NCBI GenBank assembly: GCA_036365515.1
Contig: CM070874.1
Span: 47,243,083 to 47,307,082 of the forward strand
DNA: 64,000 nt
DNA from: Torymus aiolomorphi
Lineage: Eukaryota; Arthropoda; Insecta; Hymenoptera; Torymidae
Direction: 5' to 3'
The notes beneath the pieces were generated by a model. The model did not search any database, was not told the origin of the DNA, and saw only the letters and a program-made list of their open reading frames with translations. Both the position numbers and the translations under genes were made by a program. Positions 1-64,000 of this stretch are shown piece by piece (positions within the stretch are counted from its first letter, which is position 1; each line of letters begins with the position of its first letter).

Positions 1-2275
1 CTGCTGAAGAGAGTGACTTAAAGAGTCGACTTTTCGAATGAGCTCCTGTTCCAGCACCGCCTCATTATATAGGAGCTCTTCTGCGGCGTTCGGCGGCTCG
101 TGTTTCCCCTCTCCGGCAGCTTCGTTCTCATTGGCCAGCTCTTTCCCCACCACCACCACTCCTGCCCTATAGTGGCTCCAGGGTAGTGTGTCGGTGGTTC
201 CAGGCTGTAGGCAGCGTTTGTCGTCATGTGCACTGAGAGCAATTTTCCTCTCTTTCTCAATGTTAATGTTGTGACGACGAGACCTGATGTTTCTTTGCTC
301 TCGAGTGAGGATGACGTTCTCGGGGAGGCACTTCATGTAGTCGTCAGGGGTGATGGTCAGTTTGACTACAGAAGTTTTCACTCCTTTGGCCTTCTTGATG
401 GGCTTTTGATTCTGTACTTTCACGCTGTACATTTTACTCCGCAGCCCGATGAATTCCAGCATGATCTCGCCGTTGCACTCGTCCTTCATCAAGCCGACGA
501 TTTTCTTATTGGCACGAGGCATGTTGAACGGATTAATTTCAGGATAGTCTGATGTGTCGAACTCGTGAATGTCCTGTCGCATCACGTCGTACACGTTAAC
601 ACCTGTAACTTCATAAATCAGACTATCCGTATCGGTGAATAGCAACTTGCCTCTGTCTCCTACACGATCTCGCATATAGTCGTAGTGGAACCTGTACACT
701 AGCATTTTCGACAGATCCAGAACTGACAATCCAATGTAGATTGGCTTTCTTATGCAGATCTCCGTCCGCAAGAGCTGCACTGCGACGAGATTTTCGTCAA
801 AAATGTCAGAGCTATGAAAATTGGGCCGTGCGATTAGTGCTTCAGCTCCATAGCGGCCTTTCCATTTGTTGACTAGCTTCACGTCAACGCGTTTCCTCTC
901 GTTTTCCATCGTTTTGCCATACACAGCGTTGTTAAAAAGTTTGAACAGCATTTTCTCAAACTCGTTCTTGGCTTCCTTCCTTTTTGCGCTGTTCAAGTCA
1001 ATATATTTTTTAAGCCAAGGACTTTGCTGGAATTTTATGGCTCGATGGACTTTGACGAGAACCAGGCCATGTTTCAAGGCCTGTTTGAGTGCTCGATAGT
1101 GAAGCACATAACGAGTTTTATCGTGAAGCGTCGTCATGAGTTTATACTGTTTTGAGCCAGGAGGCGCCATGTGCTCGGCACAGAACGGCAGATCTTTATG
1201 GGCATCGTGTAGAGTTTCAGGATACTTCAGATCCACCTCGACAAAGTATCCAAAGTCAGAGTCATCGGGGATGTCGAAGAAGTTTGGTTCGTTGACATTC
1301 TCCACCCACTTGAAGCCACCATAGGGCAAGGGCTCAGTCATTGCCCAGCCGTACCAATTATTCACGTCGAAATACATCAAATATTTTTCATCCTCGTTAG
1401 CGTTGTAGCCATCCTTCATGTACGGGTTGTTCGCTTTCGCATATCGATTGCAACATAGACTTATTCCTCCCCGTATGCCGCGCTCGATGAACAGCAACAT
1501 GTCAACATCGGTAAGAAGCTCAAGTTTGATCTGTAAAAAATTATTTTTTATTAAATACGAATTTTTAATTAAATTTAAGTGAATCACACCTGTGTATTTT
1601 TTAGCATGGCATCCCAAGTCAATCCGAGCGTAGTGTAATAATGGGCAGGATCCAACTCATAAGCTTCAAGGCAGTTATTTCTAAAGTTCTCAAAAACTTC
1701 AGCCAATAGAATAACGTCTGTCTTGAGATATAAGTCAGAGTACTGGCCTAAATCTTGAATACTGAAACTCTGCCAAACGTTCTGAGCATGCTCATAATCC
1801 TCATCGCTGATATGAGCATCATATAAGCTGCTGAAGAAGTCATCTTTCGAAGGGAGATTTGACTCGTTTAGCTTTTCGAACGATGAGACATAGTCGTATG
1901 GAAAAACTCCTTTTCTTTTCAATAGAGAAATTTGTTCATCGCATAGACCATCTTCTTTAAACATTCGCTCCAGAGTATTCAGTTTCTTCAAATATGATGC
2001 CAACTTGTCTAGCGATGAAGCCATAAACTTGAACGAGTCGATGAATCGCAGGTTTATATCTGTACCTTCCACAAACTTTGTAAAAGATATGTATTTCTCT
2101 TTTGTTTGTGGAAGTAGCGAAACTCGTCCTGGGAAGCATGTCGCTATTTCTCTTATAAAGAGATGAGAATCGTATCCGCTCAAGTTGTGAAAAACTATGG
2201 GGATCGTTCTCGAGTCCTGGAAGCCGAGGTTACATTTGCTATGTGCAGGTCCACGATATCTGTAATAATTTTTAG

Positions 2276-2348
<73 letters not shown>

Positions 2349-4050
2349 ATACTCACTTTCCCGTGAAATGGCAATGATCACGTACTCTCTGGTCTTCCTT
2401 GGTAAATGGCTTCTCGCAAATATGACATAGACGTGCTCCGTCAAACATAATTTTTTCGAGCGATGTCAGGTTATTCATAGGCTTTGGATTTTTGTACGAG
2501 TCATTCAATTTCACAGCCAGAGAGTGAAGACTCTGCACAAACCATTTGGCTGGAGATTCGGCTTGTTCATCCTCTTGTCTATAACTCTTATATTCCGAGA
2601 GAGAGTCATCGTAACTACATTTAATTAAGAAGCCCACACTAAATGGCACGTGATGCTGGTAAGCTCGTTCATCATCAATCACAGGCTTCAATATACATTC
2701 AAAGTCAGCGTATATAACGAACGGCACACGATTCTTAAAACCAAAGTTCGTAAACTCCAGAGTATTGTTTTTTACAGATGGAAGTGTAATTTTGCACTGA
2801 TTAATTTTTTTACAGTCAATCATATGCTTCATTTGTTTTTCTTCAGTTATGAAATAGTGCAGACATCGATCACAGATGAAAGTTTTATGTCCGTGAGAAG
2901 ATAGCTGTTTACTGCACAGTCTTGATAAATCTTTTATCCACACATAATGGAATTTAAATTCGATGGTAACATCATCGAGAGACGAGCCATCTTCATCTTC
3001 GTCAACATAATTATTTTCGACAAGTAGTAAATTGATGTGTTTTTCTTTTTTCGCAGCTGTCAAATGTCTTGGTAAGACATCAAACGCTTCTCTTTGTTTC
3101 TTCTTTAAATAATACACATTCACAGAAATGTCATTTTGTTTCTCAAACTTACCAACTTTTCTCGGATCAACTGGAAAATCGATTCCCTTAAAGTTAAGAT
3201 CGTTTTTATATGATAAATAGCTCACCATTCGATTGGCATGTGTCTTAGCAGGGTGTAGTGCCGATAGAATTGCCCATTTAAAACATTCATCGTCCTCATT
3301 TTCTACGTTTATACATGCCTTCTTATTCTTGATGAATGGCGGCAAATCAATGTATGAGCTCCCTCTCATCGGATTAAACTTGTAAATATTAACAACTAGA
3401 TTTAAAATTGATTTAAGCGACCAGCCTGACTCGCGCTCTTGGAATTCTTCCATATCCGTGTCGATTGGATTTTGCACGTTCATTACAAACCACTCATTCA
3501 AGTCCGTAGTCGAATATATCGGAGCTGTTTTCGTGTTGAAATATTTTATTTCAATTGTCTCTTCACCATCTTTAACTATCGCGTACTCGGCCGCTAACAC
3601 TGTGTTCACTTTCAAAGGTTCTTTAAGAATTTCACTCACTTTTTCAATAAATTCCTTCTGAGCGTCTCTCATAAACGTTAATAAATCCAGGTGTCTACGG
3701 TTTGTGATGACACCCGTCTTTATTCTATTCTCGAAAGCTGATTCAACATCATCCCAGCTTACTGAGGGGCCATTTTCACTCGCTTGTAGTCCGGCACCCA
3801 CCACTCGATGTTCACTCAACAAGCGTAGAACACTTTTTATGAGCACGATGGCAGCTTGCAGTTTTTGCCTATCAGCCACTGTTAAGTCCGTCACCTCAGG
3901 CCTACGCTGAGCCAATTTTTCAGCTTCGACTAGAGCGTTGCGACCAAGCGTAATCCAATTATTCACATCATCTTGATCAGCAGCACCACTTAAAGCAAAC
4001 CGATACGATTTACATAGCATGAGAGCGGTATTTTTGAAATGCTGAGGCAT
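1..4050 (-). CDS. Polinton/Maverick-type family B DNA polymerase, spliced, 3' end beyond window
   Basis: Replicative family B DNA polymerase of the protein-primed type found in Polinton/Maverick and adintovirus-like elements. I read three exons, complement(2357..4050, 1590..2259, 1..1530), giving 1298 codons still open at the left edge. The introns are 97 bp (2260-2356, GTGAGT...ACAG, containing the TC repeat) and 59 bp (1531-1589, GTGTGA...ACAG); both joins keep frame. Exonuclease motifs are visible: ADFE (Exo I), HNLSGYD (Exo II) and YLKTD (Exo III). Polymerase motifs follow: DVNNWYG (motif A region), NNAVYG (motif B) and DTDS (motif C). A Cys/His segment (CHICEKPF...HCHFTGK) precedes the first intron. 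The N-terminal part of about 350 residues is typical of arthropod copies. The start at 4050 (MPQHF) is the first ATG. No internal stop was seen, so the copy may be recent. Capsid and integrase genes, if present, would lie to the left. Confidence 0.88.
2260..2356 (-). other. PolB intron 1 with (TC)n microsatellite
   Basis: Donor GTGAGT at 2356-2351 and acceptor TTACAG ending at 2260. Splicing joins the zinc-finger-like end ...FTGK to YRGPAH, the usual junction in this polymerase family. Most of the intron is a perfect GA/TC dinucleotide run on the + strand (about 2279-2345). Without splicing the repeat would be translated as a Leu-Ser run, so the intron call is well supported. Confidence 0.82.
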
Positions 4051-4286
4051 CTTGAGCCACTGACCGCACGAGGCAGTCGAATGACTTTCTACCGCACGTA
4101 CACCTCCTTTTATCTAAAAAATTCACGAAAAGAGATAGATTCTGATTGGTTGTTGATGTCGTGGTGGGAGGAAAAATAACGCGATTGGTTAAACAAAATA
4201 GGAAGGATGAGTATAAAATACCAACAAGGCACTAAAAAACCTCATTCGCTCCTTTGCTCTCGATCGAGAACAGTCACCGCAGCAAG
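4051..4286. promoter_or_regulatory. Bidirectional promoter between PolB and the 175-aa gene
   Basis: The interval separates two divergent start codons. For the + strand gene there is a TATA box (TATAAAA, 4212-4218) and an arthropod initiator-like TCATTC at about 4242, 30 bp downstream. Two GATTGG (inverted CCAAT) boxes lie near 4142 and 4181. No clear TATA box was seen for PolB. Confidence 0.55.
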
Positions 4287-4883
4287 ATGAAGTATATTGT
4301 TGATGTGCAAGGTTTCAAAATTACCTTGAATGAATTCGTCTTCAAGGAAGTAGCCATCATCCCTCTCGAGGAAGATCCTACACCATCGGTTTTTCTATTT
4401 AAACCGCCTTATGCATGGGACAAATTGTTGGAGAAAAATAAGTCAGAAAATCGTTGGCTTGAACAAAATTTCCATGGATTAATGTGGAGAGCAGGCAACA
4501 TCCCATACGATGAACTAAAAAACACTCTAAGTGGTGTACTCTTCGGAGCAGAGATTTATGTAAAGGGTCTGGAGAAAAGTAAATGGTTGAAGAGATTTTT
4601 CCCCGACAAGTAAGCTATTTTTGTTATAAAATTATTTTCATAAAAAAAGTTTTCTCATAATATTTTCTTAATTTTCAGATTAGTTATTAATATCGAGGAT
4701 ATGGGATGCCCTTCGTTGAAAAGTCTACCTGCAGAATCAGTCTCGTGTACCAACCATACTGCTTGTAACTTTCCAGTATGCGCACTTCGAAACGCGCTGG
4801 TCATGAAAAGATGGATGCTCGAGCAGCAGCATATCAAAAACATGAAGGAAATATCAGAATCCTTTCATTTTATGTATATTTGA
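4287..4883 (+). CDS. Conserved 175-aa protein of a PolB-bearing element, two exons, function unknown
   Basis: Two exons, 4287..4609 and 4679..4883 (donor GTAAGC, acceptor TTTCAG), give 175 aa. The start is the ATG after the TATA/initiator pair. The protein begins MKYIVDVQGF and contains NFHGLMW, IYVKGLEKSKWL, CPSLKSL, and a C/H-rich end (CTNHTAC...CALRN). I recall similar small proteins as common uncharacterised entries in arthropod genomes, but could not search. The order of an N-terminal acidic strand, a KGLEK block and a late C-x(n)-H faintly suggests an RNase H-like or DEDD exonuclease fold. The second acidic residue of a D-x-E motif is Q here, so activity should not be assumed. A poly(A) signal AATAAA follows at 4914, unlike the neighbouring stem-loop genes. 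Confidence 0.72.
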
Positions 4884-4913
4884 ATTATATTTTGTACAAT
4901 TATTATTATGAGT

Positions 4914-4919
4914 AATAAA
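4914..4919 (+). terminator. Poly(A) signal of the 175-aa gene
   Basis: AATAAA 31 bp after the stop codon, in AT-rich sequence. This gene seems to use ordinary polyadenylation; no histone-type stem-loop follows it. Confidence 0.6.
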
Positions 4920-5077
4920 CATTTTTCTTTTATTAAATTTTGCGGTTATATTTTTTTATCCAAAAAATTTCATTGCATGTTAATAATTATACGTGAAATA
5001 TTAATATATATTATTTAAAAAAATATATGAAATAGTAATAAATGAATATATTTGTTCATATGTTAAAAAATATTGGT

Positions 5078-5093
5078 GGCCCTGAAAAGGGCC
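5078..5093 (-). terminator. Histone-type stem-loop, distal of two behind P1
   Basis: Minus strand reads GGCCCT-TTTC-AGGGCC followed by ACCA: a perfect 6-bp stem with a 4-nt TTTC loop and the flanking ACCA of animal replication-dependent histone mRNAs. It is preceded by CCAATC. Confidence 0.82.
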
Positions 5094-5101
5094 GATTGGA
5101 T

Positions 5102-5117
5102 AGTCCTGAAAAGGACT
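5102..5117 (-). terminator. Histone-type stem-loop, proximal behind P1
   Basis: Minus strand AGTCCT-TTTC-AGGACT, perfect 6-bp stem, three bases after the P1 stop codon and preceded by TTTAATC. Tandem with the 5078 copy. Confidence 0.8.
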
Positions 5118-5119
5118 GA

Positions 5120-5605
5120 TTAAATCGTAAGACGTCGACGAATTCGCCGACGTGGCTCATCATCACCGCTGTCGTCATGAGGTCGCTTCTGCGGCATCTT
5201 CCGCGGTGACATCGTCCCTGAGGAGATGGTGATGCAAAGTGGCGGCGACCCTGACTCGATAACATCAAGCTTCTCCTTAGGTTCTGGAGAGAAGCACGAG
5301 GATCTCAACTCATACTTCTCCAAAAATCCTGGAGAGAAGCAAGAGGGCACTGGCGAGAGCGATGACGGTGGTGACAGCGGCGGCAACACGAGCGGCGAAC
5401 AGTCGGGTAGTTGCTCGACGAAGACTGGCGATGGGTAAGGCAAGCGTTGTGGCGTGAACGCTGGCGACTTGATGGGCGATGATGTAGCCAGCGGCTCCAT
5501 CAACATCGACAGAAACTCTTCGTCGCTATCCATCGCGAGGCCGATCTTCCAATCGAAGTCTGCCTCAGTCCACGTCGTTTCCAGGTTGGTGCTCGATAAG
5601 TCCAT
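5120..5605 (-). CDS. P1: small intronless acidic/Pro-Ser-rich/Arg-tailed protein
   Basis: Encodes 161 aa with no family I recognise. The N-terminus is acidic and hydrophobic (ADFDWKIGLAMDSDEEFL), like an acidic activation domain. The middle, roughly residues 40-115, is rich in Pro and Ser with repeated SP pairs. The C-terminus is strongly basic (RRRIRRRLTI) and could be a nuclear localisation or nucleic-acid-binding tail. A TATA box (minus-strand TATAAAAG at 5648-5641) sits close to the ATG, implying a very short leader. The gene has no intron, and two histone-type stem-loops follow the stop immediately. It diverges from P2. P1 and P2 share the layout of acidic front, Pro-rich middle and Arg-rich end. 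A nuclear regulatory role is inference only. Confidence 0.66.
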   Translation of the reverse strand: MDLSSTNLETTWTEADFDWKIGLAMDSDEEFLSMLMEPLATSSPIKSPAFTPQRLPYPSPVFVEQLPDCSPLVLPPLSPPSSLSPVPSCFSPGFLEKYELRSSCFSPEPKEKLDVIESGSPPLCITISSGTMSPRKMPQKRPHDDSGDDEPRRRIRRRLTI

Positions 5606-5793
5606 GTTAGCGAGTGATAATTACTCGATAGACTGCGTTGCTTTTATAATGAAAGCGCGGACCTACACGACACCTGCTGCGTGGTGGGGGTAAAGAAGTG
5701 TGTGCGCTCTCCCCCTCCACGCCCTCCATTGGAGCAGCTCCTAGGGAGGGTATAAAAAAGCGCGTTCCTCATTGCTCAGCATCATTCGTCGCA
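5606..5793. promoter_or_regulatory. Divergent P1/P2 promoter
   Basis: P1 TATA box on the minus strand at 5641-5648. P2 TATA box TATAAAAAAG at 5751-5760, with a TCAGC initiator-like site at 5776, 25 bp downstream. A CCATTGG (CCAAT-type) element is at about 5727. Leaders of both genes would be short, as in histone genes. Confidence 0.62.
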
Positions 5794-6322
5794 ATGGAGC
5801 CGAAAAAGGAATTTCTCAAAGATCTCCTTGACGACGATTCACTTCAAGAAGCAATTCTTGAAGGATTAGCAGCTTTGGAGGATTGCGTGCCATTTGCTTT
5901 GGAGGAGATACCTGAGCTGTCTTCTCCTCTGGCTTTCAACGCCTGGCTCACGGGCCTTGAGTTGGAAGACGAGGAGGAGCAGCAACGGACATCTTCACCT
6001 CCACCTGCAGTGGAATCGCCTCCGCCACCATACTGCGAGTTGCGAAGGGCCGCATCCTCCTCCTCCTCCAGACCTCGTGATGCTATCACCACCAGCATCG
6101 CCGTTCATGCTATACGACCCGCAAGAACAGCGATATTACGAGGTGCCAGTGGAGCTTCGCACAATTGAACAATTGCCACCGCTGCCTAAGGAGGAAGACG
6201 AAGACGCCGACGATGAGATGGAGGTTGACAAAGACCTTCAGTGCAGACCTCGAAAGTGTCATCGTCACCGTGAAGACAGGTCGCCTTCGCCATCTCGCCG
6301 TCGTCGTCGTCTCGCCATGTAA
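5794..6322 (+). CDS. P2: small acidic then Arg-rich protein, reading frame interrupted
   Basis: Starts at the ATG 18 nt after the initiator-like site. The first frame gives a Leu/Asp/Glu-rich N-terminus (KEFLKDLLDDDSLQEAILEG) and a Pro-rich stretch with PPPPY. The remainder that looks coding lies one frame over, ending with a Lys/Arg-rich tail (SRRRRRLAM) at 6320-6322. The switch lies between about 6030 and 6075, near a run of TCC triplets. It could be a disabling 1-nt indel, a programmed +1 shift, or two overlapping ORFs; the first frame alone stops at 6168. Layout matches P1 (acidic front, Pro-rich middle, Arg tail). Seven histone-type stem-loops follow. Function unknown. Confidence 0.55.
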
Positions 6323-6324
6323 TC

Positions 6325-6340
6325 GGTCCTTTTCAAGACC
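6325..6340 (+). terminator. Histone-type stem-loop 1 of 7 behind P2
   Basis: GGTCCT-TTTC-AAGACC, one C/A mismatch in the stem, three bases past the P2 stop and preceded by AATC. Confidence 0.68.
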
Positions 6341-6351
6341 AAACTCCAACC

Positions 6352-6367
6352 AGCCTTTTTTAAGGCT
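6352..6367 (+). terminator. Histone-type stem-loop 2 of 7
   Basis: AGCCTT-TTTT-AAGGCT, perfect 6-bp stem with a 4-nt loop. Confidence 0.68.
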
Positions 6368-6376
6368 AAACCAACC

Positions 6377-6392
6377 GGCCTTTTTGAAGGCC
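6377..6392 (+). terminator. Histone-type stem-loop 3 of 7
   Basis: GGCCTT-TTTG-AAGGCC, perfect 6-bp stem, 25 nt after the previous one. Confidence 0.68.
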
Positions 6393-6401
6393 AAGTCAAT
6401 C

Positions 6402-6417
6402 GGCCCTTTTCAGGGCC
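6402..6417 (+). terminator. Histone-type stem-loop 4 of 7 (canonical)
   Basis: GGCCCT-TTTC-AGGGCC preceded by CAATC: identical to the P1 distal stem-loop and to the animal histone consensus GGCYCTTTTMAGRGCC. Confidence 0.82.
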
Positions 6418-6463
6418 CTATATTTTTTTATAATGTATGAACATAATTATTTTTAAAATAATC

Positions 6464-6479
6464 AGCTCTTTTCAGAGCT
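6464..6479 (+). terminator. Histone-type stem-loop 5 of 7
   Basis: AGCTCT-TTTC-AGAGCT, perfect stem, preceded by AATC, in AT-rich sequence. Confidence 0.74.
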
Positions 6480-6507
6480 AAAATTATTATTTATTTTTAT
6501 TATAATC

Positions 6508-6523
6508 AGCTCTTTTCAGAGCT
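6508..6523 (+). terminator. Histone-type stem-loop 6 of 7
   Basis: Exact copy of stem-loop 5 with its AATC and AAAATTA flanks, 44 nt further on. Confidence 0.74.
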
Positions 6524-6555
6524 AAAATTATTACTTATTTATTTATACTATAATC

Positions 6556-6571
6556 AGCTCTTTTTAGAGCT
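6556..6571 (+). terminator. Histone-type stem-loop 7 of 7
   Basis: AGCTCT-TTTT-AGAGCT. About 40 nt downstream an AATAAA is followed by a purine-rich GCGAGAGAGAGAA. The latter could act like a histone downstream element, but it may simply be microsatellite. Confidence 0.68.
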
Positions 6572-6689
6572 TAAAAAATATATAATATATTTAAAATTTT
6601 ATTATATAATAAAGCGAGAGAGAGAATCAGCGCATACATCTTTGTGCAAAAGCGAGAGAAAATATACGCACTTCTATAAATTCGGATAT

Positions 6690-7020
6690 CTGCACACGCG
6701 CGTACACACACACACACGCACACACACACACACGCACACGCATACACGCACAGACACGCACGCACTCACACATACACGCACGCACACGCACGCACACGCA
6801 TATACGCATGCATACACGCATACACGCACACACACACACATACGCATCCACACAAACATACACATACACACACATGCGCGTGCACACATGCACGCATACA
6901 CGCATACACACACACACACATACACGCACCCACACAAACATACACACACACACATACACACATGCGCGCGCACACATGCACGCACACGCATGCACACACA
7001 CAAACATACACACATGCGCG
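6690..7020. repeat. (CA)n/(CGCA)n microsatellite
   Basis: More than 300 bp of CA, CGCA and TACA repeats between the P2 stem-loops and P3. Long apparent ORFs here on both strands only translate the repeat. Confidence 0.9.
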
Positions 7021-7093
7021 CGCGCGCCCAGAGAGAGAGATAATTAATATTTTTATTTATGATCGGATGATCGGGAATGGAAGGGAAGGTATA

Positions 7094-7176
<83 letters not shown>
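7094..7176. repeat. (TA)n then (TG)n microsatellite
   Basis: An uninterrupted TA run followed by a TG run of about 58 bp, downstream of the P3 stem-loop. A minus-strand AATAAA lies at 7184-7179. Confidence 0.9.
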
Positions 7177-7181
<5 letters not shown>

Positions 7182-7216
7182 TTATTAATATTTTGTTTCA
7201 CGTGATAAAAATTAGT

Positions 7217-7232
7217 GACCCTGAAAAGGGCC
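7217..7232 (-). terminator. Histone-type stem-loop behind P3
   Basis: Minus strand GGCCCT-TTTC-AGGGTC, a 6-bp stem with one G-U pair, preceded by CAATC and 15 nt after the P3 stop codon. Confidence 0.76.
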
Positions 7233-7246
7233 GATTGAAAAAAAAA

Positions 7247-7738
7247 CTAGTTGTCGTCACCGTCGTCGTCATCGTCGTTATCGTCATCGTCGTCATCGTC
7301 GTCGTCGTCGTCGTCTTTGTCTTTGTTTTTGTCCTTCTCGTCTTTGTCGCTGTCGTCTTGGTCGTTGTCAAACAATCGCCTCTTGACACGGTCCATCGGC
7401 TTCTTCAGGACCGGCTGCTGAGGAAGCCGCCTCCGAGTTGTCGCTGGATGAGCCGGTATCTCCAGGATCCCGTTGACGCGCTCTCGCTCCCAACGAGCTA
7501 CGCTGGCCTCGCCAACAGCGCTTAGCCCTACTCGATAGGGCGACCTCGGCCCGTTCGCCAGCACTGTTGGACGTGGTTGACATCCGGAGGGAAGTGGATG
7601 ACAGCTGCCGGCGTATAAAACCACTACCCTTGGGTTTGGCGGCTTAGGCGCTGATGGTGGTTGCGGTGGTGGCTGCGCATGTCGTCGACGATTGCGGGCA
7701 AGGCGCTGACGCTCAGAGCGCTGTCGCTTACGTCCCAT
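7247..7738 (-). CDS. P3: small basic protein with poly-Asp tail
   Basis: Encodes 163 aa with no family I recognise. It begins with a basic block (MGRKRQRSERQRLARNRRR), then a Pro-rich linker, a middle region of no clear type, KRRLF, and an almost pure Asp tail of about 30 residues with some Lys and Asn. The basic head plus poly-acidic tail resembles histone chaperones or nucleoplasmin-type tails only in composition. A TATA box (minus-strand ATATAAAG, 7791-7784) lies about 30 bp from a TCAGT initiator (7761-7757). The ATG is about 20 nt further on, so the leader is short. There is no intron, and a single histone-type stem-loop follows the stop. The Asp tail is encoded by a GAC/GAT repeat and may vary in length. 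Confidence 0.66.
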   Translation of the reverse strand: MGRKRQRSERQRLARNRRRHAQPPPQPPSAPKPPNPRVVVLYAGSCHPLPSGCQPRPTVLANGPRSPYRVGLSAVGEASVARWERERVNGILEIPAHPATTRRRLPQQPVLKKPMDRVKRRLFDNDQDDSDKDEKDKNKDKDDDDDDDDDDDDNDDDDDGDDN

Positions 7739-7800
7739 CTTGCTTGATGAAACGCGACTGATGCTCTTGCTCGCGCGTTCATTCTTTATATGCGCATAGC
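7739..7800 (-). promoter_or_regulatory. P3 core promoter
   Basis: Minus-strand TATA box ATATAAAG (7791-7784) and the arthropod initiator TCAGT (7761-7757) at the expected 25-30 bp spacing, about 20 bp upstream of the P3 ATG. Confidence 0.66.
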
Positions 7801-7910
7801 GACCTCCACCGCGCGCCCTATCACCTATGCGTGTGCGCGCAGACGCACCAGCGCGCGTAAAGGAGGAGAGGGGAGAGAGAGAATATATTTCTTACGTTAA
7901 AAAAAATAGT

Positions 7911-7926
7911 AGCCCTTACAAGGACT
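7911..7926 (-). terminator. Diverged histone-type stem-loop ending the hairpin transcript
   Basis: Minus strand AGTCCT-TGTA-AGGGCT, 6-bp stem with one T-G pair and a loop differing from TTTC. It is preceded by TTTAAATC, closely matching the flank of the P1 proximal stem-loop. Confidence 0.58.
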
Positions 7927-7984
7927 GATTTAAAACGTCCTCAGAGGAGAAATCGCTCAAAATAATTGCTCAAAATAATTCAAC

Positions 7985-8055
7985 TACTTTTTTCATATTG
8001 TTGCGGTTATCACGGGCTAAACAGCCCGAAGCACATCGCAACAATGAAAAAAGTA
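7985..8055 (-). ncRNA. Hairpin 1 of 8
   Basis: Arms TACTTTTTTCAT(AT)TGTTGCG and its complement around an apical CGGGCT-GTTT-AGCCCG hairpin (minus sense). One 2-nt bulge. ATTGTTGCG here pairs with CGCAACAAT, where other copies pair ATCG with CGAT. Confidence 0.62.
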
Positions 8056-8132
8056 ATACAGCGGTTACTTGCGCGTGAAAGAGAAAAAAGAGACTGCATA
8101 ATAGTATGCGCGCGATAGCGTGAATACTTTGC

Positions 8133-8215
8133 CTGCATTACTTTTAATATTGATGTGGATATCCTAGGCTAATCAGCCGGAAGCATCCCACAACAATAAT
8201 AAAAAAATAATTCAG
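8133..8215 (-). ncRNA. Hairpin 2 of 8
   Basis: Most diverged stem. ATGTGG pairs with CCCACA instead of the TTGCG/CGCAA of other copies, and the loop keeps the GGATATC...GGAAGC frame. Outer bases CTGxATTA pair across the ends. Confidence 0.55.
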
Positions 8216-8333
8216 ACATAACTACATATCACGTACACGCACACATACATGCATACATAACCTCGCGCACGAAGAGAATATCAACGCGAGTTTCGTTGCA
8301 TGTATGCGCGCGCGAGAGAGAGAGCGATAGCGT

Positions 8334-8335
<2 letters not shown>

Positions 8336-8399
<64 letters not shown>
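8336..8399. repeat. (GA)n microsatellite
   Basis: Pure GA run between hairpins 2 and 3. It is followed to 8700 by GA-rich and CGCGCACACGTCGTACACGAGA-type degenerate repeats that form the spacer. Confidence 0.9.
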
Positions 8400-8403
<4 letters not shown>

Positions 8404-8705
8404 CGCCCGCACCGAGAGCGTATCCTCGCGCATACATTACTCGCTCACACCGTCGTACACGAGAAAAAGAGAGAGAGAATGCGCGCGCGCACATGTCGTA
8501 CACGAGAGAGAGAGAATGCTCGCGCACGCACCGAGACGAGAGTCCTCGCGCGTATACGTCGTACACGAGGAAGAGAGAATGCGCGCGCGCACACGTCGTA
8601 CACGAGAAAAAGAGAGAGAGAGAATCCGCGCGCACACGTCGTACACGAAACGAGAGAAAATACTCACACGCGCCCCGAGACGAGAGAGGATGCTCGCGCA
8701 CGCGT

Positions 8706-8773
8706 GATTAAGTTATTGTGTGTGTGTGTGTATCAAGACTAAACAGCCAGAAGCACAACACACAATACTAATC
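8706..8773 (-). ncRNA. Hairpin 3 of 8
   Basis: Arms GATTA...TATTGTGTG and complement. The TG repeat in one arm is matched by CA in the other. The loop keeps GTATC...CAGCCAGAAGC. Confidence 0.5.
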
Positions 8774-8874
8774 GCGACTCGCGCGCAGAAGCAACTAAAC
8801 CTTCCCGACTCGCGCCCGCGCACGCACCGAGGCACGAGAGGGTCCACGCGCGCAGACGTAGACAGTGACAGCGT

Positions 8875-8963
8875 GATTTCATTAGACTTTTCAACTGTTG
8901 CGAGGTATCCAAACGCTGAACAGCTGGAAGCGCACCGCAACAATTGGAAAGTCTAATGCAGTC
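8875..8963 (-). ncRNA. Hairpin 4 of 8
   Basis: Arms CATTAGACTTTTCAACTGTTGCG and complement with few mismatches; apical CAGCTGTTCAG. Flanked by the conserved CTCATGACTGCA side sequence seen in copies 5-7. Confidence 0.65.
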
Positions 8964-9161
8964 ATGAGCTGCACATAATCTCACACATACGAGCCGGGAG
9001 AGAGAGAGAGAGGATTCGCACGCACCGAGAGCGTATCCTCGCGCACACATTACTCGCTCACACCGTCATACACGAGAAAAAGAGAGAGAATGCGCGCGCG
9101 CACACGTCATACACGAGAGAGAGAACTCGCGCACGCACGACGACGAGGGCAGCGACAGCGT

Positions 9162-9249
9162 GACTGCATTAGACTTTTCTATCGTTGCGAGGTATCCCGA
9201 GCTGAACAGCTGGAAGCGCAACGCAACGATAGACAAGTCTAATGCAGTC
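9162..9249 (-). ncRNA. Hairpin 5 of 8 (best preserved long stem)
   Basis: An 88-nt unit: 28-bp stem with a single mismatch, from GACTGCATTAGAC inward to CGTTGCG. The internal loop is followed by a short apical stem with a GTTC tetraloop. Total paired length and size fit a pri-miRNA. Confidence 0.7.
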
Positions 9250-9455
9250 ATAAGCTGCACATAACCTCGCGCGCAATACCGAGAGAGAGAGAACTCGCCC
9301 GCGTGCACCGAGCCCGAAAGAGAGAGAGAGAGAGAGAGAGAGAATTCGCGCGCGCACGACGACGAAGACGAGGGCAGCGACAGCACATGTCATACGCGCG
9401 ATACGAGAGAGAGAGAGTCACGCGCACACGACGAAGACGAGGGCAGCGACAGCTT

Positions 9456-9543
9456 GACTACATTACACTTTTCTATCGTTGCGAGGTATCCCGAGCTGAA
9501 CAGCTGGAAGCGCAACGCAACGATGAAAAAGTCTAATGCAGCC
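9456..9543 (-). ncRNA. Hairpin 6 of 8
   Basis: Near copy of hairpin 5 with arm differences (GATGAAAAAGTCT opposite ACACTTTTCTATC) that leave a few mismatches. The loop is identical to copies 5 and 7. Confidence 0.65.
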
Positions 9544-9665
9544 ACAAGTTGCGCGCAACCTCGCGCGCAACACCGAGAGAGAATTCACGCACGCGACGTG
9601 GATAGCGACACCGAGAGCGAGAGAGAGTCACGCGCACACGGCGAAGACGAGGGCAGCGGCAGCGT

Positions 9666-9753
9666 GGCTATATTAGACTTTTCCATCGTTGCGAGGTATC
9701 CCGAGCTGAACAGCTGGAAGCGCAACGCAACGATAGGAAAGTCAAATGCAGTC
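9666..9753 (-). ncRNA. Hairpin 7 of 8
   Basis: Like hairpin 5, but TTCC opposite GGAA replaces TTCT opposite AGAC in the stem: a compensatory change. The loop is identical to copies 5 and 6. Confidence 0.66.
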
Positions 9754-9988
9754 ATAAGCTGCACATAACCTCGCGCGCGCGACACCGAGAGCGAGAAAGC
9801 GCGAGAGAGAGAGAGAGAGAGAGAACTCGCGCGTGCACCGAGACGAGAGAGGGCAGATACTCGCGCACCCCGAGACGAGAGAGAGATCCGCGCACGCACC
9901 GAGACACGAAAGGGTCCGCGCGACACCGGTAGAGAGAACTCGCGCGCGCACCGAGCCCGATAGAGAATTCGCGTGTGCACGACTGCAT

Positions 9989-10060
9989 TAGTCTTCTCAA
10001 TCGTTGCGAAGTATCCTAAGCGAAACAACTGGAAGCGTATCGCAACGATTGAGAAGACTA
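9989..10060 (-). ncRNA. Hairpin 8 of 8 (promoter-proximal)
   Basis: Perfect 20-bp stem (TAGTCTTCTCAATCGTTGCG with its complement). TCTCAATCG/CGATTGAGA differs from hairpin 5 on both arms. It begins about 20 nt downstream of the inferred start site. Confidence 0.68.
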
Positions 10061-10074
10061 GATCCGCGTGCGCG

Positions 10075-10145
10075 ACGCAACTGCCGATCGGAGGAGAGCA
10101 TGCTATTTATACCGCACTCCGCGGAGCTGCTCCGGCCCAATCAGC
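10075..10145 (-). promoter_or_regulatory. Core promoter of the hairpin transcript
   Basis: Minus-strand TATAAATAG (10111-10103) with GCAGTT centred on 10082, 29 bp downstream, and GATTGG upstream near 10140. The same TATA/initiator spacing as at P3 and the 175-aa gene. Confidence 0.6.
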
Positions 10146-10263
10146 AAGCAGCAGGCCGTTCACCGCTCGCCGCTCGCCGCCCGCCGCTGACCGCCCGCCG
10201 CTGTGCAGCCGATGTGCGCAGTAGTCTGGTCGTGGGCTGTCACCCGCCGCGCCGATATGACTC

Positions 10264-10431
10264 AAAACCCTATGCCGATTCTAGACCAAACAGGTCCGGA
10301 CCTGTTTTTGGGTTAATGGCACCCCGTGCAATAGCGGGGGAGGGGGAGGGGGGGAGGGGAGGGGGACCCCAAAACCCTATGCCGATTCTGGACCAACAGG
10401 TCACGACATGAATTGGTCCAGAATCGGCATA
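10264..10431. repeat. Direct and inverted repeats with palindrome and G-run, possible element end
   Basis: A unit starting AAAACCCTATGCCGATTC occurs at 10264-10296 and 10371-10402. An inverted copy at 10413-10431 makes a perfect 19-bp-arm hairpin with 10379-10397. Between the direct copies are an 18-nt perfect palindrome (AACAGGTCCGGACCTGTT, 10289-10306) and a run of five G-blocks (about 10335-10365) able to form a G-quadruplex. Composition changes to AT-rich just after. This may mark the right end of the PolB element, but no TSD can be tested because the left end is outside the window. Confidence 0.5.
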
Positions 10432-10739
10432 GCTTATCTACTAACATTAAGTACTATAGGTTTTTACACTCATTATTTTGTTTTACGACTTACTAGCAAA
10501 TGAGCTACCGTGTTTGTTATTTGAACAAGAAATTGTCTTGTTTATTGTAACAATATCATTTATTATGAAATAAAATTTAAATTTTCATTAGGTATTGTCT
10601 TGATTATTTCGATTCTAAGATTCCTCAACCATTCCGTACGATTTCCTAATTCGCATCCTATGCCAAACTCTTGAACGGATTCCGAGCGCGGCTGCATTGA
10701 AAAACCCGTGCGTCGCAGCATTCGTCGCGGTGCGAGACA
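10432..10739. other. Intergenic, nothing recognised
   Basis: AT-rich sequence with no ORF, repeat or RNA that I can support. Confidence 0.5.
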
Positions 10740-11641
10740 GGGGGACTGTTCTTAAATGATATACGATAAAATGTTTATCACCGCGTAATACAGGTATGTT
10801 TTTAGGACGAATAGTACCATTTAGGACAAAATTTTGATTTGATGTGACATATACTGTGGTAAAACGATTATGTCGCATCGCAACGCATATCGCTATAAGG
10901 GTAATTTTATATTACGCCATAGCGATAAGTTTTGTTTGTTTGTACACTTTGAATGTGGAAACGTTGTGCAATAAAAAATTCTTCGCTATGGGGCAATAGA
11001 AAATTACCCTTAGCGATATGCATTACCATGCAACATAATCGTTTCTCCACAGTATGCTCTCTAAAGTTGAATTAGTGAAAATGCTCCTCCCATTAAATTA
11101 GTAGAAGAAACTACTAATTTATTAGTTAATATTCACTATTTCGTTAGTAGTTTTTTAACCCATTAAATTAGTAGAAAAAACTACTAATTTATTTGTGAAT
11201 ATTCAGTATTTCATTAGTAGTTTTTTTAAAGACTACTAATGAAATAGTAAATATTCACTAATAAATTACTATTTTTTTCTACTAATCTAATGGGTGGAGC
11301 AATTTTCACTAATTCAACTTTAGAGAATATACTGTGGTAAAACGATTATTTGCATCGCAACGCATATCGCTAAGGGTAATTTTGTATTGCCCTATAGCGA
11401 AGAATTTTTTATTGCATAACGTTTCGATATACAAAGTGTAAAAACAAACAAAACTTATCGCTATGTCGTGATATAAAATTACCCTTAGCGATATGCGTTG
11501 CGATGCGACATAATCGTTTTACCACAGTATATGTCACATCAAATCAGAATTTTGTCCTAAATGGTACTATTCGTCCTAAAAACGTACCTGTATTACGCGG
11601 TGATAAACATTTCATCGTATATCATTTAAGAACAACCCCCC
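10740..11641. mobile_element. Foldback element family A, copy 1
   Basis: About 0.9 kb and almost entirely palindromic. The left arm begins GGGGGACTGTTCTTAAATGA and the right arm ends with its complement, TCATTTAAGAACAACCCCCC. The arms include CGCATCGCAACGCATATCGC, and the centre is a nest of ACTACTAAT repeats. No coding capacity. A second copy is at 17114. No TSD longer than 3 bp is convincing (CAG on both sides). Confidence 0.82.
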
Positions 11642-12169
11642 AGCAGTAAACACAGTGATACGCACGCCACCGCGCAATGCAGGCACCGTCTTTTGTCGTG
11701 TAAATTACACCGACCCCGCCACTGACGCGCAGCGCCACTGTAGCTGCGAACTTCTTTCCGTGTGCTGCGGCTAATACTACCGACACCGATTGATGGCATG
11801 CGCTTGGCGGCTGGTGGCGCACGCTTGGGGACTGATACACGTATGATGACCGATGACTCATCGACGCTGACATCTCACCGACGGTCGGTGTACTCCAGCC
11901 TACTCTTCTTCATGAAACGCTCTTGGAGCTTTAAAATTAAACCAGATGAGTACAACCCTACATTCTAATACACAAATAACACCAACAACCTCCGTAGTCT
12001 ACACGAGTAACAAGAACACACAGCGTATTAGGTTAGATGACAATTCATTTGGAAACACGAGATCACTTGTTGAAAATTCGGTAACACCAATCGATTTAAG
12101 GTTAGGCTATAACGTAAAATCTGATATTTATGATAACCAACTGATAGTACGTCGCCTTTGTCTGAGTAT
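11642..12169. other. Intergenic between foldback elements
   Basis: Mixed-composition sequence with no supported gene. Short ORFs here lack family resemblance. Confidence 0.4.
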
Positions 12170-12173
12170 TTAA

Positions 12174-12911
12174 GGGGGGGGGGGTATGGTTAATTCGTAA
12201 AAAATGGGTCATTTTTAATGATTTTTATATTCGCTCCAGTAAATGAAAATTTATTTTAATATAAAGTATACGATTCAGTAACTATTGTACAATATTCTGT
12301 GAAATTTTCATTGAAAAATATTAAAAATTAAGCCGTTGGCAGCAATTCTCCGAAGGTGCCTTGACAAAATGTTGTTTTGCGGTGGACAGCATATCTCAGC
12401 ACTGGATCGTCTGAAATGAAAAATTGAAACAGATATCGTTAGATAAGCACATTCTCGAGGTAACAACGAGAGGGATTTTTTTTTTCGATTTTTGAATTTT
12501 TGGTGAGATAAAAACAAAACTTTGACATAAAAACACCGATTTTTGCTAAAAAAAAATTGACATATTTGTTACTGTAAAATTGTTAATAATTAAAAAAAAA
12601 AAAAGCTCTCGTTGTTACCTCGAGAATGTGCTTATCTAACGATATCTGTTTCAATTTTTAATTTCAGACAATCCAGTGCTGAGATATGCTGTCCACCGCA
12701 AAACAACATTTTGTCAAGGCACCTCCGCAGAATTGCTGCCAACTGCTTAATTTTTAATATTTTTCAATGAAAATTTCACAGAATATTGTACAATAGTTAC
12801 TGAATCGTATACTTTTTATTAAAATAAATTTTCATTTACTGGAGCGAATATAAAAATCATTAAAAATGACCCATTTTTTTACGAATTAACCATACCCCCC
12901 CCCCCCCCCCC
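12174..12911. mobile_element. TTAA-flanked foldback element (Kolobok- or piggyBac-like ends)
   Basis: A 738-bp palindromic element with arms of about 330 bp. It begins with a G-run then TATGGTTAATTCG and ends with the complement and a C-run. It is flanked by TTAA at 12170-12173 and 12912-12915, the target choice of Kolobok and piggyBac transposons. The G-run tip favours Kolobok. Non-coding. Confidence 0.75.
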
Positions 12912-13099
12912 TTAAATCAGTTCAATTTAATTACAATTGTGTATACGTATATATGCTTTCTCTTTAAGTTCACACCGATCAGGGTCGTAACTTTGACTCT
13001 AAACTAGTTAAAAAATTGTCCAACCTGCTAGAAATTCGAAAAACTAGGGCCACACCATTACACATATAACCGAATGATCAGGTAGAAAGACAATAAGAC

Positions 13100-13350
13100 G
13101 ATACTCGAATACTTATCTAAATATATATCAGATAACCAAGAAGATTGGGATCGTTTGATTTCCTTGTGTATCTTTAGTTTACAGATCATCAGTACACTCA
13201 ACAACTGAGACCACTCCAGCGGAGATGTACACCGGGACTGATTTGAGACTTCCTCTGGATTTTATTCGAGGATATCCTCCCGAAGAAGAAGAATATTCAT
13301 ATTATGGAAGCTATGTTCGGAAACTGTCTGTTAAGAAGATCAATGGTGTC
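13100..13350 (+). pseudogene. Ty3/gypsy integrase C-terminal relic, frameshifted
   Basis: One frame reads SDNQEDWDRLISLC. After a frame change near 13175 the next reads SSVHSTTETTPAEMYTGTDL and RLPLDFIRGYPPE...YGSYVRKL, the standard order at the end of gypsy integrases. The open stretch at 13225-13410 is only the tail of this relic and not a gene of its own. The rest of pol is not visible upstream. Confidence 0.75.
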
Positions 13351-13559
13351 GTTTTCTGCATCCAGAAGACACCAAAACACAAAAAGAAGATCATTCATTT
13401 TGATCAATGACGACTTACCACGATAGATAATTTCTTCTGCTCTGCTCACGGTTATTTTGAGCCGTGGTTTTTCCCGTGAGACACAGGGCAAATACCAGAG
13501 CAGGGACAGAGGTGAGGTACCACGGTATGCCAACTCCCCACTTGTGTCAAAGAATTACC

Positions 13560-14000
13560 AACAAGACTCTACCCACCGATAATGACATGAAGATACCCGG
13601 ATGAGTCAAGGATCAACCCGCTTAAAAGTAGACAATTTCAAAAAGATTTCAAGATGATTTCAAGATGTTTTCAAGAATTCAAGATGGACCAATTCAAAAG
13701 ACGGGCCCTTTGGCCGTGTGCGAAGGATCAGCCCGCTTGAAGAAGACGTCTTCTCTTTCGTTTTATCTTAAGATTGTCGGGACGACAATCTAAAAGGATG
13801 AAGAATAATGACACGATGATACCCAAAAATGACGATTCTTGTTTTTAAGAGACGGGTCCTCTGACCAGATAAGCCAAGGATCAACCCGCTTAAAAATAGA
13901 TGATTTCAAGATGATTTCAAGATGATTTCAAAATGATTTGAAGAATTCAAGATGGACCAATTCTGATTATCGGGACGACAATCTGAAAGAAGGGGGAATA
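13560..14000 (+). repeat. Degenerate direct repeats 3' of the gypsy relic
   Basis: Repeated blocks such as AAGGATCAACCCGCTTAAAA, GATTTCAAGATGATTTCAAG and TCGGGACGACAATCT occur two to three times. They lead into a polypurine tract (AAAGAAGGGGGAATA) just before the LTR start, as expected for the untranslated 3' region of a gypsy element. Confidence 0.6.
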
Positions 14001-14003
14001 ATG

Positions 14004-14262
14004 TTATGTGTTCGTCTACCATCATCGAACATAAGAACAAAAGCGTTGCCAAGCGACTAGTTTTGTTGTTCTCGATTCGAGTTAGTTAGTTGATTCGAGA
14101 CGTTGTTGTTGATAACATGTTTTATTGTGTGTGCCTATGATCTTGAATAAAGTTATATGTTATTCTTTTGTAATTATGGTTATTATTAATTATTGTATGT
14201 GTGTGTGAGTGTAACCGTATATATACTATATGCAATTCATAATCATATATATATTTGTTACA
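14004..14262 (+). mobile_element. Probable gypsy 3' LTR
   Basis: Begins TGTTATG directly after the polypurine tract, contains AATAAA near 14147, and may end at TTGTTACA (about 14262). The right boundary is uncertain. Confidence 0.5.
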
Positions 14263-14480
14263 GTCCGAGGGTTTATGGAGCCAAACACTGCATATTAGTA
14301 CCTACACCCACAGTTCTCGTATACAAGTGACTAAAGAAATAATCCCTCTCTGGTCAAAATGATTTAAAGAATTAATTAAAGATTAAAGAAAGGGATTATT
14401 TCTTTAGTCTAAGTGATATGCTTTTCTCGATCAGGCGGGGGTCATGTATGAAATAAAACACCTCATTTCATGTAAGTTTT

Positions 14481-14535
14481 TTTTAAAGCGACGTTTCGTT
14501 GACTGGTGTGTCAACCTCTTCAGGCTAAAAGTTTT
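14481..14535 (-). ncRNA. Candidate hammerhead ribozyme, left flank of Penelope-like element
   Basis: Minus strand shows CTGAAGA, a 6-bp stem II (GTTGAC/GTCAAC), then GAAACGTC followed by GCTTTAAAA that can pair with the upstream TTTTAGC with a 2-nt bulge. Stem III is minimal. Small hammerheads of this kind are known from Penelope-like elements. Confidence 0.5.
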
Positions 14536-15138
14536 TTATTGTGAAACAAATTATACAAAGTCAAATATTTTAATTTTTTAACAAACAGTCAAATATTCTA
14601 ATTTTTTAACAAAAAATAGTAAAACGTAATGTTACCTCTTAAAAGTTGTGTATGTCAACGCATGTAACAAGTCGAACGACCGATATTATTTCGCCGAATT
14701 TTCGATTTCGGAAATGCGATGGATAAGCCGTACAATTCGCACTTATATATCTGACAGCGAAACGAGTATAGATGCGAAACCAAAACAATAAAATCAGATC
14801 GTTAGCATTTGAATTTCCTTAATACCGGAAAATATGACTTATTCAGAGTGAATATGTCTTCTTTTTTATTTATGTTATTGTTATGACATTTTATGTCATA
14901 AACAAGTATTGTTATATAAAAAGTGTATGCATTTCTTAATTTCATCTAGCGGAATGGTACAATTCGGAACGATCGATTATGCTCGCCTATCAATACTCTC
15001 ACACACAAGATCTACCGGGATGTTTGTAAACAAAGATTTAACGTCTAAAGAAAGTAATACATAGTCGCTATTTAACTGAATATTTTTACTTGTTTCACTT
15101 TCAACAATGAATATTATAGACAAATTTTTGGTACACTG

Positions 15139-16161
15139 ATGAGTTCTCCGATTTCTCCGTTATTTGCTGACATTGTAATGGATGATTTAGAAAAGTCGTG
15201 TTTAGAGACATTAAAAAACATACATAATTGCACCCCTCTTTTTTACTACAGATATGTAGATGGTACAATTATTTGTGTAAAAAAAGAACACATAGAGGAT
15301 GTCATTAACACTTTCAATTTATATCATAAAAATCTACAGTTCATATATGAATTAGAACAAAATAATAGTATAAACTTTTTGGGTATAACGATCATCAAAA
15401 AGAAAAATAGATTAATCACAAATTGGTTTCAAAAATCAACATCATCGGGGAGAGTAATCAACTTTTCTTCAAATCATCCAATACAGCAAAAGAAAAACAT
15501 TATTTATAACCTAGTCGACCGAGCAATACTTTTGTCACACAAAAGATTCCATAAGAACAACTTGCGAAAAATCCAAAGGACGTTACTAAACAATAATTAC
15601 CCATGGGACTTTATCCAAAAAAACATCCGATACCGTAAAATATCTTTGAAACACAAACGCAAAAAAAACCAAGACAATTTTAAAATTCTTCCAAAAATGC
15701 AGCTACCATATATAAAGAATAATTATAAAAAATTATCGGCAATTTTGAAACAATACAATATTATTTCCATCCCGTTAGTGAAAAAGAGTCTTAACTCGAT
15801 TATAAAATTAGGCAAGGATGTAACTAAAAAATGGGACCGAACTAACATTGTATACAAATTTAGATGTAAAAATTGTCCGGCGGCGTACATAGGAGAAACA
15901 AAAAGAACTCTAAAAAAACGAATCAATGAACACAGAAATAACAAAAACGAAGATTCGGTAGTTACCATGCACCAAAACTCGTTTAACCATCGATTTGATT
16001 GGGAGGGAGCGGTAATTCTGGATAATGAGAGCAATTATAAAAAAAGATTAATGTCCGAAATGATGCACATAAAATGTCATAACAATAACATAAATAAAAA
16101 AGAAGACATATTCACTCTGAATAAGTCATATTTTCCGGTATTAAGGAAATTCAAATGCTAA
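15139..16161 (+). CDS. Penelope-like RT C-terminal part plus GIY-YIG endonuclease
   Basis: A 340-aa ORF; homologous sequence extends about 20 residues upstream of the ATG (FNNEYYRQIFGT) before a stop. The RT part has SSPISPLFADIVMDDLE and the catalytic box YRYVDGT, where the family has YVDD, so the second catalytic Asp is lost. The C-terminal third carries the GIY-YIG nuclease start (IVYKFRCKNC...AAYIGETKRTLKKRINEH) with the Cys pair typical of Penelope elements. The upstream RT fingers and N-terminal region are absent. A dead, 5'-truncated copy. Confidence 0.85.
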   Translation: MSSPISPLFADIVMDDLEKSCLETLKNIHNCTPLFYYRYVDGTIICVKKEHIEDVINTFNLYHKNLQFIYELEQNNSINFLGITIIKKKNRLITNWFQKSTSSGRVINFSSNHPIQQKKNIIYNLVDRAILLSHKRFHKNNLRKIQRTLLNNNYPWDFIQKNIRYRKISLKHKRKKNQDNFKILPKMQLPYIKNNYKKLSAILKQYNIISIPLVKKSLNSIIKLGKDVTKKWDRTNIVYKFRCKNCPAAYIGETKRTLKKRINEHRNNKNEDSVVTMHQNSFNHRFDWEGAVILDNESNYKKRLMSEMMHIKCHNNNINKKEDIFTLNKSYFPVLRKFKC

Positions 16162-16424
16162 CGATCTGATGTTATTGTTTTGGTTTCGCATCTATACTCG
16201 TTTCGCTGTCAGATATATAAGTGCGAATTGTACGGCTTATCCATCGCATTTCCGAAATCGAAAATTCGGCGAAATAATGTCGGTCGTTCGACTTGTTAAC
16301 ATGCGTTAATATACACAACTTTTAAGAGGTAACATTACGTTTTACTATTTTTTGTTAAAAAATTAGAATATTTGTTTGTTAAAAAATTAAAATATTTGAC
16401 TTTGTACAATTTGTTTCACAATAA

Positions 16425-16480
16425 AAAACTTTTAGCCTGAAGAGGTTGACACACCAGTCAACGAAACGTCTCTTTAAAAA
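16425..16480 (+). ncRNA. Candidate hammerhead ribozyme, right flank of Penelope-like element
   Basis: Plus-strand counterpart of the left-flank candidate: CTGAAGA (from 16437), stem II GTTGAC/GTCAAC, then GAAACGTC. The base after GTC is T here rather than G, which weakens stem I relative to the left copy. Confidence 0.48.
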
Positions 16481-16607
16481 AAACTTACATGAAATAAGGT
16501 GTTTTATTTCATACATGACCCCCACCTGATCGAGAAAAGCATCACTTAGACTAAAGAAATAATCCCTCTCTGGTACCGAAACTCTAGGTCGGGCGCCATA
16601 AACCCCG

Positions 16608-16609
<2 letters not shown>

Positions 16610-16641
<32 letters not shown>

Positions 16642-17113
16642 TATTAATATATATCTATATTAATATATGTATATAATGTGTGCGTGTGCGTGCGTGTTAC
16701 AATATGTATACATATTCATTTATAGATGAAGCATTTTTCTCAAACTTCAGGTATCCGTAACTTTTTTTTTCGTGCATCCAGACCCCTAGTTCATACGACA
16801 TTTTTTGTTTAGAAAGTCTTGAACTACCTATCACCAAATTTTTAAGCTATTTAACCTCAGTCACTTTTCCAATGTTAATGGTGCGGGGTCCTTTGAGCGG
16901 GAATCAGACAATAAGTTTGCCTTTGTGCGTCCATTCTCCGAATTAAAGAAAAAGCTTATAACAATTAATATTTAATTAAAAACATTATGGTCGGTACGGC
17001 AGAGAACTCTTCCGGTATAAGGCATACCCTTAATTAATACTAATACTGAGAGAGCGGTGATTTTTCCCTTACTTATAAGCAAGAACTGTATGTCTTTACC
17101 CATCGGCATACCA
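16610..17113. other. Intergenic with (TAA)n microsatellite
   Basis: A TAA repeat at about 16613-16641 and TA/TG-rich DNA. CGCCATAAACCCCG (about 16597) resembles, inverted, the GGGTTTATGGAGCC at 14270, possibly a second gypsy relic in the other orientation. Otherwise nothing recognised. Confidence 0.4.
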
Positions 17114-18555
17114 GGGGGGTTGTTCTTAAATGATATATGATAAAATGGTTATCACCGCGTAATACAGGTACGTTTTTAGGACGAATAGTACCATTTAGGA
17201 CAAAATTTTGATTTGATGTGACATATACTGTGGTAAAACGATTATGTCGCATCGCAACGCATATCGCTAAGAGTAATTTTATATCACGACATAGCGATAA
17301 GTTTTGTTTGTTTTTACACTTTGTATATCGAAACGTTTTGCAATAAAAAATTCTTCGCTATAGGGCAATACAAAATTACCCTTCGCGATGTGCGTTGCGA
17401 TGCAACATAATCGTTTTACCACAGTATATTCTCTAAAGTTGAATTAGTGAAAATTGCTCCACCCATTAAATTAGTAGAAAAAAATAATAATTTATTAGTG
17501 AATATTTACTATTTCATTAGTAGTTTTTAAAAAAACTACTAATGAAAGGGTGGGTCTAGATATATCGAAAGGCTGATAGAAGCCTTATCCTTCAGAAAAT
17601 TAGAAATAGAACACGCGCGCCCCATTAACAGAAGCCGGCTTATCATACACGATTTAAAACAGAAAGCACGATTAACAGAATGCGAAAATACATAAATATA
17701 TCTAACAGAATGAACTAATTTCATACTGCCACAATTGTAGAAAATACATAGTACGAAACGCAGATTTATAGAAAATACATAAGACGAATGCCATATAATA
17801 TAAAATTCACCATAGTTTTTCTATATTTGTGATATTCGTCTTATGTATTTTCTATAAATCTGCGTTTCGTACTATGTGTTTTCTACAATTGTGGCAGTAT
17901 GAAATTAGTTTATTCTGTAGATATATTTATGTATTTCCTCATTCTGTTAATAGTGCTTTCTGTTATAAATCCTGTATAAGACGGCTTCTGCTAATGAGGC
18001 GCGCGTCTTCTATTCCTAATTTTCTGAAGGATAAGGCTTTTAACTATCAGCCTTTCGATATATCTAGACCCACCCTAATGAAATACTGAATATTCACAAA
18101 TAAATTAGTAGTTTTTTCTACTAATTTAATGGGTTAAAAACCTACTAACGAATAGTGAATATTCACTAATAAATTAGTAGTTTCTTCTACTAATTTAATG
18201 GGAGGAACATTTTCACTAATTCAACTTTAGAGAGTATACTGTGGAGAAACGATTATGTTGCATGGTAATGCATATCGCTAAGGGTAATTTTCTATTGCCC
18301 CATAGCGAAGAATTTTTTATTGCACAACGTTTCCACATTCAAAGTGTACAAACAAACAAAACTTATCGCTATGGCGTAATATAAAATTACCCTTATAGCG
18401 ATATGCGTTGCGATGCGACATAATCGTTTTACCACAGTATATGTCACATCAAATCAAAATTTTGTCCTAAATGGTACGTACTATTCGTCCTAAAAACATA
18501 CCTGTATTACGCGGTGATAAACATTTTATCGTATATCATTTAAGAACAACCCCCC
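17114..18555. mobile_element. Foldback element family A, copy 2, interrupted
   Basis: Same ends and arms as the 10740 copy (GGGGGGTTGTTCTTAAATGA ... complement) with arms above 400 bp. The centre is split by a 530-bp insertion at 17547-18076. Removing the insertion restores the arrangement seen in copy 1. Confidence 0.82.
17547..18076. mobile_element. Nested foldback element B with 6-bp TSD
   Basis: Termini AGGGTGGGTCTAGATATATC and its complement. The body is largely palindromic and about 530 bp. It is flanked by AATGAA at 17541-17546 and 18077-18082, and the intact copy-1 sequence confirms this as a duplication. No ORF. Confidence 0.8.
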
Positions 18556-18599
18556 GGCTCGGACTAATTATTAAAATAAATGTATACAATAATAACTAT

Positions 18600-18780
18600 A
18601 CATTAATAATACTTTAAATAATCGACTCGCTTACTGTCGCACGTCCGCGTAACTCTCTTCTTTTGCGTGGATCTCGCATCCCCCGGCCATTTGGGTTCAA
18701 GAATATTTTAAATAATCGACTCGTTTACTGTCGCACGTCCTCGTAACTTCCCTTTTTTTTGCGTGGACCTCATATTCCCA
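18600..18780. repeat. Two direct copies of a repeat of about 65 bp
   Basis: TTTAAATAATCGACTCG followed by TTACTGTCGCACGTCC occurs near 18612 and again near 18709, about 96 bp apart, with small differences. Confidence 0.6.
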
Positions 18781-18913
18781 ATCATATTTTTTGCTCAGCA
18801 ATGTGGCTGCGCCCTCATATCGCTGGGTATGGAATCCTGTACCATCATAAGCTGTAGGTATGGAGTACTCCATATATCGGAAACGCCGTCCCGGCCCTGT
18901 ATGTACGTATATG

Positions 18914-19612
18914 AGGAAATTCAGAAAAAATTTCAACTTTTCGCATTCCCAAAACCGGTCAAAAATTTTTATTTTGTACCGCCAGCACGATTTTCGCATT
19001 TTTTGAACCTATTAATAGAGCCGAAAGCGACCGCTTGTCGACCAGCGGACGGTAAAAACTGAAAAGTGCCCGCTGCTCGCCGTAGTGGGCGGTAAAAATC
19101 GAAAAGCGCCCGCTGTCGTTTTTGAATAGAGTTTTCAAGATAGTTTAAGAAAATCATCGATATTTTGAAAAAACGCAAAAATCTATACTTAGTATAAAAA
19201 ATATGGTGTGCACCAAGGGTTCAGTGGGTTTTTTGACCTCGTGTGGTTACAGTACTCGTATTCGGTTAGTAAATGCACTCGCCTTCGGCTCGTGCTAGCT
19301 CACCTTCGACTCGTACTGCAACCCCACACTCGGTCTAAAAAGACCCACTTTATGGCCTTGGCACACAATATACTATTAAGACATACCTTCCGGACGCAAT
19401 TTTTCTTCTTTCTTGGCAAAAAAGCCCTTTTCTTGAAAAATTTCAACCTTTAAAACAAATGTGAGGCAAACACATTTTTAATTGTACACGATTTTCTCCG
19501 TATATTTTGTGACATAAGAAAGAAGAAAAACTTGTCCGGAAGGTGTGCCTAAAAAAAAATTTTCGACCGGTTTTGGGGACGCGAAAAGTTGAAATTTTTT
19601 CTGAATTTCCAT
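18914..19612. repeat. Inverted repeat with inner foldback
   Basis: GGAAATTCAGAAAAAATTTC at 18914 matches the complement at about 19593-19612. Inside, 19222-19357 is a smaller palindrome (AGTGGGT...ACCCACT). Probably a degraded foldback element. Confidence 0.55.
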
Positions 19613-20079
19613 ACGTGATCCGGAAAAGGAGAAGAAAGAATTAAACAATGCCAAAACCACGCCGACAACGATGACGGCTGCGAGTACGGCAACGCACATA
19701 TTATGCATTATACTTTTCTATATAACAAATTATTATGATGGATACATGAGGAAATTTAAAATACCGATTATATAGAAAATATCATCTGAACTAACTAGTA
19801 AGTTTATACTGGCCAATTCTATAAAGTACGTAAGTACGTTATAACAATAATACTTGGTAAGTATTGCATTTATAAAAAAAAAAAAAGGATTTTTAATGTT
19901 AGAATTGCTAATGCAAGTAGAGTAAGTATACCTATTGTCAAGATCGACATACGTAGACATTTTACACATAGCCGTAAACATGCAAGGATCAATTGCACGT
20001 GTGTGTTGTACTATTTGTACTATAAAATGTGGTATTACGTATGACGATGACGATATGCGATATGAATGATCGGCGTATA

Positions 20080-22230
20080 GAGATGGCGGTCATTGACGGC
20101 AAGAGACCAAGAGAGAGGAAAAGAGTGAACTCAGCACGCTACTCGAAAAAAGAGCGGGGAAGGAGCCCAGCGACAGCAACAGTAGCAGCAACAGTAGCAG
20201 TAACAACAACAGCAACAACAGCAGCAACAATAGCAGTAGCACCAGCAGTAGCACCAGCAGTAGCACCAGCAGTAGCACCAGCAGCGTATACGTGTATAGC
20301 CAGACGGAGATGCACACGCACACGTGATCGATCGTTTGAGCGCGAGCGAGACAGAGCGAGAGCAGGCGGCAGTGGCGGCACTCCGGCAGGCAGGCGAGCG
20401 CGCTCACGCCGATCATGCACACAGTGCGCAGCACGTACGGGGGCGGCGAGCGCCCGAGCGGTGGCAGTGGCGGCGGTGGCGCAAGTGAGAAAGAAATAGC
20501 CTAAGAGAGACAGAGTCACGTGACCCGCCCTGAGTATGTACGTCGAGAACACAGTTATTTTTTCAGGCATGATGGCGCCAAACGCCACAATCCGCTTTTA
20601 TGTAAATACAACGTTTTCGCGGAAGGCTAAATCAGTCCACGGTACGTACGCAGGTGCATCGTCGCGGCCGTGATGTGCCCGCGCTGCCGGCCGCTCACGC
20701 ACCCAAACCGCGAGCTCGGGCACTAGCCAAAAGTAAGTACACATGAAAATCAGCCGTCGGCTGCCGAGTGCCGAGTGCCGATCCACCTCACACTCCGTCT
20801 CTCGCTCTCTCTCTCCCTCTCACGCGCGCGCGCCACACAGCGCACTCCACTTCTCCACCTGCGCGCGCTATACAACACGCCAGCGTGAGACACAGACGGC
20901 AAGAGGGAGGAGGGAGAGAAAGCGTGTGTATGTGCATGCATGCGATCGACCACGGAAATCGTCGTACACACGACACACCTCTGCTGCGAGAGGGGTGCGA
21001 TTGCAGGCAGCGTTCTCGAAAATTGATAAGCGTTCCTTCCTCTCGCACTCCACGTTTTCGTGTTTTGCTTTCGCGACCGAGACGCCGTCGTGCGCGAGCT
21101 CCAGACAGAGAGGGAGAGAAAATAAATGTACGTGCGTCGCACGTGTGCTCCTCCACGTTGCTTACGCCGCGGCCCTGGGTACCCGCCCGAACGGAACGAG
21201 CAGCGCAGCACGCGCTCGTCCCATTCACGTATACCGCCCGCCAAAATCGCATTCGGCTAATAGATCAATAATAAGGCATTTCATGGTGTTTTCAAGCAGG
21301 CGCGCGCCTACGCGCATCGCCCTGTGCGTCGTAAGTCGCGCGGGCTAGACGACGACAGCAATTCGCGCGCGCGTAGTCCGGCTGAGCAAAGCGACGTCCG
21401 ACGGCAGGCGACTCTCCACCAGCAGGCAGCAGCAGCAGCAGCTCGGGAAACCGAGCGGGCGATCATTGCGCCGCTCGGTGTGCGCCAATTACGGGCCCCT
21501 CGGGGAGGAGAGAAGGGAGCGCGCTCGAGTGAGAGAGAGAGCGCGCCAGGGAACCTGTGTGTCTGTGAAATGCGCCTCTCTCGGCGGGTCGCTGGCGCCA
21601 TCTGCATTGTCAATGTTGTTGGGCAGCAGCAGCAGGAGCAGCGACGAGCAGCAGTGGTGCTGTAATGGAGCCGTAGGCGCGTTTTCCTGGCCCCCTGTGT
21701 GCGCCGATAACCGAGCGAGGCCCGCCGCGCTCAGCGCCGCACATCATCCTCGGCTGTGGACTCCGCTGCGACCAGCTACGCGGGCGACGAGGCCCAGCCA
21801 CAGCCAGCGATATAGCGCGCGCGCGCGCACGGAGGATTCCCGAGGCGAGTGTGCAGTGCTCTGTGAGAGTGAGTGCACGATGAGGATGAGAGTGTTCGAG
21901 TGCCGAGGGGCAGTGGAGCCCGCCACTGGGGGCCCCGGGCGCCCCCGCCTGGCCCCGAATGTCGCGTTCGCGCGCGTCAAGCCCGAGGCCCGTCGCCTTA
22001 GAGCGGCTGCAAGTCCTCGGTAGTGTCCTAGTAGGAGGAAGCGCACACGCGCCGCCAGCGCGCCCGACTCCCCCGTCTCTCTCGTTCTGTCTCTCTCGCT
22101 GCGTATGCGTGTTTACACGATTGCGGCGCCAAGCTCCGGGGCCAGGAGCCGTCTTCCCGGGTGAGCCTGCCACCGGTCCACGAAGCGAACGCGCGCTTCG
22201 TGTCGTATAACCTACGTCCGGGTGAGCGAG
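20080..22230 (+). promoter_or_regulatory. rno: CpG-rich promoter and 5' non-coding region of rno
   Basis: About 2 kb of GC-rich sequence with many CG dinucleotides, CAG/CAC trinucleotide runs (20170-20290) and purine/pyrimidine tracts. It contrasts sharply with the AT-rich flanks and lies just upstream of rno. Overlapping ORFs on both strands look like compositional artefacts. CGG|GTGAGC donor candidates lie near 22159 and 22221 and could end a 5' untranslated exon joined to the acceptor at 23092. The transcription start was not located. Confidence 0.5.
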
Positions 22231-22231
22231 G

Positions 22232-23092
22232 GCCTGCGGGGAGGTGGCCGACGATGCAGAACCCGGGAGGGTGCGCGCTTACCATCGCGCTTCGGCCCAT
22301 AAGTCGTTTTGCCTTGTTTTGCGACACGATCACTTCGTCTCCATGCTATTCTTTTACACATAAGTGCTTAGACTGTTTTGTTCAATCAAGCGAGTGACAC
22401 TGCTTTAGTGTCAAGTGCATAGGATCATAGTGATACCTATACTCATAAACTGCGAATGCTGCTTGCTTGTTGTTGTTTGGTGATGCAAGTAGTATCGGGG
22501 TTCGATGCTGTGAAATTTCTGTTGGAAAACTATTGTTTATGCTCGTCTTCTCTCCTAAAGACACTATTGACTGTGCGTTGCTAAATTGCTCACCCTCTCA
22601 CTTTAGCGTTAAATCATTTATTCCTCTTTCTAATGTTATTAATTTCAGTTTCTGTATTGCAGATTCAACGGATACTTGTTTTCCAGATAATAACTATATG
22701 GATAGCTATGTAGTGAGTATCAATTTTTAGTGGATGATTAGTGAATGAGAAAAATTAGTATTCTCTTCTATTGTAAGAAGAGTAAGTGCCAAAAACATAA
22801 TACATGGTAGTTTGGTATTACATACTGCAAAATTTCATTCATTTAGTGTTGCTCAATGTCATGTAAACAATGGGTATTTAGAGTATAAGAAATGTTAATA
22901 TACTAATTACATCAGGGGAAGAGTATCAAGATTATTACTATTGAATATGATTACACTGAAGTTTCAACTAAGTGCTCTAAAAAATTGTAAAAACTCTTTA
23001 ATTTTTGGCACTTACTTTGATACCACTGTCAACATACCAACTATGTGGGCTACATAGTGCAGTGAATCTAATAACATTCTAAATCATTGCAG
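22232..23092 (+). other. Probable first intron of rno
   Basis: AT-rich, no gene seen. It ends in CATTGCAG, an acceptor directly before the exon that holds the rno start codon. Confidence 0.45.
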
Positions 23093-23152
23093 GATGCGCA
23101 TTACGGCTTGTCCGCATGTGCTGCATATCACTAGATTGCTCGGTGTAGTAGA

Positions 23153-26100
23153 ATGGCACAACGAGGCAAGAGGATCAACAGAAACGACAATGACTTGGCA
23201 TCTTGCCCGGGCGCGATTAAAAGACGCAAATGCAGAGTGGGACCAGCTGCTACGGACACGCCAGTACCAGTGGCAGCGTTGGGCCCCTCCGAGGAGGAAG
23301 AAACGATGGCATCAACCAGTCAAGGAGGGTCATCCTGGACCCCCAGACCTCTTAGTGATATAAAAATATCCAGTATCTATAACAGATCAGCAGCAGAACC
23401 ACCAGCTGAATTATATCGCAAAGATCTAATTAGCGCAATGAAGTTGCCTGACAGTGAACCTCTCAGTCCTAGTGAATACTGGGTGATCTCTGATCAATGG
23501 AAACAGGAGTGGGAAAAAGGAGTCCAGGTTCCTGTTAATCCTGATTCACTTCCTGAGCCTACAGTCACCCTTATTCAGACTCCACCTATGAGTAAACTTT
23601 ATGGGGAATTTAAGTTGTAAGTACTTTTTTAACGTAAAATACTTGTTTAATTTAATTAAATTTAAGTGTAATAGATTGTACTGCTACTTATTACACTTTA
23701 TTTTTTTTTAAATTACTTTACCATCATTATTTCTTATAGTTTATTAAGAAAAAAGGAGAATTGATAATTTTCAATATATTGGTGTAGGTGTGCAGTAATT
23801 GAAACATTACTCTCTTATATACCACACTGTTTGAATATAATTCATTAAAAATCTAATATTTATTGATCATTTACTATTATAATTTATTTCAGACCAAAAA
23901 AGTATTTGAGAATATCTCGGGATGATTTTTTCAATCCTGAAGAACATTACTTGAGTACTACTCCACAACGAGCTGAAAAGTCTTGTGGCTATGACTTAGA
24001 TGATACCGATATTGCTTGGCTCGAAGTGTTGAATGGAGAAAGAGCACTTGTAATTATACCATCACTCCTATCTATTCTTTTCATCTTATCTTCTCTAGTC
24101 TTTAAATTTATATATTTTTAAAATCATCAATAATCATACTAATGAAATTTTAGTGTGGCCTGCCTTCAGTTACTGAGTCTCAGCTTGAGCGAGTTATTGA
24201 AGAACTAGAGCAACGCTGTTGGGACAAAATACAAACTATAGTAAAAAATGAAGAAGGCTTGGGTATCGAATATGATGAAAATGTCATTTGTGATGTTTGT
24301 AGATCTGTAAGTATTATGAGCCAAAATATCAGTACTAAAAGAAATATTTCCCGAGGTGAAATTCTAACGACGAGATAATTTTAGATAAAGCATTTATAAT
24401 AGAACTTCCATTTGTTTCATTTTAGCCTGATTCTGAGGAGGGCAATGAAATGGTGTTTTGTGACTTTTGCAATATTTGCGTGCATCAAGCATGCTACGGG
24501 ATTACGTCTATACCAGACGGCTCCTGGCTGTGTAGGACGTGTTCACTGGGTCAAAGGCCGGAATGCGTATTATGTCCTAACCCGGGTGGGGCTATGAAGT
24601 CTACACGCAGTGGTCAAAAGTGGGCCCATGTTTCGTGTGCACTCTGGATTCCTGAAGTCAGCATAGGTTGTGTTGAAAGAATGGAACCAATAACAAAGAT
24701 ATCCAGTATTCCGGTAATAATTTGTTTTACAAACTACACAACAATTAAAGTTTTCTTTTTATTTTGTCATTTATTCTTATTAAACAAATTTATTTTCATT
24801 TTATTTGACTTCTCTAAGTACTTGCAATTTTATTGTCACATAATTTAAAATTTGATTCTTTAGGTCAATTTCAATTATATTCTGTATTATTATTTTTTTT
24901 TTCTTTTTTTACAGCAAAGTCGATGGGCGCTAATTTGTGTGTTGTGTCGTGAACGCGTTGGTGCTTGCATTCAATGCAGTATAAAAACATGCAAAACAGC
25001 GTACCATGTCACATGCGCTTTCAAACATGGACTTGAAATGAAAGCTATCATTGAAGATGAGCAAGCAGAAGATGGTGTTAAATTAAGAGTAAGTAATATT
25101 ACTACCTTTCATGTATCATTATGTGTTATAATTACATTAAAAAGTGATATATGAACTCAGGACGCTCTTCGAAAAGGTTTTAAATCAAAAGTAGATTTTC
25201 TATTCAACTTTACGAGCGTGAAATCAGATTTCAACTTTATAAACAGCGTACCTATTCTTATAAGTTATATTTACTATACATTTTTTATCAAAGAATAAGT
25301 CTTGTAATACCAAACAGCAAATTCTGAGCTGGTCCCTTTTCGAAGGAGATCCTGAATTCATACATTTTTTTACAAAGCTGATGAAAGATAGTAGTAAGAA
25401 GAACCAAAAAAATATTTTTCACTAGCAACTCCATTTCGGACGAGAGTTTTAAATACCATGAAACGTTATCTGAAACCTGAAATAAATCTTTATATTCTTA
25501 ACGTTCGAATAACGTGAATCCATTCTCAACTTATCGAAATTATGAAGAAAGTGATTCGCGATTTTGCAATATTATGTGCATTTAAGAAAATGATAAATAT
25601 TTTTTTATTTTAATTATTATTTATTTATCTTGACTAATCAAGAATGTATATTATATTGTTTAGTTAAATCAAACTTTTGTATATTTTCAGATACTAAAGT
25701 ATAAATTATTCTAAAGTAGTATGTTTTAACTCTTCAATAGAAACTTAACAGCTTCGTTTTGATTAAATATATTAAAGAGTGTTTGTTTAGACTTAAATAA
25801 TTGTGTTCATTTTCTTTTTTTAAGTATATTATAAATTGAATAATTTACTTCTGAAAGAGATTGTTTACTAAAATTCTCTAAAACACAGTTAAATATATTC
25901 GCAAAGTTCTTTTCAAGTGTTAGAACATATTACCATTTACTCTCCTATTTTACGTCGTGAGACTTGCCCCAAAGTTTCAGTTGAATCCACAATTATTATC
26001 AAGTTTTTTTTTAAATAACGTAACTGATTTTATTTTAAATGTAAAATATGTAATTAAATTTCTACTTTGCATATAGTCATACTGTCAAAAACATGGGAAA

Positions 26101-29100
26101 ATAAATACAAAGGATAAGACGAGTGGAACCGGAGCAGGAAGCGGGAGTGGTAAAGGAGGCTCTGATTCCGATGAGGGCGAAGTTCGTCGAAGAAAACGTA
26201 AAGACATGAGTTCCGAGGAGAAGAATCAGGCTCGCGCGGCTAAGTAAGTAGAATTTTTATAAATAAGTATAGTAGCAATTGATCTTTTAAAAAAGTTCTA
26301 ACTTTAAAATTAATAATTTAAAAATAATGTTATTGGTAAAGCCTTTAGTTATAAATCATGATTTATCAAAGAAACAAAAATATTACCTTTTATCCTAAAC
26401 AAAATATTTTGGATGATATACTTCTTTGACTTGTAATTTTTTTTTAATTTCGTAACTAAAATAGTCATAATAATATTAAAATGAATTAAATAAAAATATA
26501 AAAGTCACCTTGTATTAGCATCATTTAATATAAAATATATTTGTATTTTTATATATTAAAAAAAAAAAAAAAATATTGTTTGAATTTTCAACTAAGAATA
26601 TAATTTAATGAATACTTTTAAAATTAGACTTCAAGAAATTGAAGCAGAATTTGACAAACACGTCAGCTTAAAAGACATCACAAATCAACAGCTAGATGTT
26701 GATTCTGAAGCTGTAATATACATATATAATTATTGGAAGTTGAAACGAAGGGTAAGTGTGATTTATTATTATGTGTTTCTTATACTTTACACAACCTTCT
26801 TACTAAATGTTGAACATTTTTTAATATAATACATGTTGCTACATTAACGACGGTACGATATCAATTAATTTTCTAAGATTTTGTTTTGCATTTTTTATGA
26901 TAAAAATCACATGAGACTGCCCTTTTTAATATTATTATCATTTAATATTACTGTCTAATTATATCTTCGGGTTTGAAGTGTAAAGATCATAGAGTATCAA
27001 AATTAAATATATATATATATATATATATAAACTAAAATTAAAAGATTGAAGCAAAAAAGTAAATCAAATATTTATGTTTACAGGCGGGGCACAATAAGCC
27101 ACTGCTTCCACCCCGTTGTGGCGAGCTTTCTGGCTCAGGTGTTCGAGCGCAGGGCCAAGCTGCTGATAATGAGAAGATGCGCAAGTTTGTGCAACTGCGG
27201 CAGGATCTCGAGCGTGTTCGCAATCTTTGCTATATGGTGAATCGTCGAGAGAAACTCTGTCGTACGTTCCTTCGATTGCGAGAGCAAACCTTCCATAAAC
27301 AAGCGTTATTAATGTCGGGTCCAGCCCTTCCGACTGCGGCAACAACCGCTATTCTAGAGGCTAACCATGGACCCTCGATCTACGATCATCTTTATTCACA
27401 TGGTGATGCCGAAAAACACTCGCACGATATTGAGACTCTTTTAACGCGTATCAAGGGTCTTGATTCACCTTCTACGCCTGCCTCTGGCGATGAAAAGAAA
27501 CACCAACCAGACTTTAATGGCGCATCTACTAAACGGTTGCACTTCAACGGTTCCATCACCCGAAAGAAACTGTACGGCAGTGATCTATCGTCGATGAGTA
27601 GTAGTGAATCTGAGCAACCTAAGCCCAGTAAGAGCTCTGCTGTGAGCAAGGCACACGCTGACAAAAACTCGGTATGTTGCTTTTATTATATTATATTACA
27701 TCCATTTATAAAAGAAACAGTGCGATGAATCTGATTCGTCAATTTTGTAAAAAAATATAGCCTGCTTCACATTATTTGTTTCTAAATTTATGAGAGGTTA
27801 AAATTTAAAACACGCAGAACCACACGTACGCAAAATCCGCTAATATTCATATATTTCAGAAAAATAATAGTGTTAATATCAGAAGTAAAAATAATATTTA
27901 CATAATTTACATATTTCTTATTTATGTTGTTTCAAAATTTATATATATATATTCTTTAATGGATTTTTTTTTTTTTTTTTTTTACACTTTGTACGTTAAG
28001 TGCCATTTTTATGCACCCTTACGTTTGTAAGCCTGCCCCAAAATAGCACTACGCACGGAGTGTCAAAATAGTATATTAAGCAACTAGTGCGTAAAGTTGG
28101 CGTATTTTAGTACCATGATTTTGTTCACGAGTACGTAAAGGGAGTACTTTACGCACTACTTTACGCACTGAGTGCGCAATGAAACACTTTACGCACTAGT
28201 GAAAAAAGGGGATACTTTACGCACACTAAACAGCCATCTAAAGTAGAGTTAAAAATTTAGATGTTAAAAATTTGTATATTTCACTTTAAGAATAATATTT
28301 TTTCATCTTTCCTAAGTTTTATTGTCCACGCGTTATTTTTTACTTTTGTTGACAGTTTTCACAATTTAATGTTCGAAACGCAATTGAAAAAAAATTGAAT
28401 TAAATCATTAAAAAATACAGTATCCGAAAGTATACTTACGTTACAATTTGGATTGAGAGAGAATATTATTATTATTAACAAATTATAATATCAATTTTTT
28501 TTTTCTTTTAATGGGATTTATCTTACAAAATATACTTTTATTTTAACAGCAACAGCTCACTAAAACGAAAATCACGCCAAAAATCGAAACCGACACAAGT
28601 ACAGAAGATGAAGATAAGCAATCAGTGGCTACAAGTAAAGCCAGCAGCAGTAAAGTCAGTCCAAGGCGCAAGCCCAAGAAGACAAGTGCTCCAGATCGAC
28701 CACGTCTTTCTTCTCGTAAAATTCTTGATGAGAGCAGTGAAAGTGACACGAAACCGGAAACCGGGGCAACAAGGTCGCGTACTCTACAGCACATGGAGCT
28801 TGAGCTTGATAGTGCCTCGGGCAGTGATTCAGATGAACTTATACCTATTAGCAATAAGAGTGCAGCGGCGCGTTTGGGTCCAACCTCCGTGGCTGAAATT
28901 TATTCTGACACAGATGACTCGTCTGCAGAGCGTTCCTCCTCTAAGTCCCTTCACCTTACTTCCAAATCTTTTATAAAAACGTCTACATTCAACGACAGCT
29001 CTAAAAAGAAAGAAAAAGACAAAGATAAAGATAAAAATAAAGATAAAGATACAAAGGATATTAAAAATTTAAAAGACTCAAAAGAATCGTTATTCGACGA

Positions 29101-32100
29101 TGACAAGAAAGAGGCAAATGCGAAAAACAAGGAAAATCAAAAGATACAAAATAAAAAACGAGAGGTTATAGCATCGGCACTAATTGTTCCACAGAGACAG
29201 GCCGCCAAAAAGGCATCTGAGAATATGCAGCGTTCGCAGAGCAAGAAAGACACAACTGCATTGGCAACGACGACGCCGGCATCCGGAACAAACGAACCAT
29301 CACCTGACATAAAACCACCGCCAATCGAAGATGTGAAACCAATTGTTAAACCACCAAAGGATGGGAAGGATAAGGAGGCAAAACCGTCCTCGTCTACGTC
29401 TTCGTCTAGGAAACAAAAACAAGAAACTAAATCATCGAAGGAAACGTTGAAGGACGTAAAAGGCAATGATATTTATGATTTTGACAAAGAGTTTGGCGAC
29501 GGTACGGAAATTTTAGCCTACGTACCGCAACGACAAGCAGCGAAGAAAGCAGCAGAACACATAAAAAGTGGTATCAGTTCAAAATTAACGACTGCTTCAA
29601 GTGAACCTGATAATGCGGTGGACAGTAAAGTTAAGAAAGAGACATCTGAGATTCCTCCATCTGGCACAAAAAAGAAACAAGAAATTAAAAAGGAAGAATC
29701 ACCTGTAAAAGAAGAACCTGCAACTTCCAAAAAGTCGGTAAGAAAAGTTGCACCGAAGGTGCAATCTGAGTCGTCGAGTAGCAGCAGCAGTAGCAGTAGT
29801 TGTAGTAGCTCAAGCGATAGCAGTAGTGATTCAGATGACGTTAAGAGTCCAGAACAATCATCGCGTCGTGGCAGTACTGCTAAGGAGCGAACAATTTCTT
29901 CGTCATCCTCCTCTGAAAGCGACTCGGGTCATCATTCCAGTAGTCGAGGCAAAACTACCATTACCAAAAGTCGTCCAAGTTTAAACAAATCTGAAAGTAA
30001 AAATGAAAGCAGAATCGACAATAGAACTGAAAGCAAAGTTGAAAGCAAAATCGATAGTAAAATCGACACTAAAGCCGAAACTAAGCTGTTTGAAGAAGAC
30101 GAGAAAAAATCAAGCTCGCTTTCATCTTCTTCAGGGACGCGGCGTAAACTTAAAAAGCTGCCCGAGAAGAAGCTTAAAACTTCCGACGGGCGGCATGGAC
30201 ACGAGTTTCAGCCGCCGTCTACTGAAAGAGATGAATCGAGTCGAGCCTCCTCAACCAGTCACAAGGACGAGCTCAAAAGTAATAAGCAGCATAAAGAGCA
30301 GCAGCATCAGCAGCCCATCAACAAACATAAACCTACAGAGTCCAAAGACAGCAGTTCCAAAAAGTCAGCTGCCGTTCAATCACAGCAACATCGACATCAG
30401 CAGCAGCACGAGCCACAAACTCAAACTGATGAAAGTGTGCTCAGTGGGTCTCGAGATAATGATGGGTCACGAAATCTATCTGGGCTCAAGTCTTCTAAAA
30501 AATCCAATCAAATTGCCAAGCAGTCGCAACAGCAGCAACAGCAACAGCAACAAGAACAGCGACGTCAACCATCACCCGCTAAAAGCAAAGAAGACATCGC
30601 CACGACTCCCAAAGGAAAAGCCGCAGAGGCTCGTAAACGAAAATCTGTCGAAGTCGCGCAAAAAGAAGAAAAGAATAGTAGCAAGGATGCGTCTGCGATC
30701 AAAAAGGTTGAGAAAAGATTGAGCGAAAAAGTCAATGAAAAATCTAGTTCGAAAGACAGTATTGAGCGGGACTCCAACTCTACAAGAGAAAGAATCGCTA
30801 CTGTAGAACCTATACAGAAAGCTTCCACGCCAGCTTTAGAAAGTCCATCATCAAAGAATGATGGTAGCACTAAAAAATCAAAGAAAAATAACAACAAAAA
30901 CACTGCTGTAACACTGGAAGAAGAAATGAAGCAACGTAGAGCAGAGCGGGCTAGTCCCAAGAAGTCTTCGAGAGGATTGGATAAGTTACTAGAAAAACGG
31001 GAACATCTTGATAAACTGTCTAAATCGAAAAATGCAGAGGCTTCAAAGTTAGAAAAGAATCAATTGTCTGAGAAATCGCACAGACCCGAAAGATCTGAAA
31101 GTCCGGAAACGCACAAATCCACGATTTCTAACAAAGCTACCGATCGAGAAAAAAGTGAAGACCGTAAGAACTATGTTGCCGATGGGAAGAGTTTAGTTTC
31201 AAAAGGCTCCACTAATAATAAAGAATCTTCCCATAAAACTAGTGGTGGGACGTTGCATAAAAAGGATCTCAGTGATGCGCCTTTGGCTGAAAGGATGGCC
31301 GACGACAACAAGAGAATACCCGAAGAAAAGAGAGATCTAGCTCCAAGTAATACCGAACACGTTGATGATCCCAAAATTCATCAACAACAGCAACAAAATC
31401 TGCACAAGGACGATTTAAGTAACAAAGGTATAGGTGAAAATCTTGTTTCAAAGACAGCACCCGACAAGCTTGCTACTATAAATGAGATTAATGAAAAAGA
31501 AAATAGTAATAAGCGTCGTCGGTCAATTAACCGGTCAATATTTTCACCACAGCACGGCAGTAAAGATACGGGTGTACCCGAACTTTTCGATTTTGACCAA
31601 GATATTCTTACAGATGATATGGTTAACGATGATGGTTTCAGCATTCCTCGCGACGCTGAAGAGCGCACAGCACCGCTATCTTTCTCATTCAACAATGAGC
31701 TTTGGTTTAAAGAAGATACAAAAGAAGATAGTGCTCGGGAAACTCTTCATCTTGTTGAGAAGCTTCGCATGGAGCTGTCCAAGAAATCAAATTCTAGTCA
31801 GTTCGAATTGGAACCAACAATTTCAGCTGCTGCAGCGGCAGTCTCTATTGATGCGGAAATAAAAGGTTTGCGTGCTGCTGATATGAAGCTTAAAAACCAG
31901 GTGCAGCAGCTGCAGCAATCATACCAACCTCAACAGCCACAACAACCACATCATCAACAAGAATCATCGCAGCAACCACAACATCATCAGCAACATTTAG
32001 ATGAACACTCAAAAATTCCGCTGTCATCTGATTTGGGCACTGATCTCAAGAGCAGTAATGCCGCACCCACACATGTGCCCGATGATATTGTATCAACAGA

Positions 32101-33265
32101 AGCTCAACAGCTTGATGGAAAACAAAAACCATATCCAAACAATAGTGAGCCAAACTATATGTCTTATGGAAGTGAAGAACTTGAAAGTGGCAAAGTGGCA
32201 ATGGTCGATCGTGCAAAACTTGATAGAGCCGAGGCTGATGAGCGGTGGGTTCCACCAAGCATGGATAACTTCAGTGCTGCCGATCAACTCAGTGCTCTTA
32301 TTGACAGTCAAGCTCACCGTTACGGAATGGGCAGCGGCCACCAGTTTCCGAACGACCTCAATACATCAGTTCTTACAGCAGAGAGTAACAACGCTACTAC
32401 GAACGCTCTTGCCCATCCGCAGATGCACATGGATGTGCAGGATCAGCAGTATATAATTCGAGCCGCTGCCGTAGTACAGCAACACATAGATTCACACGGT
32501 GAACAAACCCGCGCGGTGCAGGGTCTAGCCTCACTGGTTGAACAACAGGTTGGCTCACTGCCCACGCATATGGTTGACGAAATGACACCCATGGAGATTG
32601 TAAACCGCCACTTGATCGGGCTACCTAATGCCGATGACGACCAAAATAGTGAAATGGATCGTACCCTAGATAAGGACGAAATTGGCTCCGAAATAGCCCG
32701 ACAGGATTATGGGGCAGGAGGCTCGCCCTACAATGATATGACGGGTGTGCGACAAGATACGCGGTGGGCTGAAAGTCAAGTGCTTCCATCACGCCGCTCG
32801 ACGTCTTCTTCCATTACATCGGCTTCCTCAGTCGATGATCATGCTGGTATTCCGCCATACAAAAGTAATAGCAACTCTGGCATGCCACCTATGAGTTTCC
32901 CGGCTTGCTCAGTCGAAGCGGCAGTCAGTTCTTACCATTCTTACGAGCCAAGCAATAGCTACACCGGACCTGTTTCTCTCTTTCCATCTCAACCAAGCAC
33001 AGCACAACTGCCTTATCCCTCGCCAGGCACAGCCATGTTCCCGCCACCGTTTGGTGCTCCTTTTCCTACGCCTCAAACTTTACTACCTCACGTCTCAAAG
33101 CCACTGGAGGAGCAACTTGGTATGCAGGCATCACCGTGCACCGCCGCTTTTACGTCATCTTCTCACAATATGGCTTTCACTGCTGCGATGGTTTCTCCAA
33201 GTAAAATACCCTCTCCGACGCCTGCTCAATCAAATCTTGACGATCATGCGGACGATCTTTATCCC

Positions 33266-33325
<60 letters not shown>

Positions 33326-35974
33326 CAACAACAACGTCAACTCGAACAGCAGCAGTTGGATCAGTCACGGAAGGATCAACATAAGCCAGCCCCGATCGAG
33401 GAAAGCCCAGCGGCGGCTGTAGCAACCGCATTCTTGAACAGTGTCTCAGCAGAAACGAGTATTCCTGAACGGCCGAGCGAAAACGTATACGAGACAGTGC
33501 CAAACGAACAGGCCAAAAGCACGCCGACGCACGCTGGCAAGAAGTCTCCAGCCAAGCCTACGAGAACGTCAGCGCGAGTAACATCGCTACAAAGCAAATC
33601 ACCCGGCAAGTCGCCAAGGCAACAAGAAGCCACGAAACCCGGATCCAACAGTCGAGGTCGCGGCCGAGGAGCTAAGTCAAGTCATCAGACCAATTATCGT
33701 GGACGTGGCCGAGGTAGAGGACGAGGACGAGGCAAAGTCCCACAGCACAACAGCTCGATACACAGTGATGATTCGATTCAGAACAAACTTGTCGGCACTG
33801 TGTACGACTTCGACTCGGATGAGGATTCGCCTAGCGAAACGAACATCGCCGATTTGCGCACGATGCGTGAGCGCAAGAAGTCCATCGAACTCTCAGCTGC
33901 GGGAATCGGAAGTGAGAGACGCGACAGTCTTGCAGCTCTGGCGAACGATTCGCTTGCCTCGCATCTGTCCAGTCCATCGGATCAGCAACAACAGCACAAA
34001 AACTATTTGGAGAGCAAGAGGCTCGCAATGAGTTCGCCATCGATGCCGGGTGACGACTCGACGATAGGCGCCGAGTCCGAGTCGGGTGCCTGCCAGGGCT
34101 TCAACGACCCCGTGATGCCGTTGCTACCCGGACCTGTGGACATGCGCACTTACAACTCGAGTGTCGATGTGCAGAGTTCCTCGCTACGTGGCCAGTCATA
34201 TGCAAACCACTTGCTTGGCTCGTTCGCCGGTGTCTCCGTCGAGCATTCTATTCCCGACATGGAAGAAGACTTGGACAAAGAATTGCACTCTGCTCTTATA
34301 GCTAAGCAGCAGCCTAATCTCGCCACCAAGGCGATGTTGGCGCTAGAGGAGGCCTCCGATGAGAAGTCGACGGATTCACGCAATCAGCTGAAAGTTAAGA
34401 TCAAAGGGCCATTCCTGGATTCGAATTATCCACAGCCTGCGGTGCCCATGCCTATTGCACAAGTTAATCCCATCATACCGCCAGCGAACAGTGTTTCCGC
34501 AGTGGCCTCCGGTACCTCGAATCTTCGACGAATGCGCAAGAAAGAACTTTTGCGACAGTACTGCTCGCAAGACATGAACATGGACGACCCTGCGAGCGGC
34601 AGCGTTCCCTCGGCACCCATCGTTATGCCTACCATCAGCCGCACCGTCATAACGATACCCAAGGCTGTGGCTTCGATGACGAGCATTCCCACCCGCGAGG
34701 ATTACAAAGCCGTCGTTGACGCCAACATGGAGAAGAAGCGGCGGAAAGAGCGCGCTAGCATAGGCGCTGCTCACGGTAACTTCCTCGATGCCCCGGTCGG
34801 AAGCAGCAACGAAGAAGAGCAGGCGCAGCACATCGGCTCGGAGAGGCGGCGCTCGTCGACCGGCGGAACGGCCAGCACCGAACGCAGGCGAGGCAGACAG
34901 CCCAGGCCTTCGACGCAACAGCCGTCCTCGGCGTCCGCCGGGACTCCGCCGGGGGTAGGTCCGCCCAAGCTCAAGATCAAAATCGGCAGCAGCGTGCCCG
35001 GCCAAGAGGGTCCCTCGACTGTCCAACAGGAGGATAGGAGTAGCATAAGGCCGCCCAAGAAACGACTAAGCAGTATACCCAACATGCCGAGCATGGAGGA
35101 GCTGCGTCGCGATTGTATGAAGTACAGGCGAATGATCTTTGCCGACTTTGATAGCGGTGAAAACAAAACCATCAAAATTAAAAAGGACAAGAAGGACAAG
35201 GAGAAGAACGGGAAAAAGAAAAAAAAGACAAGCAGTAAAAAGGAGCACCGCGTTCAGCTCCTAGAGGACGGTGCTGCACCTCCCAAACTTATTATAAGAC
35301 TGGGCAAGAGTCAGTTGAGCGGTGAAACAGATAGTACAGTTGGCGGCGAGGAGGGCGCGCCTGCCGGCTGTGCAACCGGCGGCCCCACGGCGGCGACGCC
35401 CGCTGCGGCGTCCAACAGTGCGAACGTCACGACGACGAGTGATGACACGCAGCAGGAGAGTTGTGAGCAGGCGAGGCTAGCCCCACCTCCGTCGACGGAG
35501 CCCGAGGAGGAGGCCAGCGCCGGCAAGTCCGAGCCTAGCGGAAGTACCCTGCAAGAGGGGAAGCAACTGGAGCATTCGTCCGTGAGCGCCCTGAGGAACG
35601 TGCGGTGCGCGAAGGTGTCCCCCATCAGATTAAAATTAACGCGTTGCCAGGAAGGCTACGAGTTGAAGTCGCCCGGGGCGACGCCGACAGCCGGTGAGGA
35701 GCAGCAGCAGACGGCGACGACGGGGACGGCGACGACGGGGACGACGACGATGGCGGCGGCAACGGGGATGACAACGCAGCACCAGCTGCAAGAGTCCACG
35801 AAGGAGCAGCCCTTCGACGTGAAAAACGGGGGCGAGGGGAAGGAGGCACCGTCTTCCAGGGATGAGAAGCTCCCGCTAATAGGCGAGTCCGCGACGGCGA
35901 CTACGCCGACGACGCAGCATAACTCCCCTGGCTGTCCGCCTGCTCCACTCCCACAAGGATGCCAAGTTAGGTGA
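23153..35974 (+). CDS. rno: PHD-finger protein rhinoceros orthologue, nine coding exons
   Basis: Nuclear chromatin protein of the Rhinoceros/JADE type; in Drosophila it restrains EGFR signalling in the eye. Coding exons: 23153..23616, 23893..24049, 24154..24306, 24426..24713, 24915..25088, 26077..26243, 26628..26751, 27084..27671, 28550..35974. All joins keep frame, giving 3,179 aa, near the fly protein's size as I recall it. The start MAQRGKR matches the family. Residues 120-200 hold the JADE-type block ([17 protein letters not shown]). A C4HC3 PHD finger spans about 250-302, an extended PHD about 302-420, and a conserved helical block about 465-560. The last exon is low-complexity: Ser/Lys/Glu-rich, two [10 protein letters not shown] motifs, a poly-Gln run near 2278, an RGRGRG block near 2403, then conserved basic motifs ([21 protein letters not shown]). 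EPC/HAT-complex links are inferred from the JADE family. Confidence 0.93.
25089..26076 (+). other. rno intron with small foldback
   Basis: About 1 kb, AT-rich. An imperfect 28-bp inverted repeat (25151-25178 against about 25339-25366, TATGAACTCAGGACGCTCTT-type arms) bounds a 216-bp block that may be a small transposon relic. Nothing else recognised. Confidence 0.5.
27672..28549 (+). other. rno intron before the giant last exon
   Basis: AT-rich. 28010-28230 repeats short units of the form TTTACGCACT and its complement, a degraded repeat. No gene seen. The intron ends TTTTAACAG. Confidence 0.5.
33265..33340 (+). repeat. CAG/CAA repeat encoding poly-Gln in rno
   Basis: An in-frame run of CAG then CAA codons coding about 25 Gln residues. 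CAG/CAA-rich low-complexity also occurs at 30530-30560 and 31890-32000. Confidence 0.9.
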
Positions 35975-38900
35975 TAATTAATGATAACTGTATAGTAACG
36001 CGAAATGAAACAAACTCTAAATAATCTGGTTCTCACCTAGACAATGATTATATTATTATTATTATTATTATTATTATAATTATATATATATATTATATAT
36101 ATGTATATATTATATATACATGTTTCGCGCGTATGTGTATATATACAATATCCATATATGTACGATATCCAATGTTGAGATGGAGAGACTCACTAGTTAA
36201 AAGGTAAATGAAGATAAATCGCGTTGTAAGTGTGTAATATAAATTATTTGATTAAATATAAGTGTAAATGATCTGAGGGTGAAGTGAAATGTCACAAAGT
36301 GCCCAAATTCACCATAATTATTATAGCATGTGCATTTCAAAATGAAGAGTGCGGGAGAATTAGAGCGACATGAGAGTGAGAGAGAAAGGAAAGAATAAGA
36401 TGTTTCACATAAGCGCACGCTGCTCATCGTTGAAGGTGTCGCTCGTTCTGGATGAAATCGTACTAACAATGTCCTCTTGGACAATAGGAATGGTTTTCTC
36501 TCAGAAATCACTCATCAAAATGCAATAACTACTGATTAATATTGTTTAATTTTTTATATTTTTTTATACTACGAAGTTATGAACTAATCTTTTATCTTGC
36601 AATATTTAACCGAATCAAGCTTTTCTTTACTTAGAATGTTTTATGATTATGGAAATAATTTGCTTAGAGAAATCAGACTATTAATTATTGGTTTATTTAT
36701 AAATAGTTTTTTTTGTGAAATTGATTTTTATATAAATACTGAAATTGATAAATGATACAAATATATTCCATTGTTTATATTGATTATCTGCAAATAATAT
36801 CATGATTTTACTATTTCAATATTACAATAAATTTAAAGAATTTGAAAGAATCATTTTTATATATTCCTTTATCTTAATAAATTATTTTCGTTGTTGCACA
36901 AATCAATTTAATTTCATACTATTATTCAGTTGATTCAATGATTTTTTATTTTTAAAATAACAATAAATATAAAATCCTAATTCAATATATTTGTAATATG
37001 ATTACAATTATTCATTCTGAAAGAGATATAAATATTGATACATTTATCATCTTAATAACATATATTCATTTGAATTCGTTTGAAATGTTTTAATTCATGT
37101 TTTTTGCAGAAATTAATATTTTTAAAATATGTTGTTTAATTTGGTCATACAATACTAAAATGGACACAAGATAATATTATCGAGACAAAAGTTAAATACT
37201 TTTAATTTCTTAACCAAATGAGTTACTTTACACAACTTAAAAATATTTTTTATTTCCTAATAACGAAAATTTCTTTAAAATTTTTGAGAAATGATAAATA
37301 AAAACATTTTTCTGTGATACAACGTTTTTAGATTTTTGTTTAGTGCGTACTTTAAAATAATGCAATTGAAGTATAAATAGAGACTGATTCGTAAAGCAAA
37401 TTTAAAATTTTTTTTCATTTGTACAAATTTAATTTCTTAAATTTTAATATGATTGTTCACAATAGCTTTTCACTTTCGTATTGCATTATTTTAAACAAAT
37501 ATTTTATATGAAAATAATGTTTTTTTGTTTTTTTTTTTTTAAAGTTAGATTAATATGTAAAAAATGTTTGTTTTTTGCATGATATTACGAAAACCCTTCT
37601 TTACCTGAATAATGTTTTCTGAAAAACGAAATCAATTCTAGAATGTAAAATGCATTCTTGATAAAAAATATTCCAAAATCGTCATGGACAAACATTTGTA
37701 GAAAGATTATTTTATGTATATACGTATTCATTGTAGATATAATTCTTTTAAAACCAATAAATGGTTTTTAAAATGTTCCATTAATATTTATATATTGTAT
37801 AGTAATAGCTGTTGTTATGTAACTAATCCTCCAATATAATTTATTATTCTTATCATGAGCAAGTTATATTTATAAGCCATCATAAAATTACATTGATAAC
37901 AGTAGATCTACTAATTTATCTATCCCTATGAAAAATTTATAAAATTACTTCTTTCTTACTATTATAATTTTTCTTGGCAAATTCTATTAAGTTAATTTCA
38001 AACAAAAATTTTTTATTGCTCGATTATTAAGTCGAACCTATTAATCCATTAAACTTTTAAAACAAACTTTTAACATTATTATTTGAGTGTGTTTTTAATA
38101 AATACGCGATTTCTACAATTTTTTTCAGAAAATTATTTGCTTTGAATACTTATTCCATAGTGAAGTTATACATGATGTAATCAATTAGATTTATTCTCAA
38201 TGAACGATCGACACCTTGGTGAGCTTCGAAACTTATACTAAGAACGAGAAAATTAAAATTAAACCTTGTACAAAATACAAGAAACCATTACACTTTATAA
38301 ATCACCGCTTAAGACGTGATTTTTAAACACTTTAGAAATAATGAATTTTAATAAACAAAACATTATTATGAGAATATATTTCAAATACAATTAAAAGTAA
38401 AAATGACATAATAATTGCACGACGGGGAGAGAATTGCAACGGCGTATTTATATATGAAAAATAAGAATACATGTCGGTCATACGTTTTTACTATATTAAT
38501 TTTTCTTTCACTCTTTCATCGCATTCGTCATACAGGGAATGGCTCTTCAATATAAAAGTTAAATACAACAAATGAAAATAACATCATTTTTTTTATAAAT
38601 AAATAACAATCGGTGAAAGAATAATGAACAAACAATATTGGTTACATCAAAGGCAAGATCACTTAGTAACATTACATGAATTTTGTCCTCGAGAGGCCTT
38701 TTATGGTTGCAATTACCATACAAATCAACAACTCACCGGACGCGTATTTTGTAAAGCACTAAATAAGGGCCAATCATTTTTTTATCACTTTTTTATGTAT
38801 AGATGAGCAGCTAAATAATATAATTCGCCGCTTCGAAAGATGCGTATATATATAGATTTTATAATAGTTAAACGAATTGTTAAAATATCATCCTTTTATT

Positions 38901-41320
38901 TGTAAAGCAAATAAAGGAGACTTGAAAAAAAATGGTAATGGAATAAAAATGAAGAAAATTTCTTCACCAATATTCGCGAATTTAACCGATGTCTGTATGT
39001 AGAATATTGTATTTATTTAATTAAGTCATTCGCCGTGCAAAATGCAAAAATCTATATTTATTTAGCGAGAAAAGCAAAAATAACGTGGCGCAAAAACTTT
39101 TGAAAAATCTGCAATAGTTAAATTTCATTAAACACTTATACTTTTATTATATATTTATATTAACTGAAAAAGGACGTACAATAAAAATTGGAGAATGTTA
39201 TTAGCAATTCGTTGTCATCATGGAACTTTCGTGCCATTTTTACCGGTGTGATATATGACAAAGAAAAAGTTTGGTGGGCGAGAGGTCCATGACTTACATT
39301 ACTTTTCGAAAGACGTCGTAATATTATGATTTTGTTGTTCTATCATGGTAATTAATTTGTGATGGTTGTGTAATAAATGGAGACTGCATTGGTAAATTTA
39401 ACGTGCCGTTGCCTAGTTTATTGTCGAAGCGCAAAGTGAAACCCTATTTTAATAAATGTTAATGTGAACTCATTTATTCATTTATTTTAACTTTATAATA
39501 GAAATTTTTTTATTCGAAAGTAATTCGTATTTTGTCCAGTTGTTTTTGTTAATTAAAAAACATTTCTCAGTTTAATAAGCAATCCTTATAGAATTGTTTG
39601 TTTATATTAATATATTTATCCTATATATAGTGCAAAAAGTGTAATAGCTGCATAGTAAACATAAACATGATATAAAGAGACATGCAATATTCTGTTTGAA
39701 TAAAAGTAAACGAATTTTGTAAACAATCAAAAATGTATAGATTTATTGACTACATCTATTTATTAGAATATTTACACCTGTTCTTCCAAAACACGATAAA
39801 AAATATTACTTATAAAATAAATATGCATCATTGTCATGGAAAGCTACACTTTGCGTTTCACACTTAATTAGGTAAATGCGAATAGAAAGGGCGCGAGAAT
39901 CGTGAAAGATACATACGCCAAGTTGAACAATTGTAAATAGGTCTAGAATGTTTTTGTTGAATTTTCACCTTTAGCAAGTTCATAGTAATTAAGAGTAATC
40001 CAGAGAGTATGAAGTTGACTTGTGAACATAACTATGTACGCGACATTCTTTGAGCGAGTATGTATGTGTGTGTGCGTGCGTGCACCCTTCATTAAATATG
40101 TGCGGCCATCATCTTCCAGCTTTGCGGATTTTCCTATAACTGATCACATATAGCGGACAAGATCAAAATGTACGCAAGATCCCGCAGAATATTCATGTAG
40201 TACATCTTCCACGGAAAAAGTTTACATTTTGTTTTTTTTACATTACCGATTATTTATAAACATACGCAACAAATTTTTCATACTGGAATAACAGAAAAGG
40301 TGGAAAAGAGAAAATAATTCTTATATATGTTTTTACATATAATAGTATGCACGTAGTATTTAAAAGACAATCGAAAGGACCATGTTGCGAACAGAAAGTT
40401 TTTTTTTACGAGAATAAGATCAAACTTAATTTAACTATAGAATAAAATTTCTTGTTTTCTTTTTTAAGTTGTATCAAATTCTGCTGTTTCAAAGAGCCAC
40501 ATCTATGCTTATAAGGCAATAATAAAAAGATTTTTCATCACAAATACTATCATTAACATTTATCACAACATTAATATTCATCTAACAAATTTAATTGTAC
40601 AAATATTTCGTTCTCAACATTGGTGCTTTCGAACAATGCAATAATTCATGATGCATACTAGATCAGTCGATTTGAGCAAGTTTTTACTTTGTGATTATAA
40701 AATAATCTAAAATGAACAATTTTCAAAGGGAAAGGTAATTAGTGTATAGTAAAATTATTTTTATCGACGTTTATTTACGCACTTTTTTGTTTATCATTTC
40801 CTTTTATAAATAATTCAATTTTATTGCGAAAATTCTTTTGTTAATACATCGTATATATATACATATATTATAATTTGGATTTATATAATTAACCTTTCCA
40901 AACTCATGCTTCATACCTTGCATTGATTATTATATATTATATTATTATTATTGCGTATTGTACATTGTCGGTGATAAGAGATGTTTTAAGAGCCTATATA
41001 TTGTACAGATTCGGATACACACGTTTAGTTAGATTTAAATATTGTTTTTCTTACTGAATAGGCGAAAGGATACCGCTAATAATAACGATTATTACAGAAA
41101 AATAATGATAATAATGAATTTAATATTATATATATAAATATATACATAGTTTTATTATAAACACAAGATGAGTAATATGATATTTAGTTATTGTATATAG
41201 TGTAAAAGAGAAGCTGGTCTTGTAAGATAAAAGATAAGGTGTTTTAATGTGCACATAGCCGCGTCATTGTCAATAATCATATTATTACGATTAATAATAA
41301 TTACAGTTTTTTAAAAAAAT
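35975..41320 (+). other. rno 3' untranslated and intergenic region
   Basis: 5.3 kb of very AT-rich sequence with a TTA/TA microsatellite near 36050-36125 and many possible AATAAA signals. No ORF has coding character. The rno 3' UTR must end somewhere here, but I cannot choose a poly(A) site. It converges with the phosphatase gene on the other strand. Confidence 0.5.
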
Positions 41321-41329
41321 ATTTGCTTA

Positions 41330-41335
41330 TTTATT
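41330..41335 (-). terminator. Poly(A) signal of the acid phosphatase gene
   Basis: Minus-strand AATAAA about 106 bp after the stop codon, the nearest canonical signal. Confidence 0.5.
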
Positions 41336-41440
41336 ACCTTTCCTAACAGATTCATGTAACAAATATAATTGCTACTAAAATATCTTATCATTAATTAATA
41401 TTTAAAAATTCGAGTTAGATTAAAAATACTAGTTCTTAAG

Positions 41441-44400
41441 TTAAGCTGCTAATCTTTTGATTCTTTTACATTTCAATTCCTCTTTAGTGGGAATCACATT
41501 TACTAATAATTTGATGAAATCGTCAAATGAACATAATTGACTGCAACCGGGAATATGCATGACATCTGTTTTGGCAGGAATACCGTGATAGTATAAAAGC
41601 TAAAAATAGAAAGTCCAGTTAATAATGAATAGTTCAATATTTTTTTCTAAACTAAGTTCGCAAAATTCGATTTTCTATGCCTTTTTGGCATACGCAAAGT
41701 GTAGGTTTATGGGATTCTCAACTCAAAGTGGGCACAGCACTTAAATTGTGGATCGAATATGCAAAGCAAGCACTTTGTACACTGCGAGTTGAAAATGCGA
41801 GAAACTTCCACTTTGCGTACGCTACATAGGCATAGAAAATCGATTTTCGCACCCGTTTAGAAAAATTACGCAACGCGTGCCCGTAGGTGCTTATCCCACT
41901 CGTCTTTTTTGTCGACCTCGCTATGCTTGGGCGAAAACACGATGCGTGTGGGAATCATCTATTTTGTGCCCTTGTTGCATAATGTACTATTATTTAACGA
42001 GCGTGCAACTTTCTTGGAATTTCCATGCGATTTTTGTGTGTGAAAAGCATATATTTGCCGTATCTCCAAGGAGCTGTGCGCAAAGCATATACTTTCCACA
42101 CGCAAAACTCGCAGGGAAAGTCGAGTTTTGCACACTCAGTTAAAAAAAATAGTATATGGAATACGTGCGCTCAGTTGATTATTGATGAGTGTGTTTAAAC
42201 TCACACTCATCAGGTATCAAGTGCTTCGCGCACTAGTTGTACAATGTACTATTGACACTCTGTGCGTGAAGCTTGATTCGCACGCGCTTGAATAAAAGTG
42301 TACGCTAAATTAATCTTTGTACACGTCGTGCCAAAAAATACTATTCGCTACACGAGCGGGAAGGTGATTTTAACCACGGGTGACGTTTTCAGACTCTAAC
42401 AGAAACACGAGGGTAACATCACTTTCACGCACTAGTATCGAAATGTACTATTTCAATGGACTAAACAAAACTGTATTACTGGATTATTAACGAGCGTGCA
42501 TTTACAGTGTATATCAGCAAATCCCAGAAACTTTTATAATGTTGGTAACTCCAAAATTGTAGATTTAAAAGGCTATAACTCAAGTACTTTACAAAGCACA
42601 TGACTGGATCAAAGCTATGAACCGAAATGTTCATTTTTCAATAGACGAATAAAAGAAAAATTTGAATAATGATAGAGAAAGACTTTTTTACGAAAAATTA
42701 CGAAAAGATCGAAAAAAGTGATCAAACCTGTAAAAATTTGACAATGGTAGTAAGTCACATTTTTTTAGATCGTAAAGTACATAAAATCACCAAAATGATC
42801 ACTTTTTTTAATTTTTTTTTTGTAATTTTTCGTAAAAAAAATCTTCCTCTACCATTAAGTTCAATTTTTTTTATTCCTCCATTGAAAAATAAACATTTTG
42901 AGCTTTGGTTCAGTCATGTACTTTGTAAAGAACGTGAGTTTAGCCTTTTAAGTCTAAAATTTTGGAGTTAGAAAGAATATTACACGCAACTCGTGCGCAA
43001 AATGCTTTGCGGATTCATTAACTTATGTACTAATTATTTTCCATTCTAACTATCTACTAAATTTTACTAAATATTTACCTTAACGTAATAGTTTTTCTCT
43101 ATTTCATGAAATTCCATTATAATACTGCTGGAAAATTCTGGTACAGTATCATTGTAAAGTCCTAATGCATGTAATAACATTACAACATTTAATTCATGGC
43201 CACCATAAAGATGGATTTTGCAATTAGATTTTCTTATAACATTTTTCATGTCCTCTATCATTTTTCGTAAAATGACACCTAAAATTTTCATAAAATTAAA
43301 AATCATTTTCAGCAAGTAGTGCCATGTGTAAACTTACCGCCCGATAGTCTTCTTAACTTTTCATTGTATCCGTAAAGTACGTACTGTAAGATTGCTCCTT
43401 TATGAAGATCACCATCTGGAAATAAATTTTCTCCCCATTCAGGCAAAGATAAATTCATAGCTTTTTCCGCAGCCAAAGTTTGATAGAGGTGGTTCATATC
43501 TAAAAGACTGATAGGAGAAGTTCTTCCCATCATTTTTCCCAATTTCTTCATAAAGGATGAGAGTTCATTTTCTCGTATTTTAAATTCCATTGACTCTTTT
43601 ACTCTATCATATTCTTTTTGATACCTGCATTGCTTACGTAAAAGTATGAATAAAATTAAAATAGGTTAATATATCCGCAATGTATCCATGTATCATGCAT
43701 ACATAAAAGCGCGGCACGTCTTCAAGCTTTGACTATATTCGTGAAATCATCTTGCCTTCAGAGCGCTACCGAGCTTCTAAATAATGAAATTAATTAATAC
43801 AAATTTTGTATTCTATAAATTGGTAATAAATTTATTACTTTGCAACAAAAAATGCTTGGCTTGATAAGTTTCTTGATTTTTTCTTAAATATATAAGACAA
43901 AAGGATTGGATACAATAATTAATATTAACTAGAAGACGATGTGCTTGTTAATTTTGATAAGTTCATAATAGTTTTATTAATTGGCATTTTGATTGATTTG
44001 TGTAAATTTTATATTGGACAGATCAAATCATATACTGACACAAAAGCTTCGTTTTTAAGTTTATCAACATGATCAAGAATTTTATTTCATTTTCACACAC
44101 AGTTAGCACCACTTGCTATCACAGGTTTCTGCGGCTTGGAAAAATCTCGTGTAAGAGAAAACCGCTACGCCAGGAGCAAAGGTAAGGGAATCAAGTCTGC
44201 GTAGTATCAAATTTTGTACAAAATGAATGGGGTATAAACGAATATAGATGCAAATTCCTGGATCATTTGACCATCTCGTTTTTGTGATATTGCCAATCAA
44301 AACTCGCAATTTTTAATATACTTATAACGAAACTACTAGAGTTATGGCGGCAGTGCTTGAAAAACATCTGCCTTCAGTACATATCAATAGTACATAATGT

Positions 44401-46305
44401 AGAAGGGTTCGAATTTGTCACGTGACCAAATACGAATTTCTGTTACGTAATTTTTTTTTCTGTTATGTAATCAAAATTATGTATCAAAATTACATAATTA
44501 TTTTCAACCGGGTATATATTTACAATTATTTTCTCTTCACACTTTCAAATTACTATTATACTTATACATTCAAACTAAAAGTGATCAAGACTAATTCGTA
44601 AGTAAACTGAAGTGTCGTTTTACTGAGCGAACATAAACAAGCGAGGAATTTCTTTAGTAAGCAATTAAAGATGTTTTTAACGATTGAACTTACTCTGTAC
44701 ACATTTGTGGTACGAAAATTGTATCTAGTTGTGTTGGTATAGAAGACGTCAAAAATGGCTGCCAATTTGTCTTTTCAATAGTATTCCACTGCTGAATTGT
44801 ACATGGAGGATATAAGCCTGCAAGGGTCATTTGCACTGACATTCTAGCTCGTGGAGAATCAGAACTAATGGCTTCAACTTGGTCTGGCAAATAAACAGAT
44901 CCCAAAAATCCGTCATACTTCGAGCGAAGGTATTTTCCAAAATTATACATTCTCATTTTACCGCCCTACAATTAAATATAAAGGTAAAATCAATACTGAA
45001 GATGTACTCTTCCTTGAGGAAACGCTGCATCGAATTGCAGTTTACTATATTTTTTGTTATTTAAATATTTAGAATTTTAAGTAAAGTTTTAATAATTATT
45101 TGTAAAACGTACAAACCTATAAAGAAATATAAATAATTTTTTTCAATTTTTACAAATCTTATAATTTTTTCTAAAAAATTTGAGTATAAATTAACGTTAA
45201 AATTTAAGCGGAAATCAGAGTTGAATGAGAAAATTCGTAACCACTCCCTTTCTTCCCTAATTTTAATATGTTATTACAGTCGATATAGAGAAAACTTACA
45301 TAATTTTTTTCATAACGTACCATAACGTAACTTATGCATATATGCAGTCGCTATTGCGGAATAAGAACTAGTTTTGCATTCTTAATGAAAATGATTTCAT
45401 AATCCGATAATAATTTTTTTTTTAATTAAGATGTATTTTATCACATGATACCTCTTACTTTCATTTGTTTTGTTTTTTTATTATTACACATGTGAAATTA
45501 CGCAAATTTTCAAGGAAGTCGTCTTTCATCACTTATTTTTAGAATCAAATACTAAATAAATTTATATAAAAATAAACCTTTTGTCTATAATAGTATATAC
45601 ATAGATGATCGAAAATTGTAAAATTAAATTAAATAAACTTAAATATTTAAATCTGATTTTATTGTGAATTATATATTTTTATTTAATTTAAATTAGTGAA
45701 AATTTTTCGCTTTTAACAAAAGAAAATTACAAAAACTAATAAAATAAGTATACTTTTTTCTAATTATTACTCTTAAAAAATATTTGTAAGCGCGCGCTGT
45801 ATTATCTACACAAATTTTATTGTTTTCACGCTAGAGATAATAAAACAGTTTTTTTCTACAAATGTGATTCATACTTACATTTGTTAGACCACCGACACCA
45901 AATGGATAAAATGTTTTATTTGTGTGCGGGTCATTTGGACAACTTTTTATAAAGTTTCCCGGTGCTCGATCACCGTGTCTAAAAAGCTTAAACAGAATTT
46001 ACGTGAATTTTAGAAGAATACCATGAAATTTTAAATATTTTTTTTTAATAATTGTAGGTAAAAACCGATTATAATAGTCAGTGAAAATTTAACATATATA
46101 ATTTTATAAAAAAAATAAATCATTAGAAATTTCGTATTAATATTTGAAAATATAAAATAAAAAAAAAATATTAAGAAAAATAAATTTTGCAATATTCATT
46201 GATGCAAAATATAGTTTAACTTACCACATTTATTAATTTAATTTCACCAAAAACAAAAGTGAAACTAAAGATTAAAATTGAGTAAGATAAAATATTAAAA
46301 TACAT
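41441..46305 (-). CDS. Venom acid phosphatase Acph-1-like histidine phosphatase, six exons
   Basis: Secreted histidine acid phosphatase, hydrolysing phosphate monoesters. Exons: complement(46225..46305, 45879..45986, 44694..44965, 43338..43624, 43079..43278, 41441..41599), 368 aa, frame kept throughout. Exon 1 codes a signal peptide (MYFNILSYSILIFSFTFVFG). Exon 2 opens with LFRHGDRAP, holding the catalytic RHGxRxP histidine. Exon 3 has SSDSPRARMSVQMTLAGLYP, typical of the family. Exon 5 has HLYGGHELNV with the distal catalytic His followed by Glu, where many members have HD. Exon 6 ends with a Cys-containing tail (HIPGCSQLC). Such genes are multiplied in Hymenoptera and include venom components, but gut or lysosomal roles are equally possible. 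A slightly short length (about 390 is usual) could mean one small exon border is off. Confidence 0.87.
41641..41868. repeat. Inverted repeat in phosphatase intron 5
   Basis: Arms of about 40 bp (TTTTTTCTAAAC...ATTTTCTATGCC and complement, 41641-41681 and 41828-41868) enclose a shorter palindrome. Probably a small foldback element. Confidence 0.6.
42226..42450. repeat. Dispersed repeat, copy 1
   Basis: GTGCGTGAAGCTTGATTCGC...CTTTGTACACGTCGT...GAAGGTGATTTTAACC closely matches sequence at 52448-52560 and, partly, 52670-52800. Unknown family. Confidence 0.6.
42547..42972. mobile_element. Foldback element in phosphatase intron 5
   Basis: Inverted arms of roughly 170-200 bp. TAACTCCAAAATTGTAGATT at the left matches the complement at about 42950-42969, including CTTTACAAAGCACATGACTG-type blocks and AAAAATTACGAAAA near the centre. 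No TSD identified and no ORF. Confidence 0.72.
43625..44693 (-). other. Phosphatase intron 3
   Basis: About 1.07 kb, AT-rich, with no gene seen. A 68-codon open stretch at 44103-44309 has no phosphatase resemblance. Confidence 0.5.
44966..45878 (-). other. Phosphatase intron 2
   Basis: About 0.9 kb of strongly AT-rich sequence with nothing recognised. Confidence 0.5.
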
Positions 46306-47540
46306 TGTGATTAGTGTCAAGCTACTTGCTTATATTGACTGATTGAAATACCGATCGATGGCCGATATATATAAAGCACGATAATCCCTTCTTACTCTTA
46401 TATTGGTTACTTTTTATGTTTTTTTTTTCTTATTTAACTCTCTGATAAGACTGTTACATGCATATTGTTTCAGCAGTTTTTAAAACTCTTGTTATTGCAT
46501 GCAGCTCATGCATATCAATTATACTTTTAAAAAATATTTAAAAACCGAATCGATCTCAATCGAACGAACCGGCTATGCTGATATCACCGATCATTTTGGA
46601 ATTTAAAGATGTTATTCGCCTGTAAATATGATTTGACATTTATTTTTTTATTTTTCGATTACACTACAATTGTGAACCTGAAAACGAAAAGAGGAACATA
46701 TAGCGCGATTTTGTCGGAGAAATATTGTCCAACGGCCTGAATTTGAATTTTGAGCAAATCTCATTTTTTAAAGTACAGGCGCGTAGAAAATTAAAATGCG
46801 TATTTTTCTGTGTAGAAATCAAATTTTGATCTTTATTAGTTTTATTAAAAATGGCAACAACCTGTTTTTTTTTCGAAAAAAAAAAAAAAATTTATGTACT
46901 TTTCTGTTCAACTCGCCAGAACTTCGTTCAGATCAAATATTTCTTCCAGAAATTTTGACATAATAAACTTTGGGATATTCCGCGTGTTATAAGCCTTAGC
47001 GAAATAATAGAGATTTTCATTGAATAAAATGGGGATTCTGGGGAAGTTTTCTGGAAAATTTCGTTCCTCTATGTATTTTTATATTTTGTTGTTAAAAAGT
47101 TGTAGCAGTTTTCGTGCACGCGTCGTACGTGTACCGCGGCGCGTGGCCTTTAAGGTGGCTCGAGCGGTCTAGAAGACCTAAAGCTATGAACATTTTTTAC
47201 AAAAATTTATTTACACATTCCAATCTGAAAACTGATATGACCGGAAAAAGGGTTCTTAACATAACAGAAAAAATTTTTGTTATAAAATTTCCAATGTTGC
47301 AAAAGTAGATTTTTTTCTACTCAAAAGAAATTCAATAAGTAAATATAATCTATTTGTTTTTCATTCAATTTTAATTTGCAAAGTCTCATTTTCTTCCTTG
47401 TTCAATTTCAAGGAGAGGTACAGATATAAAAATTGAAAAATTTTCAAAACCTGCAAAGTTATTTCCAATTGTTTGTAGAGTTATCACTGAATTTTATAAA
47501 CAATTGCATTTTACAAACTTTCCGCATTTTCTCTTTTTCT
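46306..47540. other. Upstream of the phosphatase gene
   Basis: AT-rich, no gene seen. TTGTAGCAGTTTTCGTGC...GGCGCGTGGCCTT near 47099-47152 recurs near 60191-60262, so it belongs to a dispersed repeat. Confidence 0.45.
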
Positions 47541-49385
47541 ATATATCGCACAGTGTTCTATTTTGAAAAAAAATGGACAAAATGAAAATCTCGTGAACGG
47601 ATATCGATAGCCAGATGAATCCAACTGCATTTTAAAGTTGAAGTAATGTACAATAAAGGAAAAATAGTCCAGTACTGATCATTTGACCCTGTGACCTTAG
47701 AAATGAAAAATGAAAGTCGAATAATTAACGAATTTTTGGCTTTTTCATTGTAGACTTTGTGGCTATCAATTTTTTCGATTAAAAAAATGTGTACTCCTGT
47801 AGTGTTTGATGCAAGGAATCCGAATTTGATGTCAGAATTGTCCTATCGCACACCAACTTGTTTTTAAAGCTGAAAACTCCATAAAAAATACGAAAAATTC
47901 ACCCTGGAAAAAATGGAATATTATTGAGTAATTTCGACTTCGGATTTGGATTCAGCTTATCATAATACATGGGTACACAAACGCAAGGCAACAAATTTGT
48001 AGGTTCATATATGAATTATTAAAATTTAAGGGTTATTCAAAAATTGCTTTTTTAGAATACGAAGAATTGCTTATTTTTTCGATGTTCTTGGAACTGTCAA
48101 GCATTAATCAATTAGCTTTTCAATGTGAAACCGCTAATCGTAAGCATTATTCTCGTATAATGTACTAACTCAAGTAATTGCAGCTTGTGCTACTGAATAT
48201 GGATCAATGTTGCCGTTCTGTTAAGGGGACAAGCCAGTGTTTTTTGCTACAAATTTTAAAAAATAAAAGTTTTTATTTGCATATTAATACAATTTATAAG
48301 TTTTTTTATGTGAAAAGTACTGGAATTAGCCTACATTTTGCACCCTACAAAACTTAAATATTTTCATTACTTCCTTAGTAACGGTCATGTAAAGACTAGA
48401 GGTAAAAAATGCCATTTTTTAATAACCCTTAAATTTTAATAATTCATATATGCACCTACAAATTTGTGTACTTGTATTTATGTACCCATGTATTTTGATT
48501 CGCTGAATCCGAATTTGAAGTCGAAATTACTCAATAATGCTCCATTTTTTAGGGTGAATTTTTCGTATTTATTATGGAATTTTCAGATTTAAAAACAAAT
48601 TGGTGTGCGATATGACAATTCTGACATCAAATTCGGATTCCTTGCATCAAACACTACAGGAGTACATATTTTTTTGATCGAAAAAATTGATAGCCAGAAA
48701 GTCTACAATGAAAAAGCCGAAAATACGTTATTTATTCGACTTTCATTTTTCATTTCCAAGGTCACAGGGTCAAATAATCAGTACTGGACTATTTTTCCTT
48801 TATTGTACATTACTTCAACTTTAAATTGCAGTTGAATTCATCCGGCTATCGATATCCGTTCGCGAGATATTTCATTTTGTCCATTTTTTTTCAAAATAGA
48901 ACACTGTGTATCGTCGCGCGGTACGAAGAAAAGCCAGTTTGGGTCCTCCTAGACGAAGAAAAGCCAGTTTGCGCCGTCCCAGACGAAGAAAAGCCAGTTT
49001 GACTTGTCTCAGACGAAAAAAAGCCAGTTTGCGCCGTTCCTGCGGAGGAAAAATCCTCCAACTGACTGCATCTAATCAATTACTAGTTATCTTATTATCT
49101 TGACTGATCATCTTTTTATCTTTTTAAAAAGATTTTTAATCTTTTTAGTTATTTGTTTATCTTTATCTTATCTTATTATCTGAAGGTTATCTATAAGATA
49201 CCAACTAAATGTTACTTTCGTTTGAGAAGTCAAACTGGCTTTTCTTCGTCTGGGAGGGCGCAAACTGGCTTTTCTTCGTATGGAAGGACCCAACTGGCTT
49301 TTCTTCGTCTTAGACGCGTTTTTGGCTTTTCTTCGCCTGTAACTTCCAAGTTAGCTTTTGTTCGTACTGCGCTACGATATATGTG
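47541..49385. mobile_element. Foldback element with minisatellite arms, carrying a nested Transib-like element
   Basis: ATATATCG at 47541-47548, continued after the nested element by TCGCGCGGTACGAAG, matches the complement at about 49360-49382. The arms are arrays of 29-31-bp units with the core GAAGAAAAGCCAGTTTG: about four forward (48915-49035) and about five inverted (49228-49365). No ORF. The arm structure recalls Foldback/Galileo-type elements. Confidence 0.65.
47549..48908. mobile_element. Transib-like non-autonomous foldback with CACAGTG ends
   Basis: A 1360-bp element with about 500-bp inverted arms. Both ends are CACAGTGTTCTATTTTGAAA, and it is flanked by a 5-bp TSD TATCG (47544-47548 and 48909-48913). 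Transib transposons make 5-bp TSDs and start CACWRTG, and CACAGTG is also the RAG heptamer. The central 350 bp (about 48060-48410) is not palindromic and has no ORF. Confidence 0.75.
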
Positions 49386-50125
49386 GCTTCCAGGAATAAC
49401 CACCTATCTCCACTTTTCATTATTTCGAGTAAATCGAGTTTTTAGTTTCGCATCGGTGTTTTAAATCAAGACAATTAATGAGATTTTAAATGCAACACTG
49501 CATGTATGAATACTAATTTAAATAACATATTTTTTACCATAATAACTAGACTAAATAGCGTTCATGTCTTAGAAAACGACTTTCACTTACGTTGTTATTC
49601 CGGGAATAAACAAAAATTTCAGTGGAGTTACGTCGGTTTTCCGGTCTCAATGGCAATTATATTGTTTTTTCCGTAACTATACATGATAAATATGAACTAT
49701 CGCTCACGGAAGCTTGTAGGGGCAAATGTGTGCACTCTTTCTAATACAGCTACCTTGCTATGGATACACTTATAAGAATAAGTAACGTATGTTATTTAAA
49801 AGTAAAGATCGTTTTTCCGGGATATTGGATGAAAAAAAGTGGAGTTATGAAACGGGGCTACGAAAAAAATTATTGTTATTTAATAATGATATTTTTAAAT
49901 TAAGTAACTATATTAAATTTGATTATAACGTTATTATTACTTAATTATGTATTGATTAATAAAAAAATGATAACGTGTATACGTCGTAGTGTGGCTGATG
50001 TATCAGTTTCGAAAAGTAAGTCTTTTATAGGTGAATGGTTATCAACGTCGACTGACGTGCCAAGGATCCCGTGTTCAATTCCCATCGTCTGCAAACATTT
50101 TTTAATTTTTAAATTTAATGTTTTT
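49386..50125. other. Intergenic with a weak tRNA-like segment
   Basis: AT-rich. 50030-50092 has a B-box-like GTGTTCAATTCCC preceded by AATGGTTATCAACG and followed by T-runs, perhaps a tRNA-derived relic. No gene seen. Confidence 0.35.
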
Positions 50126-50126
50126 C

Positions 50127-50129
<3 letters not shown>

Positions 50130-50179
<50 letters not shown>
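50130..50179. repeat. (TG)n microsatellite at the left edge of the 8-kb foldback
   Basis: Pure TG run directly abutting the ATCGACG terminus. A TA/TG run abuts the matching right terminus at 58256. Confidence 0.88.
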
Positions 50180-50182
<3 letters not shown>

Positions 50183-51171
50183 CGACGCTCCCTACGAAAA
50201 CTAGCACGATTCAGATTGCCACGAAGACTAGTCCATTTCAGCGTTGGCCGCGAAGACTAGCACGCCCCATTGATTTTCGTTGCCCACATAGCATGAAAGC
50301 TTCCTGGAAGTTTTATGAAAGCTTCCAAGAAAGATTCGGAATCTTACAGGAAGCTTACATGGAAGATTCCTGAAAGCTCAAAATGTCCGCCCTTTTTTCT
50401 CACAAAAAGCTTTCAGGAAAGATTCTATTAATCTTCCCAGAAAGCTTTCCGGGATCTTTCATCAAACTTTTAAAAGAGTAACTGGTAGCTTTGTGAAAGA
50501 TTTGTCAATCTTTATGGAAGCTTTCTTGAAAGAATACGGTAAGTTTACAGAGAATCTTTCAGCAAGACTTTAGTAAGGTAGCTGTAAAGATCCTTGTAAG
50601 GTTTTTGATAGATTTATTGAAATCTTTCAGAAAGCTTACATGAAAGATTCCTGTAAGTTTAAAATTCCGCCCAATTCTTTCTCGAAAGGATACGGTAAGT
50701 TTACAGGAAATCTTCCAATAAGACTTTAGTAAGGTAGCTGTAAAGATCCTTGTAAGGTTTTTGATAGATTTATTGAAATCTTTCAGAAAGCTTACATAAA
50801 AGATTCCTGTAAGCTTAAAATTCTGCCCAATTTACTGGCAAAAGCTTTAAAAAAAATCTATTAATATTTCCGGAAAACTTTCCAGGACCTTTCATCAAGT
50901 TTTTAAAAGAGTAACTGGAAGCTTTGTGAAAGATTTGTCAATCTTTCAGAAAGATTCTACGAAACATTCTAGTAAATCTTTCAAGAAACCTTTCACGAAC
51001 CTTTTTTCAAGTTCTTGAAAGATTACTTTGGAACTTAAAGCCATACATATTACATACAATACTCTAAAGTATAAACTATTACAATTCTCGCATATTATTT
51101 AGAATTTATTACTATATTAATCGCAATTTTTTCATCGCAGAAAAAATTTTACATAAAATTTTTTGACCTAA

Positions 51172-51242
51172 CTGGGAATCGAACCTACAACCCTTGGGTT
51201 ACTACGCACGCATGCTATCCGTTACGCTATCGCTCGCTTGAA
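51172..51242 (-). repeat. tRNA-derived sequence with intact A and B boxes
   Basis: Minus strand carries TAGCGTAACGGATAGC (A-box-like) and GGTTCGATTCCC (B box) about 30 nt apart, within AGCGAGCGATAGCG...CAGTTAGGTC. A full cloverleaf acceptor stem is not evident, so this is more likely a tRNA-derived SINE or tRNA relic than a working tRNA gene. Confidence 0.5.
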
Positions 51243-52447
51243 GGAGTTGGAACATTTTCATCCAAATAAGGTGCACTATCTACGATTATTCAATTGTTAT
51301 TAAATAATATCATACATACATACCTAACATACATGTTATTATTCGATTATATTCATCTAAAATATTAATGGCTTTAAAATGGCCATGTAAAATACTGAAA
51401 CGATACCTACCTTACCGGCACCTAAGTTTTATTTTTTTATCGTATTTAAACAAAAATTTCAGAGAAAAGCGCTCTTTTACGGAAATCCAACGCTTTTTCC
51501 TAAAGTTTGTGTTTAGATGTAATAAAAAAAATAAAATTTTGGTGCCGATAAGCTAGGGATCTACGTTTGAGTTGAACATGGCCTCAAAGTTAAAACGGTA
51601 TTATAAAATCAAGTTTCAATTAAAATATTATAAAATCAATTATAAATGTATTAAAATATTATCAAATTTACTTTATTTATATTTGCTTATATTCTATATG
51701 TTTAATATAAATGGATAAAGAAATTTTTCAATTCATTAAAAAAGCATAATTTTGTTCTAAGTTGATGAAATCTTTAAATCTATATTTTCAACTCAAAAAT
51801 AACTTCAAAATAGTCTCAAAAGAGATGAAAAGAGAGGGGATTAAACATATTGCAAGAATATGTGTTTATATTAGATGCATCTTTAAGATGAAATGGCGAA
51901 AAAGTTATTTACAATTCATATAACTATTATGTATTTAGAAAAAGTTGTTACTTTTTCAAATCACATTTTTAAGACCAAAATAACTCGTGAGTAGTTATAA
52001 ATACATAATTTATAATGAAATTAACTGTACTTTAAGAATATCGGTATCCATTTTCTATACCTGAAGAACCAATTAAAAAGAAAATTATTTCTGAAACAAA
52101 AAATTTTGGCAAAATTGTTATTTCATCAAAATAAGACCTTATTGTCATTCATTTGACTCCAAAATTTAATCAGTTCTGAGTTAAGACATACGTAAGATGC
52201 ATGCAAAAGTTCAGCTCATTACGTCTATCCGTTCAAGAGTTATGCTGGGGACAAAATTTCGTTTCATAAATTCATACATACATACATTTTTTTAAAACCT
52301 ATTATTCTGACTCAGAAAGCTCAAAAACATCGAAATTCATCAAAATCTCTGTTTTGAAAATTTTCACTATTACAACGCTTTCTCTTTGAGAAATAAATAT
52401 AGTGTCAATAGGGAGAAATAAAATTCGTATACTGAATATATTTTAGC

Positions 52448-52810
52448 ACTCCGTGCGCAAAGCTCGACTTCGCACACGCTCAAATAAAAAAGCATATGCT
52501 AAATCAAGCTTTGTACACGTCGTATACAAAAATACGGTTCGATACGCGAGCGAGAAGGTGATTTTAACCTTGTGTGACCTTTTCACCCTAGCTTCGCTCA
52601 GGTGCAAACGTCCACACTAGGATAAAATCACTTTGACGCACTAGCATCGAAATTTATCTGTATTATTTTGACTCTCCGTGCGCAAAGCGCGATTTCGCGC
52701 ACGCTTGTTTTTTGAATGAAAAAGCATACGCTAAATCAAGCTTTGTACACATCGTGTCAAAAGATACTGTTCGATACACAAGCGAAAAGGTGCACGCGTT
52801 AGTATCAAAC
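52448..52810. repeat. Dispersed repeat, copies 2 and 3
   Basis: Two adjacent related blocks (CTCCGTGCGCAAAGC...CAAGCTTTGTACACRTCGT) matching 42226-42450. Confidence 0.6.
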
Positions 52811-53329
52811 TGTACTATTTCTAAACAAAGAAAATATTAACTTTAATTATTAATTTTAAACATTCATTTGGAAAAACACGTCTTCCTTTTATGCAAATAC
52901 AATACTCAGAATTCATTTGGCAATTCTTATGAGAGTACTATTATGAGAGATAATTGTTGAAAAATTGGATCAAAATGACAAAAATGCAGATTCCTACTTA
53001 TCAACATTAAAATTATTTTTAATTAAAAAGTTTTTAAACAGTTTTTTGGAAAACCACAATTTTAACGCCCTCCTTATATTTAAATACTATACATAGAATT
53101 ATTTTATAGCCATTCTATTATAATTTTGATAAAGTATACTCGTTGATGTCGGTATCCAACATCTCCTTAAAGCATTCATTTTTGGAATATTTTATTAAGG
53201 GTTCCCGAAATCTTTCTAAAGCTTTCACGAAATGTTGCTCAGTTGCATAGGTGGAATTTTTTGTTATTCCATTAAACTTACGGCAAGCTTTCGCGGAACC
53301 TTACCAGAATATGTTACGGTTCCAGTAAT

Positions 53330-56300
53330 CTTTGACTTATTGTCAAACGTGTCACTGCAATCTTTTATGAAAGGTTCTATTTATGTTGAGTAAAATCTTC
53401 CCTGGGGGTATTCATAAATCTTTTTTAAAAGTTTTTCGGAAGATTTGCAATGAATGTTATAGTTCGATCTTTCACTAAGCTTACTGTAACCCTTCTGGTT
53501 ACCTTTCATGATAGATTCCAGTATTCATGAATCTTTCTCAAAAATTTTTCAGAAGATTTGCAATTTATGTTCCAGTTTATCTTTCAGTAAGCTTACTGTT
53601 ACCTTTCTAGTTATCTTCCATGAAAAATTCAAGTATCTGTTATTAGAATGTTTCATGGAAGATTCTGGAAACCTTTCAAAAGCTTTCATGGAATGTTACT
53701 GAATCGCACATTTGGAATTTTTTTTGTCTGGTTCCACAAAACTTACGGGAAGCTTTCATGAACATTGCAAGGCAACGCGACTGGGGAGTTTCGCCGGAAC
53801 CTTCCATTAGGCTTTTCCATTATTTTTCGGTAATCATGCTAACTAATCTTTCATGCAAGATTTTATTGATGTTTAGTAGAATCTTCCCTGAAAGTATTCA
53901 GTAATCTCTTTCAAAAGGCTTTTGGAAGATTTTTAATCAATTTTCCAGTTGAATCTTTCAGTAAGCTTACTGTAACCTTTCTATTTATCTTTCATGAAAG
54001 ATTCCAGTATCAATTCTGAGAATGTTTCATGTAAGGTTCCGGAACCCTTTCAAAAGCTTTCATTGTATATGGTCGAGTCTTATAGTTCGAATCTTTTTGT
54101 TGATTCCGTTAAACTTACGCGAAGCTTCCGTGTAACATTGCAAGGTAACGCTACTGGAAAGTTCCGTGGGAACCTTCCATTAAGCTTTACGCATTATTTT
54201 TCGATAATCTTTTATTCATGCTCACTGCAATCTTTCATGGCAGATTTCATTTAGGTATAATGGAATCTTCCCTGAAAGTATTTATAAATCTTTTTCAAAA
54301 AGTTTTTGGAAAATTTGAAATCAATGTTCCAGTTTAATCTTTCAGAAAGCTTACTGTAACCTTTATAGTTCTCTTTCATGAAAGATTCCAGTATCAATTA
54401 TTAGAATGTTTCATGAAAGATTCTGTCAGCTTTTCAAAAGCTTTCGTGTAATGTTACTCTGGTGAATAGTTAGAATCATTTGGTTGTTTTTGCGAATCTT
54501 ACGGGAAGCTTTCGTGGAACATTGCAACGTAACGCTACTGGCTTTACGCATTATTTTTCGGTAATACTTTGTTCATGCTTACTGTAATCTTCCATGAAAG
54601 GTTCCACTTATGTATAGTGGAATCTTCCCCGAAAGTATTAATGAATCTTTTTCAAAAGTTTTTCGGAAGATTTGCAAGAAATGTTCCATTCTAATCTTTC
54701 AGTAAGCTTACTGTAACCTTTCTCATTACTTTTCATGAAAGAGCCCGTATCGATTCTGAGAAGGTTACATGTAAGGATCCGGGAACCTTTCAAAACCTTT
54801 CATGGAATGTTACGCGAGTCTTATAATTGGAATCTTTTTTGTTGATTCCGTCAAACTTACGGAAAGCTTTCGTGAAACATTTCCAGGTATTGCCACTGAG
54901 AGCTTCAGCTGGAGCCTTCCATTAATCTTTTCGCATTATTTTTCGGTAATCTTTTGTTCATGCTTACTGCAATCTTTCATGAGAAGTTCCATTTTTGTTT
55001 AGTCGAATGTTCCCGGAACGCATTCATCAATCTTTCTCAAAAGTTTTTCGGAAGATTTGCAAGAAATGTTCCTGTTCAATCTTTCAGTAAGCTTACTGTA
55101 ATCTTTCTAGTTATCTTTCATGGAAGACTCCAGTATCGATTCTTAGAATGTTTCATGGTGGATGTCGGTAACCTTTCAAAAACTTTCATGGCATGTTACG
55201 AATTTTTTTGGTTGGTTTCCGAAAACTTACGGGAAGCTTTCGTGGAGCATTGCAAGGTAACGCTACTGGTAAGTTTTGCCGGAACCTTCCTTTAAGCTCT
55301 TTGCATTATTTTTCGGTAATCTTTCATTCATGCTTACTGACACCTTTCATGAAAGGTTCTATTTATGTTCAGTGGAATCTTTACTGCAAGGATTTGGGAA
55401 TCTCCTTTGCAATCTTAGCGTAAGCTTTCAACAAAGATAACGGTGTAATCTTCCCAAAAGCTTGCCGTAATATTGTTTCCTTTCGTGAAGGATTCCTGGA
55501 TTGATCCCTGCAAGGTCTTGGGAATCTCTTTTGCAATATTAGCGTAAGCTTTCAGCAAAGATAACAGTGTAATCTTTCTAAAAACTTACTGTAATATTGC
55601 TGTTCCCTTTCGTGAATGATTCCTGAATTGATTCCTGAAATATTTCACGTAAGATTCCCGTAGGCTTTCCAGAAGCTTACGTGTAATATTCGTCGAAAGG
55701 ACATTTGGCAATCTTGATTGTAATATTGCTTTAACATTCCGGGAAGCTTACAAGAAAGCTTACAATGAAATCTATCTGAAAGTTTCAGTTATCTTTTAGA
55801 AAGGTTGAGGAAAGCTTCCATTCGAATATTTCTTGAATCTTTCACTGGGAAGCTTTCATGCTATGTGCAGAAAGATTTCAGTATCGATTCTTAGAATTTT
55901 TCATCGTGGGTGTCAGCAAGCTTTCAAAAACATTAATGGAATGTTACGGGATCTCATAGTTGGAATTTTTTGGTTGGTTTCCGAAGATGTACCAGAAGCT
56001 TTCGTAGAACATTGCTAGGTAATGCTACTGGAATGTTTCGTGGGAACCTTCCATTATGTTTTTCGCATTATTTTTCGGTAATGTTGCATTCATGCTTATT
56101 GCAATCTTTCATGAAAGGTTCCATTTATGTTTAGTGCAATCTTTCCTGAAAGTATTCATCAATCTTTTTCAAAAGTTTTTCGGAAGATTTGCAAGAAATG
56201 TACCAGTTCAATCTTTCAGTAAGCTTAATTTAACCTTTCTAGTTATCTTTCATGAAAAATTCCAGTATCGATTCTTAGAATGGTTCATGGTCGATGTTGG

Positions 56301-56560
56301 CAACCTTTCAAAAACTTTCATGGAATGTTACGGAATCGCATAGTTGGAATTTTTTCGGTTGGTTCGCTTAAACTTACGGGAAGCTTTTGTGGAGCATTGG
56401 AAGTTAACGCTACTGGAATGTTTCACGGGAACCTTCCATTAAGTTTTTCGCATTATTTCTCGATAATATTGCATTCATGCTTATTGCAATCTTTCATGAA
56501 AGGTTCTATTTATGTTTAGTGGAATTTTTCCTGCAAGTATTTGGGAATCTCTTTGGTAAT
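53330..56560. repeat. Higher-order repeat of about 370 bp
   Basis: The landmark CATGCTTACTGCAATCTTTC (with variants) recurs at about 54218, 54575, 54960, 55330, 56093 and 56476, with weaker copies from about 53346. Spacings are mostly 357-385 bp. Units contain repeated AAAGATTCCAGTATC, AGCTTACTGTAACCTTTC and related words. The short ORFs here are by-products of the repeat. Confidence 0.7.
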
Positions 56561-57665
56561 CTTAGCTTAAACTTTCAAGAAAGATAACAGTGTAATCTTC
56601 CCGAAAGTTTACCGTAATATTGTTGTTTCCTTTTGTGAACGATTCCTGTATTGATACCTGCAAGGATTTGCGAATCTCTTTTGCAATCTTACAGTAAGCT
56701 TTCAACAAAGGTAACAGTCTAATCTTCCGAAAAGCTTGCTGTAATATTGTAGTTTCCTTTCGTGAAAGATGCCTGTATTAATCCCTGCAAGGATTTGGTA
56801 ATCTTTTCTGCAATCTTAGCGTAAGCTTTCAACAAAGATAACATATAATCTTCCCAAAAGCTTACTGTAATATTGCTGTTTCCTTTTTTGAAAGATTCCT
56901 GTATTGAGCCCTGCAAGGATTTGGGAAGCTCTTTTTCAATCTTAGCGTTAGCTTTCAACAAAGATAACAGTGTAATATTTCCAAAAGCTTACTGTAATAT
57001 TGCATTTTCCTTTCGTGAAAGATTCCTGTATTGATCCCTGCAAGGATTTGGGAATCTCTTTGGTAATCATAGCGTAAGCTTTCAAAAAAGATAACAGTGT
57101 AATATTTCTAAAAGCTTACCGTAATATTGCTGTTTCCTTTTGTGAACGATTCCTGTATTGATCCCTGCAAGCATTTGGGAATCTCTTTTGCAATCTTACA
57201 GTAAGCTTTCAACAAAGGTAACAGTCTAATCTTCCGAAAAGCTTGCTGTAATATTGTAGTTTCCTTTCGTGAAAGATGCCTGTATTAATCCCTGCAAGGA
57301 TTTGGTAATATTTTCTGCAATCTTAGCGTAAGCTTTCAACTAAGATAACAGTATAATCTTCCCAAAAGCTTACTGTAATATTGCTGTTTCCTTTTTTGAA
57401 AGATTCCTGTATTGATCCCTGCAAGGATTTGGGAAGCTCTTTTTCAATCTTAGCGTTAGCTTTCAACAAAGATAACAGTGTAATATTCCCAAAAGCTTAC
57501 TGTAATATTGCATTTTCCTTTCGTGAAAGATTCCTGTATTGATCCCTGCAAGGATTTGGGAATCTCTTTGGTAATCTTAGCGTAAGCTTTCAAAAAAGAT
57601 AACAGTGTAATCTTTCTAAAAGCTTACTGTAATATTGCTGTTTCCTTTCGTGAATGATTCCTGTA
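56520..57665. repeat. Repeat of about 120 bp arranged in a 507-bp higher-order unit
   Basis: TCCCTGCAAGGATTTGGGAA...AAGCTTACTGTAATATTG recurs about every 120-125 bp. A block of about four units starting TCCTTTTGTGAACGATTCCT at 56628 is repeated at 57135, indicating a recent tandem duplication. Confidence 0.7.
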
Positions 57666-57959
57666 TTGATTCTTGGAATATTTCACGTAAGATTCCCGTA
57701 AGCTTTCTAGAAGCTTTCATGTAATATTCGTCGAAAGGACATTTAGCAATCTTGATTGTAATATTGCTTTAACCTTCCGGGAAGCTTACAAGAAACCTTA
57801 CAATGGAATCTATCTGAAAGTTTCAATTATCTTTTAAAAAGGTTGATGAAAGCTTCCATTGGAATATTTCTTGAATCTTTCACTGGGAAGCTTTCATGCT
57901 ATGTGGGTGAAGACTAGCCCGATCCTCTTTATTGCGGCGAAGACTAGCACATTCCACTG

Positions 57960-58250
57960 CCTCTTATGTAAATTAACACGGTGACGCGAAGTGCTAGTTT
58001 TCGCGGCAAGCTTGCGAATCGTCTTACTTTTCATCGCAAACTCGTGAACCGTGCTACTTTTCGTCGCAATCTTACGAATTGTACTATTATTCGGCGCAAA
58101 CTCGTAAATGATGCTAGTTTTCGCGGCAACCTCGCGAATTGTACTAGTATTCGCGGTAAAGTCGTGAGTTATGCTAGTTTTCGTTACAGTTTTCTGAAAT
58201 GTGCTAGTCTTCGTGAGGATGCCAAAAAAGGTGCTAGTTTTCGTAGGGAC
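57960..58250. repeat. Minisatellite with CTAGTTTTCG core
   Basis: About seven units of roughly 34 bp (TGCTAGTTTTCG plus a variable CGCGAATTG-type part). The array lies inverted relative to 58560-58790. Confidence 0.7.
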
Positions 58251-58255
58251 CGTCG

Positions 58256-58286
<31 letters not shown>

Positions 58287-58559
58287 ATGTGACACTTAAA
58301 ATTATAAAATGTGTGTATTTGTTAAATAAAAGTAATAACATTTAAACATTTAAATAATAATATCCAGGTATATAAGTATATAGAAAAAAAGAAAGTGCGC
58401 AAAGCAGCGAATTGAAAATTTTTTGTAAATCTTAAAAAGTACTATTTAAAATAGTAAAAATTCCAAAAGACGGGTGTATCTCAAGCGCTACTATTGAAAA
58501 TAATAAATTTTCTTATTAAAATATTAAATTTTACACAAAAATTTTTCTCTGTGCACGTT

Positions 58560-58800
58560 TCGTAAAACTGCAACGAAAACTAGCATTATTCACGATTTTG
58601 CTCCGAATACCAGTACAATAATTGTAGCGAGATTGTACCGAAAACTAGCATCATTCACGAGTTTGTGTCGAATAATAAGTAGTACAATTCGCGAGATTGT
58701 GACGAAAAGTAGCACGTTCCGCGAGTTCGCAACAAAAAGTAACGAGATTCACAAGATTGCGGCAGAAACTAGCACTTCACGCGTGACCGCTAATTTTCGA
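58560..58800. repeat. Minisatellite with CGAAAACTAGC core, inverted copy
   Basis: About six degenerate units (GAAAACTAGCATYATTCACGA-type) in the opposite orientation to the array ending at 58250, outside the TA/TG-bounded element. Confidence 0.62.
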
Positions 58801-58981
58801 ATGAGAATCAATAATTCTTTTTCTTCTTGCTTATAAATTAACTCCTTATTTTTCTTCTTGATCTTCTATGTCTTGGAAAAGTTCGTAATGAATATAAAGA
58901 AAACCATGATAAATTCACAATAAATTCTTTTGAAAAAACTAAAATGCAATGTCGGTAATGTAGATGTCCTTTTATCCTTTG

Positions 58982-59585
58982 TACACGGAAAAAAATACCT
59001 TATGAAAAATTACTAGAATCTCAGGTAAAGATGGGATATACATTCTTGAGCAATTTAGTATACTTCTACTAATTATTAGCATAGTTCTATTAAAAATTAA
59101 TAGAAAAAGTTTTAAAATTTATTATAGTTACGATTAATTTTTAGTAGATAATATGATAAAAATTTTAAATCTAAATTTTAACAGAATAGAAAATAATTTT
59201 TACTATATTATCTACAAAAAATTAATAGAATTAGTTTAATTTTTAGTCTAAGTTATACTAAAAATTTAATAGACAGTATAATAATTTTGTTGGCGCGAGG
59301 GCTGTCGGTAAAACAGGGTGTACCATATGTAGACAAGTCGAAACCTTATTTATAAGTGCGGCAGTGACCGAGTGGGTAAGAGCGCAGCTTTGTAGTCGGA
59401 GGGTTGAGGGTTCGAATCTCCTTCTCCGGAGTTTTTTTTTTCTCATGAATTTCAACCTCGCGTCAAAATTACTATAATATATTATAAAACTTGATAGAAT
59501 GCAAGTATGTCCCACTTTTAATTAACACTCTAGTAATTTTTAGTGGATATTCCACTAATTTTTCATAAGGTATTCTTTCCGTGTA
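58982..59585. mobile_element. Foldback element with internal tRNA-like sequence
   Basis: Ends TACACGGAAAAAAATACCTT and its near complement (AAGGTATTCTTTCCGTGTA). Inverted blocks include TATGAAAAATTA, and the interior is full of ACTA/TAGT-rich words. About 604 bp with no ORF. A tRNA-like block sits at 59359-59432. Confidence 0.7.
59359..59440 (+). repeat. tRNA-like Pol III promoter relic
   Basis: GACCGAGTGGGTAAGAGC resembles a D-arm/A box, and GGGTTCGAATCTCC is a B box, followed by a run of nine T. The acceptor and T stems pair poorly, so I do not call a functional tRNA. Confidence 0.5.
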
Positions 59586-60125
59586 AAACTTTCGAACTAC
59601 TGCGGTTTGCGGAGTCGCAGTACATATGAAAATAAAGCAGTTAATATTGGATATTATTGATCACCTCATAAGGCAAAACACCTGATTGCACACAAAATAA
59701 TTTTTTCTCTTTCTAGCGGAAAAAATGGACGATCTATAACATTCATGGTTTGACAGGTATTTATACCCCCTATCACAAAAAAAAATTCATAAAAAGAATG
59801 GGCTTTCAAAAAAATGCATTTTTCTAAAAAGTGCAATTTTCAGCAAAAACTGCATATTACGTGGATTTTTAAATTTTTATCAAAATATCATGCATGGGGT
59901 GAAAGAGGACCTTAAACTATGTAAAATAGTGTATAGTTTAGTTAAAAGCTTGAAATGGCAGCAGTTTAAAAATAACCTTTAGAAATTAGATTCCACTTAG
60001 GATTCCGTAAGAAATTTTGGCTACTGCAAACTGGATGTAATTTTAGTGCAATAGCAAAAAAAAACGTATCAAATCATTTTTAGAAGAGAATAACATTCTT
60101 AAATTATAAAATGATTGGTGATATG
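59586..60125. other. Intergenic, nothing recognised
   Basis: AT-rich sequence with no supported gene or repeat boundary. Confidence 0.4.
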
Positions 60126-60585
60126 TATTTTCGAATGAGAAAGTTGTGTTACGAATTTTCGAATTTTGTTATTCGATTAGAACTATAAATGTTGTAGCAC
60201 TTTTCGTGAGCGAATAGAGTCGTGCGTGCGTCGTACTTACGTGTACTATGGCGCGTGGCCTTCAACCTTTAGAGGACCGGGATTTGAGCTGCTCTATCTC
60301 CCATAGAAAACCCATGAAAAAGGTATCTCATATCATGGATTCATCATGGGTAAAATGTCGAACATAGGTTCAGCCAGTATACTGGCTTTCCGGTCCTCTA
60401 AAGGTTAACAGCATTTATCGTAACTCTCACGAAAAATTCTATACAAGCTTTTAACAGTAATACATCTAGAGAGCTAGAATTTTCTAAATTTCTTTAGACG
60501 TTTAAGTCTAAGAATATTGTAGTTCTAATCGAATAACGAAATTCGAAAATTCGTAACACATCTTTCTCATTTGAAAATACAAATC
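60126..60585. mobile_element. Foldback repeat containing a small nested element
   Basis: Arms GTTACGAATTTTCGAATTTTG...TCGATTAGAACTA and complement (about 60150-60185 and 60522-60560). A palindrome-ended block of about 130 bp lies inside (60271-60402), starting CCTTTAGAGGACCGG and ending with the complement. It is flanked by TCAA and TTAA, a possible TTAA target. Confidence 0.58.
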
Positions 60586-61038
60586 AAACTGAGAAAGGAA
60601 AATACTCCCTACACATGCGGCGTATTAACTATTAATGAATGAGTATTTCAATACACTCAAATCATTATTACGTAACAGTTAACACATCATTCTTTACATC
60701 CGGCCACTTAGAAGAAACAATCATTTCTTAATAGTTAAGAAATAAAACTGTAACAGTTAATAAAGCTTATATATCTGGAATTTTCATAAATTAACGATAA
60801 AATCCCATTATAAACTTAATTTTGATTTGAGATGGATTGTAAAAGGCCGAATCCATCTAAAATCAGGTGGTCCGCGTATGCCTACGTCACCGATTATTTT
60901 GAAATTAAAATACTTATGTTCTTCTCCAAAAATTATACACGCATTTTTTTATTTTTTGTTGCATCAAAATTTTATGCGTTCAGCTATGCTGAAAAATTCC
61001 GAGAAAATTCTTACTTAGAAAAAAAAATTTTCAATGTA

Positions 61039-61374
61039 ATTGTTGAGGTTTGGATAATTAATAGTGTTGAGGTTTGTGGTAAATTAATAGTCCATTGTTT
61101 AATAGAGAGAGATAAATATAGAGACTTTATTTAGGTGGCAAGAAAGCCAGTCGGCACGTCCGACTTACATCGCAGTTGGAATAGCAAGAAGGTAAGAAAC
61201 ATTCCAACTGCGCTACACTGCTCTCGCGTCTCACGCAACTCTCATACAGACATACTGGAGTGGGGAGACACTCATTTGTGTGTTTCGTCCGCCGTCGCTC
61301 GGCAGACGCGCATACCATTGTACCTATCCTCGCGTACAGCGCGCCGCATGTTGAAACATTCACATATTCTAACA
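61039..61374 (-). mobile_element. Ty1/copia 3' LTR
   Basis: On the minus strand it begins TGTTAGAATATGTGAATG directly after the polypurine tract AAGGAGGCG and ends near CCTCAACA (61039). An AATAAA lies at about 61127. The 5' LTR is outside the window; the inner end is firmer than the outer end. Confidence 0.6.
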
Positions 61375-61473
61375 CGCCTCCTTGAATTTTCAACATTATA
61401 ATTAAATGTTCATTCTTTCATTCAGTCATACAGTAATTTTAAAGTATCATAGCGTTAATAGATTTCTTTTATT

Positions 61474-64000
61474 TCAAATCACTCCCAACGCTTTTCTATT
61501 TTTCATAAACTTCGTCTTTTCTAAACTCTTTGTTAATATATCTGCTAGATTAAATTCTGAGTCTATTTTTACAATGTCAATTATTCCATTTTCGTAGTTT
61601 TCATTAACGTAGTGATACTGCACTTCAATGTGCTTTGAGTTTTTTGTAAAGTTACCAAATTTTGCGATTGCAATTGCGCCTGAGTTATCTTCATACATTT
61701 TAATTGGTTTATCAAATTTTACGTTAAATGATTCGCATAATAAATTTTTAATGAACAAGATTTCTGTCACTGCTTCGGACATAGCAGTATATTCTGCAAA
61801 AGTAGAACATTTTGTTACTGTACTTTGTTTATGCGTTTTCCAATAAATTAAGTTTCCATATAATCTAATTACAAAACCTGTTGTAGATTTTCTATCTACA
61901 TTATCTCCTGCATAGTCAGAATCTACCATACAATCTAATACTTCGCTGTCAACATTATCGTAGTACGTTAGCTTTAAATCTTTAGTCTTAAATAAGTATT
62001 TCAAAATTCTCAATGCATATTTAAAGTGTCTTTGGTCATAACAACTTTGGTAACGACTTAAATAATTAACGCTATATGTTATATCTGGCCTTGTGCCTGT
62101 ACTGATATATAATAATTCGCCGATTAAATTTCTGTATTTTATTCTTTCATCTATTTCATTTGCTTGTTCTAATTTTAGATTACTCTCCATTGGAGTATCG
62201 TATAATTTTGCATTTTCAAGGTTGTATTTTATAGCCAAAGATTCGATATATTTCGTTTGACTTAAAGTCATTTTACCTCTGTCTTCACTATATTCAATAT
62301 CGATGCCAATATATTGGTTAATTTTGCCCAAATCTTTCATTATAAATCTTTCCATTAAACTTGCTTTTACTTTGTTTATTTTATTTTTGTCTTTGCAACA
62401 AATCAAGAGATCATCTACAAAAACTAGTATATATATTGAATCTTTGCTTGTATTATTTACATATAGACAGCAATCATAGTTACTTCTTACAAAATTTAAT
62501 TTCTCGACATATTCGCTGAAACAATCATGCCATGCTCTAAGACTTTCTCTGAGACCATACAGAGCCTTTTGCAATTTGCAAACTTTATTGTCTCCAGTTT
62601 CGTAACCTTTTGGTTCATTAATGTATACTTCTGATTTTACATTGCCATTTAAAAATGCCGTTTCAACATCCATTTGTTCTATAAACAAATTATTTTTACA
62701 ACTGTAAGACAATAAAATTTTCAACGTTTGCATTTTACCTACAGGTGAATAAACATTTTCAACATATTCTTTCTGTTGTAATCTTCTTACAACTAATCTC
62801 GCTTTATAAGTATCGTTATTTTTCTTTTTATAAACCCATTTAACGTCAATGACTTTTTTATCTTTTGGCCTTTCAACAATTTGCCATGTGTGATTTTTCT
62901 TTAAACTGTTTATTTCGGAATCCATTGCTATTTGCCATTGTTTATATTCGCTGGAGTTTATCGCCTCCTCGAATGTATTTGGTACATTTGCATCAATATA
63001 ATTTACATAAATAAAATGAGTAACTGGATTTCCGTATCTATTTACTGGACTTTTCTTTCTTTGAGATTTTCGCGGTATTGTTAGTCTATCTCTGTTTTTG
63101 TTGTCTTCGTTATCAGATTCGTTATCGTTTACGTTATTCGCATCGATTAATTCAATTTGCTCTCCTCTACTTTCCCCGAAGGTCGTAGTAGAGTGAGAAG
63201 GATATTCAGAACCGCTGTTGTTCGTTTCATTTAATTCTACGTTAATTTCAGAATCACTATTTTCGCTTTCTAAACAGATTAACTTTATACTTTCTTCTAT
63301 TACATCAACATGCCTTGCAGTAATTACTTTATTATTAACTAAGACTTTATAACCGTTTTCAACGTATCCTACTAATACACCTAGTTGTGCCTTATTATCC
63401 CACTTACTTTTCCTTAGAGCTTCCGGAACTCTTACGAAGACTCTACTTCCGTAAATTTTTAAATTTTTAACATTTGGCTTTATCCCAAAAAATATTTCAT
63501 AAGGAGTTTTATTCTCTGACGTATTTGCAATTGTTCGATTTTTTAAGTAAGCTACCGTTTTCATTATTTCCGGCCAATATCTTCTATGAATTTTTGCTTC
63601 CCTCATTAAGCATCTACCTATATCCATTGCTGATCTATTATATCTCTCCGCTACTCCATTTAATTCGTGGACGTAGGGTGGACATGTCAATAATTCTATT
63701 CCTTTTGATTTTATAAAATCGAGAATTTCGCGATTTAGATATTCTCTACCGTTATCACATTGCACCCTTTTAATTCTCTTATTAAATTTATTTTCTACTA
63801 AATTTACGAATTCAATAAAACAACTTGCAGTTTCTGACTTATTCTTAATGCAAAAGATTCTGGTACATTTGCTATAATCATCAATAAATGTAAGAAAATA
63901 TTTTTCTCCACCATAGCCAGTAGTACTATGTGGACCATTTAAATCAGTGTGTATTAATTCTAGGATTTCTTTCGTTTTTGTTCGATTATTTTCAAACGGT
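61474..64000 (-). CDS. Ty1/copia Pol polyprotein, 5' end beyond window
   Basis: An open frame reaching the right edge, over 840 codons. Integrase core: IHTDLNGP, VQCDNGREY and NGVAERYNR give D, D and E. This is followed by the GKxxxxxL-type chromodomain-less linker, the RT (MDVETAFLNG, KALYGLRES, and FVDDLL as the catalytic box), and RNase H (VDSDYAGD, EDNSGAI, KHIEVQYH, ADILTK). Gag and protease lie to the right of the window. No stop or frameshift was seen, so the copy may be young. An LTR follows downstream at 61374. Confidence 0.9.
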   Translation of the reverse strand, partial: PFENNRTKTKEILELIHTDLNGPHSTTGYGGEKYFLTFIDDYSKCTRIFCIKNKSETASCFIEFVNLVENKFNKRIKRVQCDNGREYLNREILDFIKSKGIELLTCPPYVHELNGVAERYNRSAMDIGRCLMREAKIHRRYWPEIMKTVAYLKNRTIANTSENKTPYEIFFGIKPNVKNLKIYGSRVFVRVPEALRKSKWDNKAQLGVLVGYVENGYKVLVNNKVITARHVDVIEESIKLICLESENSDSEINVELNETNNSGSEYPSHSTTTFGESRGEQIELIDANNVNDNESDNEDNKNRDRLTIPRKSQRKKSPVNRYGNPVTHFIYVNYIDANVPNTFEEAINSSEYKQWQIAMDSEINSLKKNHTWQIVERPKDKKVIDVKWVYKKKNNDTYKARLVVRRLQQKEYVENVYSPVGKMQTLKILLSYSCKNNLFIEQMDVETAFLNGNVKSEVYINEPKGYETGDNKVCKLQKALYGLRESLRAWHDCFSEYVEKLNFVRSNYDCCLYVNNTSKDSIYILVFVDDLLICCKDKNKINKVKASLMERFIMKDLGKINQYIGIDIEYSEDRGKMTLSQTKYIESLAIKYNLENAKLYDTPMESNLKLEQANEIDERIKYRNLIGELLYISTGTRPDITYSVNYLSRYQSCYDQRHFKYALRILKYLFKTKDLKLTYYDNVDSEVLDCMVDSDYAGDNVDRKSTTGFVIRLYGNLIYWKTHKQSTVTKCSTFAEYTAMSEAVTEILFIKNLLCESFNVKFDKPIKMYEDNSGAIAIAKFGNFTKNSKHIEVQYHYVNENYENGIIDIVKIDSEFNLADILTKSLEKTKFMKNRKALGVI

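Follow-up and report, generated by a model that had tools for sequence, protein, structure and literature searches.

Viral histone genes exist, for instance H4 of bracoviruses, and the transcript-end signal of virophages is a copy of that of the virus on which they depend. In mimivirus, palindromic hairpins direct the addition of poly(A), according to a section of PMC4402537. Histone mRNAs are described, in a passage of PMC12775136, as the sole class of metazoan mRNAs without poly(A); the position at which histone pre-mRNA is cleaved and the role of the histone downstream element (HDE) are treated in part of PMC7026596. Our literature search found no paper joining polintons with the histone stem-loop, or with histone genes and a stem-loop. 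Here we describe histone-type stem-loops that follow non-histone genes in a 64,000-nt stretch of the genome of the wasp Torymus aiolomorphi, in the following called the window.

Between positions 5001 and 8000 there are 9 strict histone-type stem-loops (6-bp stem, 4-nt loop) versus a Markov mean of 0.01 and a maximum of 1 in 300; the entire window contains 12, versus a Markov mean of 1.15 and a maximum of 5 in 60. Two imperfect ones, at 6325–6340(+) with one mismatched pair and at 7911–7926(-) with a TGTA loop, bring the total in 5001–8000 to 11. Ten of these have the same sense as the gene they belong to, whereas the remaining one comes after a stretch in which no frame is clear. The 16-mer GGCCCTTTTCAGGGCC is found exactly at 5078–5093(-) and 6402–6417(+) and with one mismatch at 7217–7232(-). 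If up to 3 mismatches are allowed, there are 5 matches, a count reached by 0 of 100 shuffles. The Rfam model RF00032 (Histone3) exceeds its gathering score once, at 5054–5098(-) with 38.3 bits; four further loops are matched below it (27.5, 23.5, 22.9 and 18.8 bits), namely one P2 loop, the P3 loop and two accessory loops. The stem-loops of the original prediction were found at the positions given for them, and the observation is confirmed as real. The CAATC before and ACCA after a P1 loop were likewise recovered, at the second P1 loop. Several exact matches to GGCCCTTTTCAGGGCC had been announced; exact copies do exist, but the window holds just two exact 16-mers. Microsatellite drift as the source of the loops was rejected because they fall outside the CA/GT arrays. 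Matches to miRNA families in the CA-repeat were discarded as well, being of low complexity and far below gathering scores.

Table 1. Features of the stem-loop module and its neighbourhood, in window positions
Feature	Positions	Strand	Remarks
PolB-like gene	1..4050	-	introns by inspection; continues beyond left end of window
Conserved element gene	4287..4881	+	intron by inspection; AATAAA at 4914; without histone-type loop
P1 HDE-like element ACATATGAACAA	5052..5063	-	14 nt past stem-loop 2; score 9.6, p 0.007 vs shuffles
P1 stem-loop 2	5078..5093	-	exact GGCCCTTTTCAGGGCC, CAATC before, ACCA after; 38.3 bits
P1 stem-loop 1	5102..5117	-	2 nt past stop codon; without own HDE; strict scan
P1, 161-aa Ser/Pro-rich protein, Arg-rich C-terminus	5120..5605	-	single frame; no Pfam match
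P1 TATA box	5641..5648	-	consensus by eye; TATA-like boxes similarly placed in copies examined
P2 TATA box	5751..5760	+	consensus by eye
P2 gene	5794..6322	+	overlapping frames 5794-6168 and 6080-6322, frame-broken in window
P2 stem-loop 0	6325..6340	+	one mismatched pair; 2 nt past stop
P2 stem-loop a	6352..6367	+	strict scan
P2 stem-loop b	6377..6392	+	strict scan
P2 stem-loop c	6402..6417	+	exact GGCCCTTTTCAGGGCC; RF00032 27.5 bits
P2 HDE-like element ATGTATGAACAT	6433..6444	+	15 nt past stem-loop c; score 11.4, p 0.0012 vs shuffles
Accessory stem-loop AGCTCT..AGAGCT	6464..6479	+	18.8 bits; without HDE
Accessory stem-loop AGCTCT..AGAGCT	6508..6523	+	22.9 bits; without HDE
Accessory stem-loop	6556..6571	+	without HDE; poly(A)-signal hexamer 36 nt downstream
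P3 weak HDE-like element CACGTGAAACAA	7193..7204	-	score 3.1, p 0.18, not significant
P3 stem-loop	7217..7232	-	14 nt past stop; 23.5 bits
P3, 163-aa protein: basic N-terminus, KRRLF motif, acidic tail	7247..7738	-	single intact frame
P3 TATA-like box	7784..7790	-	consensus by eye
Fourth stem-loop, 3' end of apparent non-coding unit	7911..7926	-	TGTA loop
miRNA-precursor-like hairpin A	7975..8065	-	upstream of fourth stem-loop; z -5.7 (minus), -8.4 (plus)
miRNA-precursor-like hairpin B	8130..8220	-	upstream of fourth stem-loop; z -4.9 (minus), -4.2 (plus)

The genes preceding the loops had been taken for three small intronless ones. This holds for P1 and P3, which are single intact frames, but P2 is split here into two overlapping frames; elsewhere it is intact, with a single frame of 169–182 aa in four sampled copies. 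As had been stated, none of the proteins is a histone: Pfam gave no histone match at E up to 1 for P1, both P2 frames and P3. No RB-binding LxCxE motif came up in the 29 proteins of the selection analysis (the window's broken P2 excluded). A further loop had been assigned to an apparent ncRNA and does lie downstream of a stretch of the minus strand in which there are two miRNA-precursor-like hairpins, each of them with relatives. This fourth loop is kept in copies L045, L048 and L049, and L050 has three related loops.

The window is best read as holding part of a multi-copy Polinton-type element, which extends beyond the window and whose copies were sampled as short stretches. PolB adjoins the module in 8 of the 10 larger module copies. 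The middle piece of this gene matches PF03175 with E 0.00044 and 19.7 bits, below the cut-off of 25.8. Its 565-aa piece (2353–4050) had no PolB match in Pfam; seven other loci match it at 86–95%, and L051 does so over 17 aa at its edge. The first exon of the gene at 4287–4881 is 92–98% identical in eight module loci and 27% identical over 103 aa in L057, a divergent copy that also holds an adenovirus-protease-like frame (PF00770, E 0.0056, below cut-off). Relatives of two PolB pieces, P1 and P3 were not found in IMG/VR. With a degenerate loop pattern, one IMG/VR contig was matched (L009).

The loops in the histone-gene loci of the window's own 1.08-Gb genome served as comparison set. Their common form is CAATC-GGCCCTTTTCAGGGCC-ACCA, and CAATC or TAATC precedes 65 of 79 loops. 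In 78 of 79, a sequence similar to ACGTTTGAATAA lies 12–16 nt downstream, and this is presumably the HDE to which U7 binds. An HDE matrix was built solely from these host loops, 66 of 78 of which reach the scoring threshold of 5. Among the distinct module loops, 20 of 34 score at least 5, compared with 1.8% of shuffles (p 2e-26, with related copies as rows), and 14 of 34 stay below; the offsets are 12–16, equal to the host range. In the window, an HDE at host spacing is significant for P1 (offset 14) and P2 (offset 15) and not significant for P3. The HDE-like site of the fourth loop scores 6.4 (p 0.04), a value obtained with the loop position shifted by one base, and among the accessory AG..CT loops 1 of 30 reaches the threshold. 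Histone3 gave 16 matches above gathering score in 12 of 18 element loci (34.5–39.1 bits) and 14 loops across 10 of 10 host histone loci (34.4–38.6 bits); the 6 element loci without such a match include both transposon loci tested. Poly(A)-signal hexamers lie 30–190 nt downstream of the P1, P2 and P3 loops, as also within 250 nt of 51 of 85 host loops.

An SLBP gene is encoded in the host genome and matches solved SLBP chains at E 2.7e-30; it appears as two exon matches, one of which crosses a stop codon, presumably beyond the exon end. For U7 snRNA, Rfam found none among the 65 of 349763 candidates scored in the genome, a search in which no control rang either. We know of no mimivirus hairpins of the histone type. 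It could be argued that the hairpins act as in mimivirus, with poly(A) added by viral enzymes and not through the host histone pathway, as giant viruses do have transcript ends coupled to hairpins (part of PMC4402537); sequence, flanks and HDE are, however, those of the host histone-gene loci, which makes this explanation highly improbable.

Contrary to the refuting case named earlier, in which related loci would all lack the stem-loops, loops were found after homologous genes in many copies of the element. Because these copies were fetched by the exact loop, its invariance among them is built in and its presence is no test. The HDE, in contrast, is informative because it played no part in locus choice. 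Loops not used in choosing loci are P1 loop 1, kept in 9 of 11 aligned P1-type 3' ends, P2 loop 0, which all 7 aligned P2 copies of the window type possess (window included), and a loop downstream of P3 in L007. Judged by dN/dS, the P1–P3 proteins are under purifying selection. For P1 the ratio is 0.20–0.22 versus four copies at dS 0.46–0.51 and 0.13–0.22 across diverged copies, for P3 it is 0.21–0.30 versus four copies and 0.21–0.35 across diverged copies, and for P2 it is 0.13–0.55 in diverged copies. In the window loops 98% of cells are paired and 4 of 6 pairs are changed on both sides, 9 of the 11 loops having come from a filter that demands pairing. Their covariation score is 0.61 versus 0.34 in shuffles, and 0 of 500 shuffles were as high; by the number of pairs with both sides changed, 45 of 500 shuffles do equally well, and by further pair types all 500 do.

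These data bear on the notion that the elements passively carry what is left of former histone 3' ends, the loops having no function at present. The loops are identical to the host's current histone loops, capture would account for the common flanks, and the loci were selected for an intact loop. Nevertheless, we regard such passive carriage as unlikely: the HDE is kept in these 20 distinct module loops despite a divergence of dS 0.46–0.66 for P1 and 0.62–1.20 for P3, loops occur in several gene families and transposon groups, and the first pair of the second P2 loop is A-T in L045, L046 and L050 versus G-C in L048 and L049.

Loops are indeed carried by mobile DNA of different kinds. Among 98 sampled genomic loop sites 68 lie after Polinton-type genes and 30 within DDE-type transposons. 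That the loops of the Tc_C transposons are parts of inverted repeats was rejected for L058, the sole copy for which long repeats were found; there, the loop is located 29 nt past the transposase stop and outside the 600-bp inverted repeats. L073 is contrary to this, its loop lying within 122-bp inverted repeats, and in L002, L003, L006 and L008 (3 kb each) no loop-containing inverted repeats were found. An HDE-like site at score 5 was seen in 0 of 9 cases in the divergent Polinton family and in 0 of 5 in Tc_C. L073 and these two groups would suit loops that are DNA palindromes, kept for binding of an element protein, for recombination or as a replication site, with an incidental likeness to histone loops. 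Yet the loops stand in sense orientation at gene 3' ends, the module has host flanks and the HDE at host spacing, the TTTC loop is asymmetric, and stem changes are compensated; together with the position of the loop in L058, this renders a role as DNA palindromes quite unlikely.

We therefore return to the host signal. Sequence comparison has shown that the loop with its flanks, the downstream element and the spacing are as in the host histone loci, and that they occur after homologous genes whose proteins are under purifying selection. The suggestion that the host histone mRNA pathway is borrowed is supported at this level, as loop letters, flanks, HDE and spacing of P1 and P2 are the host's and SLBP is encoded. 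It is likely that the elements adopted the host histone 3'-end signal, which would give mRNAs processed by SLBP and U7 and probably made in S phase. P1, P2 and P3 would then end in the replication-dependent histone signal of the host, and the non-coding fourth unit probably as well. This signal consists of a stem-loop of the SLBP type, to which P1 and P2 add a U7-type downstream element. Host SLBP would bind the loop, the downstream element would pair with the U7 snRNP, and the transcript would be cleaved 4–5 nt past the loop. The resulting mRNAs are predicted to be short, to be driven by TATA boxes, to lack poly(A) and to be produced in S phase, when SLBP is abundant. Extra tandem loops without HDE are probably more SLBP sites or back-up ends. 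By inspection, PolB and the gene at 4287–4881 have introns, the latter with poly(A)-signal hexamers at 4914, 4932 and 5037; therefore, two 3'-end pathways apparently divide the output of the element, and the accessory proteins would form its S-phase class.

Such non-histone genes of a mobile element on the histone pathway would, if this is true, break the sole-class rule and be natural non-histone substrates for SLBP and U7. An integrated virus-like element could couple its gene expression to S phase, and its transcripts are predicted to be absent from poly(A)-selected RNA-seq. Tentatively, and with the balance of arguments close to even, the histone 3'-end signal of the host may have become a means of regulation that selfish DNA of different kinds has in common in this genome. 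Two or more diverged Polinton-type families would use it, together with several families of accessory genes, the apparent non-coding unit with its miRNA-like hairpins and DDE-type transposase genes, in an S-phase, poly(A)-independent regulon. This would be a mobile-element regulon tied to the time of host DNA replication.

Among the known systems, Polintons/Mavericks and adintoviruses resemble the locus in the PolB-like gene beside the module and the protease-like frame of a divergent copy, and the likeness rests on these genes. With the viral histone genes such as bracovirus H4 it shares the link of an insect virus to histone biology, but there the protein is a histone, whereas here the mRNA end alone is histone-like. 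As in mimivirus and its virophages, the transcript end would be marked by a hairpin; there it leads to poly(A) addition (according to the same section of PMC4402537), and here it is the histone signal of an animal host. With the replication-dependent histone mRNA 3' end the element shares the 6-bp stem, 4-nt loop, flanks, HDE and spacing, as found in the host, and its genes are short uninterrupted frames as well. Different from it, the element genes are non-histone, the loops are often in tandem, some have other stem letters and no HDE, and the processing is predicted.

Eleven stem-loops of the histone type lie between positions 5078 and 7926 of the window. Nine of the 11 passed a strict test requiring six pairs and histone-type letters; 300 Markov versions of these 3 kb averaged 0.01 such loops and never gave more than one. 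The original prediction, that such loops follow P1, P2 and P3, small genes of the Polinton-type element, is borne out: ten of the loops lie behind these three genes, in sense orientation to the gene. The first loop begins 2 nt after the stop codon at P1 and P2, and the P3 loop 14 nt after it. With the Rfam model Histone3 the second P1 loop reached 38.3 bits, above the gathering score, and four further loops in the window were matched below it. Pfam returned no histone match for P1, P3 or either of the two P2 frames.

Features of the window (numbers of loops in parentheses)
Feature	Position	Strand	Remark
P1 loops (2)	3' of P1 (5120-5605)	minus	sense to gene
P2 loops (7)	3' of P2 (5794-6322)	plus	sense to gene
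P3 loop (1)	3' of P3 (7247-7738)	minus	sense to gene
Fourth loop	7911-7926	minus	after a stretch without clear frame
Paralogous hairpins, miRNA-precursor-like (2)	7975-8065; 8130-8220	minus (tentative)	upstream of fourth loop
Nested long inverted repeats	10740-11641; 12199-12879		156 nt, 97%; 295 nt, 96% complementary
GIY-YIG frame	15139-16161	plus	PF01541, E 9.8e-6; reverse-transcriptase-like sequence by eye
717-aa frame	61474-63627	minus	copia-type polyprotein-like by eye

The stems of the window loops covary. Among the 11 loops (nine distinct sequences), nine of which had been supplied by a filter that itself demands pairing, 98% of the cells are paired and both sides have changed in four of the six pairs. 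The covariation score is 0.61 versus 0.34 in shuffles, none of 500 being as high, and slid structures leave only 9–71% of the cells paired. Of the 500 shuffles, 45 reached the observed count of two-sided changes and all 500 that of further pair types. At one aligned position the second P2 loop opens with an A-T pair in loci L045, L046 and L050, and with a G-C pair in L048 and L049.

The host genome (1.08 Gb) holds at least 150 matches to the Pfam histone model (150 of 239 candidates scored), chiefly clustered on one contig. From 35 histone-gene loci (L010–L044) we took 79 distinct loop-downstream sequences, by locus and not by individual gene. CAATC or TAATC precedes 65 of these loops, ACCA or ACAA follows 62, and behind 78, at an offset of 12–16 nt, lies a common element, ACGTTTGAATAA (information content 9.3 bits). 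Judged by its position and by the histone 3'-end pathway described in PMC7026596, on which our comparison is based, this would be the pairing site of U7 snRNA, the histone downstream element (HDE). No U7 RNA emerged among the 65 of 349763 genomic candidates scored with Rfam. Histone3 recognized 14 host loops in ten of ten loci (34.4–38.6 bits).

On the level of sequence, the element uses this host signal. With a scoring matrix built from host loops alone, an HDE-like site was scored behind the second P1 loop (9.6, offset 14, p 0.007) and P2 loop c (11.4, offset 15, p 0.0012); the fourth loop gave 6.4 (p 0.04, with the loop entered one base out of register), and the P3 loop of the window was not significant (3.1, p 0.18). 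Of 34 distinct GGC[CT]CT-type loops from the P1/P2/P3-type gene cluster, those of the window among them, 20 score at least 5, at offsets of 12–16, as against 1.8% when the same sequences are permuted (p 2e-26, which overstates independence because the rows are related copies). The corresponding number for host loops is 66 of 78. Only one of 30 accessory AG..CT-type loops does so, which suggests a single processing loop per gene, the remaining loops being additions. Of 18 element loci, 12 hold loops that Histone3 places above its gathering score, 16 loops in all, and their range (34.5–39.1 bits) overlaps that of the host; no such loop was found in L051, L054, L055, L058, L078 and L110.

Element loci were chosen by an exact loop, so that the sample consists of loop-bearing copies and the invariance of the main loop arises by construction. 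Free of this selection are the HDE, the first P1 loop (nine of 11 aligned P1-type ends), P2 loop 0 (seven of seven aligned copies, imperfect in the window) and the loop downstream of P3 in L007.

P1, P2 and P3 are real genes. Between diverged pairs dN/dS indicates purifying selection: 0.13–0.22 for P1 (dS 0.46–0.66), 0.21–0.35 for P3 (dS 0.62–1.20) and 0.13–0.55 for P2; near-identical pairs give 0.14–1.78, based on very few changes. By eye, TATA boxes precede the start codons of the window genes at 34–52 nt. Inspection places introns in the neighbouring PolB gene and one in the 4287-4881 gene, which has an AATAAA at 4914. Both neighbours adjoin the cluster in eight of ten loci of 5.5 kb; in L049 and L054 neither was found within this distance, and in L051 PolB appears only as a 17-aa match at the locus edge. 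Proline-directed S/T sites are about twofold or more above shuffles in P1 and P2. RxLF motifs, which resemble cyclin-docking sites, occur in five of six P3, four of four P2-like, one of eight P2 and none of five P1 proteins; of two transposases, one has such a motif. When these proteins are shuffled, a motif appears in 1–7% of trials. Both features fit an S-phase theme and do not prove it. The RxLF forms are KRRLF, RKRLF and RRRLF, several at the extreme C-terminus; carriers are P3 of the window, L045, L046, L047, L049, L050, L054, L078, L079, L109 and L110.

A genome search for GGCYCTTTTCAGRGCC gave 1354 occurrences (659 + 695), and none for the reversed control. We classified 98 of 100 listed sites by their upstream sequence, all from contig C1 in coordinate order and hence non-random. 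Genes of P1/P2/P3 type or similar precede 42 (singletons L076, L109 and L113 assigned loosely), 26 lie behind a gene from a diverged family of Polinton type, and 30 are in DDE-type transposons (24 in Tc_C, four in Tc_7, a putative member group, and two at L055). The wider claim is weak for this diverged family and for the transposons. L057, which belongs to the diverged family, has a protease-like frame below the cut-off, and its homologue of the 4287 gene is 27% identical; the DDE_3 match of L058 (E 7.6e-5) is under the cut-off, and L055 has weak HTH matches alone (E 0.012 and above). At score 5, HDE-like sites were found in none of five Tc_C and none of nine diverged-family sequences, in two of three Tc_7 and in one of two distinct L055 sequences. 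In ten Tc_C loci with a frame of at least 100 aa the loop lies 29 nt past the stop. Across two or three groups of DDE-type transposons (L058, L055, L073 and relatives) the loop sits just past the transposase stop, L073 excepted; in L058 it lies clear of the 600-bp inverted repeats, and in L073 within the repeats. Tandem loops on the minus strand of L051 and L053 have T-A as their outer pair (TGCTCT..AGAGCA); behind some of them TGGAACAAA stands near the loop, at a spacing that falls outside that of the host HDE.

The two hairpins beside the fourth loop have minus-strand z-scores of -5.7 and -4.9, and the first folds better on the plus strand. Relatives are present in L045, L048, L049 and L050. 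The pair in the window may be a pri-miRNA whose 3' end is of the histone type. Elsewhere in the window, the GIY-YIG frame is probably a Penelope-like element, and the nested inverted repeats probably belong to other transposons.

Among the literature matches listed, which covered few subscription papers and do not establish absence from print, none describes Polintons or transposons with 3' ends of the histone type; 'stem-loop' does not occur in the searched text of PMC11071296.

The host encodes the RNA-binding domain of the stem-loop binder SLBP in two exons at C5:3728057-3728418, which score 55.4 and 44.0 bits; the match to the second crosses a stop, presumably beyond the exon's end. Solved SLBP chains are matched by the protein at E 2.7e-30. 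What is demonstrated is the agreement of the cis-signals, the purifying selection acting on the proteins and a host SLBP gene. The element mRNAs would lack poly(A), and expression of its genes would track S phase. As in the pathway outlined in PMC7026596, from which the distance is taken, SLBP and U7 would process the element transcripts 4–5 nt past the loop.
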